Assembly: GCA_016933835.1 (NCBI GenBank)
Contig: JAFGAC010000134.1
Location: 1 to 64,000, forward strand
Reading direction: 5' to 3'
Source of the DNA: Clostridiales bacterium
GTDB lineage: Bacteria; Bacillota; Clostridia; Peptostreptococcales; Acidaminobacteraceae
Length of the DNA stretch: 64,000 nt
The notes beneath the pieces are model-generated. The model was given only the letters and a program-made list of their open reading frames with translations. It ran no database searches and was not told the origin of the DNA. The translations under genes and the position numbers were made by a program. Shown one piece after another: positions 1 to 64,000 of this stretch; within the stretch, counting starts at the first letter, position 1, and the number at the start of each line of letters is the position of its first letter.

Positions 1-20
1 CTTAATTCATTTTCATATCT

Positions 21-42
21 GTTTAAATGAATGAATTTAAAC
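21..42. repeat. AT-rich inverted repeat downstream of nadD
   Basis: Two 8-base arms (21-28 and 35-42) are exact reverse complements around a 6-base spacer, just after the nadD stop. There is no clear run of T after it on the minus strand, so it is a weak terminator candidate or a chance AT-rich palindrome. Confidence 0.35.
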
Positions 43-46
43 TTGA

Positions 47-661
47 TTATTTATAGAGCTTGTTTTCAATGATAAACTGCTCAACTCTATCAGGAAGAAG
101 GTACTTGATACTATTACCTTCTCTAATTCTATTGCGTATATCAGTTGATGAAATTGCAAGAGCTGGTACTTCTACATGCAAAATGCGAGCATGATAATTA
201 TCTTTCAAGTAATGAATCTGCTGAATCAGCTGAACATCATCATTGCCTGGTCTTGAAGCGCCAACAAAAATAATTTCTTCGAACAGTTTCTCATATTCTT
301 TCCACGATTCAATTTTCATCAATTGATCTGCACCTGTAATAAAGTAAAGAACTGCTTTCGAATCAATCATGTCTTTAAATGCTTTTACAGTATCAACTGT
401 AAAGGTCTTTTCTTCTTTTTTAAGTTCATAATCAAATATCTTAAAATATTCATTATCAGCAATTGCAAGTTTAACCATAGCTAACCTTAAATTTTTATCA
501 GTTATTTTATTGCCATCTTTATGAGGTGGTCGTCCAGATGGAACAAAATAGATGGCATCCAAGTCGAGATTGCTTCTGACTTGTTCAGCCAATACAAGAT
601 GTCCATAATGAATTGGATCGAATGTCCCACCCATCAAACCTATTTTTTTTGTATCAGACAT
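47..661 (-). CDS. nadD: nicotinate-nucleotide adenylyltransferase
   Basis: This enzyme joins nicotinate mononucleotide to AMP in NAD synthesis in the cytoplasm. The 204-residue protein has the nucleotidyltransferase signature near the N-terminus (GGTFDPIHYGH, with the HxGH histidines at 18 and 21) and the ISSTDIR motif near residue 171, which is the second ATP-binding signature of this family. Length is normal for bacterial NadD. The ATG at 659-661 follows a good Shine-Dalgarno (GGAGGTG, 7-base spacing). In related Firmicutes nadD follows yhbY directly; here an efflux cassette lies between them and nadD appears to have its own promoter (683-712). The next gene downstream is outside the window. 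Confidence 0.96.
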   Translation of the reverse strand: MSDTKKIGLMGGTFDPIHYGHLVLAEQVRSNLDLDAIYFVPSGRPPHKDGNKITDKNLRLAMVKLAIADNEYFKIFDYELKKEEKTFTVDTVKAFKDMIDSKAVLYFITGADQLMKIESWKEYEKLFEEIIFVGASRPGNDDVQLIQQIHYLKDNYHARILHVEVPALAISSTDIRNRIREGNSIKYLLPDRVEQFIIENKLYK

Positions 662-682
662 TTGAATTCACCTCCATCTGCT

Positions 683-712
683 ATTTTACCATTATTAAAG
701 GAATATTAACAA
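683..712 (-). promoter_or_regulatory. candidate promoter of nadD
   Basis: On the minus strand TTGTTA (707-712) is followed after 18 bases by TAAAAT (683-688). It lies between the terminator of the efflux operon and the nadD ribosome-binding site, so nadD would be transcribed separately from the pump genes. Confidence 0.5.
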
Positions 713-726
713 TTATATAGATTATT

Positions 727-773
727 TAAAAAAATATAAGCAGTTTTCCGAAAAAACAGTAGAAAAACTGCTT
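727..773 (-). terminator. intrinsic terminator of the RND efflux operon
   Basis: Arms 738-747 and 764-773 are exact 10-base reverse complements (AAGCAGTTTT / AAAACTGCTT). On the minus strand the hairpin is followed by a run of seven T (728-734). It lies just after the stop of the RND gene. Confidence 0.8.
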
Positions 774-785
774 AAAATTCTCAAT

Positions 786-3700
786 TTATGAGATTTTAAT
801 TCCCTCATAATCATTTTTAATTACTATATTTTCTTTTTTAATAAACAAACTATCCAGACTCGTGTATAAAAGTGGTATGACAATAATTGTTAAAACCGTT
901 GCAGCAGTAATGCCTCCTATTACTGTAATTGCCAGTGGAGAGAATCTTTCAGATCCAAGTGCCAGCTGCATTGCAAGTGGCATCATTCCTACGATATCTG
1001 ATATTGCTGTCATCATGATAGGTCTAAAACGTGAGCGAATCGATTTTTCAATTGCTTCGTTGATTTCCATCCCTTTCTTTCTATTTTCGATAATGGCATC
1101 AACCAATAAAATTGCATTATTCACAACTGTTCCAGCTAAAAGAATCATGCCTAGCAACACTGGCATAGAAAGTATTTTTCCTGATAATCCAAGTGCAGGT
1201 GCTACACCAATCAATACAAGCGGGATGGATATCATTATAGTTATAGGATGAATAAATGATTTAAACTGTGGCACAAGCAATAAATAGACAAATATAATTG
1301 AAAGTGATATCAAAAATAACATATCCCCCATCGACTCAGTTAATGCTTCCTGCTCACCTGTAAATGCCATTAAATATCCTTTTGGCAATGAGATGCTTCC
1401 TATCATATTTTCAATATCTGATACAACGTGACTAAAAGATCTATCTTGAATATATCCTAAAATTTGCACTGTATAAGTCATATTTTCACTTTCAACCAAG
1501 TTAGCTCGCGGTTCTATTTGTACTGAAGCAATATCCTGCAAGAGTACTTTCACACCATAAGGTGTCATCAATTCTAAAGCCATTAAATCTTCCAATGAAA
1601 AATTATCGGATATACTATCATGAACTTGAATATCGAATGTTGGTCCTGAGTCAAAGGTCATGGTAGTTGCATTAATTCCTTCTAATGAAACATATATCTG
1701 TTGTGAAATACTCTGACTAGTCAATCCTAAGTTTTTGATTTTACTATTATCTAATTTCACTGTCATTTGCTTATAGTCATCATTGTAACTTTTATAAAGA
1801 TTTATTACACCTGGAACTGATGAAATTTTTTCTTCAAGCTCATTGGCTAAATGATAAAGCACATCTAAATCATCCCCGCTTATCTTAACTGAAATCGGTG
1901 CTGCTGCACTTGTAACAGCGGTTCCCCCTTTTTCCTTAACTACATAGCGGTTAATACCTGGCAATGTATCTATATGTAATCTAAGGCTCTCCTGAAAGTC
2001 CCATATACTCTCAGATCTCTCTTTTCTAGAAGACAGAGTCATTGTAATTAATCCTTGATCCGTGCTCATAATTCCAAAATCACCCATAAGATTATTTCCC
2101 TCTTCATACCCTATCCGTGTATCATAAGTCAATACATCCTTTTCATTAGACAAATACTTCTCTATACTTTCCATAGTTTTTTCAGTTTCTTCAATAGGTG
2201 TTCCAGGCATCATTTCAACTGTGACGTAACTGACTCCACTGTCGAATTTTGGTAGCATCTCCATTCCATTAGATTTAAGAAACAGTGAACTGAAGCCAAA
2301 CAAAATTATTAAAAGAATATAAGTCTTTTTTTTATTTTCAAATGCTATTCTCAGAATTTTGATATAACCTTCCAATACATTATTCATCATTTTATTAAAT
2401 GGCACCGTAATTCTTTTTAATTGACTTTCAATTTTAATTAGTTTCAAAGGTTCAAGAATGACCGATAAAAGTGGAATCATCAATAAAGCGACAACAAGTG
2501 AAGAACTTATAGCAAATATAAGCGTCATTGACAGCGGTCGAAACATTTCTCCTACAAAACCTTCAATAAATAGAAGTGGTATGAGCACAATCAGTGTTGT
2601 CGTTACACCAGCAATGCTTGGCATGGCAATTTCATTTGTTCCATCAATTGCAGCCTGTTTGATTGACTTTCCAAGATTTCTATGGCTGCTTATATTTTCT
2701 ACAACAACAATTGCACCATCGACCACAAAACCTATACTCAATATAAGTGCTGATAAAGTGACAAGATCTAAACTCATACCGAAAAGTTTCATCAGCCCCA
2801 AAGTGCTTAGAAAAACCATAGGCATTGAAATTGCGATCACTAGAGATCTCGATATATTTTCAATGAATAATACAATTACAACCATTGTAAGAAAAATTGC
2901 TATAAAAACACTACTCATCATATTGGTTACCATTTGATTTGTAAAAACAGAATCATCAAATGCAATATTCAAATCTAAATAAGGGAAATTCTTATTCAAA
3001 TCAACAATTTTTTCATTAACTCTGTTTATCACATCAATCGTATTGACGTCTGCTTTTTTTGTGATATATAAAGCTAGCATCTCTTTACCGTCAAGGCGAT
3101 AAATGCTCTCCTTCTCACCTGTGGTTAATTCAATCTGTGCAATGTCCTCTAATTTAATTAAATTACCATCCTGAAGTGGAATATTCATCTGTTTAAGATA
3201 TTCAATCGTGAAATCTCCTGATTCAACACGAATTAAAAGATTTTTATCTTCATATTTTATTGTTCCACCAGGTGATTTCAAATAATCAGAAGAAATTGTG
3301 GTAGCAACTTGCTGTGCAGTCAAATTATAGGCTTTCATACGATTTTCATCAAGATCAACTGATACTTCAAGTGAATATCCACCTATTATATCAACAGATG
3401 CAACACCTTCAATCAGTTGAATATCATCAATAATTTGTTCGTCAATAATATTTCTTAGGGCTGTCATATTCAATGAATCGCTTTTTATGCCTATCGTCAT
3501 GATTGGCATATCAGAAGTACTAAACTTTAATACTTGCGGTTCTTTTAAATCTAATGGAAGCGATTCTTTTATTCGACTCAAAGTATTTTGAATTGCAATG
3601 GCTGCTTCATCAACATCTGTTGAATAATCAAAAGTCAAACGAATAATTGATAAATTATCCTGGCTGGTTGCTTTTATATCAGTAACCCCTTCCAGTTTAG

Positions 3701-3914
3701 CAAGCGCTTTCTCAATTGGTTCCGAAACTTCACTCGAAACATCTAAAGCAGATGCTCCTGGATAAATGGCCATTACTGTTACCATTGGTGCATTCGTATC
3801 TGGTGATAGCTGTGTATTCATTGTCACTCGGCTGTATATTCCAAATATGATGATTGCAATCATTAATGATAAAATTACATATTTTTTTTTAACTGAAAAT
3901 CCTCCAAAATTCAC
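786..3914 (-). CDS. RND-family efflux transporter, AcrB/SwrC-like inner-membrane pump
   Basis: A 1042-residue resistance-nodulation-division transporter, the normal length for this family. It has a first membrane helix (about residues 9-30), a large extracellular loop containing the PxVxVxxxYPGAxxxxV pattern typical of the family, a block of helices (about 330-500), a second large loop and a second block of helices (about 850-1030). In the fourth helix the proton-relay position reads VVDG: Asp399 is present, but the second Asp of the usual DD pair is Gly. The start is GTG at 3912-3914, overlapping the stop of the upstream fusion protein by one base (TAGTG), with GGAGG upstream, so the two are translationally coupled. 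In Firmicutes such pumps export amphiphiles or drugs; the substrate here is unknown. The divergent Crp-type gene is the likely regulator. Confidence 0.93.
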   Translation of the reverse strand: MNFGGFSVKKKYVILSLMIAIIIFGIYSRVTMNTQLSPDTNAPMVTVMAIYPGASALDVSSEVSEPIEKALAKLEGVTDIKATSQDNLSIIRLTFDYSTDVDEAAIAIQNTLSRIKESLPLDLKEPQVLKFSTSDMPIMTIGIKSDSLNMTALRNIIDEQIIDDIQLIEGVASVDIIGGYSLEVSVDLDENRMKAYNLTAQQVATTISSDYLKSPGGTIKYEDKNLLIRVESGDFTIEYLKQMNIPLQDGNLIKLEDIAQIELTTGEKESIYRLDGKEMLALYITKKADVNTIDVINRVNEKIVDLNKNFPYLDLNIAFDDSVFTNQMVTNMMSSVFIAIFLTMVVIVLFIENISRSLVIAISMPMVFLSTLGLMKLFGMSLDLVTLSALILSIGFVVDGAIVVVENISSHRNLGKSIKQAAIDGTNEIAMPSIAGVTTTLIVLIPLLFIEGFVGEMFRPLSMTLIFAISSSLVVALLMIPLLSVILEPLKLIKIESQLKRITVPFNKMMNNVLEGYIKILRIAFENKKKTYILLIILFGFSSLFLKSNGMEMLPKFDSGVSYVTVEMMPGTPIEETEKTMESIEKYLSNEKDVLTYDTRIGYEEGNNLMGDFGIMSTDQGLITMTLSSRKERSESIWDFQESLRLHIDTLPGINRYVVKEKGGTAVTSAAAPISVKISGDDLDVLYHLANELEEKISSVPGVINLYKSYNDDYKQMTVKLDNSKIKNLGLTSQSISQQIYVSLEGINATTMTFDSGPTFDIQVHDSISDNFSLEDLMALELMTPYGVKVLLQDIASVQIEPRANLVESENMTYTVQILGYIQDRSFSHVVSDIENMIGSISLPKGYLMAFTGEQEALTESMGDMLFLISLSIIFVYLLLVPQFKSFIHPITIMISIPLVLIGVAPALGLSGKILSMPVLLGMILLAGTVVNNAILLVDAIIENRKKGMEINEAIEKSIRSRFRPIMMTAISDIVGMMPLAMQLALGSERFSPLAITVIGGITAATVLTIIVIPLLYTSLDSLFIKKENIVIKNDYEGIKIS

Positions 3915-5185
3915 TATTCCACCTCCAAATCAATGTCGTATATTTTGGCATCATTATACAGTTGATCAAGATTTTTTATAGCGATTTCTTCACCTGCCTC
4001 AAGTCCAGAAAGCACTTGATAATAACCATTATTTTTTCCACCAAGAATAATCTTCCTTTCTTCCACATACCCATTCATACTATTCACATAAACAACTTCT
4101 TTTTCAGAAAGTTGTTTGACAGCATCCACTGGAATTATTATCTGATTATCTTGACTATTTAAAATAATTTTTATACTTGCACTAGCGCCTAAAACAGAAT
4201 CTATAGGACTCTCATCAAAAGAAACTTCTATAAAACCCATTCTTGTTCTAGGATCAATATTAGTACTTATAAATGCTACTTTCCCTTTATACTTTTCATC
4301 ATCATTTGTTAAATAAATTTCAGCAACCATGTTTTCTTGAAGCTTCATCAAATCAGTTTCTCCTACATAAACAATAATTTTTTGGGTACCAATTTTATCA
4401 ATTTTTAAAAGCGTTTTACCAGTCATGCTCATATCTCCCTCTTCAACAAACATGTAGCTAATTTTTCCATCAAAAGGCGCTTTAATAATTGTTTCTGATA
4501 ATGATACTTCCAATTCATTTAAAACAGCATTTATTTCTGCCATTCGATTATTTATAGCAATTTTTTCATTAATCAATTGATCATAAACAGCTGCAATAGT
4601 TGCATTAAGTTCATCTACTTGATACTGAAGCATCGTATATTTCAATTCTTCTTGATCCAATGCAACTTTAGATATTGCACCTGCCTCATAGAGAATTTTT
4701 GAATTTTCTAAATTGGTTTTTTGAAAAATAAGTGATTCCATTAAAGCATTCAATTTTGACACCAAGGCATCTTCATCATAAAAATAGTGTATTTTATTAT
4801 TCAAATAACTCTCTTGACCAACAAGCGTATTTTTTTGCATTAAAACCGTTTCTTTCTTTGCTTGATACAGTGAATTATCCATAGTTATTAATACATCTCC
4901 TTGTTTTACCATATCTCCTTCAGAGACATGTATTCTCAGTACATTGGATGCAATTTTAGAACTTATTGATGCAGTAGATTCACTTTCAACGGTTCCGATA
5001 AACATTCTGTCGTCTATTAAAGTCATTTTTTCTAATGTCAGCAACTCCGTTACTACTCCTTGCTCATAAATAGCGTCATTCATCCCTTTATCAGTAAAAC
5101 TGTTTGCCATGGTTTTTGATAAGCCAAATATCATTATTATTGTCGCTACACCTAAAACTATCTTATTTCCTTTAATTTTACTCAT
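3914..5185 (-). CDS. RND/HlyD-family periplasmic-adaptor-like membrane fusion protein
   Basis: A 423-residue adaptor protein with an N-terminal signal anchor (about 8-27), a biotinyl-lipoyl-like strand pair (GDMVKQGDVLITMDN, about 95-110), a coiled-coil hairpin in the middle (about 120-225), the returning lipoyl half (IKAPFDGKISYMFVEEGD) and a beta-barrel and membrane-proximal C-terminal region ending in a GLEAGEEI motif. It is the first gene of a two-gene operon with the RND pump, whose GTG start overlaps its stop codon. It should link the pump to the outside of the membrane in this Gram-positive cell. The region upstream is shared with the divergent Crp/Fnr gene and carries repeated TTGAAGTAT-type elements. 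Confidence 0.9.
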   Translation of the reverse strand: MSKIKGNKIVLGVATIIMIFGLSKTMANSFTDKGMNDAIYEQGVVTELLTLEKMTLIDDRMFIGTVESESTASISSKIASNVLRIHVSEGDMVKQGDVLITMDNSLYQAKKETVLMQKNTLVGQESYLNNKIHYFYDEDALVSKLNALMESLIFQKTNLENSKILYEAGAISKVALDQEELKYTMLQYQVDELNATIAAVYDQLINEKIAINNRMAEINAVLNELEVSLSETIIKAPFDGKISYMFVEEGDMSMTGKTLLKIDKIGTQKIIVYVGETDLMKLQENMVAEIYLTNDDEKYKGKVAFISTNIDPRTRMGFIEVSFDESPIDSVLGASASIKIILNSQDNQIIIPVDAVKQLSEKEVVYVNSMNGYVEERKIILGGKNNGYYQVLSGLEAGEEIAIKNLDQLYNDAKIYDIDLEVE

Positions 5186-5196
5186 TTCAGCACCCC

Positions 5197-5298
5197 ATAC
5201 TTCAATTTATTTTATTTTTTAGACTATTACTTTCCTTATTGCTTCTCTTTATTTCAGTACAGAAGTATCATATAATAGAAATAAAAATATTGAAGTAT
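5197..5298. promoter_or_regulatory. divergent promoter region with repeated TTGAAGTAT elements
   Basis: The 154-base gap between the efflux operon and the Crp/Fnr gene holds three copies of one element: TTGAAGTAT on the plus strand (5290-5298), AGAAGTAT on the plus strand (5261-5268, 30 bases away, about three helix turns) and TTGAAGTAT on the minus strand (5197-5205). A good TATAAT (5271-5276, plus strand) lies between two copies and no strong -35 is seen, which suits an activator-dependent or regulated promoter. Assignment to the adjacent regulator is inference. Confidence 0.45.
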
Positions 5299-5339
5299 CC
5301 TATGTTACATTCAAAAACCGATATAAGGGGAGCCATTAG

Positions 5340-6011
5340 ATGAACTCAATTTCAAACATCACTATAAATCACCCGATTCTTTCTTATATACCTTCAAAAC
5401 ATCTGAAAAATCTCGAAGAAAAAGGACATATTTGGATAAAATCCTACAGCAAAGGCACTATTATATATTTTGAAAGTGATTTATGTATTAGCAACGATAT
5501 TCTCATAAAAGGAGCATTATCTGTACAAAGCTATCAAAAAAATGGCAATATTCTAACAGTTTCAAAATTCAACGCAGGTGATACATTTGGCAGCAATTTA
5601 CTCTTTGGCCACACTAATCATTATCCTATGAGTATTGTTGCAGATAATGATGTTATTATCCTTTCACTTCACAAAGACTGTATTCTTGAGCTGTGTCAGC
5701 AATCAAAAGTTTTTTTGGAATACTTCATTAAATCTTTATCTGAGAATGCGACAACTCTAGGGAAAAAAATACACAGTGTAGGCATTAACTCTCTCAGAGA
5801 AAACATCGTCTTGTACTTATCACAACTCGCCGTACAACAAAAAAATCTCAACATCACAATTCCTATTTCAAGGCAAACTTGGGCTGAGATTTTAGGTGTT
5901 CATCGTCCTTCACTTTCACGGGAATTAGCAAAAATGAAAAAAGAAGAGATCCTTATTTATAATAAAAATAAGATGACTCTTCTTGATAAAGATCTATTTA
6001 TATTGAAGTAA
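5340..6011 (+). CDS. Crp/Fnr-family transcriptional regulator
   Basis: A 223-residue regulator with an N-terminal cyclic-nucleotide-binding-type beta barrel (about 15-125), a dimerisation helix and a C-terminal winged helix-turn-helix (about 165-205) whose recognition helix reads HRPSLSRELAKM. No cysteine cluster for an iron-sulphur centre is seen near the N-terminus, so an Fnr-type oxygen sensor is unlikely; the effector is unknown. The ATG follows AAGGGGAG at a good distance. It is transcribed away from the RND efflux operon across a 154-base gap with repeated elements, the usual layout for a local regulator of the pump. Confidence 0.88.
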   Translation: MNSISNITINHPILSYIPSKHLKNLEEKGHIWIKSYSKGTIIYFESDLCISNDILIKGALSVQSYQKNGNILTVSKFNAGDTFGSNLLFGHTNHYPMSIVADNDVIILSLHKDCILELCQQSKVFLEYFIKSLSENATTLGKKIHSVGINSLRENIVLYLSQLAVQQKNLNITIPISRQTWAEILGVHRPSLSRELAKMKKEEILIYNKNKMTLLDKDLFILK

Positions 6012-6035
6012 TAAAATAAAATCATTTAGCAGCAA

Positions 6036-6074
6036 ATTTTACTGCCTATTCATTTTTACAAGAGGCAGTAAAAT
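6036..6074 (+). terminator. hairpin after the Crp/Fnr gene
   Basis: Exact 11-base arms (6036-6046 and 6064-6074, ATTTTACTGCC / GGCAGTAAAAT) lie 25 bases past the stop. There is no T run after it, so termination efficiency is uncertain, but its position at the end of the gene supports a terminator role. Confidence 0.5.
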
Positions 6075-6143
6075 ACCTCTCAATAAAAAATAATCACGCC
6101 TAAGATGCTGATTTATAAGAGAATAGCATTTTTAGAAATACTT

Positions 6144-6171
6144 TATAAAAAAACGCTGAAATTTTCAGCGT
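6144..6171 (-). terminator. intrinsic terminator after yhbY
   Basis: Arms 6153-6160 and 6164-6171 (ACGCTGAA / TTCAGCGT) form a tight hairpin that on the minus strand is followed by a run of T. It begins directly at the yhbY stop codon and closes the long housekeeping operon. Confidence 0.85.
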
Positions 6172-6474
6172 CTATTCTGGTAATTTAATTCTTTCATCTC
6201 TTGGTTTCAATCTTGATTCTCTATACACAACAAATTTATTTCCAAGTGCGGATATGAAATCAGCAGTAAGTGCATCACATATTTGGATTGCAGCTTCTTT
6301 AGAATCAAGCTCATTGCTGCTCAGAACATTTACTTTAATCAATTCATGATCATTGAGCATTTTATCTATCTGTTCGATGACTTGCTCAGTTATACCCTCT
6401 TTACCAATCTGTAAAATGGGTTTCAATGTATTCGCCTTGCTCTTTAAAAAACTTCTTTGTTTTCCTCTTAACAT
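6172..6474 (-). CDS. yhbY: YhbY-family ribosome assembly RNA-binding protein (CRM domain)
   Basis: A 100-residue protein made of a single CRM RNA-binding domain, as in E. coli YhbY, which associates with pre-50S ribosomal subunits. The conserved loop with GKEG follows the first helix (about 22-27), and the Arg/Lys-rich start and end fit RNA binding. It lies 8 bases after obg in the same transcript and is followed at once by a strong terminator. Confidence 0.92.
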   Translation of the reverse strand: MLRGKQRSFLKSKANTLKPILQIGKEGITEQVIEQIDKMLNDHELIKVNVLSSNELDSKEAAIQICDALTADFISALGNKFVVYRESRLKPRDERIKLPE

Positions 6475-6482
6475 TTTCTCAC

Positions 6483-7763
6483 CTATTCATAGTATTCAAA
6501 TTCCAGATCAAATATTTTAACTGTATCTCCGTCTTGAATACCCATTTCTTTTAATTTTTCAAAGACACCTTTTTTCATCAAAATATTTTGGAATCTTCTG
6601 AGTGATTCTACATCTTCAAAATCAGTAGAATAATACAGTCTTTCTATCGCCATTCCAATTACAGAATAAAGATCTCCGTCTACAGAATATTCAATCTGAT
6701 TGATATCGATAACAGCTTCATCTTCATCTATCAAATAATCATTTTCATCAAAAAGTACTATATCCTCAATTGTATCCAATTTTTCAGTCACATACTTCAT
6801 CAGGTCCTCGACACCTTGACCAGTTGCTGCAGAAACCACAAAACATTTAAATCCTTCTTTTTCAACAAATTTAACGAATTCTTGTACTTTTTCATCGTCA
6901 AAGGCCAAATCAGATTTATTAGCTGCTACTACTTGAGGTCTCTCATACAATTTCTCACTGTATAATTTCAACTCTTCGTTGATTTTCAAGAAATCATCAA
7001 TAGGATCTCTTCCTTCAACGCCAGAAACATCGACAACATGTAAAATCATTTTAGTTCTTTCTACATGTCTAAGAAAATCATGTCCCAACCCTATTCCAAT
7101 ATGAGCACCTTCTATGAGGCCTGGAATATCTGCAAGAACAAAACTTTTCCCTCTGATTGCTTCTACTACACCTAAATTGGGAAACAGCGTTGTAAAGTGA
7201 TAATTGGCTATCTTAGGCTTAGCTTTAGTTACTTGTGCCAGCAACGTTGATTTTCCTACATTTGGAAAACCTACCAATCCCACATCAGCAATCATTTTCA
7301 ACTCTAAAACAATAGTTCTTTCCTGACCGTAAAAACCTTGTTCTGAAAAAGTAGGCGCTTGTCTAGTAGAAGTTTTGAATTCAGTGTTTCCTCTACCTCC
7401 ACGTCCACCTTTTGCAATCACTCTTTCTTCACCGGGTTCAATAAGATCAGCGATGATTTTTCCAGTATCAAGATCTCTAATTATTGTTCCTGGAGGCACT
7501 AAAATTACTAAATGTTCCCCTTTTTTCCCATACTTATTTTTTTTCATGCCATTTTCACCATTTGGCGCATGGTAGTGGGTTTTATATCTAAAATCCATCA
7601 GTGTTCTCATTCCAGAGTCAACTTTGGCAATAACATCGCCGCCTTTTCCTCCATTGCCACCATCTGGTCCACCATCTGGCACGTACTTTTCTCTTCTAAA
7701 GGCAACTGCTCCATCACCGCCTTTACCGGCTTTTATCATAATCTGCGCTTGATCTACAAACAT
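6483..7763 (-). CDS. obg: Obg-family GTPase (CgtA)
   Basis: A 426-residue essential GTPase involved in 50S ribosome assembly and stress control. It has the glycine-rich Obg fold (1-157), a G domain with G1 GFPNVGKST (about 165), G3 DIPG and G4 NKSD, and a C-terminal OCT domain (about 345-426). Full length is typical of Firmicutes. The start has a GAGGTG Shine-Dalgarno that lies directly after the T run of a terminator-like hairpin located between rpmA and obg, so obg translation depends on read-through or on an internal promoter that I could not place. Confidence 0.97.
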   Translation of the reverse strand: MFVDQAQIMIKAGKGGDGAVAFRREKYVPDGGPDGGNGGKGGDVIAKVDSGMRTLMDFRYKTHYHAPNGENGMKKNKYGKKGEHLVILVPPGTIIRDLDTGKIIADLIEPGEERVIAKGGRGGRGNTEFKTSTRQAPTFSEQGFYGQERTIVLELKMIADVGLVGFPNVGKSTLLAQVTKAKPKIANYHFTTLFPNLGVVEAIRGKSFVLADIPGLIEGAHIGIGLGHDFLRHVERTKMILHVVDVSGVEGRDPIDDFLKINEELKLYSEKLYERPQVVAANKSDLAFDDEKVQEFVKFVEKEGFKCFVVSAATGQGVEDLMKYVTEKLDTIEDIVLFDENDYLIDEDEAVIDINQIEYSVDGDLYSVIGMAIERLYYSTDFEDVESLRRFQNILMKKGVFEKLKEMGIQDGDTVKIFDLEFEYYE

Positions 7764-7774
7764 CTCTTCACCTC

Positions 7775-7806
7775 AAAAAAATAAATGCTCATCAAAGATG
7801 AGCATT
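7775..7806 (-). terminator. terminator-like hairpin between rpmA and obg
   Basis: Exact 10-base arms (7784-7793 and 7797-7806, AATGCTCATC / GATGAGCATT) with a 3-base loop are followed on the minus strand by TA and a run of seven T (7775-7781). The hairpin covers the rpmA stop codon. It would reduce transcription into obg and yhbY relative to the ribosomal protein genes. Confidence 0.75.
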
Positions 7807-8083
7807 ATTCGCTGTAAACACTTACTTGTTTCTTGTCTTTGCCTTTTCTTTCAAATTTAACCACACCTGAAACTTTAGCAAATAAAGTGTCATCTCCACC
7901 TCTACCTACATTCGTACCTGGGTGTATTTTTGTTCCTCGTTGTCGTACTAAGATGCTGCCTCCATTAACGAACTGTCCGTCAGCTCTTTTGACACCTAAT
8001 CTTTTGGATGCACTGTCTCTGCCGTTCTTAGAACTACCAACACCTTTTTTACTAGCAAATAATTGTAAATTAAATCTTAGCAT
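7805..8083 (-). CDS. rpmA: 50S ribosomal protein L27 with Prp-cleaved N-terminal extension
   Basis: A 92-residue L27. The N-terminus reads [10 protein letters not shown] followed by [11 protein letters not shown], which is the Firmicute extension removed by the Prp protease after residue 10 to expose the part of L27 that reaches the peptidyl transferase centre. The body has the usual [12 protein letters not shown] and [15 protein letters not shown] segments. It lies in the order rplU-prp-rpmA as in other Firmicutes, with the protease gene directly upstream. Confidence 0.97.
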
Positions 8084-8085
8084 TA

Positions 8086-8421
8086 TTACACCTCCTCTTC
8101 GAGAAGTTCAACGTACTCATCATAAACTTCCGAAATACCTTCTATACCCACTTTTATTATTCTAAAAGCAGTCTGAATTTCAATATTTTCCAATACACTT
8201 TGATCTTTAGGGAGCTCACACTTTAAATAGCCGGATTCTTCATCTACTTCAACAATCGGGTCAATCGTAGAAATTTCAAGTATGCCGTTGACTAAAGTTT
8301 GTGCGAGAACTGATATCGCTGCACATACAATGTCTTTGCCATGTTCATCAAAGTCAGCATGCCCTTTTGATTCAAAATAATAAAATTTCCCGTTTTTTTT
8401 AAAAAACTTGACTTGAATCAT
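8086..8421 (-). CDS. prp: ribosomal-processing cysteine protease Prp
   Basis: A 111-residue cysteine protease that trims the L27 N-terminal extension. The catalytic pair is visible in the [16 protein letters not shown] segment, with His21 and Cys33 at the spacing known for the family (His22/Cys34 in Staphylococcus aureus). It lies between rplU and rpmA with only 2-base gaps on both sides, so it is tightly coupled to its substrate gene. Confidence 0.95.
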
Positions 8422-8423
8422 AC

Positions 8424-8735
8424 TTATAAGCTGATCTTGTCAATTTTAACTTTTGTAAATGGTTGTCTATGACCTTGTTTCTTTCTATAGTCTTTTTTAG
8501 CCTTATACTTGAAAATGATTACTTTTTTAGCTTTGCCTTGTGCTAGTACAGTTGCATCAACAGCTGCATTTTCAACATATGGCTTACCAACTTGTAATCC
8601 TTCGTCATTAGAAACAACTAAAACTTTATCAAATCCTACAGTTTCACCTTCAAGAACTTCCAATTTTTCAATAAATAATACATCGCCTTCTTGCACTCTG
8701 TATTGCTTACCACCTGTTTCAATAATTGCGTACAT
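8424..8735 (-). CDS. rplU: 50S ribosomal protein L21
   Basis: A 103-residue L21 with the family's N-terminal [17 protein letters not shown] and C-terminal [19 protein letters not shown] segments, both involved in rRNA contact. It is first in the rplU-prp-rpmA group and is preceded by its own promoter and by a structured leader (8736-8816). Confidence 0.97.
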
Positions 8736-8816
8736 TCCTTTACCTCCCTATCCATAGACTCGCCAAAATCAGGTACTTTTATCAAGTTTAAAAACCCTTT
8801 TTGTGCGGTTACCCAG
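8736..8816 (-). ncRNA. probable L21 leader (5' untranslated regulatory region of rplU)
   Basis: About 80 bases lie between the predicted start of transcription and rplU. Low-GC Gram-positives carry a conserved structured L21 leader at this place (Rfam L21_leader), thought to allow feedback by L21. The segment contains complementary pieces that can fold, including A and T runs flanking GGG and a GGCGAGTCTATGG block before the ribosome-binding site. The match rests on location and general character, not on a covariance search. Confidence 0.5.
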
Positions 8817-8822
8817 GTAAAT

Positions 8823-8851
8823 ATAATATCACACAGGGTATAATTAGTCAA
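8823..8851 (-). promoter_or_regulatory. promoter of rplU-prp-rpmA
   Basis: On the minus strand TTGACT (8846-8851) and TATTAT (8823-8828) are separated by 17 bases, a near-consensus vegetative promoter. The -35 lies at the 3' end of the RNase E/G-like gene, so the ribosomal protein genes have a strong internal start inside the long gene run. Confidence 0.75.
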
Positions 8852-10052
8852 TCACCATAAGCGGCTTAATGCTATAATCATCAACATTTCGATTATATAC
8901 AAAAGTCATTGAAAAATCAAATGATTTTTGTATATTTATGATAAAATCATTTTTTTCATAGTATTTTGGATGAAGTGCAATTTCAAGGGAGTCAAAATTG
9001 ACATGTTCCTCAAGATATTTGATCCTTAAAAAAAGTCTTTCCAATAGTATTTCTTCATCACTGAATTCCATGATTGAACGGTTCACAACTCTTCTGGATA
9101 ACTCAATCATTCCTAATTTTGTTATATCATGAAATCTTATATCACCAAGAACATAAGTACTTTTATTTATAAATTCTGTAAATTGGAGTATCTCTTTTCG
9201 ATTATTGATTGTTATGCTGTCAATCAATATAACGCCGCTTAAATTTCTTATATAAATCTCATCTAGAATGTATTCAAATAGACTTATATTCATTTGCAGA
9301 TGATCATTTTTTTTCAACCCTTTGTATTGATAGGAATCAAAATCAATCACAGTCCCAATTTTTGTTAGCTCAAAGGACGCTTTCATTCTATTTTGAAAAA
9401 TAATTTCTTTTTTTAAATGATTCTCGAGTAAATCCTCTAACTCAAGTATTTTATTGAGATCAGTCACTTTTTCAACTGCAAATTCTTGATAGTTATTTCT
9501 GTAGATAAGTTGTTTATTGTTTTTAATCTTTACTTTCAGTCTCACTGTATCCCATAGACTGTAAAATTCAGTCACTTCTTTCTCGATTTCCTCAAGTGTC
9601 TTGTTTTCACATTCAGTTCTAAATAAGAATCCAGTATATTTGAAGAAGTATGATAATATTTCTTCTTGTTTGTCTAAACTAATTTTCTTGCTGAAACGAT
9701 TTTTAAAATCATCGGGGAAAAAAATAACACTTTCACCTTTGAAATATATTTCATCACTGACGCGATAACCTTTATCCCCACGTTCTTCTTTTGTCACTAC
9801 TATAGGCAAATAAGTTCCCTGGTGATACTTTTTCTTTGATTTCATGAATCCAGTATAATGATCAAACTCAATAAAATAACCATCGATTTCTTTGACATAA
9901 TTGACAATTTTGCCCACATAAACATCATCAGTCTGCGGATTCTGATTATTTCCTCTTATTAATATTTTTTTCAATTTATCATCGTCAAATACAAATGTTT
10001 TTATGAAATTATAACCTGTATATTCATAGGCAACCATGCTAGAATAATTCAA
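8844..10052 (-). CDS. divergent RNase E/G-family protein
   Basis: A 402-residue member of the RNase E/G family, shorter than E. coli RNase G (489). It has an S1-like N-terminal region (about 40-120, DDVYVGKIV followed by VSDEIYFKGESVIFFP, matching the TTEIxxxGRxxVLMP stretch of RNase G) and a DNase-I-like core with GVILIDSITINNR (Asp278 fits the first catalytic Asp) and LGMIELSRR. The second catalytic Asp does not align cleanly and the CxxCxGxG zinc-link is not seen. It probably starts at TTG (10050-10052), because AGAAGG lies 8 bases before it; the next ATG is 15 bases further and too far from any ribosome-binding site. It overlaps the DUF2344 gene by 14 bases. Confidence 0.8.
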   Translation of the reverse strand: MNYSSMVAYEYTGYNFIKTFVFDDDKLKKILIRGNNQNPQTDDVYVGKIVNYVKEIDGYFIEFDHYTGFMKSKKKYHQGTYLPIVVTKEERGDKGYRVSDEIYFKGESVIFFPDDFKNRFSKKISLDKQEEILSYFFKYTGFLFRTECENKTLEEIEKEVTEFYSLWDTVRLKVKIKNNKQLIYRNNYQEFAVEKVTDLNKILELEDLLENHLKKEIIFQNRMKASFELTKIGTVIDFDSYQYKGLKKNDHLQMNISLFEYILDEIYIRNLSGVILIDSITINNRKEILQFTEFINKSTYVLGDIRFHDITKLGMIELSRRVVNRSIMEFSDEEILLERLFLRIKYLEEHVNFDSLEIALHPKYYEKNDFIINIQKSFDFSMTFVYNRNVDDYSIKPLMVID

Positions 10053-10701
10053 TTAAAAGACCTTCTTTTTCTTTGTAAAGTTTTGTTCTTATAACATCCA
10101 TTTTTTCATGGGGAATTTTTATGATTTGGTCCATTAGAACAAGGGGCTTCAAATTTGAAACACTGCCAGCATCCAATTTCATGAAAATCAACTTTTCCTC
10201 ATCCAGATATTTCAATACCTTTACTTGGCTCCTGATATCCACTTCTTTTCTTTTTCCTTTTTTCGTACGCTTTAGTATCAACACTTCATCTTTGGACAAG
10301 AAATTATCAATTGACTCTTTGATTAGATTTCCATCCATATTTTCATTGATCTTGATCAGATAATCGCCTGCTGCTACTTGACTCATCAGCGAATCATCAT
10401 TTTCAATAAAATACCCTTCCATAAGATAAAAATCTTTAGGAAAGAAGTCAATCTGGTCCTTTAATAATTGATTGATTTCGAATTCATCAATAACATCAAT
10501 ATCAATAATCTCATATTCACTCAATGAGCCTACTGGAAGGGGTGCTGCAAAAGAAATATTCGGATGTGGATTAAATCCATTTGAATATTTAAGCGGCACA
10601 TCCGCCCTCTTCATAGATCTTTCAAGCATGTTTTGTGTCTCTAAGTGCGATAGGAATCTCAATCTACCACTTTTTTGTGCTTTTATTCTTAAAATAGGCA
10701 T
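10039..10701 (-). CDS. TIGR03936 / DUF2344 family protein (radical-SAM-linked)
   Basis: A 220-residue protein of unknown exact function that accompanies the TIGR03960 radical SAM protein in Clostridia and other Firmicutes, sometimes fused to it. The N-terminus (RIKAQKSGRLRFLSHLE, then a segment with GFNPHPNISFA) is the family signature. The ATG at 10699-10701 overlaps the radical SAM stop by one base (TAATG) and follows GGAGGTG, so I prefer it to a start 20 codons upstream that would lie inside the radical SAM gene. Confidence 0.88.
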   Translation of the reverse strand: MPILRIKAQKSGRLRFLSHLETQNMLERSMKRADVPLKYSNGFNPHPNISFAAPLPVGSLSEYEIIDIDVIDEFEINQLLKDQIDFFPKDFYLMEGYFIENDDSLMSQVAAGDYLIKINENMDGNLIKESIDNFLSKDEVLILKRTKKGKRKEVDIRSQVKVLKYLDEEKLIFMKLDAGSVSNLKPLVLMDQIIKIPHEKMDVIRTKLYKEKEGLLIELF

Positions 10702-12512
10702 TAACAGACACCTCCAAGATGACTCGTATTGACACCACACACTGTACAACCTTTTCGGCAATCTCTTGTGGTCATTCCATTTTTCGCTTTTTCGTTTTCA
10801 TTGATTAAATATTCTTTCGTTACACCTGCTTGTATATGATCCCAAGGCAATATTTCATCATAATCTCTTTTTCTTAAATATTCATCTGGGTTGATTCCAA
10901 CTTCTTCAAAAGCAGTCATCCAAGCATTGAAACTGAATATTTCATGCCATCCGTCAAATTTATTTCCTCGCTCTACTGCTTTCAGCAGGACTTGAGAAAG
11001 TCTTCTATCTCCTCTAGAAAATACCCCTTCAAGATAACTTGTATCAGGATCATGATAGATGAAATTAAAGGCTTTTCCTTTTAGTCTGCTTTTTAACAAA
11101 TTCTCTTTATTTCTCAATTCTTCGATTGAATCCTGTTTTTCCCATTGAAATGGTGTCATTGGTTTTGGAACAAAACATGATGCTGAAACAGTTAAATTCA
11201 AGCGATTTCTTGATGAGTTTTTATTGTAGATATCTTTCACTTTATATGCAATATTTGAAATAGCTTCAATATCTTCAACTGTCTCTGTAGGCAGTCCTAT
11301 CATGAAATATAGTTTAACACGGTCCCATCCCAGTGTAAAAATACTTTGCATTGTAGTATAGAGATCTTCTTCGGTAACACCTTTGTTGATGACATCTCTA
11401 AGTCTTTGTGTTCCAGCCTCAGGTGCAAATGTCAGACCTGTTTTTCTTACTTTTTGAACTTCTTTCAGGACATCTACTGAATATGAATTCAATCGTAGAG
11501 AAGGAAGGGAAATTCCTGTCTTGCCTTCCTCATAATCGCTAATCATTGAAGGAATCAAAGTTTCAATATTAGAATAATCCAATGTACTTAGAGAGGATAG
11601 GCTTACTTCATCATATCCTGAACTTTTCAACAAATCACTCGCGCTGCTTTTAATCGTTTCTATCGATTTTTCTCTTACAGGTCTATAGACCATTCCCGCC
11701 TGGCAAAATCTACATCCCGCTGTACATCCCCTAAATATTTCTACAATTACACGATTGTGCACAACTTCCATATAAGGAATAATCATTTTCGAAGGATAGT
11801 ACACATTATCAAAATCCTCTATGATTCTTTTCCCGATAGTATCAGGCGCTGAATCATAATTCTTTTTGAAAGAATTTATTCTTCCATCTTCTGAGTAAGT
11901 GACATCATAAAATTTCGGTACATAGATTCCTTGAATCAAAACCGCTTCTTTAAGAAACTGCTCTTTATCCCTATCTACTTTTTCGTATAATTCTATCAGT
12001 TCCAAAATTACTTCTTCAGCTTCACCTATTACAAATAAATCTATGAATGCCGAAAGCGGTTCAGGGTTATAAGAACAGGATCCTCCCGCAATGACAATTG
12101 GAAAACTTTCATCTCGATCTATTGATAAAAGAGGTATATTGCTGAGTTTTAACATATTCAGCACATTTGTATAACTCAATTCATACTGAAGTGTGAAACC
12201 TATGATATCCATTTTTTTTAAAGGTGTCTGTGTTTCAATCGTAAATAGTTCAATATTTTCATCCACCATTTGCTTTTCAAAATCTATCCATGGAGAAAAC
12301 ACTCTCTCACAATAGATATTTTCTTTTTCGTTCAAAAGATTATATAAAATATGAAGTCCTAAATGCGACATTCCTACCTCATATACATCAGGAAAAGCAA
12401 AAGCAAAACGAATTGTATCCTCTTTAACATCTTTCATATAGGAATTATACTCTCCACCTATATACCTGCTTGGTTTTTCTGATTTGTAAAATAATTCTTC
12501 AATTTTATTCAT
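10701..12512 (-). CDS. TIGR03960-family B12-binding-type radical SAM protein
   Basis: A 603-residue radical SAM protein with an N-terminal cobalamin-binding-like domain (about 20-200), a radical SAM core with the cluster motif CTAGCRFC (CxxxCxxC, about residue 264) and a C-terminal cysteine-rich tail (DCRKGCTVCGV). The family is regularly found beside DUF2344, RNase E/G and rplU in Clostridia; its substrate is not established, though tRNA or rRNA modification fits the ribosome-related neighbours. It is translationally coupled to DUF2344. Confidence 0.9.
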   Translation of the reverse strand: MNKIEELFYKSEKPSRYIGGEYNSYMKDVKEDTIRFAFAFPDVYEVGMSHLGLHILYNLLNEKENIYCERVFSPWIDFEKQMVDENIELFTIETQTPLKKMDIIGFTLQYELSYTNVLNMLKLSNIPLLSIDRDESFPIVIAGGSCSYNPEPLSAFIDLFVIGEAEEVILELIELYEKVDRDKEQFLKEAVLIQGIYVPKFYDVTYSEDGRINSFKKNYDSAPDTIGKRIIEDFDNVYYPSKMIIPYMEVVHNRVIVEIFRGCTAGCRFCQAGMVYRPVREKSIETIKSSASDLLKSSGYDEVSLSSLSTLDYSNIETLIPSMISDYEEGKTGISLPSLRLNSYSVDVLKEVQKVRKTGLTFAPEAGTQRLRDVINKGVTEEDLYTTMQSIFTLGWDRVKLYFMIGLPTETVEDIEAISNIAYKVKDIYNKNSSRNRLNLTVSASCFVPKPMTPFQWEKQDSIEELRNKENLLKSRLKGKAFNFIYHDPDTSYLEGVFSRGDRRLSQVLLKAVERGNKFDGWHEIFSFNAWMTAFEEVGINPDEYLRKRDYDEILPWDHIQAGVTKEYLINENEKAKNGMTTRDCRKGCTVCGVNTSHLGGVC

Positions 12513-12526
12513 ATTTCCTCCAATTT

Positions 12527-13639
12527 CTATAATAAAAAACTACTTCTCTTCCGTCTCATATGAACATTCAAAACAAGCCCAATTGCAATCATACTGGTTA
12601 TAATTGAACTGCCGCCGTAACTTAAAAAAGGCAATGTAATTCCAGTAACAGGCATGATTCCCATTGTCATTCCAATATTTTCTAAAATTTGAAAAAAGAA
12701 CATTGCCAAAACACCTATGATCATAAGTGAACCAAAAGAATCTTTAGCTTTTGAAGCCAAATACAACATTCTCATTAATAGAATACCATAAAGACCGATG
12801 ATAACTGAACCTCCAATGAAACCTAGTTCTTCACCAGCCACTGCAAAGATAAAATCGGTCTCTTGTACAGGAAGATAGTCATATCTATGATATTCTCCAT
12901 TAAAAAGACCTTTTCCAAGTAATTCACCTGATCCAATAGTTATTTTTGACTGCATAACATGATAATTTCCTGGAAGTGTCGGATCATTTGGATTCATAAA
13001 AGCTTCTATTCTTTGAAGCTGATAGGGCTCTAAAAATTTTAATGAAAGTGGCATAGCTACAGCTAGCCCGATAATTCCAGCCAAAATCATTTTATAATTG
13101 AGTCCTGCATAAAACAGCATTGCAATGGCAATAATCACAAAAACCAATGCACTTCCTAAATCTGGCTGTTTAAGCAGTAAAATAATAAAAGGTGCTGCCA
13201 TTAAAAATGGAACAATCAAATCTTTCAAATTGTTTAATTTACCATATTTTGATTCTAAATATTTTGCATATGAAATTATAAACCCTATTTTAGCAATTTC
13301 AGAAGTCTGAAAATCTATAATTCCAAGATCAACCCAACTTCTTGCATTGTTTCTGTATACACCGAGTCCTGGTATATAAACAGAAAGCAACAAAAGTATT
13401 GATATGACATAAATGATTTTATAAAAATCACCATAAGTATTATAATCAAAATACATGACAAAAAGCATCAGCAAAAATCCCAAAGCAAATCCTATTATTT
13501 GTATTTTAACTTGTCTTGTCAATCCTTCCACTTGCATATTAGTTGCACTGGCAATAACAAAAATACCAATGATAAACAACAAAATTATCAACAATATAAG
13601 CAAAAAATCTATATTTTTTATCAATTTTTTATTAATCAT
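12527..13639 (-). CDS. rodA: RodA/FtsW-family peptidoglycan glycosyltransferase
   Basis: A 370-residue SEDS protein with about ten membrane helices. It polymerises lipid II for side-wall growth together with PBP2. The conserved SEDS segments are visible: the extracellular loop with ARSWVDLGIIDFQTSEIAKIG and the C-terminal GITLPFLSYGGSS. It follows the PBP2 gene by one base, so the pair acts as a coupled synthase. The start is ATG after AGAAGGAAG. In many Firmicutes minCDE lies between these two genes; it is absent here. Confidence 0.94.
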   Translation of the reverse strand: MINKKLIKNIDFLLILLIILLFIIGIFVIASATNMQVEGLTRQVKIQIIGFALGFLLMLFVMYFDYNTYGDFYKIIYVISILLLLSVYIPGLGVYRNNARSWVDLGIIDFQTSEIAKIGFIISYAKYLESKYGKLNNLKDLIVPFLMAAPFIILLLKQPDLGSALVFVIIAIAMLFYAGLNYKMILAGIIGLAVAMPLSLKFLEPYQLQRIEAFMNPNDPTLPGNYHVMQSKITIGSGELLGKGLFNGEYHRYDYLPVQETDFIFAVAGEELGFIGGSVIIGLYGILLMRMLYLASKAKDSFGSLMIIGVLAMFFFQILENIGMTMGIMPVTGITLPFLSYGGSSIITSMIAIGLVLNVHMRRKRSSFLL

Positions 13640-13640
13640 T

Positions 13641-16475
13641 TTATTCTTCCTTCTCTAAACTAAGATACTCTGCAATGATATCTCTAGCAATTGGCGATCC
13701 ATAACCACCATGACCTCCCTGAGGAATAAGAACAACAATAGCTATCTCCGGATTGTCAAATGGTGCAAAGCCAACAAACCAAGCATAACTGTCATAGTCT
13801 TCTCTGTATTGATTAATAATTGTATCATTCAATTCAAGATTGCTTAATAATTTTATTGCTTCTCTCATTGCTGATCCTGATGTTAAATAACCGCTTGTAA
13901 TCAATGTGTCAATTTTTTTTGTAAGTTGATTTTTTTTTGCGTCGTCATCCGATTCATCTTTGCTTCTTTCATAAGCAGCGAGTTCTTCGTTTCTAATTCT
14001 TAATACTTCTTCTGTCTTAATTTGTACTTCGTCAATATTTAAAATTGGATCTATTAATTTTAAATTATCTGTCAGATAATCAACTTCATCAGCTGGCGGA
14101 ATTTTTCCTTCTTTTTCAGCAGTACCTGTTTTTGCTCCGATATCAACAGGAAAATCATAGAAAAATGTTCTTGCAGTTCCTTGAGTTCCTTGTACCACTT
14201 GATACATTCCTTTTTTAATTGCATCCAAAGTTCCATCTTTTAGATCCAAGGGCTCTATTCCTTGATTTTTTAGGACAGGCACATCATCGATAGAATCGAC
14301 AAGACTTAGCTCATAAAGATAACCCCCGTTGGAAACTGCCATAATATATCGTGCCATTTGAAGAGGCGAATAAAGATGATCTCCTTGTCCAATCGCCATA
14401 TTTAGAGTATCTCCTTCAAACCATCCAATTCTATTGAAATAATCATATTTTATTATATCAGCCATATCAGCAATCAAATAATAATCATCATATGCCCCAA
14501 TATCTATCAATCTTTTTATCAGTGAAGAACGTGATGGGTTTTCATCTGCCCAGGAAATTATTTCATCAAGCACCTTTTGCAATCGATTGTCATCAGACAC
14601 GATATCTATAGGAAAATACGTATCTATTATCTCATTCAACTTGATTTTAAGACCATACAAGACACTATTCTTTTTCTTTTGTTCATCAGGAACTCCTCTA
14701 ACTGTTTCCTCTATTTCAATTCCTGTACTTTCATTCAATCCAAATTTTTTCGCATAATCAATCATAATAGATGCATTCATTTCAATTCCCAAAGATCTGT
14801 TATTTTTATAGTCCATACCCATTGAAAGATTAAAGAAATAATAATTACATGACACTTCAAGGGCCTTATACAAATCTGTAGGTCCATGTTTCAAATGGTA
14901 ATCATTCCAATACCAACAGCCAAAAATATTATTACCTACTTCAACATAACCATTCGAATCCAATTTTCTATCAGGATCCAGCCCTTGTTCCATCGCTGCT
15001 ATACCAGTTATCATTTTAAAAGTTGATCCAGGCTGCACCGCTGTTAGGGTCGCGGTATTGAATAACGGTCTTGGTGCCAAAGGATTTCGGGCATTTTCAG
15101 GACTGAGCGCATCCCAATCTTCAGTACTGATTCCTGTTGTAAAAAGATTTGGGTCATATGTCGGATAATTTGCAAGCGCGAGCACTTCACCATTACTCAC
15201 ATCTAACACGACTACAGCACCTGACTCAGCTTTTTCAGCTTTTTCATAAGTTACAGTGCCCCATTTATCTTCATAGATTCCGCCATTTTGTATCGCAGGT
15301 ATCCATTTGGCAAGGGATTCTTCCGCAGCCTTTTGAAGGTCCAAATCTATTGTTAGCTTAATGTCCCCGCCCGATTGAGGTTCAACCGATTTTAAGCCAT
15401 CATATTCGTCTTCCACTTCTTTAACCAACCGACCATAGGCATCAACTTCAATATAGCGATACCCATTGTCTCCTCTGAGAACACTTTCATATTCTCCCTC
15501 TATTCCAACTTTTCCAATCAAATCATTCGGATTGTAATTTGATTCATCTACAAATTTCTGAATTTCATACTCACTTGATATCTTACCTAAATAACCCAAA
15601 ATATGAGCTGCCAACGTCTCATTCGGATATGATCGAATAGGCTCAATTGAAATATTAATTCCTGGCAGCTCCATTCCCATTTCTTCGATTAAAACCGCTG
15701 TTTTTTGACTTACATTGTCAGCTATTTTTATAGGATTATATGACATATATCCTTGCTCTTTCAATGCATAACGTAAAGTTAATATTTTGATGGCCTCTTC
15801 ATCTGATACGCTTTCATCAATTCCGTATGATTTAATATTTCTTAAAAAATCCAACGCTTCTTTAGCTGTTGCATCTAAAGCAATGCCATAAAACTTCAAA
15901 AAGTTTTCTTTGTATATTTCACTTAAATATTTCATGGATCTGACTGAAATAGGCAACTTTATTCCTTGCAGCAACAAGAAATTCTGTGCCTCATAATTAT
16001 CCAATTCTTCAGAAATCTGCTCTTTATACCTAATATCGTTAAATATGTTTTCAGCTGAGACATACCCATCATATCCACTTGATTCCAACCACTCAAGCAC
16101 GTTCAAATCATACGAGTACCTGATTTCACCATCGCTAATTATTATAGGAAGATTGATATGACGTTCTTGATTATCATCAAGAATATCAATTATATCAATG
16201 GCTACTTGATTGAAGTCCTCAGAGCTTAAACTATCACCCATGAATTGGACAGTAAAAGCCGGTACATTTCCAGCAAGCAATATACCATTTCTATCATATA
16301 TTTCACCACGTTTTGCAACTTCTGGTATTTGCTTGATACGGTTATTCAGCGCTTTTTCACTATAATACTCTCCGTTAATGATTGTAAGATTAGCCAACCT
16401 TCCAATCAATAGGACTACAATAGCAATAATGACGATACCTATTAAATTCTGCCTGTCAAATATTTTTTTAAACAT
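13641..16475 (-). CDS. mrdA: penicillin-binding protein 2 (class B, elongasome transpeptidase), unusually long
   Basis: A 944-residue class B PBP with an N-terminal membrane helix (about 11-31), a pedestal/dimerisation region and a transpeptidase domain. Active-site motifs are Ser484 in STFK, Ser542 in SCN and Lys782 in KTGT. It is much longer than a typical PBP2 (about 630-700). The extra length lies in three places: the pedestal, a helical stretch of roughly 80 residues between SCN and the GDTLNMAIGQG segment, and a charged, helix-rich stretch of roughly 75-100 residues between KTGT and the conserved YAWFVGFAP. No frameshift or stop is seen, so it is probably functional. It lies between mreD and rodA as part of the rod-shape operon. 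Confidence 0.95.
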   Translation of the reverse strand: MFKKIFDRQNLIGIVIIAIVVLLIGRLANLTIINGEYYSEKALNNRIKQIPEVAKRGEIYDRNGILLAGNVPAFTVQFMGDSLSSEDFNQVAIDIIDILDDNQERHINLPIIISDGEIRYSYDLNVLEWLESSGYDGYVSAENIFNDIRYKEQISEELDNYEAQNFLLLQGIKLPISVRSMKYLSEIYKENFLKFYGIALDATAKEALDFLRNIKSYGIDESVSDEEAIKILTLRYALKEQGYMSYNPIKIADNVSQKTAVLIEEMGMELPGINISIEPIRSYPNETLAAHILGYLGKISSEYEIQKFVDESNYNPNDLIGKVGIEGEYESVLRGDNGYRYIEVDAYGRLVKEVEDEYDGLKSVEPQSGGDIKLTIDLDLQKAAEESLAKWIPAIQNGGIYEDKWGTVTYEKAEKAESGAVVVLDVSNGEVLALANYPTYDPNLFTTGISTEDWDALSPENARNPLAPRPLFNTATLTAVQPGSTFKMITGIAAMEQGLDPDRKLDSNGYVEVGNNIFGCWYWNDYHLKHGPTDLYKALEVSCNYYFFNLSMGMDYKNNRSLGIEMNASIMIDYAKKFGLNESTGIEIEETVRGVPDEQKKKNSVLYGLKIKLNEIIDTYFPIDIVSDDNRLQKVLDEIISWADENPSRSSLIKRLIDIGAYDDYYLIADMADIIKYDYFNRIGWFEGDTLNMAIGQGDHLYSPLQMARYIMAVSNGGYLYELSLVDSIDDVPVLKNQGIEPLDLKDGTLDAIKKGMYQVVQGTQGTARTFFYDFPVDIGAKTGTAEKEGKIPPADEVDYLTDNLKLIDPILNIDEVQIKTEEVLRIRNEELAAYERSKDESDDDAKKNQLTKKIDTLITSGYLTSGSAMREAIKLLSNLELNDTIINQYREDYDSYAWFVGFAPFDNPEIAIVVLIPQGGHGGYGSPIARDIIAEYLSLEKEE

Positions 16476-16484
16476 ATAACCCCT

Positions 16485-16973
16485 CTATCTAATCTCATAT
16501 CCTTTGATATGATTAAAAACAAATCCATAAAAAACATATATCACTACAGTATTATACATCGCTTCTAAAAACCCAATTTCAACTATATAATGAAATGACC
16601 TTGTTGTATCTCTAAGTAGTATAGAAATACTATAATAGAGCAAATGGTAACTGATCGTTGAAATAAAAACGCTTAGTATGGCACTTAATTTATAGTCACT
16701 GAGAAAAACCTCTTTTATTGAATACAATACTAAACTTATTATCAAATAAATCAAAATAGATATTCCAATAGCTTTAGATGCAAAAATATCTTGAAGCAAG
16801 CCAAAAAAAACAGCGAGATAGATTCCTTCCCTATTATCTAGAATCAACACGGAAATTACAATTGAAATTAAAAGCAAGTTTGGAACGACACCCATAATGC
16901 GAAACAATTGAAAAAAAGTCGTTTGTAAAAGAAAAATAAGGAGAGCTAAAATGAAAAGATACCTTTTCTTCAT
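16485..16973 (-). CDS. mreD: rod shape-determining protein MreD
   Basis: A 162-residue membrane protein with about five or six helices, as expected for MreD, which works with MreC, RodA and PBP2 in side-wall synthesis. Sequence conservation in MreD is low, so the call rests on size, topology and position after mreC and before PBP2. I chose the ATG at 16971-16973, which lies one base after the mreC stop behind GAAGGTGAG, in place of an upstream alternative overlapping mreC. Confidence 0.88.
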   Translation of the reverse strand: MKKRYLFILALLIFLLQTTFFQLFRIMGVVPNLLLISIVISVLILDNREGIYLAVFFGLLQDIFASKAIGISILIYLIISLVLYSIKEVFLSDYKLSAILSVFISTISYHLLYYSISILLRDTTRSFHYIVEIGFLEAMYNTVVIYVFYGFVFNHIKGYEIR

Positions 16974-16974
16974 A

Positions 16975-17820
16975 TTACTCACCTTCTTCTTCAATTTTGT
17001 CTGGCGGCAAAACTAAAACACGGTTTATTTTTCTAAAATCCACCATCGGTTTTACAGAAATATTGATTAAAAGTTGATTGCTGTCAATTTCAACTGTCAT
17101 TACTTTTCCAATTATTATCCCTTCAGGATATAATCCCTTTCCAGAAGTAATAATCAAATCATCTTTGTAGACTTTTGCTTTTGGATCAAATAAGTAACCT
17201 TTCAATTCACCATCTATTCCACCATTGATGATACCTTCGTAATCTCTATCCTTACTGGCAATCTTCATCCCAATAGAACTTTTATTGTCTATTATTGAAA
17301 TTACTTTTGACCATTCGCTATTGCTTTCATAAACAGTTCCCACTAACCCATCACCATTAAGTACAACCGCATTTTTAGTAATCCCTTTATTTTCTCCTAT
17401 ATCAAGGCTGAACATATTGAACCAATTTCCAGGATCTTTTGAAACAACTCGTGCCTCAATCAAATTTTCACTATATTCATAGTCAACAAAATCAAAAACA
17501 TTTTGCAGCATTTTCAATTCTCCATATTCATTTGCAATAAGTGTTTCATCAACTAATTTGTTTCTCAACACTTGGTTTTCATTTTCCAATTCCATAATCA
17601 ACTTCTGATTTTCCCAGATATTAAAAATCGGGCTAAAAATAGAATCAGCAAAACCCGCAATTGCATTAAATGATTTTTGAACAGGTGTCAATACCTTTCC
17701 CAATACACTTTCAAATTGTGTAATTCGTTCTCTTCCACCATAAGTCAAAGCTGTTATGAGCACTAATAAAAATATTGAAATTGTAATAATTATTTTTTGT
17801 GTTTTACTAGTATTATTCAA
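16975..17820 (-). CDS. mreC: rod shape-determining protein MreC
   Basis: A 281-residue protein with one N-terminal membrane helix (about 9-27), a coiled coil (about 65-105) and a C-terminal beta-rich domain outside the membrane with the family segments VVSKDPGNWFNMFSLDIG and GLVGTV. It links MreB inside to the PBP2/RodA synthase outside. Neighbours mreB and mreD confirm the assignment. Confidence 0.94.
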   Translation of the reverse strand: MNNTSKTQKIIITISIFLLVLITALTYGGRERITQFESVLGKVLTPVQKSFNAIAGFADSIFSPIFNIWENQKLIMELENENQVLRNKLVDETLIANEYGELKMLQNVFDFVDYEYSENLIEARVVSKDPGNWFNMFSLDIGENKGITKNAVVLNGDGLVGTVYESNSEWSKVISIIDNKSSIGMKIASKDRDYEGIINGGIDGELKGYLFDPKAKVYKDDLIITSGKGLYPEGIIIGKVMTVEIDSNQLLINISVKPMVDFRKINRVLVLPPDKIEEEGE

Positions 17821-17835
17821 ATTCTCACCACTTTA

Positions 17836-18861
17836 TTATCTTCCGATTTTATTCATCTCTTTTTTCAAAACATCAAAATGATTTAAAGATATACCCGCTC
17901 CCAATGCAACGCTTTTTAAAGGTTCATCTACTTTTTTTACTGGAATTCCCAATTTATCTGAAAAAAACATTTCAATTCCTCTAAGCAAAGCTCCTCCACC
18001 TGTCAATGTCATTCCCTGTACCATTATATCAGCAGACAATTCAGGATGCGTGATTTCAAGAATGTTTTTTACTCCATCACTTATTCTTATCAGAATTTCC
18101 TCTGTGGCTTTATAAATTTCATTACTGTTGATTGTAACTTTTTTAGGTAAACCCATAACCAAATCTCTACCAGTAACTTCCATTTCAAGTTCTTCCATAT
18201 CATAGATAGTCCCTATCGTTTTTTTTATGGTTTCCGCGGCACTGACACCTATTGAAAGTTGATATTTTTTCTTTATATATTCCATAATCGCTACATCAAT
18301 TGTATCGCCGGCAATTTTCAATGACTTGCTCACTACTATACCACCTAAGGAAATAACTGCAATTTCAGTTGTTCCCCCTCCGATGTCCACTATCAAATGT
18401 CCAAATGCCTCTTCTATAGATAAGCCTGCACCAATCGCAGCCGCTATTGGTTCTTCAATAATCATGACATCTTTTGCCTTTGCCAGTAAAGTCGCTTCAA
18501 TAACGGCTCTTTTTTCAACCGTTGTCGCTTCTGACGGTACACCAATGACAACTCTTACATGGCTGAACAGATTCCTATGTGGAATGCTTTTATTTAAAAA
18601 ATATTCAATCATTCTATAAGTCGTATCAAAATCTGCAACGACACCTTCTTTTAAAGGTCTTATCAGCTCTATGTTATCCGGCGCTTTACCGATCATATTT
18701 TTAGCTTCTGTACCAACTGCCAAAATTCGGCCGTTTTTTTTATCAATGGCTACAACACTTGGTTCATCAACAACAATTCCTTTACCTTTAATAAATACAA
18801 GTGTGTTTGCAGTGCCTAAATCTATTCCTACATATTTTGTTAAAAATTTAAATATCGCCAT
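17836..18861 (-). CDS. mreB: rod shape-determining actin-like protein MreB
   Basis: A 341-residue bacterial actin that guides side-wall synthesis. It has the phosphate-1 motif GIDLGTANTLVF near the N-terminus, the phosphate-2 segment HLIVDIGGGTTEIAVIS and the adenosine motif TGGGALLRGIE near residue 288. Length is standard. It follows radC and is first of the mre genes proper, in the maf-radC-mreB order common in Firmicutes. Confidence 0.97.
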   Translation of the reverse strand: MAIFKFLTKYVGIDLGTANTLVFIKGKGIVVDEPSVVAIDKKNGRILAVGTEAKNMIGKAPDNIELIRPLKEGVVADFDTTYRMIEYFLNKSIPHRNLFSHVRVVIGVPSEATTVEKRAVIEATLLAKAKDVMIIEEPIAAAIGAGLSIEEAFGHLIVDIGGGTTEIAVISLGGIVVSKSLKIAGDTIDVAIMEYIKKKYQLSIGVSAAETIKKTIGTIYDMEELEMEVTGRDLVMGLPKKVTINSNEIYKATEEILIRISDGVKNILEITHPELSADIMVQGMTLTGGGALLRGIEMFFSDKLGIPVKKVDEPLKSVALGAGISLNHFDVLKKEMNKIGR

Positions 18862-18878
18862 AACTGAATCCTCTCATT

Positions 18879-19553
18879 CTACATCAAATTTTCTTCTCGC
18901 ATACTGTAATATTTCCCAATACCAATTATAACATGGTCCATAACTTTTATACCTAATAATTCTCCTGCTTGAGCCAACCTTTTTGTAATATTGATATCTT
19001 CACTTGAAGGAGTAGGATTTCCACTTGGATGATTGTGCATCAATACAATTCCGGCTGCACTTTTCTTCACTGCACGATTAAAAACTTCCCGCGGATGCAC
19101 AATTGAAGAATTGAGACTTCCCATCGAAATATCCTCGTAATCAATCACTCTATTTTTTGTATCTAAAAATACTACTCTAAAAACTTCTTTTTTAAAGTAT
19201 TTCATATCCTGTCCTACAATATCATATATGTCTTTAGGTGACATTATTTTTTCTTTAATCAAAAATTCATCCATTTTGATTCGATTTGCCAATTCAACAG
19301 CCGCCAATATCTGCACTGCTTTTGATGGACCGATTCCTTTTATTTGACACAACTCTTGAACAGTCATGTTATTTAATTCATGAATGCCATTGTTCATCAA
19401 TTCTAAAATTTTCTGAGCCAATGCCAAAGATGATTCGCTTTTACTTCCAGTCTGTATCAATATGGCAAGAAGTTCAGTATTAGATAATTTTTTAGAACCT
19501 ATGTTTATCATTTTTTCTCTCGGTCTTTCATTTAACGGCAAATCTTTTATCAT
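18879..19553 (-). CDS. radC: RadC-family JAMM protein
   Basis: A 224-residue protein with an N-terminal helix-hairpin-helix (PLNERPREKM to a KGIGPSKA segment) and a C-terminal JAMM metallo-domain with the motif HNHPSGNPTPSSED. The name is historical; a direct role in recombinational repair is doubtful. The start is probably the ATG at 19551-19553, 6 bases from AAGGAG, and not the TTG directly before it. It overlaps nothing and follows maf by 3 bases. Confidence 0.94.
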   Translation of the reverse strand: MIKDLPLNERPREKMINIGSKKLSNTELLAILIQTGSKSESSLALAQKILELMNNGIHELNNMTVQELCQIKGIGPSKAVQILAAVELANRIKMDEFLIKEKIMSPKDIYDIVGQDMKYFKKEVFRVVFLDTKNRVIDYEDISMGSLNSSIVHPREVFNRAVKKSAAGIVLMHNHPSGNPTPSSEDINITKRLAQAGELLGIKVMDHVIIGIGKYYSMREENLM

Positions 19554-19556
19554 CAA

Positions 19557-20147
19557 TTACTCCTTTGTTAGAATATTAAAATCAAAGTGTTTATCTAAAA
19601 TAAAATGCAATTTAGAAATTGGCAAACCTACAACATTAAAATAATCACCTGAAATTTCATCCACCAAAATTGCACCCAATCCTTGAATACCATAGGAACC
19701 TGCTTTATCAAAATATTCTTTTGAAGAAATGTACCAATCAATCATTTCATCACTAAGTATATTGAATTTCACTTTTGTTTTCTCATAATTTATAATGCTT
19801 TTGTTGCTTTCACTATCTATGATTGCAAATCCAGTAAATACTTCATGCCATTGACCACTCAACATCTTCAACATTTTTCTGGCATCTTCTTCAGATTGCG
19901 GTTTTCCCAATATAGTTTCATAATAAACAACTGTATCTGCCGAAATAATCAAACTAGGTTCAGTCGCTTGATCTACAATGCTCATACCTTTAAGCAAAGC
20001 TGCTTTCATTACTTCTGTTTTAGGATTTCCCATTACATCAATATTCTCTTCATACTCACTAGACATTATTGAAAAGTTTTCAATATATCTAGATAAAATT
20101 TCTTTTCTTCGCGGCGAGTTCGATGCCAAAATAATTTTATAATTCAT
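19557..20147 (-). CDS. maf: Maf-family nucleoside triphosphate pyrophosphatase (house-cleaning)
   Basis: A 196-residue Maf protein, which hydrolyses non-canonical or dTTP/UTP nucleotides to the monophosphate. The signatures are the N-terminal ILASNSPRRKEIL, SADTVV (about 69) and GKPQSEEDA, and YGIQG near residue 148. The ATG at 20145-20147 follows AGAGGAT at 8 bases; an upstream in-frame ATG lacks a ribosome-binding site and would add 26 residues that do not belong to the family. It heads the maf-radC-mreBCD run. Confidence 0.93.
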   Translation of the reverse strand: MNYKIILASNSPRRKEILSRYIENFSIMSSEYEENIDVMGNPKTEVMKAALLKGMSIVDQATEPSLIISADTVVYYETILGKPQSEEDARKMLKMLSGQWHEVFTGFAIIDSESNKSIINYEKTKVKFNILSDEMIDWYISSKEYFDKAGSYGIQGLGAILVDEISGDYFNVVGLPISKLHFILDKHFDFNILTKE

Positions 20148-20196
20148 TTTATCATCCTCTTCTATGTTATAAAATAATATTTCAATTGTATTCCTT

Positions 20197-20225
20197 ATTA
20201 TAATACATTTTTTTATTGTATCCAA
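20197..20225 (-). promoter_or_regulatory. candidate promoter of maf-radC-mreBCD
   Basis: On the minus strand TTGGAT (20220-20225) and TATAAT (20197-20202) are separated by 17 bases, about 50 bases before the maf start and directly after the folC terminator. Confidence 0.65.
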
Positions 20226-20231
20226 CTTATC

Positions 20232-20264
20232 AAAAAAAAGATATACATCTTTATGACATATATC
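20232..20264 (-). terminator. intrinsic terminator of valS-folC
   Basis: Arms 20240-20246 and 20258-20264 pair over 7 bases (one G-U) and are followed on the minus strand by a run of T (20232-20239). It lies 12 bases after the folC stop. Confidence 0.65.
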
Positions 20265-20275
20265 TCATATTTTTT

Positions 20276-21553
20276 CTATTCTATAAGTATTGATCTAACT
20301 TCACCAATGAGATACAGAGAACCAAACACCAAGACAACATCCTCTTTATTCGCTCTTGCTCTCGCTTCAATAATGGCTTCTAAAATTCTTTCAAACCCTG
20401 ACACATTATCATGATATTCTCTCACATGATTCATCAAATCGATGTACGGCATACTTCGAGGTGAATTTGGTTGTGTCACAATCACTTCATCTAAAAGAGG
20501 CACGACATGTTTTATAATTGCATCAACATCTTTATCTTCAAGAATCCCTACAACACCAATCACTTTTTTGCTTTTCAGCAAATGTTCAAGTGTGTCTTTC
20601 AATCCTCTGGCACCATGTTCATTATGTGCGCCATCAATAATAACAAGAGGTTCTTTATTGATTATTTCCATTCGCCCTGGCCATACAGTCACTTTTAAAC
20701 CATTTTCAATACTTGAAGAATCAATTTTAAATATCGCCATGTCATTCAACAATTTTGCGACTTCAATTGCCACCGCTGCATTTCTTGTCTGATGCCTTCC
20801 TAAAAGAGAAATAGAGTAAGATTTATTCAAATATTTGAATTTTGTTTCAGTTAAACTTTCTTTAATTATTTCTATTGTTGACTGATCTACTAGAATCATT
20901 TTTGAATTTCTATCTTTCGCAACCGCTTCGATAACTTTTAAGGCTTCCACTTCTTGTGGATGAACAACCACTGGGGAATTTTCCTTTATAATTCCTGCTT
21001 TTTCACCCGCGATTAGTGCCATCGTGTCTCCCAAATAATCTGTATGATCCATTGCAATTGGTGTAATTACTGAACATAACGGTTTCAATATGACATTTGT
21101 TGAATCTAAACGTCCTCCCATACCTACTTCCAAAACAACAATATCAGCCTTTTCTCTTTTATAGAATTCAAATGCAATTGCTGTCACTATTTCAAATTCT
21201 GTGGGGTGGTCTTTTCCAGACATGACCATTTCATCAACTTTTTCTTTTACAAATGCAGTAATATCCGCTAAGCTTTGATTTGGAATATTCATCCGATTCA
21301 AACGAATTCGCTCATTGAATATCTGTAAAAAAGGTGAGGAAAAAAGACCTACACTGTAACCAGATTCAATGAGAATGTTAGCTATGAATGCACTTGTTGA
21401 ACCTTTTCCATTTGTACCTGCCACATGAATCACTTTCAATTCATTTTCAGGATTACCCATTTTTTCAAGTAATTGATTAATATTATCGAGTCCCAATTTT
21501 CTTCCAAATTTATATGTTCCATGTATATATGCAATTGCTTCACTGTAATTCAT
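20276..21553 (-). CDS. folC: bifunctional folylpolyglutamate/dihydrofolate synthase
   Basis: A 425-residue Mur-ligase-family enzyme that adds glutamate to folates (and may form dihydrofolate). It has the P-loop GTNGKGST (about residue 46), the segment VLEVGMGGRLDSTN, HTDYLG and the C-terminal domain with IIDGAHNEHGA. The ATG at 21551-21553 follows AGGAGTG and lies just after the valS stop; the alternative TTG start 13 codons upstream would overlap valS. It is cotranscribed with valS under the T-box. Confidence 0.94.
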   Translation of the reverse strand: MNYSEAIAYIHGTYKFGRKLGLDNINQLLEKMGNPENELKVIHVAGTNGKGSTSAFIANILIESGYSVGLFSSPFLQIFNERIRLNRMNIPNQSLADITAFVKEKVDEMVMSGKDHPTEFEIVTAIAFEFYKREKADIVVLEVGMGGRLDSTNVILKPLCSVITPIAMDHTDYLGDTMALIAGEKAGIIKENSPVVVHPQEVEALKVIEAVAKDRNSKMILVDQSTIEIIKESLTETKFKYLNKSYSISLLGRHQTRNAAVAIEVAKLLNDMAIFKIDSSSIENGLKVTVWPGRMEIINKEPLVIIDGAHNEHGARGLKDTLEHLLKSKKVIGVVGILEDKDVDAIIKHVVPLLDEVIVTQPNSPRSMPYIDLMNHVREYHDNVSGFERILEAIIEARARANKEDVVLVFGSLYLIGEVRSILIE

Positions 21554-21572
21554 ATTTTCACTCCTAAAAGGA

Positions 21573-24218
21573 TTATAATTTTTCTTTGACAATTGTCAAT
21601 CTATCTTGTATCTCATGCAACATTTCTTTAAACTTCTCTAGTTTTTCCTGTTCTTCAATTATCAACTTTTCAGGTGCTTTGCTGACAAAACCCTCATTAT
21701 TCAGTTTCCCTTCCGCTCTTTTTACTTCTCCTTCAAGCCGCTTCATCTCTTTACTTAAACGGTCGAATTCCTTATGGTAATCAATCAAATCTGAAAGAGG
21801 GATAAACATTTTAGCCCCTTCAATTATTACACTGGCCGCATCTTCAATATAATCATTTTCAATAAATTTAATTTCTGATATTGCTGAAAGCGACTTGAAG
21901 TATCCTTCATTCATTAAGAACAATTCATGAATGGTCGGTTCTCCATTGACTAGCAATCTTGCTTGTCTTGAAGGTGGAACATCCATTTCCGCTCTTACAT
22001 TTCGAATATTTTTAATGGCCATCATGATAACATCCATATTTTTTTCGGCTTCTTCAAATTTAAAGTTATTACTGAATATTGGCCACTCTTGAATAATCAA
22101 GTCACCATTTCTCATCGGAATATTTTGCCATATTTCTTCAGTAATAAACGGAATAAATGGATGCAGTAATTTTAATATATCTTCCAAAACTTTCAAAAGA
22201 ACTTTTTGAGCCGTCAGTTTTTTCTCTAAATCCTCACCATATAATCGTTTCTTTGTCAATTCGATATACCAATCACAATACTCATCCCATACAAATTCAT
22301 AGATTTTTGTCGCTGCTATTCCAAGTTCGAATTTTTCAAGATTATTGGTTATTTCTTGAATAGATTGATTGAGCCTTGACAATATCCATTGGTCTGCCAA
22401 TTCCAACTTTTCATTTCCTGTTAAAGTATAGTCTTCATTTTCATCAAGTCCTGTCAAAAGAAATCTTGATGCATTCCAAAGTTTATTGACAAAATTTCTA
22501 GCAGATTCTACCCTTTCCATTTGAAACTTCAAATCATTTCCAGGACTATTTCCTGTAGCAAGCATAAATCTTAAGGCATCTGCACCATATTGGTCAATAA
22601 CTTCTAGTGGATCAACACCATTGCCCAATGATTTAGACATTTTTCTCCCTTGTGCATCTCGTACCAATCCATGAATTAAAACATGCTCAAATGGTGATTC
22701 TTTCATCTGCTCTATACCTGAGAATACCATTCTAATAACCCAGAAAAAGATTATGTCATACCCTGTGACCAACACATTTGTAGGATAGAATTTTTTCAAC
22801 AAATCTGTATTTTCCGGCCACCCCAAAGTGGAAAAAGGCCAAAGCGCTGAACTGAACCATGTATCTAGTACATCTTCATCTTGCTTAATATTTGTACTCT
22901 GGCATTTATGACATTCATGGACTTGAGTTTCACTTACAGTGATTTCACCACAATCCTGACAGTAATAGGCTGGAATTCGATGCCCCCACCATAGCTGTCT
23001 TGAAATTGTCCAGTCTCTGATATTTTCCAACCAATGTGCATAAACTTTATTGAACCGCTCAGGTGTTATTTTTAGTTCACCGCTTTTCAATACATCCAGT
23101 GCCGGTTTCGCCATCGCTTCCATACTTACAAACCATTGATCTGAAAGTCTTGGTTCTATGACAGTATTGCATCGATAACAAACTCCTACTGCATGTTCAT
23201 GATCTTTCACTTCGATCATATATCCTGCATCAGTCAAGTCTTTTACAATGGTTTTTCTGCAGTCATAACGGTCCATACCTTTGTACTTGCCACCTTTTTC
23301 ATTAATGGTAGCATCTATATTGAAAATATCTATAATTTGCAGATTATGCTTTTGTCCAATAATAAAATCATTTGGATCATGAGCTGGAGTAATTTTAAGC
23401 GCACCTGTCCCCAATTCTCTGTCTACATATTCATCCATTACAATTGGCAGTTCTCTTCCTATCAATGGCAATATTACAGATTTACCTTTTAAATGTGCGT
23501 ATCTGTCATCCTCTGGATGGATGGCAACAGCAGTATCACCTAGCATTGTTTCAGGCCTTGTCGTTGCAATTGTTAAAAATTCTTCACTGTCTTTTATAGG
23601 GTATTTGATGAAATAGAATTTACCATGTTGATCTTCATGTTCTACTTCTGCATCAGAAAGATTGGTTTTGCAATCAGGGCACCAGTTGATTAAGCGGTTT
23701 CCTCTGTAAATCAGTCCTTTGTCATACAAATTGACAAATACTTTTGTAACTGCGTTATTGCAACCTTCATCCATTGTAAATCTTTCTTTCTCCCAATCAC
23801 ATGAGTTCCCAAGCTTTTTCATCTGTTGAACGATTCGGTTCCCATACTCCTCTTTCCATTCCCAAGCTTTATCTAAAAAATCTTCTCTATCAATCTGATC
23901 TTTTGTAAGTCCTTCCTCATTTTTAATTTTCTCAAGAACTTTTACTTCAGTTGCTATAGAAGCATGATCTGTTCCTGGGAGCCAAAGCGCTTCAAATCCC
24001 TGCATTCTTTTGAATCTAATCAAGACATCTTGAATGACATGATCCAAAGCATGTCCCATGTGCAATTGCCCCGTTATATTTGGCGGTGGCAATACAATTG
24101 TGAACGGTTCTTTTTCAGAATACGGATCCGCATGAAAATGCTTCTTCTCCATCCAATAATCATAAATTTTCTGTTCGAATTCTTTCGGATTGTATTTGCT
24201 TCCCATTGATTCACTCAT
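21573..24218 (-). CDS. valS: valyl-tRNA synthetase
   Basis: An 881-residue class I aminoacyl-tRNA synthetase. It has the HIGH-type motif in [15 protein letters not shown] (about residues 43-57), the KMSKS motif in [11 protein letters not shown] (about 525), an editing domain between them, an anticodon-binding domain and a C-terminal coiled coil (about 815-875) as in ValRS. It is preceded by a T-box whose candidate specifier codon is GTA, a valine codon. Confidence 0.97.
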
Positions 24219-24283
24219 TTGCTAATCCTCCTAATAATTTGTCATTGTATTCATCGATTGCATTTTTACAAATAATTTATTCA

Positions 24284-24529
24284 AAAAATAAAAAACCTCA
24301 TCAATCCTTCGAAGGGACGATGAGGTTTCGCGGTACCACCCTAATTTCAACAAATATTTTGTTGACACTTTCAAAGCTATAACGCGCAACCGTTTAAACC
24401 TACTGCTATTTCAGTTTAAAAGTCTCCAAAGCTACCTTCAATAAACACTTCCTTAGAAATCTTTCAGCCTATCGGATTTCTTTCTCTAAAAGGGTTATTC
24501 ATTTACTCCTCTTCATCATCAACGATTTT
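24284..24529 (-). ncRNA. T-box leader of valS
   Basis: A tRNA-sensing leader RNA. The conserved T-box AGGGTGGTACCGCG is present on the minus strand (24329-24342). It is followed by a terminator with arms 24296-24302 and 24319-24325 (CCTCATC / GATGAGG) and a T run. The 5' part has the Stem I features GATGAAGAGGAGTA. The codon GTA (24433-24435, in the context GAAGGTAGC) is a likely specifier, which matches valine. Uncharged tRNA-Val should favour the antiterminator and read-through into valS and folC. This fills the gap between valS and the next gene. Confidence 0.95.
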
Positions 24530-24535
24530 TTTAAA

Positions 24536-24563
24536 ATTATACCATCTACATTTCAATTGTCAA
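24536..24563 (-). promoter_or_regulatory. promoter of the valS T-box transcript
   Basis: Perfect hexamers on the minus strand: TTGACA (24558-24563) and TATAAT (24536-24541), separated by 16 bases. Transcription would start near 24529, at the 5' end of the T-box. Confidence 0.88.
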
Positions 24564-24566
24564 TAT

Positions 24567-24911
24567 CTATCTGACAATACTCATTTGACACCTTCTATCC
24601 AAATATTGTACAAGTTCAAACATTATGTTATAGAAAGTGAAATTATAAACTTTCCATTCATTTTCAAAATTAATGTAGATATGCCGTTTTATTGACATTG
24701 TAGGCAGAAATGGATTCCCTGAATTCTCAATTTCATCTTTGAAAATGCATAACTTAGTAATTTTCCCTTCTCCCTTTTGCAAAGTCGACAAATCAAGCCC
24801 ATCAGCAACTGTTTCCTTTTGAATTTCTGCATAGAAACTGTAATGGCTGATACTTCCCTCTATAAATCCAAATCTCTTATTTGGTTGTTCAATTTTAATA
24901 TCATAGCTCAT
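24567..24911 (-). CDS. uncharacterised 114-residue protein
   Basis: I do not recognise this family. The protein begins MSYDIKIEQPNKRFGF and appears soluble, with alternating beta-strand-like segments and no membrane helix or signal peptide. The ATG at 24909-24911 follows GGTGGGG; an in-frame TTG five codons upstream is less likely. It lies 62 bases after the LiaF-like gene with no terminator between, so it may be the last gene of the PspC/LiaF group. Codon use and AT content resemble the neighbours. Confidence 0.6.
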   Translation of the reverse strand: MSYDIKIEQPNKRFGFIEGSISHYSFYAEIQKETVADGLDLSTLQKGEGKITKLCIFKDEIENSGNPFLPTMSIKRHIYINFENEWKVYNFTFYNIMFELVQYLDRRCQMSIVR

Positions 24912-24973
24912 ATCAAGCCCCACCAATTTGTCTTCTTGCTAAAAGTTTATTACTATCTTCAATAAAAGTAAAA

Positions 24974-25891
24974 TTAATATTCACGAATATTTAAATCACC
25001 GACACCTGCACTGATATTCAACAAGTAATATTGATTATCATCGTATGACTTTGAATAATAATATTCGCCATCTTTTTTATAATCATCTCCGCCTGAAAAA
25101 TGAGCGACTTTGACTCCACCATCATATCTCAATTTCACACTTTGCCCTTGAGGAATATAAATATTGATATCTGAAACACCCGTGCTCACTTGAACTGTCG
25201 AATTAAATATCAAATCATCAAGGTATAAGTCTAGCTGTCCGACACCAATATCAATATTGACATCACTAAAGAGAATATCTCTTAAATCTATATTGGCATC
25301 CATCGCACCCATGTCGATATCGAATTTCCAAATGACATTTTCATTGATTTCAAAATCGTATCGATACCCTTTGTCAATAATTATTCCGTCTCTTAAATCG
25401 CTGCTATTGTTTTTCACATTATAAATTACTTTTCTATTTTCATTATCAAAGGTAGTTGTTACATCTGTAATATCTTTTGGATATTCCGAATTGATAAGCT
25501 CTTGATTGCCTGAATATATTTCAAGCTGACCTGCACCTAAATTCAATTTCAACAAACCTTGTTCAATATTCTCATCGTATACGACATATGATTTTTCTGA
25601 TTCTAAATGATCGGTTATAATTTTTTCACCAAATATTTGGATATTACCATTGTAATAATAGGTATACATGATTAAAGCTGCAAAAAACAACATCCAAGTT
25701 ACAAACTTAATCCATCCATTTCTCTTAAATATGATATTGATACCTATCACAATCAACAAGAGCGGCCATAAATTTAAAAATGATACAAATATTCTGCCAT
25801 CAATTAAATTGAATCTATAAGCCAATAGGAATAAACCCACTGTAATAAAGGCTATTCCCAGTCCTGAATTTCCAGCTTTCTTTTCCTCCAT
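24974..25891 (-). CDS. LiaF-like / DUF5668 membrane protein with C-terminal toastrack-like domain
   Basis: A 305-residue protein with four membrane helices in the first third (about 12-110), including a pattern of GLGIAFITVGLFLLAYR and LWPLLLIVIGINIIF that is typical of DUF5668/LiaF N-termini, and a C-terminal beta-helix domain rich in repeated strands (about 130-305; GAGQLEIYSG, GVGQLDLYLDD, AGVGDLNIREY), like the adhesin-like domains in LiaF and related proteins. Such proteins sense or modulate envelope stress. I chose the ATG at 25889-25891 behind AGAGG, 3 bases after the stop of the upstream PspC gene. Confidence 0.78.
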   Translation of the reverse strand: MEEKKAGNSGLGIAFITVGLFLLAYRFNLIDGRIFVSFLNLWPLLLIVIGINIIFKRNGWIKFVTWMLFFAALIMYTYYYNGNIQIFGEKIITDHLESEKSYVVYDENIEQGLLKLNLGAGQLEIYSGNQELINSEYPKDITDVTTTFDNENRKVIYNVKNNSSDLRDGIIIDKGYRYDFEINENVIWKFDIDMGAMDANIDLRDILFSDVNIDIGVGQLDLYLDDLIFNSTVQVSTGVSDINIYIPQGQSVKLRYDGGVKVAHFSGGDDYKKDGEYYYSKSYDDNQYYLLNISAGVGDLNIREY

Positions 25892-25893
25892 AT

Positions 25894-26340
25894 TCAACCT
25901 CTTTTCTTTGCAATCAGATATACCCCAAAGAATACAAACAACACTGGAAAGAACAAATCCCAAGCAAAGTTGATGTTAAACCACCACAGTATTCTCCTAG
26001 TAATAAACAACATCCCTATGCCTATAAAAGCCAATCCAATAATATAGGTTCCATTTTTATTTTCCTTAACGACTTTCTTTTCCCTTTTAATCTCATTTTC
26101 TTCGTTTATATCTTCTGTTTCATCAGTTGAGTCAGCTTCATTACTTCGAACTTCTACTGGCGATTCTGGAATAATGATAATACAGAGTATATATGCCAGT
26201 ATTCCTGTTCCTGCAAATAATATCGTTACTGCCCAAAGCAATCTTATCAAAGTAGCATCTACTTCAAAATACTCTGCAATACCGCCGCATACACCTGAAA
26301 CTACTTTGTTTTCTCTTGACCGATACAATCTTTTTTCCAT
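25894..26340 (-). CDS. PspC-domain protein with C-terminal membrane helices
   Basis: A 148-residue protein with an N-terminal PspC domain (RENKVVSGVCGGIAEYFEVDATLIRLLW, then a membrane helix), a charged linker (about 65-95) and a second hydrophobic region (about 97-143) like DUF5668. PspC proteins are linked to envelope stress responses. It lies between a short PspC gene and the LiaF-like gene in one operon. Confidence 0.85.
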   Translation of the reverse strand: MEKRLYRSRENKVVSGVCGGIAEYFEVDATLIRLLWAVTILFAGTGILAYILCIIIIPESPVEVRSNEADSTDETEDINEENEIKREKKVVKENKNGTYIIGLAFIGIGMLFITRRILWWFNINFAWDLFFPVLFVFFGVYLIAKKRG

Positions 26341-26356
26341 CTCTTCATCCTCCTAA

Positions 26357-26539
26357 TTATATTCTATTTGGCATGATCAATGCTGCTATTATATAACCAA
26401 TAATTCCGATGCCAAAAAAACCTGTAAATACTGCTGCCAGTCGAATCAACGTCGGATCCACCCCAAAATATTCACCCAATCCACCGCATACACCTGCAAT
26501 CATTCGATTAGTTTTAGATTTGTATAATACTTTACTCAT
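26357..26539 (-). CDS. short PspC-domain protein
   Basis: A 60-residue stand-alone PspC domain (KTNRMIAGVCGGLGEYFGVDPTLIRLA, then one membrane helix). The ATG at 26537-26539 follows GAGGTG; an upstream GTG lies inside that ribosome-binding site and is unlikely. It is first in the PspC/LiaF-like operon, and an 8-base tandem repeat lies directly upstream. Confidence 0.85.
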   Translation of the reverse strand: MSKVLYKSKTNRMIAGVCGGLGEYFGVDPTLIRLAAVFTGFFGIGIIGYIIAALIMPNRI

Positions 26540-26556
26540 CAACTTCACCTCATTTT

Positions 26557-26587
26557 CAATTCTTCAATTCTTCAATTCTTCAATTCT
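26557..26587. repeat. 8-base tandem repeat (CAATTCTT, almost 4 copies)
   Basis: Three full copies and one nearly full copy of CAATTCTT lie directly upstream of the PspC operon, between a small inverted repeat (26605-26617) and the ribosome-binding site. Slippage here would change the length of the 5' leader but not a reading frame. Confidence 0.85.
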
Positions 26588-26604
26588 AATTAATCACATG
26601 CTAT

Positions 26605-26617
26605 CTTGTTTTACAAG
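26605..26617. promoter_or_regulatory. small inverted repeat upstream of the PspC operon
   Basis: CTTGT and ACAAG arms with a 3-base centre (CTTGTTTTACAAG). It is a possible operator or short hairpin near the promoter of the PspC genes. The promoter itself is not clear. Confidence 0.3.
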
Positions 26618-26654
26618 GTACTGTCGAAAGAATTATATTAAGAATTTTAAATAA

Positions 26655-27362
26655 TCACATTCTCAATATATTCATAACAACTCTATATGCAATCATGATG
26701 CCTGCACTCGCAGGTACAAAAGGCAAACTTCCAGGTTTTCTTTTATCATCAAGTTTTTCATAAGCTTCGCTGTTGCGCATAGCTTTTTCTCTTGAATATA
26801 CAACTTCCAAACTCTCAATTTTTTTATTCTTTAACTCTTTTCTCATGATTTTGGCCAGAGGATCTGTATCCGTCAAATATATATCTGTAATCTCAAGCAT
26901 TCTCGGATCCAATTTGTTTCCAGTACCCATGCTTGATATGATTGGAATTTCTTTCTCTTTGCAAAAGGTTATTAAAGCTATTTTTGCAGCAACTTGATCA
27001 ATAGCATCCACAACATAATCAACCGTTTCATCAATTAGGTTTTCAATATTACTTTCAGTAATTCGTTCATTTATAATCTTGACATCAATCTCACTATTGA
27101 TATCCTTCAACCGCTGAAACATTACTTCTGTTTTATCCCGGTTTACCGTAGAATCCAGTGCAATTATCTGTCGATTTTTATTGCTTATGTCAATTGTATC
27201 AAAATCGATTATTATCAGATGTCCAATACCGGCTCTAGCAAGCGATTCAATAACATAACCACCAACTCCTCCAATTCCACATACAGCGACTTTCATTGTT
27301 TTCAACTTTTCAATATTCTTTTCATTAATAACTAGATAACTTCTTTCAAACATGTCTGTCAT
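26655..27362 (-). CDS. tcdA: tRNA threonylcarbamoyladenosine dehydratase TcdA (E1-like)
   Basis: A 235-residue ThiF/MoeB-fold protein with an ATP-binding GIGGVGGYV motif (residues 29-37), the acidic IIDFDTIDISNKNRQ segment and a C-terminal R-K-P-G-SLPFVPASAG stretch that is typical of TcdA/CsdL. It cyclises t6A37 in tRNAs that decode ANN codons. No CxxC zinc pairs of MoeB are seen, which supports TcdA over MoeB. It overlaps the molybdopterin oxidoreductase stop by 4 bases (ATGA). That linkage is unusual. Confidence 0.88.
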   Translation of the reverse strand: MTDMFERSYLVINEKNIEKLKTMKVAVCGIGGVGGYVIESLARAGIGHLIIIDFDTIDISNKNRQIIALDSTVNRDKTEVMFQRLKDINSEIDVKIINERITESNIENLIDETVDYVVDAIDQVAAKIALITFCKEKEIPIISSMGTGNKLDPRMLEITDIYLTDTDPLAKIMRKELKNKKIESLEVVYSREKAMRNSEAYEKLDDKRKPGSLPFVPASAGIMIAYRVVMNILRM

Positions 27363-29260
27363 TTTATACCTCTAATCTTTACAAATGTATCATAATAAGC
27401 CGCTTGATCACCAATATCGCTGTATTCATCACTTGTCAATCTATTAACACTGCCACTTCGTTGCCAATGACCTTCATTGATGACAATAATATCATCAGCC
27501 AACTCTCTTATGACAACCCGGCCTTTTAATGTACCCTGTCTCGATTCAACTTCCACATATTTTTCTTTTACACTTTGATTATAGATATTTTGACTCATAT
27601 ACACATCAGGAAGTCCTTCATACTCTCTAAAACCCTGAGAGTGCAGCGAATTCTTTATCTTAGGACTAATCAACCTTAGAGGATATTCAGATGAACTGAA
27701 AGGTTTATGAACTTCTACAGCCACTTTGCCCTCATCATTTATAAATCTGAATTTTTCAAATTTTTGATAGTCATTCTCCAATCGAATGTATTTTGTCTCT
27801 TTAAGTTCTTTTAATGTAATTTTATGTTCCAGAAAAACTTTATCCAATGCTTTTGCCAGATACAACTCTTTAGAAACTATCGGATAAGATTTTATATCCA
27901 TTTTTAAAGCTAATGACTGAAATAAATCATATTCGCCTTTGATATCTGTATTATCGATCACTTTTTCAGAATACTGGAGATATGGGCTGTACATGGAAGA
28001 ATAAAACACATCTTCTTCTTCAAAAATATTGGAAGCAGGAAAGACCAAATTACAGGCTGCCATTGTATCTGTCATAAATAAATCGATTCCAACTTTGAAT
28101 TCTATTCTCTCAATTGCTTCATTGACAAGATTTAAATTAGGCAATTGAACTAATGGATTTGATTTTGTTACGAAAAGCATTTTTATATCATGGTCTTTCA
28201 CATATTGTCCGAATTTTGATTTTACAAAAGTATCATGCAAATCAACAAACTTTATGCTTTCATAAAGATAACCTTCGATCAATTTTGAAAATCCCTTATG
28301 CGCATAATTTATTCCTGTTCCTTTTTTTCCATAATTTCTGGATGTAAAAGATAGCGCATTAATTGCCTTCACAGTATTGCCACCTCTTTTATATCTTTGA
28401 ATACCATAGCCTATATAAGTAATCACCCTTTTGCTGCTATATAACTCAGCTAAATATTTTATTTTTTCAAATGGAATTTGTGTTTCCCTATATATATCTT
28501 CAAGAGAAAACGTATCAATACTATCGGCGAAAACTTCCCATCCTATCGAGTTTTCAACAATTTTTTTTTCGTCAATTTTTCCAGCATCTTTCATTATTTT
28601 AATAATAGCAAGTGCTAAAAGATGGTCCGTATCTGGTCTAACTCTAATAAAATCAGTAGCCAATGCAGCACTTTCAGTGAGTATTGGATCTATCAGGATT
28701 ATTATTTTACCTTGATTTTTCGCTTTTGAAAGCCTATTTGCCAAATGAATATTTGTCACAATTGGATTTCTTCCCCACAAGACAATTACTTCTGCATTTT
28801 CTATCTCGTCTGGATTTGAACTTATTACATCATTGAATGTGTCTTTAGTTGCTTGAATGCCAGCAGACCAGCAAAGGCTGCCTCTTGGACTCACAACGCC
28901 CCCAAGGTGATTGAAAAACAACTCATCCACTTCTTTGCTTATCCCGGTATATCCAGAATCATTATAGTGGATAATCGACTTTCTATCATATGTCATTAAT
29001 TTTTCAACCAACAGATTTTCTGCTTCTTCGTAGGAAATTTCTATCCATTTCCCATCCACTTTTTTCATTGGCGCTTTAATTCTTTCTTCAGACAAATGTC
29101 TTTTTAGGTGATCTCTCCCCTTTTGACAAATAAAGCCTTGAGTCATGGGGTGCTCTTTATTTCCCTTCAGTTCAATAATATTTTCACCTTCAATATGAAC
29201 ATCAATCATGCATAGATCAAAACAATCCAAAGGACATGTAATTATTTTCTTAGTTTTCAT
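27359..29260 (-). CDS. molybdopterin-dependent oxidoreductase with an N-terminal 4Fe-4S site
   Basis: A 633-residue member of the DMSO reductase family. Four cysteines (9, 13, 17 and 45, in CPLDCFDLC and FIC) fit the N-terminal 4Fe-4S cluster. A cysteine in PRGSLCWSAG aligns with the usual metal ligand (Cys/Sec) position of the family. The middle has the molybdopterin-binding segments VLWGRNPIVTNIH and IDPILTESAALAT, and the C-terminal part has the dinucleotide-binding barrel. No Tat signal is seen, so it should be cytoplasmic. The substrate is unknown and no partner subunits or cofactor genes are adjacent. Confidence 0.85.
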   Translation of the reverse strand: MKTKKIITCPLDCFDLCMIDVHIEGENIIELKGNKEHPMTQGFICQKGRDHLKRHLSEERIKAPMKKVDGKWIEISYEEAENLLVEKLMTYDRKSIIHYNDSGYTGISKEVDELFFNHLGGVVSPRGSLCWSAGIQATKDTFNDVISSNPDEIENAEVIVLWGRNPIVTNIHLANRLSKAKNQGKIIILIDPILTESAALATDFIRVRPDTDHLLALAIIKIMKDAGKIDEKKIVENSIGWEVFADSIDTFSLEDIYRETQIPFEKIKYLAELYSSKRVITYIGYGIQRYKRGGNTVKAINALSFTSRNYGKKGTGINYAHKGFSKLIEGYLYESIKFVDLHDTFVKSKFGQYVKDHDIKMLFVTKSNPLVQLPNLNLVNEAIERIEFKVGIDLFMTDTMAACNLVFPASNIFEEEDVFYSSMYSPYLQYSEKVIDNTDIKGEYDLFQSLALKMDIKSYPIVSKELYLAKALDKVFLEHKITLKELKETKYIRLENDYQKFEKFRFINDEGKVAVEVHKPFSSSEYPLRLISPKIKNSLHSQGFREYEGLPDVYMSQNIYNQSVKEKYVEVESRQGTLKGRVVIRELADDIIVINEGHWQRSGSVNRLTSDEYSDIGDQAAYYDTFVKIRGIK

Positions 29261-29329
29261 TCGGTCACCAATTCCTTTTGTTTATTATATCAAATAAAAT
29301 GGTATATATTAATAGAGGAGGTTTTTATT

Positions 29330-29761
29330 ATGTTTGAAAAAATATTACTCCCAGTAGACCGCCCTGATTATGATCAGAAGGCTCTTGATGTCGCATTAGA
29401 CATGGCTAAAAAATACAAAAGTGAAGTTATTGTTTTCAACTCACAAGATATTTCACCCAATATATATTGGGTAAATGATCCCGTAATGGTCAATCGAATA
29501 CCTCTTAATACTGAAGACATTGCAAAAGACATCGTCACAAAAGTATCTCAGTTTTTTGAAGGCAGTGGATTGAAAATCACAGAAATGACTTCCATTGGAG
29601 ACCCCGCTTCCGAAATACTCCACGTCACCGAAAATGATTCAAGTATCAAATTGATCATCATGGCTACTCATGGAATGACTGTCTCAAAAAGATTTTTATT
29701 AGGTAGCGTAACAAACAAAGTCATTCACCATGCTAAAATTCCAGTACTCGTAATAAGATAA
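29330..29761 (+). CDS. UspA-family universal stress protein
   Basis: A 143-residue single-domain protein with an N-terminal KILLPVDRPDYDQKALDVAL segment and a C-terminal ATP-binding pattern (MATHGMTVSKRFLLGSVTNKVIHHAKIPV, GxxGx9GS type). These bind ATP and are induced under stress. It has an AGGAGG-type ribosome-binding site and a strong terminator. Confidence 0.92.
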   Translation: MFEKILLPVDRPDYDQKALDVALDMAKKYKSEVIVFNSQDISPNIYWVNDPVMVNRIPLNTEDIAKDIVTKVSQFFEGSGLKITEMTSIGDPASEILHVTENDSSIKLIIMATHGMTVSKRFLLGSVTNKVIHHAKIPVLVIR

Positions 29762-29769
29762 TTTCATCC

Positions 29770-29803
29770 CCCTTGGCTTTTATCTAAGCCAAGGGTTTCT
29801 TTT
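29770..29803 (+). terminator. intrinsic terminator of the uspA gene
   Basis: Exact 10-base arms (29770-29779 and 29786-29795, CCCTTGGCTT / AAGCCAAGGG) are followed by TTTCTTTT on the plus strand. Confidence 0.9.
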
Positions 29804-29848
29804 AATATTGATAGTTATTCGTCAATCATTATATAAATCAATTTATCT

Positions 29849-29893
29849 GAAAAATTATACAACCCTCGATTTTATTTTTAAATTCAAGGGCTG
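29849..29893 (-). terminator. intrinsic terminator of the 29932 gene
   Basis: Arms 29860-29869 and 29884-29893 pair over 10 bases (two G-U) and are followed on the minus strand by TATAATTTTT. Confidence 0.65.
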
Positions 29894-29931
29894 CATATAT
29901 CTCAATCTATCATCTCAATTACTGCTCTACT

Positions 29932-30297
29932 TTATTCTCCTTTTCTCTTTTTAGCTTTCCATCCTACATAGAACATTGCAGCGATAAGCCATGCAGGCGC
30001 CACTAATATCATCGCAACATACCAAGGTTCATCGGATCTTGTCGTCACTAGAATGAGATACATCAGCCCCACTGAAGCAAATAAAAATGTTCCCACTAAC
30101 TCGCGCTTCCAAGCGATAATCAACACACCGATTAAAATAAACACAGGTATATTATGTATTAAAAATCCAACGACAGTTTCCCAAAAACTGTAGCCTTGAC
30201 CGAATACATCCAAAGAAAAAATCAAAAGAAATGCGATAAAGATGATTGAAAGTATGCGTGGTGTCCAGAACAAACACTTATCAGATTTATTAGACAT
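29932..30297 (-). CDS. small four-helix membrane protein (DUF7670-like)
   Basis: A 121-residue protein with four predicted membrane helices (about 12-30, 40-60, 67-85 and 92-112) and a basic C-terminal tail (KAKKRKG). I cannot name the function; similar small proteins of this shape exist in many bacteria as hypothetical proteins. The ATG at 30295-30297 follows GGAG at 9 bases; a TTG five codons upstream is less likely. It stands alone, with its own terminator. Confidence 0.7.
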   Translation of the reverse strand: MSNKSDKCLFWTPRILSIIFIAFLLIFSLDVFGQGYSFWETVVGFLIHNIPVFILIGVLIIAWKRELVGTFLFASVGLMYLILVTTRSDEPWYVAMILVAPAWLIAAMFYVGWKAKKRKGE

Positions 30298-30447
30298 ATT
30301 CCACATCTCCAATTTTAATTGCCTTATAACTGAAAATTCAATTCTATAATTTTTTTGTACATCTATAATCGATAAAGCTATTTCTACCGTTATCCCCTTA
30401 TTAATATTTCAGTACTTTTATACCCTAATTTCATACGCTTCAACAAC

Positions 30448-30513
30448 TTAGTCATTCAAGAAATCTATAAAATCAAAAAAAGAATGGATATATCCAACAT
30501 CCAATCTTTTCAT
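30448..30513 (-). CDS. possible 21-residue small ORF
   Basis: In the 264-base region between truA and the small membrane protein gene, an ATG opens a 21-codon frame ending in TAA. A strong AGGAGGTGAGG ribosome-binding-like site lies upstream (about 30530-30539), but 17 bases from the ATG, which is too long. A GTG at 30529-30531 is in frame but inside that site. A TATAAT lies just upstream on the same strand (about 30545). It may be a real small gene or only a leader. Low confidence. Confidence 0.25.
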   Translation of the reverse strand: MKRLDVGYIHSFFDFIDFLND

Positions 30514-30576
30514 ATAAATTGTGAACCTCACCTCCTAAATTTAAATTATAGAAGGGGATTGCGTTTTTAATTTTGT

Positions 30577-31314
30577 TCAATATTGTATTTTCTCAAGGTA
30601 AAGTCCGCAAGCATCAGCAATATAGCCAGCTTGATTTCGCTCTTTTGAACTCATTATTTGAGGTATTTCAACAGCATCTACTTGATTCAATCCAACCTCT
30701 ATCAGCATGCCTACAATTCTTCTGACCATGTTGTGAAGAAATCCGTTTCCTCTTACTCGTATTTCTATGAATGCATTATTTTCTATTATATCCATAGAGT
30801 ATATTTCACGCACCATTGATTTTTTCTTGGATTTAGCATTTGAAAATGAAGTAAAATCATGTTCGCCAATAAAATACTTGCATGCATTTTTCATTTTCTC
30901 AATTTCCAATTTTTCCTCAACATGCATACTGTAATTTCTCATGAAAGGATTTGTATATTTCTCATTCCAAATCTTGAAGAGATAAGTTTTGTCTTTAGCA
31001 TTATATCTAGAATGAAACATTTCATAGACGAGTTTGACTTCCGTTATACTGATGTCTCTAGGCAAATATCTGTTCAAATAATCCATTATTTCAAGTTCAT
31101 CCAAATTCTCTTCAATTTTAAAATTTGCAATCTGCTCAAGTGCGTGAACACCTGCATCGGTTCTGCTGCATCCAATGACTTCAATTTTTCTCTCCATCAT
31201 TTCTGACAGCACATTTTCAATTTTACCTTGAATCGTATTCTCACCATTCCCAAGACGCTGCCATCCTTTATATCTTCCACCATCATATTGAATGGCCAAT
31301 CTATAGTTATTCAT
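30577..31314 (-). CDS. truA: tRNA pseudouridine synthase A (38-40)
   Basis: A 245-residue enzyme that makes pseudouridine at positions 38-40 of the tRNA anticodon stem. It has the catalytic Asp in CSRTDAGVHALEQIANF (about residue 50) and the conserved VRGNGFLHNMVRRIVG segment. Length is normal. It is placed directly before a terminator that belongs to the pepT operon and has a short promoter region. Confidence 0.96.
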   Translation of the reverse strand: MNNYRLAIQYDGGRYKGWQRLGNGENTIQGKIENVLSEMMERKIEVIGCSRTDAGVHALEQIANFKIEENLDELEIMDYLNRYLPRDISITEVKLVYEMFHSRYNAKDKTYLFKIWNEKYTNPFMRNYSMHVEEKLEIEKMKNACKYFIGEHDFTSFSNAKSKKKSMVREIYSMDIIENNAFIEIRVRGNGFLHNMVRRIVGMLIEVGLNQVDAVEIPQIMSSKERNQAGYIADACGLYLEKIQY

Positions 31315-31337
31315 TCCATTTCCTCATTTCTTTTTTC

Positions 31338-31370
31338 AAAAAAACCATGGCATTATATAATATGCCACGG
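31338..31370 (-). terminator. intrinsic terminator of the MATE-aminotransferase-pepT operon
   Basis: Arms 31345-31353 and 31362-31370 pair over 9 bases (one G-U) and are followed on the minus strand by a run of seven T (31338-31344). It lies 8 bases after the pepT stop. Confidence 0.85.
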
Positions 31371-31378
31371 CTTGATTT

Positions 31379-32599
31379 CTACTCAGCATAAATTTTAATA
31401 ATATTTTTAACAACTTCTGAAGATTTCTCCAAAGATTCCAATGGAATACATTCAAACTTGCCATGAAAATTGAACCCACCAGTAAAAATATTTGGTGTCA
31501 CAAGCCCCATGTAAGATAGTCTTGAACCATCTGTTCCTCCTCTTATGGGAGAAATATGCGGCATTACATCTGCCATTTCCATAGCTTTTTCTGCTGTTTC
31601 AATAATGTGCATTTGATTATCTCCAAATTTTTCAAGCATATTGTAATAAGAATCCTTCATGCTTGCACTTACTGTATTTACACCATGCTTTTTATTTAGA
31701 TACATTACCGCTTCATTCATCAGTTCTTTTCTCTTCTCAAAGGAATCCATAAAGTGATCCCTGATGATATAATTCATTTTTGCACATTCTACATTTCCTT
31801 CAAAATCATTTAAATGATAAAATCCTTCTCTTAATTCAGTAGCTGATGGCACTTCATTTTTAGGAAGCATATCATTTAATTCCATTCCAATCAGCAATGC
31901 ATTTTTCATTTTATTCTTGGCACTTCCTGGATGAATATTGACACCATTTATCGTTATAACACAAGAAGCAGCATTAAAATTTTCATAATTCAGTTCCCCT
32001 ATTTCTCCACCGTCAATCGTATACGCAAAATCAGCCCCGAATTTTTCGACATTAAAAAGATCTGCACCTCGTCCAATTTCCTCATCAGGTGTAAATGCTA
32101 TCTTGACCGTTCCATGAGGCATTCCACTTTTGATTATTTCGTCAATCGCATGAAGAATCGAAGCAATTCCCGCTTTATCATCCGCTCCAAGAAGTGTTGT
32201 TCCATCAGTTGTAATTAAAGTTTTTCCAATGTATTTCTTTAAGTTAGGAAAATCTTCTACTTTCATCACAATATTTTTTTCTTTATTTAAAAGGACATCA
32301 TTTCCATCATAACTTTCAATGATATTAGGCTTGACATCTTTTCCAGAAAAATCAGGAGAAGTGTCCATATGTGCAATCAATCCAACAATCGGCACTTCCT
32401 TATCAATATTCGCTGCCACAGTGCCATAGACATAACCATGTTGATCCACATAAACATCGCTTAGATTCATATCTGTCATTTCTTTAACCAACAAATCCGC
32501 TAAATCCAACTGTTTAGAAGTGCTGGGACAAGTATCAGAATTCTCATTCGATTCTGTATCGATAGCCACATAATTTAAAAATCTTTCTAAAATTTCCAT
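31379..32599 (-). CDS. pepT: peptidase T (tripeptide aminopeptidase)
   Basis: A 406-residue M20-family zinc exopeptidase. Metal and catalytic residues are visible in GLIAHMDTSPDF, GADDKAG and PDEEIGRG, and the IRGGTDGSRLS segment is typical of PepT. It cleaves the N-terminal residue of tripeptides in the cytoplasm. It lies 14 bases after a class IV aminotransferase gene. Confidence 0.95.
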   Translation of the reverse strand: MEILERFLNYVAIDTESNENSDTCPSTSKQLDLADLLVKEMTDMNLSDVYVDQHGYVYGTVAANIDKEVPIVGLIAHMDTSPDFSGKDVKPNIIESYDGNDVLLNKEKNIVMKVEDFPNLKKYIGKTLITTDGTTLLGADDKAGIASILHAIDEIIKSGMPHGTVKIAFTPDEEIGRGADLFNVEKFGADFAYTIDGGEIGELNYENFNAASCVITINGVNIHPGSAKNKMKNALLIGMELNDMLPKNEVPSATELREGFYHLNDFEGNVECAKMNYIIRDHFMDSFEKRKELMNEAVMYLNKKHGVNTVSASMKDSYYNMLEKFGDNQMHIIETAEKAMEMADVMPHISPIRGGTDGSRLSYMGLVTPNIFTGGFNFHGKFECIPLESLEKSSEVVKNIIKIYAE

Positions 32600-32613
32600 A
32601 ATAAATTCTCTCC

Positions 32614-33417
32614 TTAAATTGTCAAATAACTTTTGACAGTCATGTCAAAAGCTTTCATAATTTCCCTCAACAGTGGGTTATTTATATCATATTCAATTTC
32701 ATCAATAATTCTTATAGGCAACACATGTATGGATGTACCTGTCAAAAATGCAACCTCATACTTTTCAAGCTCACTTTTCAAGATATTTTCTTCTACAAGT
32801 TCAACATTTATTTGATTTAAAGTTTCTATAAGTTTAGCACGCGTGATACCTAACAATACATTTTTACTGAAAGTTGAATATACTTTTCCATCTTTAATGA
32901 AAAATACATTTGAGCGCGAACCCTCCGTCACTTCATTCTCATAATATAATATTGCTTCATAAATATTTTCTTTTTCAATAAACCCCTCAAGCATTTTTTT
33001 ATACGAATGGTTGATTGATTTGACCTTTGGATCTTTTCTCATATAATTAAAAGTTTTTACAACAACACCTTCTTGATACATTGTTTTATCGGGATATCTG
33101 CCTTTTAGCAAAAATCCAATCAAGTGGCATTCATTTTGGGCATCTAAATAGCCTTCTATCCTGATGTTATCATTTTTTGCATTTGATTTTTCAATAAGCA
33201 TTCTAATAGTTCCCATTATTTTATCGCGATCGATTTGATACCCAGGAACATAAAACTGCAACGACAGCTCCATTCGATTCATGTGATCTTCAAAATATAA
33301 TATTTTTCCGTCAATTATTCTCATGACTTCATACACTTTGTACTCAATATTTTCAGGGATTTTAATCTGCTCAAGTGACACAATAGTGCCACAACAAATA
33401 CCATAAGAATATGTCAT
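32614..33417 (-). CDS. class IV aminotransferase (BCAT/D-AAT/ADC-lyase fold)
   Basis: A 267-residue PLP enzyme. It has an RxxxxMxR-type start (EDHMNRMELS), the PLP lysine region (KVKSINHSYKK) and the EVTEGSRSNVFFI segment that binds the cofactor phosphate. The sequence does not allow a choice between branched-chain, D-amino-acid aminotransferase and aminodeoxychorismate lyase; no pab gene is adjacent. It forms an operon with a MATE exporter and pepT (gaps 12 and 14 bases). Confidence 0.82.
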   Translation of the reverse strand: MTYSYGICCGTIVSLEQIKIPENIEYKVYEVMRIIDGKILYFEDHMNRMELSLQFYVPGYQIDRDKIMGTIRMLIEKSNAKNDNIRIEGYLDAQNECHLIGFLLKGRYPDKTMYQEGVVVKTFNYMRKDPKVKSINHSYKKMLEGFIEKENIYEAILYYENEVTEGSRSNVFFIKDGKVYSTFSKNVLLGITRAKLIETLNQINVELVEENILKSELEKYEVAFLTGTSIHVLPIRIIDEIEYDINNPLLREIMKAFDMTVKSYLTI

Positions 33418-33429
33418 TTTCTATCACTC

Positions 33430-34791
33430 CTAAACGCGTTTTTCAGTCCAAGTACCTTTTTTATAGTAATAAAGATTAATTGCCATTTCAACAATTGATG
33501 CCACTAAAAAACCATACCAGATGAGATTGGGATTTTCAGGATGAATTTTTAAAACAATAAACATTATAGGTATCTGAAATCCCCATTTAGATACAATACT
33601 TGAGACTGAATAGGGAAAATTATATCCGGATCCCATAAAGCACGTAGAAATCCCAAAACTGACTGCACTAAATACCATACTGAAAACAATTATTTTTACC
33701 ATAAAAATTCCAGCAGCTATAATTTCAGGTTCAAAAACAAATACTTTCATGATTTGCTCAGGATAGTTGAAACTGATTATTGTCAATACAATCATCACTA
33801 TCATTCCAAAAGCTGCGCTGGCTTTGGCAGTTACTTTTGAACGTTCAATATTTCCTTTTCCCAAACTTTGACCCACAATAGTGCTGCCACCCATGCTAAG
33901 TCCCATTAACGGCATCATCAAGAATCCAATAATTCTATTGCCGATACCCATGACAGCGATGACTTCAGGACCGTAACTGGATACAAGTTTTAATATTACA
34001 ACAGCGGAAAAATTTCTAAACAGATTTTCAACACCCATTGGGAGACCTATTGTCAATAATTTATAATCCATCGCCCAATCAAATTGAATAAAATCTTTTA
34101 CTTTCAACTTAATCTTTGAATTTCCTCTAAAAAGGTAGTACATACCTAATCCAAATGCCAAAACATTACTGATGACTGTTGCGAGAGCAGCACCAAAAAC
34201 ACCCATTCCCATTCCTTTTATACCTAAAATAGGTATAATATCAAACATTAAAATAGGATCAAGAATAATATTCAACACGGCAGAAGCCGTCATGATAATC
34301 ATCTGCTTCTTTGATTCTCCAATATTTCTCAGCGAAGTAACCGTAGAAAAAAGTGCGAACAGTATTGGCAATGTCGCAATTCTTATATAGCCATAATCAT
34401 AAATATACTGAAGTGTCTCTGCATCTTTAGTGAAGAACTTTGCAATGGGCTCAAGAAAAACATACATAATCACTGCAATAGCAGCTGCGATAACCATTTT
34501 AAAGAAAATAGTCTGCCCAATGGCCCTTGCTGCTTCATCATAATCTTCTCGGCCATAGCTCTGTGAAATTAGTGAAATGGAACTGACACCAATAATTTCA
34601 TTAATGACATCTGTCAACCAAATAATTGTCATGAAAATAGTAACAGATGCCACAGCCAATCCTGAAATTTTACCAATCCACATTAGATCTACAATATCAT
34701 AAAGTGTCTGCGATAAAAAACCAAGCATTGTCGGCACTGCCATATATATCAAATTTGTATAAATATTTCCTTTCGTTAAATCTCTATCCAA
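33430..34791 (-). CDS. MATE-family efflux transporter
   Basis: A 453-residue protein with twelve predicted helices in two six-helix halves and a MATE/NorM-like fold. MATE proteins export drugs or metabolites using a sodium or proton gradient. It starts with TTG (34789-34791), supported by a GGAGGAG ribosome-binding site. It leads an operon with a class IV aminotransferase and pepT. Confidence 0.9.
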   Translation of the reverse strand: MDRDLTKGNIYTNLIYMAVPTMLGFLSQTLYDIVDLMWIGKISGLAVASVTIFMTIIWLTDVINEIIGVSSISLISQSYGREDYDEAARAIGQTIFFKMVIAAAIAVIMYVFLEPIAKFFTKDAETLQYIYDYGYIRIATLPILFALFSTVTSLRNIGESKKQMIIMTASAVLNIILDPILMFDIIPILGIKGMGMGVFGAALATVISNVLAFGLGMYYLFRGNSKIKLKVKDFIQFDWAMDYKLLTIGLPMGVENLFRNFSAVVILKLVSSYGPEVIAVMGIGNRIIGFLMMPLMGLSMGGSTIVGQSLGKGNIERSKVTAKASAAFGMIVMIVLTIISFNYPEQIMKVFVFEPEIIAAGIFMVKIIVFSMVFSAVSFGISTCFMGSGYNFPYSVSSIVSKWGFQIPIMFIVLKIHPENPNLIWYGFLVASIVEMAINLYYYKKGTWTEKRV

Positions 34792-34889
34792 ACTGTCTCC
34801 TCCTCATGTTGCCATATAGTTAAATATTAACAAATTTATTCCAATCATAAAAGAATTTTATAGCTTATTTTATATTTTTATTTATATAG

Positions 34890-34910
34890 GAACATATGTT
34901 CTGTTATAAT
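34890..34910 (+). promoter_or_regulatory. LexA box and -10 of the Y-family polymerase gene
   Basis: A perfect 12-base palindrome GAACATATGTTC (34890-34901) matches the core of the Bacillus/Clostridium LexA (DinR) box CGAACATATGTTCG. TATAAT (34905-34910) follows it, and the start codon is 22 bases further. LexA binding here would block the promoter until DNA damage. Confidence 0.9.
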
Positions 34911-34931
34911 GCTTATATAGGAGGAATTTTT

Positions 34932-36173
34932 ATGAATAAATACTATTTTCATGTGGATGTCAATTCAGCATATCTTTCTTGGGAAGCAGCTTATCAAATT
35001 CAGCAAGGAAGTGATATTGATCTAAGAATGATTCCTTCAGCTGTAGGTGGTGATCCTAAAACGAGAAGAGGCATCATTTTAGCAAAATCCATTCCTGCTA
35101 AAAAATATGACATTCACACCGGAGAAACGCTTTATAAAGCATTCCAGAAATGTCCGCATTTGACGGTAGTATCACCGCGATACCATTTATATATGAAAGC
35201 CAGCCAAGCTATGCATAACATTCTAGAATCATATTCTCCCAATATTCAACGTTTTTCTATTGATGAAAGTTTTTTGGATATCTACGCCTCAGAAACTTCA
35301 CTTGAAGATCTTGGCAATCAGATTAGAATTCACATAAAAGAAGACTTGGGCTTTACTGTAAATGTTGGGATTTCTTCCAATAAACTTTTAGCAAAAGTTG
35401 CTTCTGACTTTGAAAAACCAGACAATGTTCACACTCTTTTTCCACATGAAATTAAAAGTAAGATGTGGCCTCTTCCAGTTGAAGATTTATTTATGGTAGG
35501 CAGGGCAACTGCAAAGAAACTTCACGGAATGAACATCCACACAATTGGTGATTTAGCAAGTGCAGACTTAGATTATTTAAAATATAAACTGAAGAGCCAT
35601 GGTCAACTCATATGGGAATATGCGAATGGAATCGAATCTTCAAAAATTCGACTATCTGAAGAAAATTATGTTAAAGGAATTGGAAATTCTACAACACTGC
35701 CAAGAGATATCAATCAATCAGAAGACGCTCATATGTATCTCTTAGCTTTGACAGAAATGGTTGCCATGCGCCTCCGCCATGAAAATAAGCTTTGCAGTGT
35801 TGTTGTCATCAGCATTAAAAATTCTGATTTATCTCGCTATTCTCACCAAATGACATTGTTTTCTCCAACAGATGATACCAATGTCATTTACCAAACAACA
35901 AAGAAACTTTTCCATCAATCTTGGAAGAATCAATCAATTCGCCATTTAGGTGTAAGAGTCACCGGACTGTCAAATAATGATTATTATCAATATTCATTAT
36001 TTGACAAAAAAAATCTTGATACTCTGCGCAATTTAAATCAAACACTGGATGACTTGCGGCTTAAATATGGAAAATACACTATTTCAAGAGGTGTTTTTCT
36101 TCACAAAAAAATAAAACCAATCATCGGTGGCATCGGAGAAGATGACTACAAAATGATGAGCAGTTTACTCTAG
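34932..36173 (+). CDS. Y-family (UmuC/ImuB-like clade) DNA polymerase, SOS-controlled
   Basis: A 413-residue translesion polymerase. Catalytic residues are visible in FHVDVNSAYLSWEAA (first Asp) and RFSIDESFLDIY (Asp-Glu), and a helix-hairpin-helix follows (VEDLFMVGRATAKKLHGMNIHTIGDLA). The little-finger region is present. The ATG at 34932 follows AGGAGG; an ATG 12 codons upstream lies in the LexA-box promoter and is not used. The clade differs from the DinB-type enzyme 1.2 kb downstream. Its 3' end overlaps the convergent MFS gene by 9 bases. Confidence 0.9.
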   Translation: MNKYYFHVDVNSAYLSWEAAYQIQQGSDIDLRMIPSAVGGDPKTRRGIILAKSIPAKKYDIHTGETLYKAFQKCPHLTVVSPRYHLYMKASQAMHNILESYSPNIQRFSIDESFLDIYASETSLEDLGNQIRIHIKEDLGFTVNVGISSNKLLAKVASDFEKPDNVHTLFPHEIKSKMWPLPVEDLFMVGRATAKKLHGMNIHTIGDLASADLDYLKYKLKSHGQLIWEYANGIESSKIRLSEENYVKGIGNSTTLPRDINQSEDAHMYLLALTEMVAMRLRHENKLCSVVVISIKNSDLSRYSHQMTLFSPTDDTNVIYQTTKKLFHQSWKNQSIRHLGVRVTGLSNNDYYQYSLFDKKNLDTLRNLNQTLDDLRLKYGKYTISRGVFLHKKIKPIIGGIGEDDYKMMSSLL

Positions 36174-37352
36174 ATTTTTTATCACAATCACACTATTGAC
36201 TATCAAAGCGATTGTACTTACAACGGCTAAAAATAAAAATGCAGTTTTAAAATTATAGTGATCAGAAACCGAACCGAAAACTGGAAAAATAATAATCATG
36301 TAAAAACTGAAAACCATGCTGGCAACAGATAAAACTGTTGCCCTTATGTGACTCTCTATTTCTCTGTTGATGTAGTCATTCATTCCAACAAAAATAAGAC
36401 TGTCAACAAAGGTCACCGCTATGAATGCAATAATATGAAGCGATGACATCGCAATAATCCAGACAGACACAACTGTCACAAAAGGAAAAATGAGAAGAAA
36501 TCTTTTCTGTCCCAATTTTTTTTCTATACGACTGGCCAATATACCTCCCATCATCCCCATCAAGGAGCTCAAAGCAAAAAATAGTCCTATTTTCCATTCA
36601 ACAATATTTTGCCCTTTCCAGTAATTTTGCAAGTAATAAAATAAAACCGTTCCTATGGACAGGATAAATTCCATGGAGAATATGAAAAACATTATTTTCT
36701 TATTGCCACGAATCACTTGAAAACTCTCTTTGACTAAATTTCTAAAGGCATCTCTTGCTTTCATTTCTTTACTTTTATCAGATTTATAATTAGGTTCTAA
36801 AAATGTAAAGGCTTCAAAAAATGCAATTACAGTAAAAATAATTGTCACTGCATACAATAATGAATAATTATGACTTGCAAGCCATCCTCCAACAACAAAT
36901 GAAATCAAAGCTGTCAATTGGTAAATCCCCTCTATCCTTCCAATGATTTTTAAATATTTTTCCTCTTCTTTCAATTCTTTTAACGTATCATACAAAAGAG
37001 CTTCCCCAGCTCCTGATTCAAGATTGTATGAAATAGCAATAATCATGAATCCTAATGCAAACATGAAAATATTGTCTCCAATTAAAATTATGTAATTTGA
37101 AATGGCAAAAAATAATCGTCCTAATATACGACTTGTTTTCCTGCCAAACACATCAGCAATCATGCCTGTTGGAATTTCCATCGTGAAGGATGTCACATGA
37201 AACAAAGTTTCCAATAATCCTAAATAAACTAGATCAATTCCTTTATTGAATAAGTAAATCATCCAGAATCCATGGGTGAAATCAATTCTTAAAAACATGA
37301 AAAGATAATTTTTCCAAATGTTACTCTTTAATTTTATTATTCTATTTTCCAT
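36165..37352 (-). CDS. MFS-family transporter
   Basis: A 395-residue transporter with twelve predicted helices and the cytoplasmic loop GMIADVFGRKTSRILGR between helices 2 and 3 (motif A of the major facilitator family). The substrate is unknown; drug or metabolite export is likely. The ATG at 37350-37352 follows GGAG and overlaps the dinB stop by 11 bases, so the two genes are coupled. The 3' end overlaps the convergent Y-family polymerase gene by 9 bases. Confidence 0.87.
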   Translation of the reverse strand: MENRIIKLKSNIWKNYLFMFLRIDFTHGFWMIYLFNKGIDLVYLGLLETLFHVTSFTMEIPTGMIADVFGRKTSRILGRLFFAISNYIILIGDNIFMFALGFMIIAISYNLESGAGEALLYDTLKELKEEEKYLKIIGRIEGIYQLTALISFVVGGWLASHNYSLLYAVTIIFTVIAFFEAFTFLEPNYKSDKSKEMKARDAFRNLVKESFQVIRGNKKIMFFIFSMEFILSIGTVLFYYLQNYWKGQNIVEWKIGLFFALSSLMGMMGGILASRIEKKLGQKRFLLIFPFVTVVSVWIIAMSSLHIIAFIAVTFVDSLIFVGMNDYINREIESHIRATVLSVASMVFSFYMIIIFPVFGSVSDHYNFKTAFLFLAVVSTIALIVNSVIVIKNLE

Positions 37353-38421
37353 TGTCTTCTCCAATTAAGTCAAATAGCATCAACTGCTTTTCGTGATTAT
37401 TAATAAGTCCAGAAAGCGTTACTCCAAGAAGTCTCACTTTGCTTTTTAATACCATATGGTGCAACAGGTCATTCAACAGCAATCCAAAATATTTCTCATC
37501 ATCCGTATAAACTTCCAAACTTTTACTCCTGCTTACCTGTGTAAAATCATCAAATTTAATCTTGATCATCACTGTTTTTGCCAACATTTTTTTCTTGATC
37601 AACAACTCAACTACTTCATGCAAATAAATCTCTGCTCGTTTGATGATTTCTTCAAAATCATCAATATCTTCCGTAAATGTCATTTCTGTTCCAATGGATT
37701 TTCGCTCCGAATGCGTCTTGATTTCTCGATTATCAACGCCTCTGATTCTTTCATAAATTTCTTCTCCCATTGTCCCCATTAAATTGACCATTGTATCTAA
37801 ATCATAGAGAAGTAAATCTTCAATTGAATAGATTCCTATTTTATTGAGTTTTTCAACAGTTTTTTTTCCAATTCCATGTATTTTTATTATCGGCAACGGT
37901 TTCAATATCTCAGGAATATCCTCTTTTTTTATCACAAAAAATCCATCGGGTTTGTCCCACTCACTAGCAAGTTTCGCTAAAAATTTATTGTAAGAAATAC
38001 CAACTGAAACAGTCAATCCAGTTTCTTTTTTTATTTTGTTTTTAATATACTTTCCGATATATTCTGCCGTGTGATATAAATAAGTAACATCAAGATATGC
38101 TTCATCAATGGATACAATTTCAATATCATCTGTAATTTCATGTAAAAGCGCAAAAATTTTTTTTGACATTTCATCGTATCGGTCATGCCGTCCACTTATA
38201 TAGATACCTTCTGGACATAATTTCTTTGCTTGAAAAATTGGCATTGCAGAATGTACACCATATTTTCTAGCTTCGTAACTGCACGTCGAAACAACCCCTC
38301 GTGATGAAATTCCTCCCACAATGACGGGTTTCCCTTTTAACTTCGGATTATCAATTTGTTCGACAGATGCATAAAATGCATCAACATCTACATGAATTAT
38401 TTTTCTATTCAAAATATTCAA
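37342..38421 (-). CDS. dinB: DNA polymerase IV (DinB)
   Basis: A 359-residue Y-family polymerase. It has the catalytic segments HVDVDAFYASVEQID (residues about 10-24) and EIVSIDEAYLDVT (about 101-113), a helix-hairpin-helix (IIKIHGIGKKTVEKLNKIG) and a little-finger domain. It starts at TTG (38419-38421) inside the 3' end of the DUF2007 gene; no ATG lies near. No LexA box was found upstream, unlike the other Y-family gene. Confidence 0.92.
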   Translation of the reverse strand: MNILNRKIIHVDVDAFYASVEQIDNPKLKGKPVIVGGISSRGVVSTCSYEARKYGVHSAMPIFQAKKLCPEGIYISGRHDRYDEMSKKIFALLHEITDDIEIVSIDEAYLDVTYLYHTAEYIGKYIKNKIKKETGLTVSVGISYNKFLAKLASEWDKPDGFFVIKKEDIPEILKPLPIIKIHGIGKKTVEKLNKIGIYSIEDLLLYDLDTMVNLMGTMGEEIYERIRGVDNREIKTHSERKSIGTEMTFTEDIDDFEEIIKRAEIYLHEVVELLIKKKMLAKTVMIKIKFDDFTQVSRSKSLEVYTDDEKYFGLLLNDLLHHMVLKSKVRLLGVTLSGLINNHEKQLMLFDLIGEDNGK

Positions 38422-38620
38422 GAGCTTCTTCAGCGTTCACTACATCTTTTTCACGAACATATACATTATAGCCTGAAATGGAATGTCCTGCGATCACTTG
38501 AGAAACTTCCCCCCAACCTTCCGCCATATAATAAGCGTCAATTCCTTCATTTCTTAAAAAATCCACAACATTTTGAGCCATATACTCATCTTGTACATTT
38601 ATTACTTTCTTCTCATTCAT
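38405..38620 (-). CDS. DUF2007-family putative signal-transducing protein
   Basis: A 71-residue protein with alternating strands and helices and a pattern found in DUF2007 (QNVVDFLRNEGIDAYYMAEGWGEV, then a GYNVYVREKDVVNAEEALEYF tail). Function unknown. The ATG at 38618-38620 follows AAGGG. The stop overlaps the TTG start of dinB by 17 bases. Together with dinB and the MFS gene it forms an operon. Confidence 0.75.
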   Translation of the reverse strand: MNEKKVINVQDEYMAQNVVDFLRNEGIDAYYMAEGWGEVSQVIAGHSISGYNVYVREKDVVNAEEALEYFE

Positions 38621-38663
38621 CAGAATCAACCCTTTCAATTATATTATACCACTGCAGAAAAAG

Positions 38664-38692
38664 AAAAAACCCTTAGAAAAAATTCTTAAGGG
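38664..38692 (-). terminator. intrinsic terminator of the TehA-like gene
   Basis: CCCTTAGAA (38670-38678) and TTCTTAAGGG (38683-38692) form a hairpin, followed on the minus strand by a run of six T (38664-38669). It lies just after the stop at 38701. Confidence 0.8.
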
Positions 38693-38700
38693 TTTGATGT

Positions 38701-39660
38701 TTAATCTTCTTCAATACAAATTTCACCTTTGCTTATTGCTTTGGCTGTCCTTGGAATCAATAGAAGCACGACAATAACCAACAATGCAATCAGTGCATAG
38801 GAAACATATTGATAAAAAGCCATATGTGTACGACTGTACATAAGCATGGAAGCAATCGCCATTGAAGATATTGGGAATGAATACGCCCACCATGACAAAT
38901 AAAATTTGATTTTAGTCAACATATTAAAATGGGTCAATAAAAAAGTCATTAAAAACAGTGCAAAATAATACATCACTTTAGCAAAACTATCTATTTGACC
39001 TGTCAATTTAACATAAGCAATAAAACCTACAGCCGGAGGAGCAATCAATATCGCTAAGGTCGGCATCAACTTTTCTGGCATAGGGTGGTGAAACACCATA
39101 CGATACATAAACACTGTAAAGAGAACAACCCAGAAAATTAATCCGATACTGAAAAAGAACCATGAAATTTCAGGATTATAGTGCACAACGCCAGCAACAG
39201 GAATTAAAATATTTCCAACAACTGGAATAAACCAAGCTGGATTAATATGCTTAATCTCAAATTTCGGATGCATCATCCAAATACCAATTATCTTATACGT
39301 GAAAAAAGTATGTACCACTGTTCCAATTGTCCAAAGCACTTTCGAAGTTGGCATATGGATTCCAAGAAATGCAATACTTAACAACAAAAGACTTATTGAA
39401 ATCGTTGGGAAAAAACTTAATCGAATTGGATTTTCAAAATCCACTTTAACTTCCTCAGGATATCTGATGTATTTAATCAAGTAGATTAATCCTATCAAAA
39501 GAAAAAATATGATTGTTACTGTTACCAATGCATAATCAAGTCTGTATGGAAAAGCAAATATCTCCTCAGCTTTCTGAAAAGCAATTGTCAACCCTGTCAG
39601 CCCCAAAATAATCGAAAAAGCCGATATTGGGAAAAATTTAATTCTATTATCTAAATTCAT
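38701..39660 (-). CDS. TehA/TDT-family (SLAC1-like) membrane transporter
   Basis: A 319-residue membrane protein with ten predicted helices, the hallmark of the tellurite-resistance/dicarboxylate transporter (TDT) fold that includes E. coli TehA and malic-acid transporters. The substrate, probably an anion, cannot be read from the sequence. Two operator-like palindromes lie in its upstream region (39694-39705 and 39778-39792). Confidence 0.82.
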   Translation of the reverse strand: MNLDNRIKFFPISAFSIILGLTGLTIAFQKAEEIFAFPYRLDYALVTVTIIFFLLIGLIYLIKYIRYPEEVKVDFENPIRLSFFPTISISLLLLSIAFLGIHMPTSKVLWTIGTVVHTFFTYKIIGIWMMHPKFEIKHINPAWFIPVVGNILIPVAGVVHYNPEISWFFFSIGLIFWVVLFTVFMYRMVFHHPMPEKLMPTLAILIAPPAVGFIAYVKLTGQIDSFAKVMYYFALFLMTFLLTHFNMLTKIKFYLSWWAYSFPISSMAIASMLMYSRTHMAFYQYVSYALIALLVIVVLLLIPRTAKAISKGEICIEED

Positions 39661-39685
39661 TTTAAGACTCCTTTATATCAATGTT

Positions 39686-39714
39686 TTTATCATATTGTAT
39701 ACAATCTCTTGTCA
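39686..39714 (-). promoter_or_regulatory. candidate promoter with palindromic operator upstream of the TehA-like gene
   Basis: On the minus strand TTGACA (39709-39714) lies upstream of the 12-base perfect palindrome ATTGTATACAAT (39694-39705), which has the GTATAC core typical of GntR-type operators, and TATGAT follows. The -35 is perfect but the spacing to the -10 is 15-17 bases depending on the hexamer chosen. Confidence 0.5.
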
Positions 39715-39777
39715 ATTCAATTTATTTTACACGACAACAATGCTTTTAGTAAAGAAAATTAGGCATATATATTCAAA

Positions 39778-39792
39778 TGATAACTGTTATCA
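39778..39792. promoter_or_regulatory. Fur-like 7-1-7 palindrome
   Basis: TGATAACTGTTATCA is a perfect 7-1-7 inverted repeat. It differs at two symmetric positions from the Bacillus Fur box TGATAATNATTATCA. It lies 118 bases before the TehA-like gene start and just after the terminator of the upstream gene. Confidence 0.45.
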
Positions 39793-39803
39793 ATTATAGC
39801 AAT

Positions 39804-39832
39804 AAAAAAATCTCCCTTATTACAAGGAAGAT
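39804..39832 (-). terminator. intrinsic terminator of the UPF0173 hydrolase gene
   Basis: Arms 39810-39818 and 39824-39832 pair over 9 bases (one G-U) and are followed on the minus strand by a run of T (39804-39810). It lies 7 bases after the stop. Confidence 0.8.
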
Positions 39833-39838
39833 TCAGCT

Positions 39839-40519
39839 CTATATATGATATTCTTCATCTGGGTTCATAATAATAACTTTTGTGTTTTTTACCAACTCTC
39901 TAAATTTCTCAGGTGAAGCTTTAATAATATCAAAAGTGTCATAATGAATAGGAATGACCGCTTTCGGTTTAATGAATTCCACCGCTCTGGCCGCATCATA
40001 AATATCCATCGTAAAATTTCCACCGATTGGCAAAATAGCCAAGTCTATTTTTTCTTCTTCAAGCAATTTCATATCCATAGTCAATCCAGTGTCACCTGCA
40101 TGATAAATTTTTATACCGTCTACTTCTATTAAAAATCCAGCTGGATTTCCAGCATAGATTATTTTTCCTTCTTCCATTATTGATGAGCCATGCAAAGCAG
40201 GTGTCATTTTGACAATCCCAAAAGCCAGCTTGACTCTTCCTCCGATATGCATCGGGTGAACATTGATAATTCCTTTAGAAGTGATATAGTTTATTATTTC
40301 AGCATTTGAGATAACTTTTGCATTTGTATTTCTGGCTATTTCGACCGTATCTCCTAAATGATCGCCATGCCCATGCGTAACAAATATATGTGATAATTCT
40401 TTAAAATCACCAGGCACACTCTTTGTTTGAGGGTTTCCTCTTAAAAAAGGATCAATGAGAGCCTTGAATTGATTGCTTTCTATATAAAATGCCGCATGCC
40501 CCAAATATTTCAATATCAT
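39839..40519 (-). CDS. UPF0173 metal-dependent hydrolase (metallo-beta-lactamase fold)
   Basis: A 226-residue protein with the HGHGDHLGD zinc motif (HxHxDH, about residue 50), a second histidine (ALHGSS), an Asp ligand in HAGDTG (about 142) and a last histidine (PIHYDTF). It is cytoplasmic and lacks a signal peptide. The substrate is unknown. It follows the uncharacterised 40529 gene by 9 bases. Confidence 0.87.
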   Translation of the reverse strand: MILKYLGHAAFYIESNQFKALIDPFLRGNPQTKSVPGDFKELSHIFVTHGHGDHLGDTVEIARNTNAKVISNAEIINYITSKGIINVHPMHIGGRVKLAFGIVKMTPALHGSSIMEEGKIIYAGNPAGFLIEVDGIKIYHAGDTGLTMDMKLLEEEKIDLAILPIGGNFTMDIYDAARAVEFIKPKAVIPIHYDTFDIIKASPEKFRELVKNTKVIIMNPDEEYHI

Positions 40520-40528
40520 TGTTTCCTC

Positions 40529-41008
40529 CTATTTGGCAAATATATCCAATTTTATAAATGCTTCTCTCATGTAATAAGTCAACGTGTTTTCATCAAAATT
40601 ACTGCCGTCATGAATTTTTCCTACCCGTTTTATCTTAGCTTTTTTCTCTCCCGGCACAATATAACTTAAAACGACAGATTCCACAAGATCCGCTTCAGGT
40701 ACGTAATAACCAACTTTAACTTCAATAGCGAGATTCTTTCTCGTAAATTTCAAATAATATTTCATTATGGATAATTTTCCAATCACTTCATCATCCGATT
40801 CGAAAAAAATTTTTCCATCAGATGCCTCTATCAATTCTTTCATCTCATCAATCAAATTTTTAAAATATTCTCTAATCATGATCTCTGCGCCATCAATCTG
40901 CTCTTTCAAATTCTTTTCATAACGAAGCTTTTCTATTTCTGGACTAAGTCGTTCATTTAATTTTTTTATCAGCTCATCTTTAAAATCATAAAAGAAATGC
41001 ACTGCCAT
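40529..41008 (-). CDS. uncharacterised 159-residue protein
   Basis: I do not recognise it. The first half is predicted to be helical and coiled-coil-like (about 5-65, charged, KKLNERLSPEIEKLRYEKNLKEQ); the second half alternates strands (EVIGKLSIMKYYLKFTRKNLAIEVKVGYY). No membrane helix. The ATG at 41006-41008 follows GGGAGTG; an upstream in-frame GTG is less likely. It lies between the SOS-controlled small gene and the UPF0173 gene on the same strand, so it may be in the SOS transcript. Confidence 0.6.
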   Translation of the reverse strand: MAVHFFYDFKDELIKKLNERLSPEIEKLRYEKNLKEQIDGAEIMIREYFKNLIDEMKELIEASDGKIFFESDDEVIGKLSIMKYYLKFTRKNLAIEVKVGYYVPEADLVESVVLSYIVPGEKKAKIKRVGKIHDGSNFDENTLTYYMREAFIKLDIFAK

Positions 41009-41057
41009 ATTTTTCACTCCCTCACACCATTATCACTACATATATACCCACTGCAAG

Positions 41058-41318
41058 TTACATTTTAAACAAAATCCATCGATTCGTTTCAATTTCATAT
41101 TTCAGCTGATAAAGCTTGATCTCCCCCTCTATTTCACTTCTACAATCAAAAACATGCATAATATTTCCTGCGTATTTTTCAACAGTAGTTTTAATTACTT
41201 GATCAATTTTTATCACAACATTTATCCCAGAATCCTCAACTTTAAATTTAAGAGGCCGTATTTTTCCATCTTCATTGAAGCACGCAATCATATGAATAGG
41301 TTTTGCTATCACTTTCAT
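41058..41318 (-). CDS. small SOS-controlled protein of unknown function (86 residues)
   Basis: An 86-residue protein beginning MKVIAKPIHMIACFNEDG and ending with a YQLKYEIETNRWILFKM segment. I have the impression of a small family that accompanies Y-family polymerases in Firmicutes (DUF6504-like), but the match is not secure. It is probably a small beta-rich protein without a signal peptide. The ATG at 41316-41318 follows GGCGGGTG. Its promoter has a LexA box in the spacer, so it should be induced by DNA damage. Confidence 0.75.
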   Translation of the reverse strand: MKVIAKPIHMIACFNEDGKIRPLKFKVEDSGINVVIKIDQVIKTTVEKYAGNIMHVFDCRSEIEGEIKLYQLKYEIETNRWILFKM

Positions 41319-41339
41319 TTTACTCACCCGCCTAATATT

Positions 41340-41368
41340 AAAATACCACGAACTTATGTTCGTGTCAA
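41340..41368 (-). promoter_or_regulatory. SOS promoter with a LexA box in the spacer
   Basis: On the minus strand TTGACA (41363-41368) and TATTTT (41340-41345) are separated by exactly 17 bases, and the spacer carries CGAACATAAGTTCG (41349-41362), a near-consensus LexA box. LexA binding would block RNA polymerase. The promoter points at the 86-residue gene. Confidence 0.92.
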
Positions 41369-41400
41369 TGGCGGTAAATATTTACTTTTTTATACATATC

Positions 41401-41435
41401 AAAAACAAGTCTCAAAATTTTCGAGACTTGTTTTT
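41401..41435 (-). terminator. intrinsic terminator after the YhaN-like gene
   Basis: Exact 13-base arms (41401-41413 and 41423-41435, AAAAACAAGTCTC / GAGACTTGTTTTT). The A/T ends give a T run on either strand. On the minus strand it ends the YhaO/YhaN operon, 14 bases after the stop. Confidence 0.9.
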
Positions 41436-41448
41436 GCTTCTTGCCTTT

Positions 41449-43965
41449 TTATATAATTATTTTCTCCAAGTCAGGCAAATAAGATTCCAAGTACTTCACA
41501 TTATGTTCTTTACAAGTAAACATTATGACTTGTCGTTCTTTAGAAATTTCCTCAATAAGTTTTAATGTAGGATCTAATCTTTCAACATCCCAATTAGAAA
41601 AAGCTTCATCGAGGATAATCGGCAACTTATCTTTATCCTGATCCAGATATTTAATGAGTGCAAGTCTAAAAGACAGATACAATTGATTTTTTGTCCCCGC
41701 ACTTATTTCACTGTCTGCAGAAACAATTTCTCCCTCTTGATCTTTCAAATACATTTTCTCATCTTCTTCTATCAAAACATGTGTGTATTTGCCATTGGTC
41801 ATTTTGCTGAAATAGTAACTTGTCAATTTCAAAACATCGGGCTGATTTTTTTCTCTATAGCGCTCATCCGCTCTGACAATCAACTGCTTCAATATAGATA
41901 AAATATCATATTGATGGGCATACTCTTTTAAAGCATGTGTTTTGTATTCAATTTTCCCCTCAATTACATCTAATGTATCTCCAGTTATTTTATGATCAAT
42001 TTCTGCTTTCAACTGTATGTTTCTCTTTGCTTTCTCTGTTTTTTCAAGCTGCAATGACTCAATATCATTTTCAATGACAATAAGATAATCTTCATTGATT
42101 ATAGACTGATCCAAATTATCAATTTCTTCTTCAATCTGACTCATATTGAAATTTTCAGCAAGCTCTGACTCATAATGAATGATACGATCTCTCACAGATA
42201 GATATTTTTCGATATTGCTGTATCCAATTTCAAAATTGCCGTTCCCCATTTTATTAATGGTATTTTCAATCATGGTATATTCATGATCTTTTTCAAGTGT
42301 TTTTTGTGCCAATTGATGAAGTCCATTATTTTCTTGTTCAATATCCCTCATCAGTTCATCATTCAATCTTGATTTTGCAACTGCTTCACTTAAAACATGA
42401 TTCAACATTTTCACATTTCTTATGTCATCAAACTTTGTAAAAATCTCATCATATTCACGCAAGCACTTAAGCTCAGCTTTTCCCAATTCTTGTTTTAAAT
42501 TGAGCAACTCTTCTGTTTTAATTCTAATTGTCTGATAGTTTTCCAAATTCTTTAAATTTATTTCAGTAAAGTTTTCTGCTATTTCCGGAACAATTCCAAT
42601 GGTTATAAGTTCTTTTTTCAACAATACACTGCTGCTGCTCTTTAATTTTTCTCTTCTATCAAAATAATCAAATATAACAATCAATAAAGTAATCGCTAAA
42701 ACTGCCGCTCCAAAAATATTTTGAGTAAATATGCCCACTCCCAAAAGTCCCAAAATAACTAATACCTTAAAAATCGCCAATGGTCCTTTTGAATTGTTAC
42801 TTTCATCTTCTTTTGATTTGTAGTATAGTGTTTGAATTTTTTGAAAATCAAAGTCAACAACATTTCGAATCTTTTCCTTAAAGAGATAATCCACTTCATT
42901 ATGCATTTTTTGAACATTCATTTCAAAGTACTCATTATTTTTATCAATGTTATCTTTTACTTTATCAAGTTTTAATTCAACTGATTCAATTTCTTCTAGT
43001 CTGTCTTTTAAACTCAAAGCCATTTTTTCATCATAGCTCAATTCTTCTATTTTTTCTTTCTTCAAAGCCACTTTGACATCTTTTTCTGATATTTCATCGC
43101 GATATTCTTTTAAAATCTCTTTCAAAGATTGATACTTCTCTAAAATTTCTTTATCAAGTCTCTCATATCTTTCATAATTTTCTACATTCGCTTTTAGATT
43201 TTCTATTTTATTTATCAAATCAATCGGTTTTAAATACCGATTAATTTGATTTTTTAAATTCACTTTTTCAATAATTTTTTCATCAAGTTTCAACAATTCT
43301 TTGTCCAACTTTTGAATATCTTCAGACATGACGCGCACTTCATGATATTGATTGCTCTTATCTTTTTTTTCTCGTTTTAGTTCCTTTATTTCATCTATCA
43401 ATTGATTGATCGTTTGTTTATTTCCTCGACTTCTAGCATTATAAAGGTTTTTTATATCCTCATCTAACTGCTGTATGACTGCTTTAGGAGATACATTACT
43501 ATTGCCGTAATTCAACACTAACTTATCCTGCAGTTCACTAAAGGACTTTGTTTCTATCTCTTTAAGCTGTTCACTTGTAATCATATAGACATTATTGAAA
43601 ATATTTCGAGACATGTATTCTGAATCAGGTAATGTACGATTATTGAGCTGAATAATTTCCAGACCATCTTCTATTGCCGCTTTTACATTATTGGATAATA
43701 ATCTTTTGACATTCAACTTTTTACCAGCACTATTCAGGTAGGACATGGCTATATTGAGACGCTCACCTTTCCAAGGCAGATATTTATGATTATCTTTTTT
43801 TGAACGCTCGAATCCAAAAATCAACTCGCTGATTGCCGAAACAATCGTTGATTTTCCAGCTTCATTTTTTCCATAAATCAAATTTGGTCGATTTTCAGAT
43901 AATTTAATTACTTTTTTATTATCGAATTTTCCATATTCAAATAGTGTAACTTCATTTATTTTCAT
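41449..43965 (-). CDS. YhaN-like ATPase (SbcC/Rad50-like) with internal membrane segments
   Basis: An 838-residue Rad50/SMC-type ATPase with Walker A GKNEAGKST (about residue 34), two long coiled-coil regions and C-terminal signature and Walker B in LDEAFSNWDVERL (about 800). A hydrophobic region of about 40 residues (about 392-435, two helices, GVGIFTQNIFGAAVL between them) interrupts the coiled coils, as in YhaN of Bacillus, and places the ATPase at the membrane. It pairs with the YhaO-like nuclease gene, overlapping by 4 bases (ATGA). Confidence 0.87.
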   Translation of the reverse strand: MKINEVTLFEYGKFDNKKVIKLSENRPNLIYGKNEAGKSTIVSAISELIFGFERSKKDNHKYLPWKGERLNIAMSYLNSAGKKLNVKRLLSNNVKAAIEDGLEIIQLNNRTLPDSEYMSRNIFNNVYMITSEQLKEIETKSFSELQDKLVLNYGNSNVSPKAVIQQLDEDIKNLYNARSRGNKQTINQLIDEIKELKREKKDKSNQYHEVRVMSEDIQKLDKELLKLDEKIIEKVNLKNQINRYLKPIDLINKIENLKANVENYERYERLDKEILEKYQSLKEILKEYRDEISEKDVKVALKKEKIEELSYDEKMALSLKDRLEEIESVELKLDKVKDNIDKNNEYFEMNVQKMHNEVDYLFKEKIRNVVDFDFQKIQTLYYKSKEDESNNSKGPLAIFKVLVILGLLGVGIFTQNIFGAAVLAITLLIVIFDYFDRREKLKSSSSVLLKKELITIGIVPEIAENFTEINLKNLENYQTIRIKTEELLNLKQELGKAELKCLREYDEIFTKFDDIRNVKMLNHVLSEAVAKSRLNDELMRDIEQENNGLHQLAQKTLEKDHEYTMIENTINKMGNGNFEIGYSNIEKYLSVRDRIIHYESELAENFNMSQIEEEIDNLDQSIINEDYLIVIENDIESLQLEKTEKAKRNIQLKAEIDHKITGDTLDVIEGKIEYKTHALKEYAHQYDILSILKQLIVRADERYREKNQPDVLKLTSYYFSKMTNGKYTHVLIEEDEKMYLKDQEGEIVSADSEISAGTKNQLYLSFRLALIKYLDQDKDKLPIILDEAFSNWDVERLDPTLKLIEEISKERQVIMFTCKEHNVKYLESYLPDLEKIII

Positions 43966-45182
43966 GATTCATCACCTGTAAAATATGCCATCATCAATTC
44001 CATCAATTCTTCTTTATGTTGATTTATAATACTTTCTGGATTTTCTTCATTATCAAATATTTGATATTTAATATGTTTCATATTTTTCATCATTTTTTTA
44101 TCTCCATTAGGATTATTCATAATCATCATCACTTCTTCTAAGACTTTATTGTCTTGAATCAAATCTTCCAATTTTTTAACATTTTTTAATTGGTATTTTT
44201 TAATTTCCAATGATTTTATATCCAAATCCTGAGCTAGTTCTTCTTCCAAATATTCAATTGACTCTACAGAATTCAGATACTTGACCATATTCGTCTGCCC
44301 AGTAATAAAGAGTCTGATAATTAAATTGCTTGAATTGTAGTTGAATGCAAGCAATTCTTCTGCTATAAGCCCTTTTAAAATATTGTAAAAGTCATACTCA
44401 GATCCGTATTCTCCCGTAATATCAATTGTCATGTGTTCAAAAAAAACAGTATTTAATGGTATAAACTCTATTTCAATAAGACCGTTGTCAACTTTTATAA
44501 AGTTTCCACCTTTTAACCCAGTTTCATTGATATTCAATCCTTGAATATTGCCTGAGTAAAAGATAGGATAGTCTTTAAATTGCATTCTTGAATGAATATG
44601 TCCCAGTGCCCAATAATCATATTTCTTATCAAGCAAATCTTCTAATGAAGTGGGCATATATTTTCCTTTTGTTTCATCAACTTCAACATTTTCAACCATC
44701 GTGTGAGCAATTCCAACAATAGGACGATCATCCATCTTTTTAGGAAACTTTCTAATTAAATTTCTTTTCTCATTATCGTTGATATGCCCTACACCAATAA
44801 TCCGACATACTTTGTCATGTTTATCTTTAATAATATATTCAGTCGGCACATCTCTATCAAATATATGTACATTATCACCAAATTTCGACTTCATATAAAT
44901 AACAGGATCATGATTACCAGGTGTATAAAAGACATGAATATTTTTTTCTCTCAATTTTTCAAAATTTTCCCATAGAAATTTTTCTGTATTTAGAGAAATT
45001 CTTTCATTGTCAAATAAATCTCCTGCTATTAAAAGTCCATCAATTTCTTCCTTAATGCAGAAATCGACAGCTTTTCGAAATGCATCCTTTTGACTGGCTT
45101 TTAAATCACTTCTGACGTTCGTATCTTTGCTCATTAAAGGAGCATCGAAATGAACATCAGCAATATGCAAGAATTTAAACAT
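43962..45182 (-). CDS. YhaO-like DNA repair exonuclease (SbcD/Mre11-type)
   Basis: A 406-residue calcineurin-like phosphoesterase with the metal-binding motifs HIADVHFDAPL, AGDLFDN, PGNHDP and GHIHSRMQ. It is the nuclease partner of the Rad50-like ATPase and should act on DNA ends. The ATG at 45180-45182 follows AAAGGGGG; an upstream ATG lies before that site. The stop overlaps the ATPase start by 4 bases. No LexA box was seen upstream. Confidence 0.88.
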   Translation of the reverse strand: MFKFLHIADVHFDAPLMSKDTNVRSDLKASQKDAFRKAVDFCIKEEIDGLLIAGDLFDNERISLNTEKFLWENFEKLREKNIHVFYTPGNHDPVIYMKSKFGDNVHIFDRDVPTEYIIKDKHDKVCRIIGVGHINDNEKRNLIRKFPKKMDDRPIVGIAHTMVENVEVDETKGKYMPTSLEDLLDKKYDYWALGHIHSRMQFKDYPIFYSGNIQGLNINETGLKGGNFIKVDNGLIEIEFIPLNTVFFEHMTIDITGEYGSEYDFYNILKGLIAEELLAFNYNSSNLIIRLFITGQTNMVKYLNSVESIEYLEEELAQDLDIKSLEIKKYQLKNVKKLEDLIQDNKVLEEVMMIMNNPNGDKKMMKNMKHIKYQIFDNEENPESIINQHKEELMELMMAYFTGDES

Positions 45183-45266
45183 GCTGATCCCCCTTTTCAT
45201 TCTATTTTAACACATCTCATATAAAAAAAGTTTAATACCCTATTATTTTAGTATATAATATTATTA

Positions 45267-45291
45267 AGAAATACTTTACGCTAAATGGAGG
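45267..45291 (+). promoter_or_regulatory. -10-like element and ribosome-binding site deciding a GTG start
   Basis: GGAGG (45287-45291) lies 7 bases before GTG (45299), while a TTG two codons earlier is only 1 base from it, so GTG is the start. A TATAAT-like sequence lies about 30 bases upstream with a poor -35 (TTTAAT). Confidence 0.6.
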
Positions 45292-45298
45292 TTTGATT

Positions 45299-46915
45299 GT
45301 GGACAAAATCTACAATAATATATATAGAGTCGTTAATCTTTTTCAAGAAAATTCATATCAAAAAATATACACTGGTGAATCTCTAGAAGATCCCAATCTT
45401 ATTGTTGTTATTAATGAGCTGATTAAAACAGACTCAAAAATGATGAATTTGATTGATAGTTTAAAAAATAATTTAGATCATCTGCTGTATTTCACTGAAA
45501 ATGATTCTTCTGCTATATTTATTACAAAATACGAAGAAGGTATGAGTATTTTTCAAATGATTGACAACATTCCAAATACAACTAATTTCAGAACCAATAT
45601 TCTTCATGATTATCTTAATACATTGAGAAAATTTGATTCTCTACCTTATATATTCCAATATATTTTATCGAGTCATTCACAATTTTACATAAAAGACCAT
45701 GATCTTATTCACAATGAATTGATTATAATTGATGAAGAAAAAATATCAAGTGACATTGAATTTGTCGATGTCAAGAAACGAATCAAAGAATTTGCCCTAA
45801 GAATGCTTGATTTTACAGCTCCTGAAAAAGATTCTGAGCTAATACTGCTCTTGAATTCTTTTTTCAAGAACATTGATATTGACCCTTCATTGGACTCTAT
45901 AGAGAAAATATACGATGACTATAAAAGAATATACATCTATGACATGTACTTGGATAAAAAAAATGTTTCAACATATTCAACTTTTGATGACAGAAGCCAA
46001 TCAGGAAATAATGCTGCATCTGATTTTTTAAATGATAGAAGCTCAAGTGAAAAGAAAAAATTTTATCTGCCATTTTCAAATAATAAAATATTTTTATTCC
46101 GACAAGATAAATATGCAGCCAATCCTCTATTTGTAGCCCTTATTATAATGGCTATCGCTATTGCTCTTTTTGCAGTTTTTACTCCTATGATCAATAAAAT
46201 CAAGAGTAATGATATTCCTATTGCATCCTTTGAAAAAGAAAAAATGGAAAATCAATGGAAATTTATCAATATGAGCAAAACTTTCAGCAAGAACAATAAA
46301 ATTGAGGAAGTTGAATGGACAGTTTATTCAGACAATGAATTGATTGATACCTTTAATACATACAACTTAAACTTGTCATTTACAACAGAAGGCATTTATA
46401 GAATATCATTACGTGTCATGGATTCATTTGGAAACTGGAGTGATGCTTACACTGAAGAAATTTACCATACGCAGTTAGATTTAGAACCCATTGAAGATCA
46501 GGATAATTTGGATAGTTCTCAAACTGAACCACTTGATAGTTATACAATCACTTTTGATGACCAAGTTTCCTTTGATGAGGAAGTTGTGAAAGCAGGCAGT
46601 AAATCAATAAAGATGATTTTTTCAGGAGATGAAACACACGGCATCAATTTGGATAAATTATTTTTAGACAACAATATCAAAATTTCACTTTGGGTGAAAG
46701 CGACTGATGATTCACCAGTGACTGTCACGGTTACAGGTCTAAACGGAAACGATAAAATTTTCTCCATGTCAAAAGTCCAATATCCACCTATTGATGAATG
46801 GAAGCAAATCAGTTTCAATACAAATACCGCGCATGCCAATAATCTAAGAATCAGCATCAATGCAGAAGATATGATCATATGGATAGATGATATCGAGATT
46901 AATTCCTATAAATAA
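45299..46915 (+). CDS. single-pass membrane protein: degenerate kinase-like inside, PKD-like and jelly-roll-like outside
   Basis: A 538-residue protein with no clear full-length relative that I recognise. Residues 1-170 resemble a protein kinase fold that has lost residues: a beta-3-like strand IVVINEL has Asn39 where the Lys should be, a hinge-like ITKYEEGMSIFQMI follows, and the catalytic-loop-like HDLIHNELIII keeps Asp135 and Asn139; FVDVK (Asp157) stands in for DFG. Then come a low-complexity linker (about 225-270), one membrane helix (about 276-299), a PKD/Ig-like domain (about 310-395) and a C-terminal beta-sandwich with WVKATDDSPVTVTV and DDIEI, like carbohydrate-binding jelly rolls. 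It stands alone, divergent from yhaO. It may link an outside ligand to an inside pseudokinase. Confidence 0.75.
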   Translation: MDKIYNNIYRVVNLFQENSYQKIYTGESLEDPNLIVVINELIKTDSKMMNLIDSLKNNLDHLLYFTENDSSAIFITKYEEGMSIFQMIDNIPNTTNFRTNILHDYLNTLRKFDSLPYIFQYILSSHSQFYIKDHDLIHNELIIIDEEKISSDIEFVDVKKRIKEFALRMLDFTAPEKDSELILLLNSFFKNIDIDPSLDSIEKIYDDYKRIYIYDMYLDKKNVSTYSTFDDRSQSGNNAASDFLNDRSSSEKKKFYLPFSNNKIFLFRQDKYAANPLFVALIIMAIAIALFAVFTPMINKIKSNDIPIASFEKEKMENQWKFINMSKTFSKNNKIEEVEWTVYSDNELIDTFNTYNLNLSFTTEGIYRISLRVMDSFGNWSDAYTEEIYHTQLDLEPIEDQDNLDSSQTEPLDSYTITFDDQVSFDEEVVKAGSKSIKMIFSGDETHGINLDKLFLDNNIKISLWVKATDDSPVTVTVTGLNGNDKIFSMSKVQYPPIDEWKQISFNTNTAHANNLRISINAEDMIIWIDDIEINSYK

Positions 46916-46916
46916 C

Positions 46917-46949
46917 AAAAAGATGAAATTTTAATAATTTCATCTTTTT
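46917..46949. terminator. bidirectional terminator between convergent genes
   Basis: Exact 14-base arms (46917-46930 and 46936-46949) with a 5-base loop. A-rich left and T-rich right ends serve both the membrane protein gene and the MocR gene on the other strand. Confidence 0.9.
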
Positions 46950-46952
46950 ATT

Positions 46953-48359
46953 TCAATAAATAATCATTTTATTTTTTTTATTGTAAATACATTTCAACAA
47001 CATGCGACTTAGAATTTTAATTCCTTCTTCTATTTTCTCTTCTTTAATACCTCCAAAACTCAATCTGATATAATCAGATTCCTTCACATTTTTATTAATA
47101 AAAAAATCAGACCCCTTATTAAATATGACACCCTCTTTTTTTGCATGTTTCAACAAAATATCAGAATCAATGCCTTCAGGCAATTTGAGCCAAAAACTAA
47201 TTCCGCCTTCAGGCATCAAAATACTGACATCTTTTGGCAAATAGTCATTGAATAGCTGAAATGATTTTTCTACTTTCCGCTTAAATATTTCGTTGATTTT
47301 AGCAATATGATCAATATAACTTTCGCTGCTAATAAAATCAGCCAGTGTTCTTTGCAGTATTCCCGAAGTTGCAATATCCGTCATTGCTTTAATATTTCCA
47401 ATGGCATCAACCAAACTATCTGGCAATATGACAAATGATACCCTGAGACCTGGCATCAGTATTTTAGAAAAACTTTTTATATATATAACTCTGTCATATT
47501 TATCAAAACTCTTTAAACTAATGACTTCATTTCCATAGTTGATATCATTGGTATAATCATCTTCTATAATATAAAAGTTGTATTGACAGGCTAGCTCTAA
47601 CAATTTTTTTTTGGTGGCTTCAGTATAACTGCACCCAGTCGGATTTTGGAAATTAGGCATTGTATACATCAATTTAGGTTTATTCCAGTCAAGTTCTTTT
47701 TGCAGTCTAATCAAATCCAAATCACCGTCTACATATGGTATCCCAACAATTTTAACACCCATTGATTTAAAATACTGATAGGCTCCTTTATATGTTGGAT
47801 TTTCTAAAAACACGCATTCATTTTTTTGCAAAAAATTCCTAGATACAATATCAATTCCCTGTTGAGCACCTGATATAATCATAATATTATCTATAGATGT
47901 TTCTATTCCTTGGTTCGAGAGCACTTTTTTTAATTCAACTCTTAAAGGTTCATACCCTGATACATCATGAAAAGAGAACGCTTTTCCTTTATCTCTTGAT
48001 AAAACACGATTGAAAGATTCTTTAAATTCTTCCACAGGAAAATAATCAGTTGAAATAATCGATTGACTGAAATCATAGTAATAATCCTTATTCTCAATTT
48101 TTAAATTTTCAATTTCAATGTCATTGAATTCTTTTACATAGGAGCCCTTTCCAGATACCTTATACACATACCCCTTATTTTTCAAATAGTTATAAGCTGC
48201 GACGACTGTATCTTTATTGACACACAATTCTTCAGAAAGCCTTCGAATAGAAGGTAACTGATCATTCGGTGATAAACCCTGATTGAGTATCATTTTTTCA
48301 ATATGATTTGCAATATTTAAATATATAGGGTTATTTTCATCCATTTCAAATTTCCACAT
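46953..48359 (-). CDS. MocR/PdxR-type regulator (GntR HTH plus aminotransferase domain)
   Basis: A 468-residue protein with an N-terminal GntR winged helix-turn-helix (about 10-75, LPSIRRLSEELCVNKDTVVAAYNYLKNKGYVYKVSGKGSYV) and a class I aminotransferase-like domain (about 100-455). The PLP lysine region reads YIKSFSKILMPGLRVS. Such regulators control vitamin B6, GABA or amino-acid genes; the target here is unknown. It starts at ATG with GGAGG and lies directly after the 6S RNA terminator. Confidence 0.92.
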   Translation of the reverse strand: MWKFEMDENNPIYLNIANHIEKMILNQGLSPNDQLPSIRRLSEELCVNKDTVVAAYNYLKNKGYVYKVSGKGSYVKEFNDIEIENLKIENKDYYYDFSQSIISTDYFPVEEFKESFNRVLSRDKGKAFSFHDVSGYEPLRVELKKVLSNQGIETSIDNIMIISGAQQGIDIVSRNFLQKNECVFLENPTYKGAYQYFKSMGVKIVGIPYVDGDLDLIRLQKELDWNKPKLMYTMPNFQNPTGCSYTEATKKKLLELACQYNFYIIEDDYTNDINYGNEVISLKSFDKYDRVIYIKSFSKILMPGLRVSFVILPDSLVDAIGNIKAMTDIATSGILQRTLADFISSESYIDHIAKINEIFKRKVEKSFQLFNDYLPKDVSILMPEGGISFWLKLPEGIDSDILLKHAKKEGVIFNKGSDFFINKNVKESDYIRLSFGGIKEEKIEEGIKILSRMLLKCIYNKKNKMIIY

Positions 48360-48373
48360 TAAATTTCCTCCAC

Positions 48374-48399
48374 AAAAAAACCTTCATATAAAATGAAGG
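48374..48399 (-). terminator. intrinsic terminator of the 6S RNA gene
   Basis: A hairpin CCTTCAT / ATGAAGG followed on the minus strand by seven T (48374-48380). The MocR ribosome-binding site is only about 10 bases further, so part of the MocR transcription may be 6S read-through. Confidence 0.85.
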
Positions 48400-48571
48400 T
48401 CCAAGATGCCGTTACATATACAATTCAGGACCACGTCTCACAACGTGGGTGCACTACCTGCTGTTTCTGACGTCCACATATAAAATAAGGCATGTCATCC
48501 GCAATAGGACACGAACTCCCCTAATTCAATTTGGTGGTTGAATTATATTGCGTAACGTACATCTCAGGCTA
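48374..48571 (-). ncRNA. ssrS: 6S RNA
   Basis: A strong promoter is followed by about 198 bases without a coding frame. The ends match the 6S closing helix: the 5' part has CCTGAGATGTACG and the 3' part CGGCATCTTGG, close to E. coli 6S (CUCUGAGAUGUUCG and CGGCAUCUCGG), and they pair with each other. Further in, the two sides hold AT-rich complementary parts (such as GTTAC / GTAAC), a hairpin with AATTCAA / TTGAATT, and a stable hairpin CCCACGT / ACGTGG near the end. The 3' end runs into a terminator (48381-48399) with a run of T. 6S RNA binds sigma-70-type RNA polymerase and acts as a decoy promoter in stationary phase. Confidence 0.87.
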
Positions 48572-48577
48572 ATTTTA

Positions 48578-48606
48578 TTATACCCTATAAAACTCGATTT
48601 TTCAAA
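48578..48606 (-). promoter_or_regulatory. promoter of the 6S RNA gene
   Basis: On the minus strand TTGAAA (48601-48606) and TATAAT (48578-48583) are separated by 17 bases, a near-consensus promoter starting at about 48571. It lies 17 bases after the stop of the fusion-protein gene. Confidence 0.85.
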
Positions 48607-48622
48607 GTATAGATTCATTCTG

Positions 48623-49855
48623 TCAATATGAAACTTTCATACCTTCTTCAATGCTGTCTGTAGGATTGAGAATTACAATGTCACCTTCAGAAAGCCCATC
48701 TAAAATTTCATAACGCTGATTGCCTTTAATTCCAATTTGAACTGCTTTCAATACAGTTTTTCCATTTTGCACTAAATAGACAAACTCATCGCCATTATAT
48801 TTTAAAATAGTATCTTTACTGATTGTCAGAGAATTTTCATTGTGATCAACTATAAACTCAATATCAACTTCTCTTCCAATAAGCCCAAAAGCATAATCTA
48901 CATCTATCTCCACTACACCTTTAAGTTGACTGACTCCTAAATTAGATATTATTTCCTTTAAAGCAGGATGTATTTTTCTTATGCTTCCATCCACTTCTTT
49001 TCCATCAAAACTTAAAATAACAGGTGTCATATCATTCAGCAATATTAAATCTTCTTCCAATAAGTTGGATTCAATAAAATACTTTTTTTTGTAAATTTGC
49101 ACTGTTGGTGCACCGGTCATAACAAAAACACTCTCATTAACATAAATCTCACTTATTATTCCATCGAAAGGGGCTTTTATAACATATTCATCGATTTCAT
49201 CTTTTAACATTTCCAATTTTGTTTCCAATGATTTCAATTGATATCGATACTGCTCAATCAAATCTTGACTAGAACCGCTCGCTATTGCATTTGTCTCATT
49301 TAATGCCATGCTATAATTCATCTCGCTTATTTTGTATGAGAGCTCGAGTGAATCCATTTCAGATTGACTGATTGCACCAGATTCAAATAAAATTACTGCA
49401 TTATCATAGTCTTTTTTCGATCGATCAAAATTTTCTTTGGCAATTTTCGCAGAATCTTTATAATTCTCAATTGTTGATTTATTATAAGGTTTTATTAAAT
49501 ATGAGATATTGCTTTCAAGCGCTTTTATTTCATATGATAGTGATTCCAACTGATATCGCAATGCTTTGTCATCAATTTCAACTAAAATATCACCTTCTTC
49601 AGCTTCATCTCCTATAGCCACTTTAACCTCGAGAACTTTTCCACTGCCAATAGAAATTAAATCAACTTTTTCTTCACTCTTAACTGTTCCAGTATCTTTC
49701 ACCGATGCATAGACTGCTTCCATCTTCACTAAATCGACATCTACTTTTTCAGTCTGCATCATCTGATAATAAACCCAGAATCCTATTGATGATGATAATG
49801 CCACAACAATTATAATCCAAAAAAATTTAGATTTGAATTTGATTTTTTTAAACAT
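48623..49855 (-). CDS. MacA-like membrane fusion protein of an ABC exporter
   Basis: A 410-residue HlyD-type adaptor with an N-terminal membrane anchor (about 11-31), a lipoyl half (VAIGDEAEEGDILVEIDD, about 78-93), a coiled-coil hairpin (about 95-225), a second lipoyl half (VIKAPFDGIISEIYVNE) and a beta-barrel, ending in a GLSEGDIVILNP tail. It lies 10 bases after the permease gene and should connect the FtsX-type permease to the outside. Confidence 0.88.
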   Translation of the reverse strand: MFKKIKFKSKFFWIIIVVALSSSIGFWVYYQMMQTEKVDVDLVKMEAVYASVKDTGTVKSEEKVDLISIGSGKVLEVKVAIGDEAEEGDILVEIDDKALRYQLESLSYEIKALESNISYLIKPYNKSTIENYKDSAKIAKENFDRSKKDYDNAVILFESGAISQSEMDSLELSYKISEMNYSMALNETNAIASGSSQDLIEQYRYQLKSLETKLEMLKDEIDEYVIKAPFDGIISEIYVNESVFVMTGAPTVQIYKKKYFIESNLLEEDLILLNDMTPVILSFDGKEVDGSIRKIHPALKEIISNLGVSQLKGVVEIDVDYAFGLIGREVDIEFIVDHNENSLTISKDTILKYNGDEFVYLVQNGKTVLKAVQIGIKGNQRYEILDGLSEGDIVILNPTDSIEEGMKVSY

Positions 49856-49865
49856 CTGAATCCCC

Positions 49866-52217
49866 CTAAGTCATTCTATTTTTAAGCGCATCGATAAAAT
49901 TCAACCGGTGAATTTTCTCATAAGTTGCAACTACTGAAATAATAACAAAGCAACTTGTCAATGCGGCAGTTTTTAAATGTGCAATTGGAGTTGCCGCCAA
50001 ATCCATTGTATACAAATCGTTGTTAAAAGTTTCTCCTATAGAAATAAGCATTGCCTGCCCCATTGGCACACCAATCAATATACCTATAATCGAAATAATC
50101 AAGGTTTCTCTTGTAATCATTTTAAATATTTCTATCTTGCTGAATCCCATCACTCGCATAGATGAAAATTCCAATTGTCGCTCATTAATTGTCATTATTC
50201 CTGAATTATAAACAATGGCAAAGCCGAGAATTCCAGCAAAAACAATCATAAGAGTAACGCTGTAGATGGTATAATCCATGAATTCCATAAACATATCACT
50301 AATATCCTGCAACGATTGAACTGAAGCAATCATTGGATAATCTTCCAAAATAGATTTGACATCTTCATCACTATTTAACATGACACTGTTGATAAGTCCC
50401 TTATCAACCATCATTTTTTGCATATAATCGATATTTATATACATATTTATTCCCAGTGATTGTTTAATTATTCCTTTTACTTTTACGGATATATCATCTT
50501 TACCCGGTATATAGGTCTTGAGAAAAATTTCATCTCCTACTTGATAACCAAACGTATTGACAACACTCTCTGTTATCAATACACCTTCGTCAGGTATTTG
50601 AATTGTTTTCCCATTTATATCTGTAAAGTGATACATTTGAGTTTCTTGATTGATTCCTACCATCGTTACTATTTTATTTTCCAGACCATTTTCAATTTCA
50701 AAAGGAATTTCCAGTTTCCCTTCAATTATACTTGCCTGAGTATCCTTCTCAATATCTAAAATATTAGTATCTGAAACAAAATTCTGGAAATTTACGTTAT
50801 ACTGCATTGTCTGAAACTCTTCAAACTGTGAGACAAAAAGCACATCGTAAATATCTACAATACTGATTGGCATAAGGCTTAAACTGTAAGTCATAGCAAC
50901 TCCAATCATTGTAAAAAACAATCTTTTTTTATTTCGCAGTGCCGAGCGTATTATCGATTTCCAATCGAATTGAATTTTACTCCACAATTTATCAAATTTC
51001 TCCAACCATATTTTCTTGCCTATCTTTGGAGGCTCAGGTCTCATAGACTCGGCAGGATGAATTTTCAATACACTCCTACTTCCCCAGACACCGGCTGCCA
51101 CAGTAAAAACACTGGACATGAGTATAGCCTTAATTGCAAAAACAGGATAAAAAACAGCTGTGAGCATTGGGATGTTAAAAAAATTGTCAACGTACAGTTT
51201 TGCCATCATACCTGAAAATCGAAAACCAAGCACAATCCCAAATATTGATCCTACTAATCCTATCAAAACAGTAAGTTTCGAATAGTGAAACACAATATTT
51301 TTGTTAGTATATCCCATCGCTTTAAGGACACCTATCATCATGCGGTCGTTTTTTATTAACCGGTTAATCATGAACACCATAATGACAGCCGCCACTGAAA
51401 GAAATATTACTGGAATAACCGACACCATTTGCCTGCCACCATTAATTTCTTCATTCAACATTCTATTTGATATCTGATTTTTTTTGTCAGTCATGCCCAC
51501 TATACCGAATTTGTCATAATTTTCATCAATTTCGTCAAGGACATCTTGTACCACTATATCTTCTTCTACTGTGAAAACAGCTTCATTGTATGAATTCCCC
51601 AAATCTAGAACATTTTGAGCAAAAGCTTGTGTTACATAAATGACACCATATTTTTTGGCATCTGGCAAGAGCGTCTGTTCATTTTCAATCAGGTAGACAA
51701 ATTCAGGTGAATCAACAATATTTTTAATGGTCATTTCATATTTTTTACCATAAACAATAATTGTGAGTTCATCTCCTATTGAATATCCTCTAGCCTTTGC
51801 AAATTGACTGACAACAAAAATTTCACGATCAGAGTCCAATGTTTTAATTCCAGATTTAAAAAACAATTGATTAATTCCATCTATCTCAGGAATACTTATC
51901 ATCTTAGCCCTTACATTTTCTTCTTCAATATCTATTTTAACTTCATCAATAATTCTTCCCTCGATATTTTCAATTCCATTTATCTCACCTACTTTTGAAA
52001 TATTCGATTCAGAAATAGAAGAAAAATCAACATAACCATCAGCAAAATTCGTCAATTCATAATAATCTTTTACTGTCACATCGAGATTATTCATGGCCAT
52101 TCCAAAAGCGATATAACTCATAAGACCAATGATAATAACCAAAGTAATAGCTATATATTGGGTTTTAGATCGATTGAGAACTCTCAAAACTCTTACATCA
52201 AGTTTTTTCATTACCAT
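49866..52217 (-). CDS. MacB/FtsX-type ABC exporter permease
   Basis: A 783-residue permease with two FtsX-type units: an N-terminal helix (about 20-40), an outer loop (about 45-265), three helices (about 270-395), a second helix near 435, a second outer loop (about 460-655) and three C-terminal helices (about 660-770). This matches large LolC/MacB-like permeases with two core domains in one chain. The start ATG overlaps the ATPase stop by 7 bases, so they are coupled. Confidence 0.9.
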
Positions 52218-52915
52218 TCAATCCTTTCTGGATCTATCGGATTTTCATTGATTTCATTATGAGTAATTATTCCACTCCTGAGCTTGATGACTCTATCAGC
52301 AATACCTGCGATGGCAGCATTATGAGTGATTACAATGACTGTTTTATTGTATTTTTTATTGACGCGTATCAACAATTTCAATATATTGACACCCGTACTG
52401 TAATCCAAGGCACCTGTCGGTTCATCACATAGAAGTAATCCAGGATTTTTTGCAACTGCTCTCGCAATAGCGACTCTTTGTTGCTCGCCTCCTGAAAGTT
52501 GTGAAGGAAAATGGTTCGCACGCTCATCTAACTCAACTTCTTGAATAATTTCATTGATATTCAACGGATTAAGTGCAATTTCAGTTGCCAATTCAATATT
52601 TTCTTTTGCTGTCAAATTTGCCATCAAATTATAAAATTGAAAAACAAACCCAATCTTATATCGTCTGAATTCAGTCAATTGCCGGTCATCATATGTCGTT
52701 AATTCTTTCCCTTCTACAAATACAGTTCCTTGTGTTGGTAGATCCATCCCACCTAGAAGATTTAAGAGCGTACTCTTTCCACTCCCACTAGGGCCTAAAA
52801 TCACTACAAACTCACCTTCACTGATAGTAAAATTGATATCTCGAATTGCATTGACCTCGATTTCTCCCATTTTATAAGTTTTTTTCAATCCCTCTACTTT
52901 TATAAAATCTTGCAT
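52211..52915 (-). CDS. ABC transporter ATP-binding protein (MacB/LolD type)
   Basis: A 234-residue ATPase with Walker [10 protein letters not shown], signature LSGGEQQR, Walker [13 protein letters not shown] and the Q-loop. It belongs to the class that works with FtsX-type permeases in lipoprotein or peptide export. Its ATG is 1 base after the pseudouridine synthase stop. Confidence 0.94.
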
Positions 52916-53797
52916 TTAATCACCCCGCAATATTTTCAATGCATTTTCCATGTCTTTTTTGAAAGGTGCCTTCAAGTAAATCTTTTCACCTGTAACAGGA
53001 TGAAAAAAATCCATGCTTGTGCAGTGTAGAAATTGACGTTCTATAAGGTCTGATTTTTTATAATACAGTTCATCTCCAACAATCGGATGCCCGATATGTT
53101 CTAAATGTACTCTAATTTGGTGTGTTCTCCCTGTAAAAAGCTTAATATCCAACAGAGTAAATCCATTTATTCTCTCAATAACTTTATATTGGGTCTTTGA
53201 TGGTTTCCCATCTTCACGTACCACCCGATTGATTGAATCTTCTGATTCTCTTTCAATAGGCAAATCAATGATATCAGTATTTTTTTCAACAACACCTTGA
53301 ACTAATGCAACATATTCTTTATTCACTCTGTCTATCTTCATTTCTTCGGAAAGTTGATGATGAATAAACTGATTCTTTGCAACAATGATCACTCCAGAAG
53401 TATCTCGATCCAATCTATTCACAAATCTTATCTTGCTTATATCACCTTTTTCAGAAAGATAATAAGCGATGTGATTCATCAAAGTACCTGTAGGATGTCC
53501 TTTTGTTGGATGAACTACTAAAAAAGGCTCCTTGTTGATTGCAAGTATCATATCGTCTTCATAAATGATTTCTAAATTGCCTTCTTCAATTTCAAAAGTG
53601 TTTTCTTCATAATCGAAATTCACCTCTAAAACATCAGCTTCTCTCAAGAATTCATGCGGCATTCTGTTTTTATTATTAACAGTAATTTTTTTGCTTTTTT
53701 TTAATTTTGTGTACAACCTGCTTGATATCCCCATTTTGTTTTTCATTATCTCTTTAATTGTCAGACTTTCATCTTCTTTTTTTACGATATATTTCAT
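52916..53797 (-). CDS. RluA-family pseudouridine synthase
   Basis: A 293-residue pseudouridine synthase with an N-terminal S4-like region and a catalytic core with the catalytic Asp in RLDRDTSG and the segment LFTGRTHQIRVHL. It should modify rRNA or tRNA, but the target within the RluA/C/D group is not set. I chose the ATG behind GGGGAG (53795-53797) over two upstream options. It is the first gene of the ABC exporter operon, an unusual pairing. Confidence 0.9.
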   Translation of the reverse strand: MKYIVKKEDESLTIKEIMKNKMGISSRLYTKLKKSKKITVNNKNRMPHEFLREADVLEVNFDYEENTFEIEEGNLEIIYEDDMILAINKEPFLVVHPTKGHPTGTLMNHIAYYLSEKGDISKIRFVNRLDRDTSGVIIVAKNQFIHHQLSEEMKIDRVNKEYVALVQGVVEKNTDIIDLPIERESEDSINRVVREDGKPSKTQYKVIERINGFTLLDIKLFTGRTHQIRVHLEHIGHPIVGDELYYKKSDLIERQFLHCTSMDFFHPVTGEKIYLKAPFKKDMENALKILRGD

Positions 53798-53817
53798 ATT
53801 TCTCCCCATTAAAAAAT

Positions 53818-53839
53818 AATATGACCATTTAGTCATATT
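53818..53839. promoter_or_regulatory. perfect palindromic operator at the RluA-ABC operon promoter
   Basis: AATATGAC (53818-53825) and GTCATATT (53832-53839) are exact reverse complements with a 6-base centre. It overlaps the -10 and the transcription start of the operon, so a bound repressor would block it. The regulator is unknown and no regulator gene is adjacent. Confidence 0.6.
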
Positions 53840-53864
53840 ATACCTTACCTCACATTTATTTCAA
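53837..53864 (-). promoter_or_regulatory. promoter of the RluA-ABC exporter operon
   Basis: On the minus strand TTGAAA (53859-53864) and TATAAT (53837-53842) with a 16-base spacer. It lies directly after the fabI terminator (53868-53897). Confidence 0.8.
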
Positions 53865-53867
53865 CCT

Positions 53868-53897
53868 AAAGAAAAGATCCAGTCAAAGACTGGATCT
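53868..53897 (-). terminator. intrinsic terminator of fabI
   Basis: Exact 10-base arms (53875-53884 and 53888-53897, AGATCCAGTC / GACTGGATCT) with a short loop, followed on the minus strand by TTTTCTTT. Confidence 0.85.
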
Positions 53898-53901
53898 CAA
53901 A

Positions 53902-54672
53902 TTAATAGGAAACAATATTAAATCCACAATCAACATGCATTATTTCGCCTGTTATTCCTGTAGACATGTCACTAAGTAAAAATACAGCGGTATTTCCTAC
54001 TTCAATCGGCAATACCATTCGTTTCATTGGAGAACGCTCTTTGACAATGTCTCCAACTTTTGAAAATCCACTGACACCTTTTGCTGCGAGTGTTTTTATT
54101 GGTCCTGCCGAAATAGCATTTACGCGAATCTGTCTTGGGCCTAAATCTCTCGCAAGATATCTGACACTTGCATCTAATGAAGCCTTTGCAACACCCATTA
54201 CATTATAATTCTGTGCTACTTTTTCACCTCCAAGATACGTCAATGTGATAATCGATCCGCCATCATTCATTATCTCAGAAGCGTATCTTGAAACACTCAC
54301 AAGAGAGTATGCACTGATATTTTGTGCCATCAAAAATCCTTCTCTTGATGTATCATAGAAATTCCCACCCAATTCTTCGCTTTTTGCATGTGCAATACTA
54401 TGCACAACACCATCAATATTACTATGTATGGTTTTAATCTGCTCAAAAGCTCTTCTTATATCTTCATCAGAAGTTACATCACATGAAATAGTAGTTGAGT
54501 CTCCAAATCCTTCTTTTTCCAGTAATTTTCGCAAACTCTCTCCACTTTTTTCACGATTGTATGTAAAAATCAGATTCGCACCAGCTTTTTTAAGTTGTTG
54601 TGCGATAGCCCAGGCAATCGACCATTTATTAGCCACACCCATTACAACTATATTTTTTTCTGCCATCAACAT
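53902..54672 (-). CDS. fabI: enoyl-[acyl-carrier-protein] reductase FabI
   Basis: A 256-residue NADH-dependent reductase that performs the last step of fatty acid elongation. It has the N-terminal GVANKWSIAWAIA cofactor segment, AHAKSEELGG, and the catalytic region SAYS to YNVMGVAKASLDASVRYLA with Tyr-x6-Lys. Many Clostridia use FabK, so an isolated FabI is worth noting. It is monocistronic, under a strong promoter with a FapR-like box, and ends at a clear terminator. Confidence 0.95.
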   Translation of the reverse strand: MLMAEKNIVVMGVANKWSIAWAIAQQLKKAGANLIFTYNREKSGESLRKLLEKEGFGDSTTISCDVTSDEDIRRAFEQIKTIHSNIDGVVHSIAHAKSEELGGNFYDTSREGFLMAQNISAYSLVSVSRYASEIMNDGGSIITLTYLGGEKVAQNYNVMGVAKASLDASVRYLARDLGPRQIRVNAISAGPIKTLAAKGVSGFSKVGDIVKERSPMKRMVLPIEVGNTAVFLLSDMSTGITGEIMHVDCGFNIVSY

Positions 54673-54700
54673 TTTTATATTCTCCTCCTAATAGTTAATA

Positions 54701-54717
54701 TTACTACCAGGTACTAA
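54701..54717. promoter_or_regulatory. FapR-like operator at fabI
   Basis: On the minus strand the sequence reads TTAGTACCTGGTAGTAA, one base away from a perfect inverted repeat of the Bacillus FapR box (TTAGTACCTGGTACTAA form). It lies about 8 to 24 bases after the predicted transcription start, the usual location. FapR is released from DNA by malonyl-CoA. Confidence 0.8.
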
Positions 54718-54730
54718 TAAGTACAAAGCT

Positions 54731-54759
54731 ATTATATCCAATTGATTTTTATTTATCAA
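54731..54759 (-). promoter_or_regulatory. promoter of fabI
   Basis: On the minus strand TTGATA (54754-54759) and TATAAT (54731-54736) are separated by 17 bases, partly inside the 3' end of the threonine aldolase gene. Confidence 0.8.
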
Positions 54760-55777
54760 GTATTTCTTTTAATGCAATAATCAAACGATCAATATCCTCT
54801 CTCTCAATGTCTTTATTTGTTACGAACCGCCATTCTCCACCTTCAATGCCATTGACTTTAATGTTTCTTTCGAATAAACCATTGACAATTTTTTCTTCTG
54901 GAAAATCCTCTTCTGTTGCATTAAAAAAGACCATATTGATGTCCAATCTATCTTCTAGAACACTCAATCCCTTTATTTCTTTAAGTCTATCCGCTAAATA
55001 TTTTGCATTGTCATGATCAATATACAAACGTTCCACCATATCAGTCATAGCAATTAAGCCTGCAGCACCTAAAATTCCAACTTGTCGCATGCCACCACCC
55101 ATCAGTTTTCTATTTTTTCTTGCTTTATTTATAAATTCTTTCGTTCCTGCCACAATTGATCCAACAGGTGCAGCTAATCCTTTTGAAAGGCAGATATTAA
55201 CTGAATCGCAATACTGAGTCAGTTCAGCCGCTTCCACACCAAGCGCAAGCGCTGCATTAAATAGCCGTGCGCCATCCAAATGAACAGGTATTCCATGATT
55301 TTTTGCAATTTCATATACTTCTTTCATATGTTCAAGAGGAACTACTTTTCCAGTTCCGTGTGCATTTTCCATACAGACAAGACCAGTATCTGGGTAGTGA
55401 ATGTCTTCACCTCTTATCATTCCTTTAAGCTCATCAAGATCAACGACGCCATTTTCAGTATGAATCGTTCTTACTTGTACCCCTGATATTACTGCAGCCG
55501 CACCAACTTCATGCCATACTATATGTGCATCATGTCCAACGATAATTTCATTTCCCCTATTTGTATGTGTCAAAATAGAAACTTGATTTCCAAAATGTCC
55601 ACTTGGTACAAATAAAGCTGCTTCTTTTCCCAATATTTCAGCTGCCATCATTTCCAATTTGTTCATTGTAGGATCATCGCCATAAACATCATCACCTACT
55701 ACCGCATTTGCCATTGCCTGTCTCATTTTTTCAGTTGGTTGTGTTACAGTATCACTTCTAAAATCTAAATTTTTCAA
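54749..55777 (-). CDS. ltaA: low-specificity L-threonine aldolase (PLP)
   Basis: A 342-residue PLP enzyme that splits L-threonine or allo-threonine into glycine and acetaldehyde. It begins with the family signature FRSDTVTQPTEKMRQAM, has GDDVYGDDPT and a PLP lysine in CLSKGLAAPVGS (about residue 200). It starts with TTG (55775-55777), supported by AGGAGGG. It is a stand-alone gene, divergent from ytvI. Confidence 0.94.
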   Translation of the reverse strand: MKNLDFRSDTVTQPTEKMRQAMANAVVGDDVYGDDPTMNKLEMMAAEILGKEAALFVPSGHFGNQVSILTHTNRGNEIIVGHDAHIVWHEVGAAAVISGVQVRTIHTENGVVDLDELKGMIRGEDIHYPDTGLVCMENAHGTGKVVPLEHMKEVYEIAKNHGIPVHLDGARLFNAALALGVEAAELTQYCDSVNICLSKGLAAPVGSIVAGTKEFINKARKNRKLMGGGMRQVGILGAAGLIAMTDMVERLYIDHDNAKYLADRLKEIKGLSVLEDRLDINMVFFNATEEDFPEEKIVNGLFERNIKVNGIEGGEWRFVTNKDIEREDIDRLIIALKEILDK

Positions 55778-55858
55778 TTTATTCCCTCCTTATTATTTGT
55801 CTATATTTATATTATAATTAAAATTGGGTATAAAGCATACCATTAGGAGGATAATTTC

Positions 55859-56926
55859 ATGAATATATTTGTCAGCAAAGCACTTTATGCTTTCTCACTG
55901 CTTTTTTTAATCATTTTTGGAGGTATTGTCTTCAAAAAAATATTTGTTTTTATGATACCTTTTATCCTTGCCTATTATATTGCTAAAGGCATCCATCCCG
56001 GCAAGAATTTTTTAAACAAAAAATTACATATTCCTATTCCATTATCAACTATTCTAACGATGGTTTTTGTTCTTTCCATATTTGTAGTATTTTTCTACGC
56101 CATCATAAGCATTTTAATCGTTCAGCTTGGAACTTTATCTGAAGATCTCCCGATTATCAGCGAAAAACTCAATTCGACTGTTAATTCAATTATTAACTAC
56201 ATCGAAAACTTCCTTAAAATCAATCCGGATATTTTTAATGATATGTTTACTAAGATAATCGATGTTACAATCAACGCTCTTGGCGATTTCACAAAAAATC
56301 TTGCCGGCAAGCTTTTAAATTTCGTTACCTTTCTTCCAAGTTTGCTTTTTTATACAATTATCACAGTCATTGCAACATATTATTTTTCCAATGACCTTGA
56401 TAAAATAAAACTTCGTATTAAAAACATCATCGGAAAATATACAACTTTGGTTAAAATAAGAGATACTTTTAAAAATGATATTTTATTTGCACTTGTTGCT
56501 TACCTGAAGGCACAAGGCATTTTAATGATTATAACATTTTTCATCATTATCATAGGGCTTGCTCTCATGGGGTATAAATATGCAATATTAATTGCATTAG
56601 GAGTCAGCATCCTTGATGCACTCCCAATATTTGGAACAGGCACAATATTCGGACCTTGGATTATTATTGAACTATTGAACACCAATTATAAAACTGCTTT
56701 AGTACTTGGCATCATCTATATTTTTGCTACAATTGTTCGTCAAGTCATGCAACCAAAAATACTCAGCACGCAGATAGGAATAAACCCATTGCTCACTTTG
56801 CTCTCTATTTATGCCGGTATCAGATTATTGGGCATATTCGGAATCATACTTGGACCAATGATTATGATTTTAATTATTTCAATCGTAAAAGTAATAAAAA
56901 CACGAACATTTTTATCGAATGTATAA
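55859..56926 (+). CDS. ytvI: YtvI-like AI-2E family membrane protein
   Basis: A 355-residue membrane protein with about seven or eight helices, two near the N-terminus, then an amphipathic region (about 90-140), then helices to the end with the ALPIFGTGTIFGPW segment. This is the AI-2E/PerM fold; the best match I recall is sporulation protein YtvI of Bacillus and Clostridia. It starts at ATG behind AGGAGG and ends with a terminator. Confidence 0.82.
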   Translation: MNIFVSKALYAFSLLFLIIFGGIVFKKIFVFMIPFILAYYIAKGIHPGKNFLNKKLHIPIPLSTILTMVFVLSIFVVFFYAIISILIVQLGTLSEDLPIISEKLNSTVNSIINYIENFLKINPDIFNDMFTKIIDVTINALGDFTKNLAGKLLNFVTFLPSLLFYTIITVIATYYFSNDLDKIKLRIKNIIGKYTTLVKIRDTFKNDILFALVAYLKAQGILMIITFFIIIIGLALMGYKYAILIALGVSILDALPIFGTGTIFGPWIIIELLNTNYKTALVLGIIYIFATIVRQVMQPKILSTQIGINPLLTLLSIYAGIRLLGIFGIILGPMIMILIISIVKVIKTRTFLSNV

Positions 56927-56934
56927 TTTTCATT

Positions 56935-56964
56935 CCCTTTAATTTCAACGTTAGAGGGTTTTTC
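56935..56964 (+). terminator. intrinsic terminator of ytvI
   Basis: Arms 56935-56942 and 56951-56958 pair over 8 bases (one G-U) and are followed by a run of T (56959-56963). Confidence 0.65.
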
Positions 56965-56978
56965 TTATGTTTAAAGTC

Positions 56979-57006
56979 TTTACATACATTGAATTTATGT
57001 TATAAT
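56979..57006 (+). promoter_or_regulatory. promoter of the glutamine synthetase gene
   Basis: TTTACA (56979-56984) and TATAAT (57001-57006) with a 16-base spacer, 28 bases before the ATG. Confidence 0.75.
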
Positions 57007-57034
57007 TACTCATATTTTATATTAGGAGGTACAT

Positions 57035-58930
57035 ATGAATAAGCTTTATTATGTTGATCCACAAAAGAATACTTTAGATGAAATAAAAGAAATAATTATG
57101 CAGAATCCCCTTATCCAATTTATCTCACTTCAGTCAGTAGATCTTGGAAATCATCATACAGATGAGAAAATTCCTATTAATTCAATTATCGATGATTTTA
57201 AATCCTTTATCAGAAGCGGTATACAGACTGATGGTTCAAGCGTTGTCCTCCCTTATATTGCAGATATCAACAATGCAAAAGTAGATATGGTTCCTGACAC
57301 AACTGTAAAATGGATTGTAGATTACAACTACCTCAATCTTCATCAGGAAACCAAAGAACCAATCGGAACACTTGTTATCCCTGCATTTTTAGTACATGAC
57401 AATAAAAACGTATGCTCTCGAAGCATTTTGAAAAAAGCATGTGAAGTGCTTGATACAAAAATTAAAAGCTATTTTGAACAAAAACCTGAATTTTTCAAAG
57501 AATTGGAATTGACAAGTCCAATAAAACAAGTTAACTTGACACTTGCTACAGAAGTTGAATTTTGGGTTAAATCGCCTGATAATCGCGCTGATGAAGAAAA
57601 GCTTTCTACTTCACAATCATTAAAAGAACAGTACTGGCAAAGAACAATAGGTTCTGTAAGAGCTGCACTAGAGGAATCTTTGATGATTTTAGAGAGATTC
57701 GGTTTAGAACCAGAGATGGGGCATAAAGAAGTCGGAGGCATCGCTTCCAAGTTAAAGAGCAGTAATTATTTTACACATATCATGGAACAAATTGAAGTGG
57801 ATTGGAAATTTGATCTTGCATTGCAATCGGCAGACAATGAAATATTCGCAAAAGATATCATAACAGATATTTTTACTAAACACGGACTTGTTGTAACTTT
57901 TAAAGCAAAACCAATCGAAGGAGTTGCCGGCAGTGGTGAACATCACCATGTAGGCATTGCATTGAAGTTGGAAGATGGCAAATTAGTCAATCTTTTTTCA
58001 CCGCTGAAAATGGATTCTGACTTCATCAATAGATTCGGCTATGCGGCACTCATGGGAATCCTGAACAACTATTCACTGATTAATCCATTTGCTACATCGA
58101 GCAATGATGGCTTCAATCGATTAAAACCTGGATTTGAAGCGCCAGTTTGCACCGTATGTTCCCTCGGTCATTCACCTGATGTTCCATCAAGAAATAGAAC
58201 TGTTTTGCTTGGACTGGTCAGAGATATCGAAAATCCTTATGCAACAAGGTTTGAATTGAGGTCACCAAATCCTAGCACCAACACTTATTTAACTGTGTCA
58301 GCCATCGTGCAAGCCATGATTGATGGTTTTGAAGCAACCATTGTAAATAAAGACATGACTGCCAAGGAACTTTTAGCTGAACTCAATAAAAGCACCAATG
58401 AATCTGCAGTCTATTTAAAACAAGAAAGAGAATTCAGATCTGAAAAAGATGTGTTTGAAGCATATTCCGATGACGAGAGAGATCAGTTATATGGAAAACC
58501 TCCTAAAACTGTTTGGGAAAACATTCAACAATATGAGAACACTGAAAACAAATCACTTCTGATCAAGGATGGCATCTTCAGCGATGCAATTGTAAAATCA
58601 TATTTATCAGGTATTGAATCTCAGTGGTTGACTGAACTTAAAGAAAGAATCATATCAAGAAATATCGAAATCCTGAGAGAAATGATTTCTCTCCACGAAA
58701 ACGATTCTATGAATGAGATAGACAAGTTAAAGTGGAATGAAATTCTCGACAAGAAGCTTTGTCTTATGAAAGATACATTTGCAAGAAAATCGCTTTTCAC
58801 ACAATTGAATGAAGCCATCACAGAAAAAGATTATCCGAAAGTTTCTGATCTGCAAATCAAAATGGCAGATGAAATGGTAACTATAAAAGAAATGTACAGA
58901 ATATATAGAAAAAACATTGTCAATCTATAG
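57035..58930 (+). CDS. glutamine synthetase, long clostridial type
   Basis: A 631-residue glutamine synthetase, longer than the usual GSI (about 440-470) and a little shorter than GSIII (about 700). It has the metal and ATP segments in order: EVEFWVK (about 170), GLEPEMGHKEVGG, GSGEHHHVGIAL, RLKPGFEAPVCTVCSLGH, NRTVLLGL and ATRFELRSPNPSTNTYL. The C-terminal region (about 450-631) is helical and specific to the long types. It makes glutamine from glutamate, ammonia and ATP. It starts at ATG with AGGAGG and stands alone. Confidence 0.9.
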   Translation: MNKLYYVDPQKNTLDEIKEIIMQNPLIQFISLQSVDLGNHHTDEKIPINSIIDDFKSFIRSGIQTDGSSVVLPYIADINNAKVDMVPDTTVKWIVDYNYLNLHQETKEPIGTLVIPAFLVHDNKNVCSRSILKKACEVLDTKIKSYFEQKPEFFKELELTSPIKQVNLTLATEVEFWVKSPDNRADEEKLSTSQSLKEQYWQRTIGSVRAALEESLMILERFGLEPEMGHKEVGGIASKLKSSNYFTHIMEQIEVDWKFDLALQSADNEIFAKDIITDIFTKHGLVVTFKAKPIEGVAGSGEHHHVGIALKLEDGKLVNLFSPLKMDSDFINRFGYAALMGILNNYSLINPFATSSNDGFNRLKPGFEAPVCTVCSLGHSPDVPSRNRTVLLGLVRDIENPYATRFELRSPNPSTNTYLTVSAIVQAMIDGFEATIVNKDMTAKELLAELNKSTNESAVYLKQEREFRSEKDVFEAYSDDERDQLYGKPPKTVWENIQQYENTENKSLLIKDGIFSDAIVKSYLSGIESQWLTELKERIISRNIEILREMISLHENDSMNEIDKLKWNEILDKKLCLMKDTFARKSLFTQLNEAITEKDYPKVSDLQIKMADEMVTIKEMYRIYRKNIVNL

Positions 58931-58956
58931 GACCTATAAAAAATTTATGCAATATG

Positions 58957-58993
58957 AAAACGAGACTTTAAAAAATTAAAGTCTCGTTTTTTG
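58957..58993. terminator. bidirectional terminator between glutamine synthetase and patatin genes
   Basis: Exact 13-base arms (58957-58969 and 58978-58990, AAAACGAGACTTT / AAAGTCTCGTTTT) followed by more T on the plus strand. Confidence 0.9.
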
Positions 58994-59701
58994 TTAAATT
59001 TTTCTATTCATTCCTTCATTGTAACCAACATTGAACCAATCGATTATGAAGTCTTTTTCAAGACGAATAGTATCACCCGGTTGAAATGGTTTTGGTGGGT
59101 AAAATATGATTAATTTGCCTTTAAAGCCAATAAATTTTTCTTCATCAAAAGTTTGATTCAGTGGAATGACTATTATCTCATCCAAATCAAGTTTTAAAAG
59201 CGGCTCCACGAAAGCATTGTTGACAAGGCCGCCATCTATGTACATGCTTTCATAGCTGGAAAGATTGAATTTTTTATTTTCATCGCGTATCGGCAATTTA
59301 GATGAATAATCAATACACGCAATCATTTCATCAAAATCTAGTTTAATTAAATCCTTGTAGCGATTTGTCATCATGTTTCTTTTGACCAATGCATAGTTGA
59401 TGTACCAATTTTTTACAATCATATTTTTTGATGGATATTTTCTGATCATATCAAGCAAGAATTCATTGTTATAAAAAAGATCATCCTCAATGAAACCATT
59501 TTTAGGAATTGCCATGGCAAGCCATTCTTTTTCAAGTTGCTCAATCTGATTTGTCGCATAAAAGTAGCCATTTATACTGCCTATTGAAGTGCCTGAAAGG
59601 GCATCGAAAGCGATGCCCTTTTGATTTAATGCTTTTAATATTCCTGCCTGGTAGGCACCCTTCGCACCACCACCTTGCAGGTAAAGCCCTCTTTTAATCA
59701 T
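58994..59701 (-). CDS. patatin-like phospholipase (RssA-like)
   Basis: A 235-residue serine hydrolase with a Ser-Asp dyad. The oxyanion loop GGGAKGAYQ (about residue 10), nucleophile elbow GTSIG (about 39) and catalytic DGG (about 156) are in place. It probably removes acyl groups from phospholipids. It overlaps the DUF1015 stop by 8 bases, so it is the last gene of the serine operon. Confidence 0.9.
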   Translation of the reverse strand: MIKRGLYLQGGGAKGAYQAGILKALNQKGIAFDALSGTSIGSINGYFYATNQIEQLEKEWLAMAIPKNGFIEDDLFYNNEFLLDMIRKYPSKNMIVKNWYINYALVKRNMMTNRYKDLIKLDFDEMIACIDYSSKLPIRDENKKFNLSSYESMYIDGGLVNNAFVEPLLKLDLDEIIVIPLNQTFDEEKFIGFKGKLIIFYPPKPFQPGDTIRLEKDFIIDWFNVGYNEGMNRKI

Positions 59702-60944
59702 TCAATCTGTGAACAAATAATCCACTTCTGAGTTTTGGCTCAAACCAAGTAGATTTTGGTGGCATTACAACACCTGCATCTGCAATAGATAAAAGTTCAT
59801 CCATTGTTGTTGGATACATTGAAAAGGCTACTTTCATATCATTGCCACATCTTCTTTCAAGTTCTTCCAAACCTCTTATTCCTCCGACAAAATCAATTCT
59901 CTTGTTCGTTCTGGGATCATCGATTCCTAAAATTGGATTTAAAAGATTGTTTTGAAGAATTGATACATCTAATCTATCTACAGGATCATTTGCATTGTAA
60001 ATGCCTGCTTTTGCTTTCAATTCGTACCATATGCCGTCCATGTACATGCCATATGTCTCTTTAGACATAGGTTTGTATTGTCCTTCACCAGTATATTTTG
60101 AAATTTCAAATTTTTCTTTAACTAAATTCATGAATTCTTCTTCATCATGTCCATTCAAATCCTTGATGACACGATTATAATCCATAATGAATAAATCTTC
60201 ATCAGGGAATATGACAGACAGGAAGAAGTTGAATTCTTCATTTCCAGTGAAATCCGGGTTTGCTTCTCTTCTCTTGTTTCCAACTTTCACTGACGACGCT
60301 GATCTGTGATGACCATCTGCAATATAAAGATAATCAATTTTTTCAAACAATTGATGTAACTCTTCTACAATCGTTTCATTGTCTATTACCCATACAATGT
60401 GAGTAATAGCATCATCTGATACAAAATTATAGACAGGCATATGGAATTTGATCCAGTCGTTGATAATTTGATTCACTTTATCATTTTTTCTATATGTCAA
60501 GAATATCGGAGCAGTATTCGCATCTGTATGATCAAAGTTGTTAATGCGGTCTACTTCTTTGTCAGGACGCGTGAACTCATGTTTTTTAATGATGTCATTC
60601 ATATAATCATCTATTGATGTGCAACCGACAAGTCCAGTTTGAACTCTTCCATTCATAAGTTGTCTATAGATATAAAATTTAGGTGTTTCGTCTTTAATCA
60701 AGATTTCATCTGAAATGAATTTATCCAAATTTTTTCTAGCTGTCTGATAAACAACTTCATCATATTGACTGATTGAATCATCCACATCTATTTCTGATCT
60801 GACTACATGCAAAAATGATAAATCATTTCCTGCAGCCATTTTTTTTGCTTCTTCTCTATTCATTACATCATATGGAAGACATGCTACTTTCTCAACTAAA
60901 TCCTCTTTCGGCCTGATACCTTTAAACGGTCTTACAACTGCCAT
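59694..60944 (-). CDS. DUF1015-family protein
   Basis: A 416-residue cytoplasmic protein. It starts with the family signature VVRPFKGIRPKEDLVEKVACLPYDVMN and has the conserved YIADGHHRSAS motif (about residue 208). In Clostridia it regularly follows serA and a class V aminotransferase, as it does here, 11 bases after serA. A kinase role for serine biosynthesis has been suggested by structural resemblance to serine kinases; I give that as a hint only. Confidence 0.9.
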   Translation of the reverse strand: MAVVRPFKGIRPKEDLVEKVACLPYDVMNREEAKKMAAGNDLSFLHVVRSEIDVDDSISQYDEVVYQTARKNLDKFISDEILIKDETPKFYIYRQLMNGRVQTGLVGCTSIDDYMNDIIKKHEFTRPDKEVDRINNFDHTDANTAPIFLTYRKNDKVNQIINDWIKFHMPVYNFVSDDAITHIVWVIDNETIVEELHQLFEKIDYLYIADGHHRSASSVKVGNKRREANPDFTGNEEFNFFLSVIFPDEDLFIMDYNRVIKDLNGHDEEEFMNLVKEKFEISKYTGEGQYKPMSKETYGMYMDGIWYELKAKAGIYNANDPVDRLDVSILQNNLLNPILGIDDPRTNKRIDFVGGIRGLEELERRCGNDMKVAFSMYPTTMDELLSIADAGVVMPPKSTWFEPKLRSGLFVHRLND

Positions 60945-60955
60945 TTTGCTCCTCC

Positions 60956-61867
60956 TTAAAATTTAAAGTTTTCAATAACTTGAATTGTTTCTTCGCCTAT
61001 TCTCTTTTGTGCTTCTTTTGTGGAAGCTCCCACGTGAGGTGTAAGAGAAATTCTTGGATGCTTCATTATTTTTTCGTTTTTTAACGGCTCCACATCAAAT
61101 ACATCCAACGCTACTCCAGCAAGTTTCCCTTTATCCAAATATTCGACCAACGCATCTTCATCAATTACGCCGCCACGTGAAGTATTGATCAAGTACACAC
61201 CATCCTTCATCATTTCCATTTCTTTAGCGCCAATAACTGCACTGTCATCTTTTCCCTTAGGGACATGAAGTGTAATAAAATCTGAAGTTTTAATCAATTC
61301 TTCAAAAGTAGACCATTTGTAAGCATCTTCAACTTCGAAAGGTCCAAATAAATCATAGTATTGAACATTCATTCCCAATCCAATGGCTCTTTTTCCAATT
61401 TCTCTTCCTATTCTTCCAAATCCTACAATACCTAATGTTTTTCCAGTAATTTCAGTTCCTGTATATTCCTTTTTGTTCCACTCATTATTTCTAATTGTAT
61501 GATTTGAAATACCAATAAATCTAGCTAAACTGAACATATGTCCAATTGCAAGCTCAGCTACAGCTAAACTTGATGATTTAGGCGTATTTTGAACATCGAT
61601 ACCTTGCTCTTTTGCATAAATATGATCAATGTTGTCAATTCCAACGCCAGCTCTTATAATCAACTTAAGTGTACCGCCTTTTACGGCTTCGTCAATTAAA
61701 TCTTTCCTGACTTTTGTAGCACTTCTTACAATCAACACTTCGATATTTTTTATTTTATCAATCAAAGCGTCTCCTTCATATTTACTGAGGTCAACATCAT
61801 ATCCCAATTTTATCAATTGCTCTGCAGCAGATTTATCCATTCCATCATTTGCTAAAATTCTAATCAT
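60956..61867 (-). CDS. serA: D-3-phosphoglycerate dehydrogenase (short form)
   Basis: A 303-residue NAD-dependent dehydrogenase, without the C-terminal ACT domain of longer SerA proteins. It has the nucleotide-binding GFGRIGREIG, the catalytic Arg in NTSRGG, the Glu in VFDVEP and the His in LTPHVGAS. It performs the first step of serine synthesis. The lack of an ACT domain suggests no serine feedback. It lies between the aminotransferase and DUF1015 genes. Confidence 0.93.
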   Translation of the reverse strand: MIRILANDGMDKSAAEQLIKLGYDVDLSKYEGDALIDKIKNIEVLIVRSATKVRKDLIDEAVKGGTLKLIIRAGVGIDNIDHIYAKEQGIDVQNTPKSSSLAVAELAIGHMFSLARFIGISNHTIRNNEWNKKEYTGTEITGKTLGIVGFGRIGREIGKRAIGLGMNVQYYDLFGPFEVEDAYKWSTFEELIKTSDFITLHVPKGKDDSAVIGAKEMEMMKDGVYLINTSRGGVIDEDALVEYLDKGKLAGVALDVFDVEPLKNEKIMKHPRISLTPHVGASTKEAQKRIGEETIQVIENFKF

Positions 61868-61886
61868 TAAATAACCCCCTCTATTT

Positions 61887-62957
61887 TTATAAATCTAATA
61901 TTTCTTCGATAATGTTCAGTAATGTTTTTACTTCATCCAATGTCGTTTCTGCCATATGAGCGATTCTAAATGTCTTTTCTTTTAAATCTCCGTAACCATT
62001 AGAGATCATATAGCCTCTTTTAGCCAGTTCTTTATTCAAATCAGATACACTGATTTCTTTTGTATTTAAAATAGTAGTCAACGTGTTTGAAGCATATTGA
62101 TCTTCTGCAAACATGCTGAAATTTTTTCTTGCCCATTCCCTTACATATTTCGCCATTTCCAAATGTCTTGCAAATCTGTTTTCCAGACCTTCTTCATCTA
62201 AGATTTTGCTTAGCTGATAATCAAGTGCAAACATATGAGGTAAGGCTGGCGTTGACGGATATTGATAGTTTTTTCTTACTTTATCAACAAGCTCAACCAA
62301 ATCAAAATATAGTCCTCTGAATTCAACTTGTGTTGCAGCATTGTATGCTTTTTCAGAAACAGAAGCTATTGAAAGCCCCGCAGGAAGACCAAGACATTTT
62401 TGAGTTGAAGCAACACAAACATCTACTCCCCACTCATCAACTGGTATTTTTGTTCCACCTAACGATGAAACTGTATCTAAGCAAAAAATAATTTCTGGAT
62501 ATTTTTTTACTACTTTTGCAATTTCTTCAAGTGGATTCATGATAGCAGTTGAAGTCTCATTATGAGTAATTGTAATCAAATCATATTCACCAGTCGCTAA
62601 AACCTTCTCTACCATTTCAGGTGTTGTAGGATGTCCAAGCTCTGATTTGAAAATATCGGCAGGAACATTGTTCCCTTTTGCCATTTTGTACCATCTATCA
62701 CCAAATGCGCCAACTGAGAAAACAGCTGCTTTTTTTCTTGTGCAAGATCGGATTGCAGCTTCCATCAAGCCGCTTCCGGATGAAGTAGACAGTACAATCG
62801 TATTGTTGGTATACATCATTTTTTGCAGTTTTTCAGATATGCTTTTCTGGAGTTCTGTTGCCTCTTTTGTTCTATGACCTATTTGAGGTGTCGCCAACTT
62901 CTGTAATACATCTTCCGCCACGTCCACAGGACCTGGAATAAATAATCTTTTATGCAT
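61887..62957 (-). CDS. class V aminotransferase, serine-pathway type (SerC-like)
   Basis: A 356-residue PLP enzyme of the alanine-glyoxylate/serine-pyruvate aminotransferase group. It has FIPGPVDV at the N-terminus, the PLP lysine in STQKCLGLPAGLS (about residue 190) and a SSGSGLMEAAIRS phosphate-binding segment. Adjacent serA suggests it acts as the phosphoserine aminotransferase of the pathway, though glyoxylate use is possible. Confidence 0.9.
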   Translation of the reverse strand: MHKRLFIPGPVDVAEDVLQKLATPQIGHRTKEATELQKSISEKLQKMMYTNNTIVLSTSSGSGLMEAAIRSCTRKKAAVFSVGAFGDRWYKMAKGNNVPADIFKSELGHPTTPEMVEKVLATGEYDLITITHNETSTAIMNPLEEIAKVVKKYPEIIFCLDTVSSLGGTKIPVDEWGVDVCVASTQKCLGLPAGLSIASVSEKAYNAATQVEFRGLYFDLVELVDKVRKNYQYPSTPALPHMFALDYQLSKILDEEGLENRFARHLEMAKYVREWARKNFSMFAEDQYASNTLTTILNTKEISVSDLNKELAKRGYMISNGYGDLKEKTFRIAHMAETTLDEVKTLLNIIEEILDL

Positions 62958-63030
62958 ATAATAACCCTCCCAAATCTATTAAACTCGTTATAATAATAAC
63001 ATTTTACTTCCTATTGCTCAACTCTTTTGC

Positions 63031-63054
63031 ATATTTATTAAATTTAATAAATAT
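63031..63054. repeat. 24-base AT-only palindrome over the nitrilase stop codon
   Basis: A perfect 24-base palindrome made only of A and T (arms 63031-63042 and 63043-63054). It covers the stop codon of the nitrilase gene. Possibly a weak terminator or a chance palindrome in AT-rich DNA. Confidence 0.5.
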
Positions 63055-63844
63055 TCGATTTTCGATGTTTTAAAACTGGTAATTCTTCTCTTATTCGATC
63101 AATTTCTTCAGAGTTGATGTCAACAATCAATACACTTTCCTTTTCATCCAGCTCAGACAAGACAGCTCCCCAAGGACTTGTTACTAAAGAATGTCCATAT
63201 GCTTTATATTTTAAAATCTCGCTCCTCGCCGGAGACACAATCGCAAGAAACACTTGATTGTCGAGGGCTCTTGTTCTAGTCAAAATTTCCCAATGAGCTG
63301 GCCCAGTCACCGTATTAAATGCAGCCGGAATAAAGAAATACTTTGCACCTTCCAATACCATCTTTCTAAAAAGTTCTGGAAAACGAATATCATAGCATAT
63401 GGCGATGCCAATTTTTCCAAAAGAAGTATCGATAACTGTTGTACTTTCACCTGGAGATAAGGTATCAGATTCAAAAAATGTAATGCCATCTTTTACATCA
63501 ATATCAAACAAATGTATTTTTCTATGCTTACCTATTATTTTTCCCGATTCATTTGCTATGAAACAAGTATTGTATATTTTTCCATCAGATTTTTCAGGTA
63601 TGCTGCCACCAATCAATAGAATTTTCAATTCTTTGGCGGTTGACTTTATAAATTCAACTGTTTCACCTGTTTCAGTTTCAGCATATGAAGAAAATTTGTC
63701 ATTTTGATAAGGTGTATTGAACATTTCAGGTAGCATGATTATCTCCGCACCTTGATCATGTGCCTCTAAAATCATATCTTTCGCTTTCTTGATATTCTCT
63801 TTTTTATCATCAACCACATCCATCTGTATCAAACCTATTTTCAT
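63044..63844 (-). CDS. carbon-nitrogen hydrolase (omega-amidase/nitrilase family)
   Basis: A 266-residue cytoplasmic enzyme with the catalytic Glu-Lys-Cys triad in LPEMFNTPY (about residue 40), KHRKIHLFD (about 108) and GIAICYDIRFPELFR (about 148). Substrate probably omega-amides such as alpha-ketoglutaramate, judging by family resemblance. It starts directly after the msrB stop codon (TAAATG). Confidence 0.92.
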   Translation of the reverse strand: MKIGLIQMDVVDDKKENIKKAKDMILEAHDQGAEIIMLPEMFNTPYQNDKFSSYAETETGETVEFIKSTAKELKILLIGGSIPEKSDGKIYNTCFIANESGKIIGKHRKIHLFDIDVKDGITFFESDTLSPGESTTVIDTSFGKIGIAICYDIRFPELFRKMVLEGAKYFFIPAAFNTVTGPAHWEILTRTRALDNQVFLAIVSPARSEILKYKAYGHSLVTSPWGAVLSELDEKESVLIVDINSEEIDRIREELPVLKHRKSNIY

Positions 63845-64000
63845 TTATTCAACTCCTTCAAACAAGTATTCAAGATAAGCATACCCTTTTTCAGATAAAT
63901 TCTCTCGTGGTATGAATTCCAACGATGCGCCATTGATGCAATACCTAAGTCCCCCAGTTTCTTTAGGACCATCCTCAAATACATGTCCTAAGTGAGTGTC
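63845..64000 (-). CDS. msrB: peptide methionine sulfoxide reductase MsrB (C-terminal fragment)
   Basis: The window ends inside this gene. The visible 51 C-terminal residues contain [12 protein letters not shown] and [15 protein letters not shown]. The Cys in RYCIN is the catalytic residue of MsrB. It may be fused to MsrA upstream. It reads through a TAA into the ATG of the nitrilase. Confidence 0.93.

What the first reader, a model, noticed from the sequence alone, without database searches (positions are those of the whole stretch)
41058..41368. Ideal SOS promoter driving a small unknown protein
TTGACA, a 17-base spacer containing CGAACATAAGTTCG, and TATTTT form a textbook LexA-blocked promoter. 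The product is an 86-residue protein that I cannot name. Two further genes (40529 and UPF0173) follow on the same strand with short gaps and may be co-induced.
Basis: partly seen in the sequence, partly recalled or inferred. Interest (0 to 1): 0.6.

Follow-up and report, generated by a model that had tools for sequence, protein, structure and literature searches.

The report
SOS-controlled ImuB-C-like polymerase partner gene
A small gene that bacteria probably switch on after DNA damage appears to encode a helper of an error-prone DNA-copying enzyme encoded five kilobases away; helpers of this general kind were known, but this branch was not recognised by the protein-family libraries searched.

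Summary
On the minus strand TTGACA-17-TATTTT carries CGAACATAAGTTCG inside the spacer; it is the only CGAACNNNNGTTCG in the 2.38 Mb genome. The genome has LexA, and GAACN4GTTC boxes precede lexA (two), recA and a Y-family polymerase at 34932-36173.

The 86-aa protein can be named. Relatives occur in 103 of 297 genomes of its order. Of 80 named loci, 36 lie directly behind a polymerase like the window's; of the other 44, 26 have their own strict LexA box against a 0.7% background. Small gene and polymerase co-occur. A family profile aligns with DUF6504, the published ImuB-C domain, at probability 95.5 against at most 19.2 in 200 column shuffles. The model is all-beta, pLDDT 94.

Best reading: a divergent standalone ImuB-C, an SOS-induced accessory subunit of the nearby polymerase. 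Standalone ImuB-C beside clostridial Y-polymerases is published (PMC6511836, passages), so this is a new member of a known kind, notable for being split from its polymerase, under LexA in both layouts, and present on phage contigs.

The parts
41363..41368 (-). -35 hexamer TTGACA
41349..41362 (-). LexA box CGAACATAAGTTCG, wholly inside the promoter spacer
   Evidence: conserved in relatives
41340..41345 (-). -10 hexamer TATTTT, preceded by TG
41058..41318 (-). gene of the 86-aa divergent standalone ImuB-C-type protein
40529..41008 (-). 159-aa protein of unknown family, probable second gene of the transcript
   Evidence: order kept in L048, L049
34889..34902 (+). LexA box GGAACATATGTTCT in front of the polymerase gene
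34932..36173 (+). Y-family DNA polymerase, proposed partner
   Evidence: the start at 34932 is taken from relatives
36018..36089 (+). stretch of the polymerase resembling the RecA N-terminus (RecA-NT motif)
36126..36170 (+). conserved C-terminal tail GGIGEDDYKMMSSLL of the polymerase, proposed docking site

Best explanation
The gene at 41058-41318 encodes a divergent, standalone ImuB-C-type accessory subunit. LexA bound in the promoter spacer blocks RNA polymerase. After DNA damage, RecA-promoted LexA self-cleavage frees the promoter together with those of recA, lexA and the Y-family polymerase gene at 34932-36173. The small beta protein then joins that polymerase, probably at its conserved C-terminal tail next to the RecA-binding motif, forming a PolY-RecA-ImuB-C translesion complex. 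Shown here: promoter and box layout, LexA, RecA and the box set in the genome, genomic linkage and co-occurrence with the polymerase, remote homology with ImuB-C, an all-beta model. Inferred: LexA binding and induction, physical binding to the tail, effect on lesion bypass and mutagenesis.
For: LexA and RecA present and boxed. 36 of 80 named loci directly behind a polymerase of the window's type, 26 of these 36 with a strict box at the polymerase; 26 of the other 44 with their own strict box, background 0.7%. Co-occurrence in 297 genomes: both 77, small only 26, polymerase only 18, neither 176. Profile match to DUF6504 at probability 95.5 against at most 19.2 in 200 column shuffles. DUF6504 is ImuB-C: D. 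deserti operon and the C-terminus of a Granulicella Y-family protein beside an error-prone polymerase. All-beta model, pLDDT 94.1. RecA-NT-like stretch and tail in 33 of 33 readable operonic polymerases and in the window's. No YolD in the genome. A plasmid of Vallitalea pronyensis has DNA polymerase IV followed by a relative annotated hypothetical.
Against: Pfam's DUF6504 model does not detect it in the window genome and the family HMM alone does not match D. deserti ImuB-C or the Granulicella ImuB C-terminus. The WW-G motif of DUF6504 is absent. 26 genomes have the small gene without a close polymerase at the threshold and 18 the reverse, of which one (G208) has a small gene after all and lacks the tail. 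Six genomes of one family keep the tail without a small gene nearby. Only 3 of 36 phage-contig copies have a polymerase in the flank held. Box counts alone are at chance.
Confidence: 0.72

Rival explanations
1. The protein is ImuB-C-type but acts as a damaged-DNA-binding recruiter serving several repair systems, such as SbcCD and polymerases, and not as a fixed polymerase subunit (the earlier proposal of Aravind et al., PMC3765255).
For: Published proposal. SbcD and SbcC genes lie just upstream on the same strand here and in L047-L051 and L065. Many copies are not next to a polymerase.
Against: The recurring neighbour is one polymerase type, with co-occurrence in the genome. SbcCD adjacency was seen in 6 of 80 loci, all near relatives or family members.
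Confidence: 0.17
2. It is a YolD-type (UmuD-like) subunit of a UvrX/YqjW polymerase.
For: Same logic: small SOS-controlled protein coupled to a Y-polymerase with RecA-NT motif and conserved tail (PMC6511836). The window polymerase scores best with the NCBIfam model that also fits SPBc2 UvrX best.
Against: No YolD match in Pfam for any of 23 members, hhalign probability 0.1 with SPBc2 YolD as a single sequence, no YolD in the genome, different polymerase tail in UvrX.
Confidence: 0.03
3. It is an SOS-induced protein of unrelated function that merely shares regulation and neighbourhood with the polymerase.
For: Function is inferred from context and remote homology; 44 of 80 loci are not directly behind a polymerase.
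Against: Short gaps behind one polymerase type in 36 loci from several genera, genome-level co-occurrence, profile match to ImuB-C.
Confidence: 0.08

Closest known systems
Standalone ImuB-C (Pfam DUF6504, PF20114), e.g. Deinococcus deserti lexA-imuY-imuB-C-dnaE2
   Same: Length, beta character, KPI start, YEL and terminal W-L-K pattern in a profile alignment, SOS control, link to a Y-family protein
   Different: Not reached by Pfam's model, lacks the central WW-G motif, partner is a polymerase with SIDE catalytic residues (reading of residues recalled), gene split from the polymerase here
PolY-RecA-ImuB-C putative complexes, including YqjH polymerases of Clostridia (PMC6511836, PMC12926913; passages seen)
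   Same: Clostridial Y-polymerase with RecA-NT motif coupled to a small ImuB-C protein
   Different: Those texts describe operons; here the subunit has its own LexA promoter 5 kb away. Whether their lists include this divergent clade could not be checked (no supplements)
YqjW/UvrX with YqjX/YolD of Bacillus
   Same: Small SOS-controlled partner of a RecA-NT-bearing Y-polymerase; in S. aureus also encoded away from the polymerase with its own LexA site (PMC6511836)
   Different: No sequence relation found; different polymerase tail
ImuB C-terminal domain of ImuA-ImuB-DnaE2
   Same: Same domain superfamily by way of DUF6504
   Different: Fused to an inactive Y-polymerase there; no DUF6504 match, so no usual ImuB, in this genome

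Membership tests
LexA regulon (Gram-positive box) | GAACN4GTTC box overlapping the promoter, with LexA in the genome | tested here: met
LexA regulon (Gram-positive box) | LexA binding and induction by DNA damage | not testable with these tools
   Needs gel shift and RNA measurement
ImuB-C superfamily (DUF6504) | Profile similarity over the domain | tested here: met
   hhalign 95.5 against at most 19.2 in 200 shuffles
ImuB-C superfamily (DUF6504) | Match to the curated Pfam model PF20114 | tested here: not met
   No match in the window genome at E 0.001; none for 23 members at E 10. Hence 'divergent relative', not 'DUF6504 member'
ImuB-C superfamily (DUF6504) | Conserved C-terminal Trp and beta structure (PMC3765255) | tested here: met
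   W81 invariant in 23 and in 67 members; seven strands, no helix
PolY-RecA-ImuB-C complex | Genomic coupling with a Y-polymerase | tested here: met
   36 of 80 loci adjacent; co-occurrence
PolY-RecA-ImuB-C complex | RecA-NT motif in the polymerase C-terminus | tested here: inconclusive
   24-residue ungapped alignment with own RecA, 40 of 2000 shuffles as good; pattern in 33 of 33 readable polymerases, but written after inspection
PolY-RecA-ImuB-C complex | Physical complex | not testable with these tools
   No complex modelling or binding assay available
YolD (PF08863) | Sequence relation to YolD | tested here: not met

The most novel reading that the evidence does not exclude
Clostridia use a detachable, mobile ImuB-C subunit: a separate, LexA-controlled small protein that recognises a fixed C-terminal tail of one Y-polymerase type and can be supplied in trans, also by phages that carry the subunit without the polymerase and so could retune the host's damage-induced mutagenesis.
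Probability: 0.25. Interest if true: 0.6.

Novelty: new member of a known kind. Interest (0 to 1): 0.36.

Why it matters
It turns a widespread clostridial 'hypothetical protein' into a testable mutasome subunit. A system of one polymerase, one 86-aa protein and RecA is a small one in which to ask what ImuB-C does, a question the papers read here leave open. The split layout with matching LexA boxes and the conserved polymerase tail give direct tests.

Tried and rejected
Box enrichment by count alone: GAACN4GTTC has 18 sites against 19 control matches genome-wide, so counting proves nothing. Pfam, NCBIfam and PDB sequence searches gave no family for the 86-aa protein. Fold search against the PDB: no match at E 0.001, and VIA-align Z at most 6.2, not interpretable. 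In the viral structure library there was one strong match, a 100-aa uncharacterised protein of Siphoviridae sp. cthL03 with TM 0.81; I did not obtain its sequence. The YolD reading was rejected. The 159-aa neighbour was modelled from 5 sequences at pLDDT 65, too low to search with. A check that DUF6504 genes of the phylum sit next to polymerases of the window type was mostly negative: 3 of 25 loci with about 1.5 kb flanks. The small protein had no tblastn match in 50,697 phage records and the first IMG/VR scan, with the single sequence, found none; the scan with the alignment found 36. A DUF6504 query with another member gave no plasmid match. Papers: passages were seen of PMC6511836, PMC12926913, PMC3765255, PMC8072749, PMC4234289 and PMC3998124; all others only as search listings. 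The name DUF6504 is in none of the held papers.

Full report
Observation. The minus strand carries TTGACA, 17 bases, TATTTT, with the palindrome CGAACATAAGTTCG inside the spacer. An 86-aa ORF starts at the ATG at 41318. The exact CGAACN4GTTCG form occurs once in the 2.38 Mb assembly and its reversed control not at all. The looser GAACN4GTTC is no more frequent than its control (18 against 19), so position and conservation carry the argument, not counts.

SOS context. The genome has one LexA over the family cut-off and one RecA. Strict boxes lie upstream of lexA (two), recA, the Y-family polymerase at 34932-36173 and this gene. Five of the 18 strict sites therefore precede four expected or proposed SOS genes. 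The box lies inside the promoter spacer, as in 14 of 31 relatives that have a relaxed box and no adjacent polymerase; in the other 17 no promoter-like pair overlapped the box at my thresholds.

The family. Relatives at E up to 0.001 are in 103 of 297 sampled genomes of the order. The named collection gave 186 relatives, of which the best 80 were kept: Clostridium, Desulfosporosinus, Fusibacter, Acidaminobacter and others. These 80 are not independent; several come from one genome. No Pfam, NCBIfam or PDB sequence family was found.

Two layouts. In 36 of 80 loci a polymerase of the window's type lies on the same strand within 300 nt upstream, and none of these 36 has a strict or relaxed box within 150 nt of the small gene. 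In 26 of the 36 a strict box lies around the polymerase start. Of the other 44, 26 have a strict box (31 relaxed) within 150 nt; random stretches of the same loci have 0.7% and 1.8%. Thirteen loci show neither; two of these, both Clostridium, have a near-box with one mismatch. In either layout the small gene tends to come under LexA.

Co-occurrence. Over the same 297 genomes, small gene and close polymerase (best E up to 1e-100) occur together in 77, small only 26, polymerase only 18, neither 176 (Fisher 5e-31, without correction for phylogeny). I read the DNA around the polymerase in all 18 polymerase-only genomes. One (G208) has a small gene that the first search missed, although its polymerase lacks the tail. 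Six of one family keep the tail with no small gene in the stretch, and G039 has a related tail. Most others lack or change the tail; one is cut by a contig end.

What the protein is. A profile of 97 members aligns with a profile of 25 DUF6504 proteins over nearly the whole length at probability 94.8; on match columns it is 95.5, against at most 19.2 in 200 column shuffles and 0.1 reversed. The 25 are those fetched of 43 genomes with a match among 149 of the phylum. That DUF6504 is ImuB-C was checked: D. deserti plasmid 1 carries LexA, a Y-family protein, a DUF6504 protein and DNA polymerase III alpha in that order, which PMC8072749 names lexA-imuY-imuB-C-dnaE2, and the C-terminus of a Granulicella Y-family protein next to an error-prone polymerase matches the DUF6504 profile at 25 bits. 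Against this, the family HMM alone does not match these two sequences, and the central WW-G motif is missing. I therefore call it a divergent ImuB-C relative. The model is confident (pLDDT 94.1) with seven strands and no helix, and has no clear PDB match; PMC12926913 likewise found no close PDB relative of ImuB-C.

The partner. The window polymerase ends with a 24-residue stretch that aligns ungapped with the genome's own RecA N-terminus (40 of 2000 shuffles as good), followed by GGIGEDDYKMMSSLL; 33 of 33 readable operonic polymerases share both features by patterns written after inspection. Timinskas and Venclovas describe the RecA-NT motif, suggest that conserved C-terminal tails bind the small subunit in YolD systems, and report ImuB-C coupled with YqjH polymerases mostly of Clostridia (PMC6511836). 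The 2026 paper again lists PolYs associated with ImuB-C (PMC12926913). The mechanism proposed here follows those papers; binding to the tail is inference.

Neighbours. The 159-aa protein at 40529-41008 directly follows the small gene in the window genome and in G179, G036, G068, G091, G155, G182 and G146, that is in 8 of the 16 genomes with a match among 41 of the family. In G085 only a fragment resembling the small gene precedes it; in the other 7 no small gene was seen next to it, and no relaxed box lies within 250 nt upstream of any copy examined. Co-induction here would be by read-through from the LexA promoter.

Verdict. The protein is a new, divergent member of a published kind of SOS polymerase subunit.

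Noticed in passing
L183-L218 (36 IMG/VR contigs): Relatives of the 86-aa protein on viral contigs: 3 of 36 have the polymerase in the flank held (at most 4 kb), 18 of 36 a relaxed LexA box within 200 nt. Phages may carry the subunit alone.
   Followed up: partly
L115, L117, L124, L125: One Desulfosporosinus genome (FKB) has four copies, none next to a polymerase and none with a recognised box.
   Followed up: no
L012 1559-1840: A 94-aa LysM-like ORF lies divergently across the two boxes of lexA, reminiscent of yneA of Bacillus (recalled).
   Followed up: no
window 37342-38421: A second Y-family polymerase, an ordinary DNA polymerase IV by NCBIfam, lies between the proposed partner and the small gene.
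   Followed up: partly
window 41449-45200: SbcC- and SbcD-like genes lie just upstream on the same strand, an order kept in 6 of 80 loci.
   Followed up: partly
L233 1338-1439: A fragment resembling the small gene lies before the 40529-type gene in a genome (G085) scored as lacking it: a possible remnant.
   Followed up: no
L239, L240, L241, L243, L244, L245: Six genomes of one family keep the polymerase tail GGVGEEDYPMMSSLL with no small gene found nearby; the tail may serve another partner there.
   Followed up: partly

Follow-up and report, generated by a model that had tools for sequence, protein, structure and literature searches.

A conserved family of membrane-anchored pseudokinases with PKD-like and jelly-roll-like outside domains in Fusibacter-like Clostridia

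What is the role of a dead kinase domain that stands behind an outside sensor? Bacterial pseudokinases with known function are few, EssB and MviN being the main examples, and the gene studied here, found in a window of 64,000 nucleotides (the whole stretch of DNA analysed) from a Clostridiales bacterium, belongs to a family that offers a direct way to ask this question. In this study, we propose, with a probability of about 0.5, that its product has been inherited vertically within Fusibacter-like Clostridia and serves as a receptor or scaffold that crosses the membrane once and is catalytically dead.

The gene and its surroundings are listed in Table 1. The open reading frame proposed from the sequence alone stands as described, with 538 codons in frame on the forward strand (45299-46915), a GTG start and GGAGG at 45287-45291, and it is single-copy in the query genome. 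Judged by its relatives, it is a real gene far beyond chance, since full-length relatives were found down to an E-value of 1.7e-231, with 25-67% identity, and, where dS was unsaturated, dN/dS (NG86) came to about 0.10 in most pairs and to 0.25 in one. The possible promoter is weak, and promoter-like sites upstream were no commoner in the scan than in shuffles of the same region. The inverted repeat behind the gene, which is too A+T-rich for the scan used on the promoter sites, lies between convergent genes, the downstream one being of the MocR type, and is possibly a terminator shared by both. At one related locus (L051:7596-8260, genome G040), a TAA breaks the pseudokinase frame where the kinase-like domain ends.

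Table 1. Positions in the window of the pseudokinase gene, its parts and its neighbours.
Feature	Position	Strand	Basis
Whole gene, 538 aa: pseudokinase, linker, membrane helix, PKD, jelly roll	45299..46915	+	
Possible sigma-70 promoter, TTAATA-16-TATAAT, 10/12, weak	45232..45259	+	scan
Shine-Dalgarno GGAGG, 7 bases 5' of the GTG start	45287..45291	+	read in sequence
Cytoplasmic kinase-like domain, residues 1-217; VAIK, HRD and DFG motifs all lost	45299..45949	+	
Ser/Thr-rich juxtamembrane linker, residues 218-276	45950..46126	+	
Sole predicted membrane helix, residues 277-295	46127..46183	+	
PKD-like domain, residues 306-391	46214..46471	+	profile, model
Jelly roll like CBM4/16/44/61, residues 410-538	46526..46912	+	profile, model, fold search
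A+T-rich inverted repeat AAAAAGATGAAATT..TTTCATCTTTTT	46917..46951	.	read in sequence
Divergent neighbour, SbcD/YhaO-like metallophosphoesterase	43962..45200	-	
Next neighbour, YhaN-like AAA_27 ATPase	41449..43965	-	

The sequence-only reading had placed a pseudokinase fold inside the cell, and a structural model and fold search agreed. AlphaFold2, given an alignment of 36 sequences, modelled residues 1-217 with a pLDDT of 92.9 and a pTM of 0.88, in the order of a short protein kinase: five strands and helix C make up the N-lobe, and the hinge, helices D and E, a beta-7/beta-8 hairpin and three C-lobe helices follow, with the activation segment almost absent. A Foldseek search of the PDB with this model returned 1,085 chains at E<=0.001, and every one of the best 50 was a protein kinase or the MLKL pseudokinase. 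TM-scores ranged from 0.41 to 0.56 of the query, moderate values that are in keeping with the small size and divergence of the domain. When the family profile was used, S. aureus PknB was the top sequence match (E 2.6e-4) and kinases made up nearly all of the 47 matches. According to the model, the inner domain is thus a two-lobed protein-kinase fold. No Pfam or NCBIfam model claims residues 1-217, and the suggestion that no named family matches the protein over its full length also held in searches of these two collections.

The catalytic motifs were then placed by aligning an HMM of neighbouring PrkC kinases to the relatives and by reference to the model strands; this register was adopted because only the hinge region could be aligned when the family profile was compared with a profile of the local PrkC kinases. 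The claim that Asn39 occupies the beta-3 Lys position was upheld, as N39 sits in the model strand 35-42, and at this VAIK site Lys occurs in 0/76 relatives and Asn in 57/76. The PrkC-kinase HMM aligned HRDIKPHNILI to QLVDEEQILI of relative L067, whose QLVDEEQ segment corresponds to query residues about 121-128. The site of the HRD catalytic Asp is accordingly L123, with Leu in 69/76, and that of the catalytic-loop Asn is Q128, with Gln in 61/76 and Asn in 14/76. The DFG site falls at 139-143 with an uncertainty of about 2 residues, and in no register was a conserved DFG Asp found, Asp occurring in at most 9/76 per candidate column. The three residues put forward as kept kinase landmarks, D135, N139 and D157, did not bear this out: they are present in the query and in only 3, 31 and 18 of the 76 relatives, respectively; D135 starts the model strand 135-138 (beta-8), past the catalytic loop, and D157 lies within the model helix 155-169, in the helix F region. 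With Lys absent from the beta-3 site, Leu prevailing at the HRD Asp and the DFG Asp unconserved, the alignments indicate that the family as a whole has lost all three motifs. An active Hanks-type Ser/Thr kinase was rejected on these losses, which make ATP-dependent phosphotransfer by the inner domain very unlikely.

Beyond the inner domain, a linker with 11/58 Ser/Thr residues, which is likely disordered, leads to the membrane. A single membrane helix was predicted, as anticipated from the sequence, and exactly one is found in 70/77 members. The outside part had been described as a PKD-like domain followed by a beta-sandwich with a carbohydrate-binding look, and profile, model and fold matches are in line with this. 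The C-terminal profile matched the PKD of ColH (E 4e-11), the PKD-CBM44 pair of Cel9D-Cel44A (2c26, E 3e-9) and laminarinase CBM4 (1gui, E 6e-4), and the C-terminal model, which is all-beta with a pLDDT of 87, matched SGBP-B, 2c26, CBM61, CBM16 and CBM4-2. Single-sequence Pfam scores were under the curated cut-offs for both PKD (PF18911, PKD_4; 18.5 bits, cut-off 27) and CBM_4_9 (18, cut-off 25.9). The aromatics W465, W501, W528 and that at position 537 are partly conserved in the jelly roll, and W501 and W528 are at sites that we take to be usually core in this fold. By profile and model, the outside domains look like sugar-binding modules, and sugar binding is putative. Members with the jelly roll mostly end in an aromatic residue and Lys (window 46907-46912 in the query), with Lys last in 43/49, an ending that points to some importance of the free C-terminus.

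Since surface proteins commonly carry CBM-like and PKD domains, the outside domains might do the work of a surface adhesin or wall-anchoring protein, with the kinase-like domain as an inner plug or anchor without signalling, and the variable linker, 18 to 399 residues across members, fits loose tethering. We consider this rather unlikely. What members have most in common is the inner domain, which defines the family, and the outside domains vary in their presence: the full order of kinase-like domain, helix, PKD and jelly roll is found in 40/77 members, helix and PKD without jelly roll in 15 and helix and jelly roll without PKD in seven, and the jelly roll is absent in 28/77 listed relatives, about one third, a few of which are cut at contig ends. 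Moreover, the former active-site positions are kept, with Gln or Asn at 128 in 75/76 and Leu at 123 in 69/76. The same loss of the jelly roll or PKD in some members also counts against the receptor or scaffold that we favour.

An amide side chain is repeatedly found at each of the three positions that were once catalytic, with N/Q/N (N39, Q128, N139) in 25/76 relatives, and this raises the idea that the pocket may be kept and that it still binds a nucleotide or small ligand, or supports an unusual reaction like that of SelO or SidJ. However, the domain has no Gly-rich loop, no beta-3 Lys and no metal-binding Asp, and in the reviewed bacterial families that have lost all three motifs ATP binding is nearly always lost too (PMC12599244), so that we regard a working pocket as improbable.

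The genomic neighbourhood offers another candidate function, in which the pseudokinase works with the divergent YhaO-YhaN-like nuclease/ATPase, for example by holding it at the membrane or through shared regulation. The pair is directly divergent at 25/27 loci of the query's own (Fusibacter) family where the contig permits the test, and at 3/4 loci of a second family. However, L040 and L058, the two remaining loci of the query's family, have lost yhaO-yhaN but keep the pseudokinase, and in families f2, f11, f12, f4 and f31 the pseudokinase has unrelated neighbours, among them an AbgT transporter, MetG and transketolase. No neighbour gene is conserved across the whole family, and a LexA box was not found in the shared upstream region. 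The association is lineage-wide rather than family-wide and is weak evidence of function, and a partnership of this kind, including a possible role in DNA repair, seems to us quite improbable. Behind yhaN, a perfect Firmicutes LexA (SOS) palindrome, CGAACTTATGTTCG, is located at window 41349-41362, just upstream of an 89-aa ORF (41058-41327, reverse strand). A perfect LexA box also stands directly before the orthologues of this ORF in L034-L037 and L062, with constant arms and a variable centre, and the ORF looks like an unnamed SOS-controlled small protein on this sequence pattern. Cell-elongation genes (RodA/FtsW-type, PBP2-type transpeptidase, MreB) are located about 27 kb away, at 12527-18861 on the reverse strand, and are not linked to the pseudokinase finding.

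In EssB/YukC (PF10140), too, the N-terminus forms a cytoplasmic pseudokinase of some 200 residues that has lost the three motifs, and EssB acts as a non-catalytic scaffold (PMC12599244); the single helix and the short activation segment are also shared, and our protein might be suspected to form part of a type VIIb-like secretion machine. PF10140 had no match in the protein or in the whole query genome, whereas the control genome of B. subtilis does match. The outside part of EssB is helical and serves secretion, while the C-terminal model here is all-beta, made up of PKD and jelly roll, and the listed neighbours in the window are not secretion genes. Membership in EssB/YukC was rejected on the missing PF10140 match and the all-beta model, and the secretion reading, largely refuted, is very improbable.

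Of 394 genomes sampled from the order, 82 gave a match at E<=0.001. Almost every genome of the query's family is among them, together with representatives of five or more other families, and the weakest of these matches (around 1e-4) may be ordinary kinases. Weaker members are present in other orders of the class, and in a phylum sample of 299 genomes no other genome matches at 1e-8. The tree of 76 rows tracks taxonomic family with seven changes, the least possible, and descent is therefore mainly vertical. The catalytic motifs being all gone, a decaying kinase gene without function would come to mind, but purifying selection, intact frames across dozens of genera and the taxonomy-tracking tree rule out a pseudogene and leave this reading a negligible chance. 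A defence system was also rejected, as there was no PADLOC family match. Three large genomes from the query's family (L069:7572-10212, L119:8608 onward and L129:8550 onward) carry a second, paralogous pseudokinase, with a PK domain, a long linker and a helix at the extreme C-terminus, and no outside domain. The gene after this paralogue, on the same strand, is homologous in all three and in L069 encodes a LytTR response regulator, which hints at a signalling partner.

The protein thus belongs to an old, unnamed family of Fusibacter-like Clostridia, spread over six or more families within one order of Clostridia, and adds to the bacterial pseudokinases a conserved receptor-like family that includes cultured species, Fusibacter bizertensis and F. 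tunisiensis being among the relatives. Neither the family nor its domain order has an entry in Pfam, NCBIfam or PADLOC, and no paper that combines a bacterial pseudokinase with a PKD domain was found in the collection searched.

How might such a receptor or scaffold work? In principle it would resemble EssB or MviN, which are the precedents for such a role, without belonging to either. The outside domains would recognise a ligand on the surface or in the environment, with a glycan or wall polymer as the likeliest candidate, and binding would alter the clustering or position of the protein, whose pseudokinase domain would offer a docking surface for a partner inside. The best candidate partner would be the PASTA kinase PrkC or a PrkC substrate, because the query genome encodes PrkC with PASTA repeats and a PP2C phosphatase, a link of co-occurrence with a kinase that is nearly universal. 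More broadly, the family might stand for a class of pseudokinase receptors, so far without a name and present throughout the order, whose PKD/CBM-like domains read a glycan or wall ligand and whose dead kinase tunes PrkC-type Ser/Thr phosphorylation in clostridia, a proposal that we put forward tentatively. The query genome also holds a second kinase (L143:1333-3291, G000 contig C85) of 652 aa, which keeps FRDLQPKN and has a membrane helix after the kinase part, followed by a large outside domain without a name.

Among known systems, CD2148 of C. difficile is a membrane-anchored, kinase-like protein without PASTA repeats, for which no autophosphorylation was detected, and it modulates PrkC-dependent phosphorylation and is a possible pseudokinase (PMC9674922). 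CD2148, from the same broad group, shares with our protein the membrane anchoring and the lack of PASTA repeats; compared here via its published description, it keeps far more kinase sequence and has no reported PKD/CBM-like domain. Mycobacterial MviN (ActPs3) combines an inside pseudokinase, which has lost the three motif sites, with an outside domain of carbohydrate-binding fold (PMC12599244), and both features recur here. However, MviN, a homologue of lipid II flippases, spans the membrane with many helices and carries its pseudokinase after this bundle, while here a single helix follows the pseudokinase, and the beta-3 site is Thr in MviN and mostly Asn in our family. The FHA partner of MviN is without counterpart, as no FHA domain (PF00498) was matched in the 95% complete query genome, which closes the MviN-type recruitment of an FHA protein; with no many-helix bundle before the pseudokinase either, MviN/ActPs3 membership was rejected. 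Tail phosphorylation by a PknB-type kinase, as in MviN, could have a parallel here, the linker being Ser/Thr-rich and PrkC encoded.

PrkC/PknB kinases share with our protein the inside kinase fold, one helix and an outside sensor domain, but PrkC is active and carries PASTA repeats, while the query protein, rejected as a PASTA kinase, has neither a PASTA match nor the catalytic residues. RsgI-type anti-sigma factors of cellulolytic clostridia consist of an inside regulatory domain, one helix and a CBM-like outside sensor. Their inside part is an anti-sigma domain and not a kinase fold, and there was no RsgI match here. Cel9D-Cel44A (2c26) is a secreted cellulase module without membrane helix or pseudokinase, yet has the same PKD-CBM44 outside order by profile and fold. 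Transmembrane pseudokinases that carry an outside sensor are already known in bacteria, and it is the domain order and the family that appear to be new.
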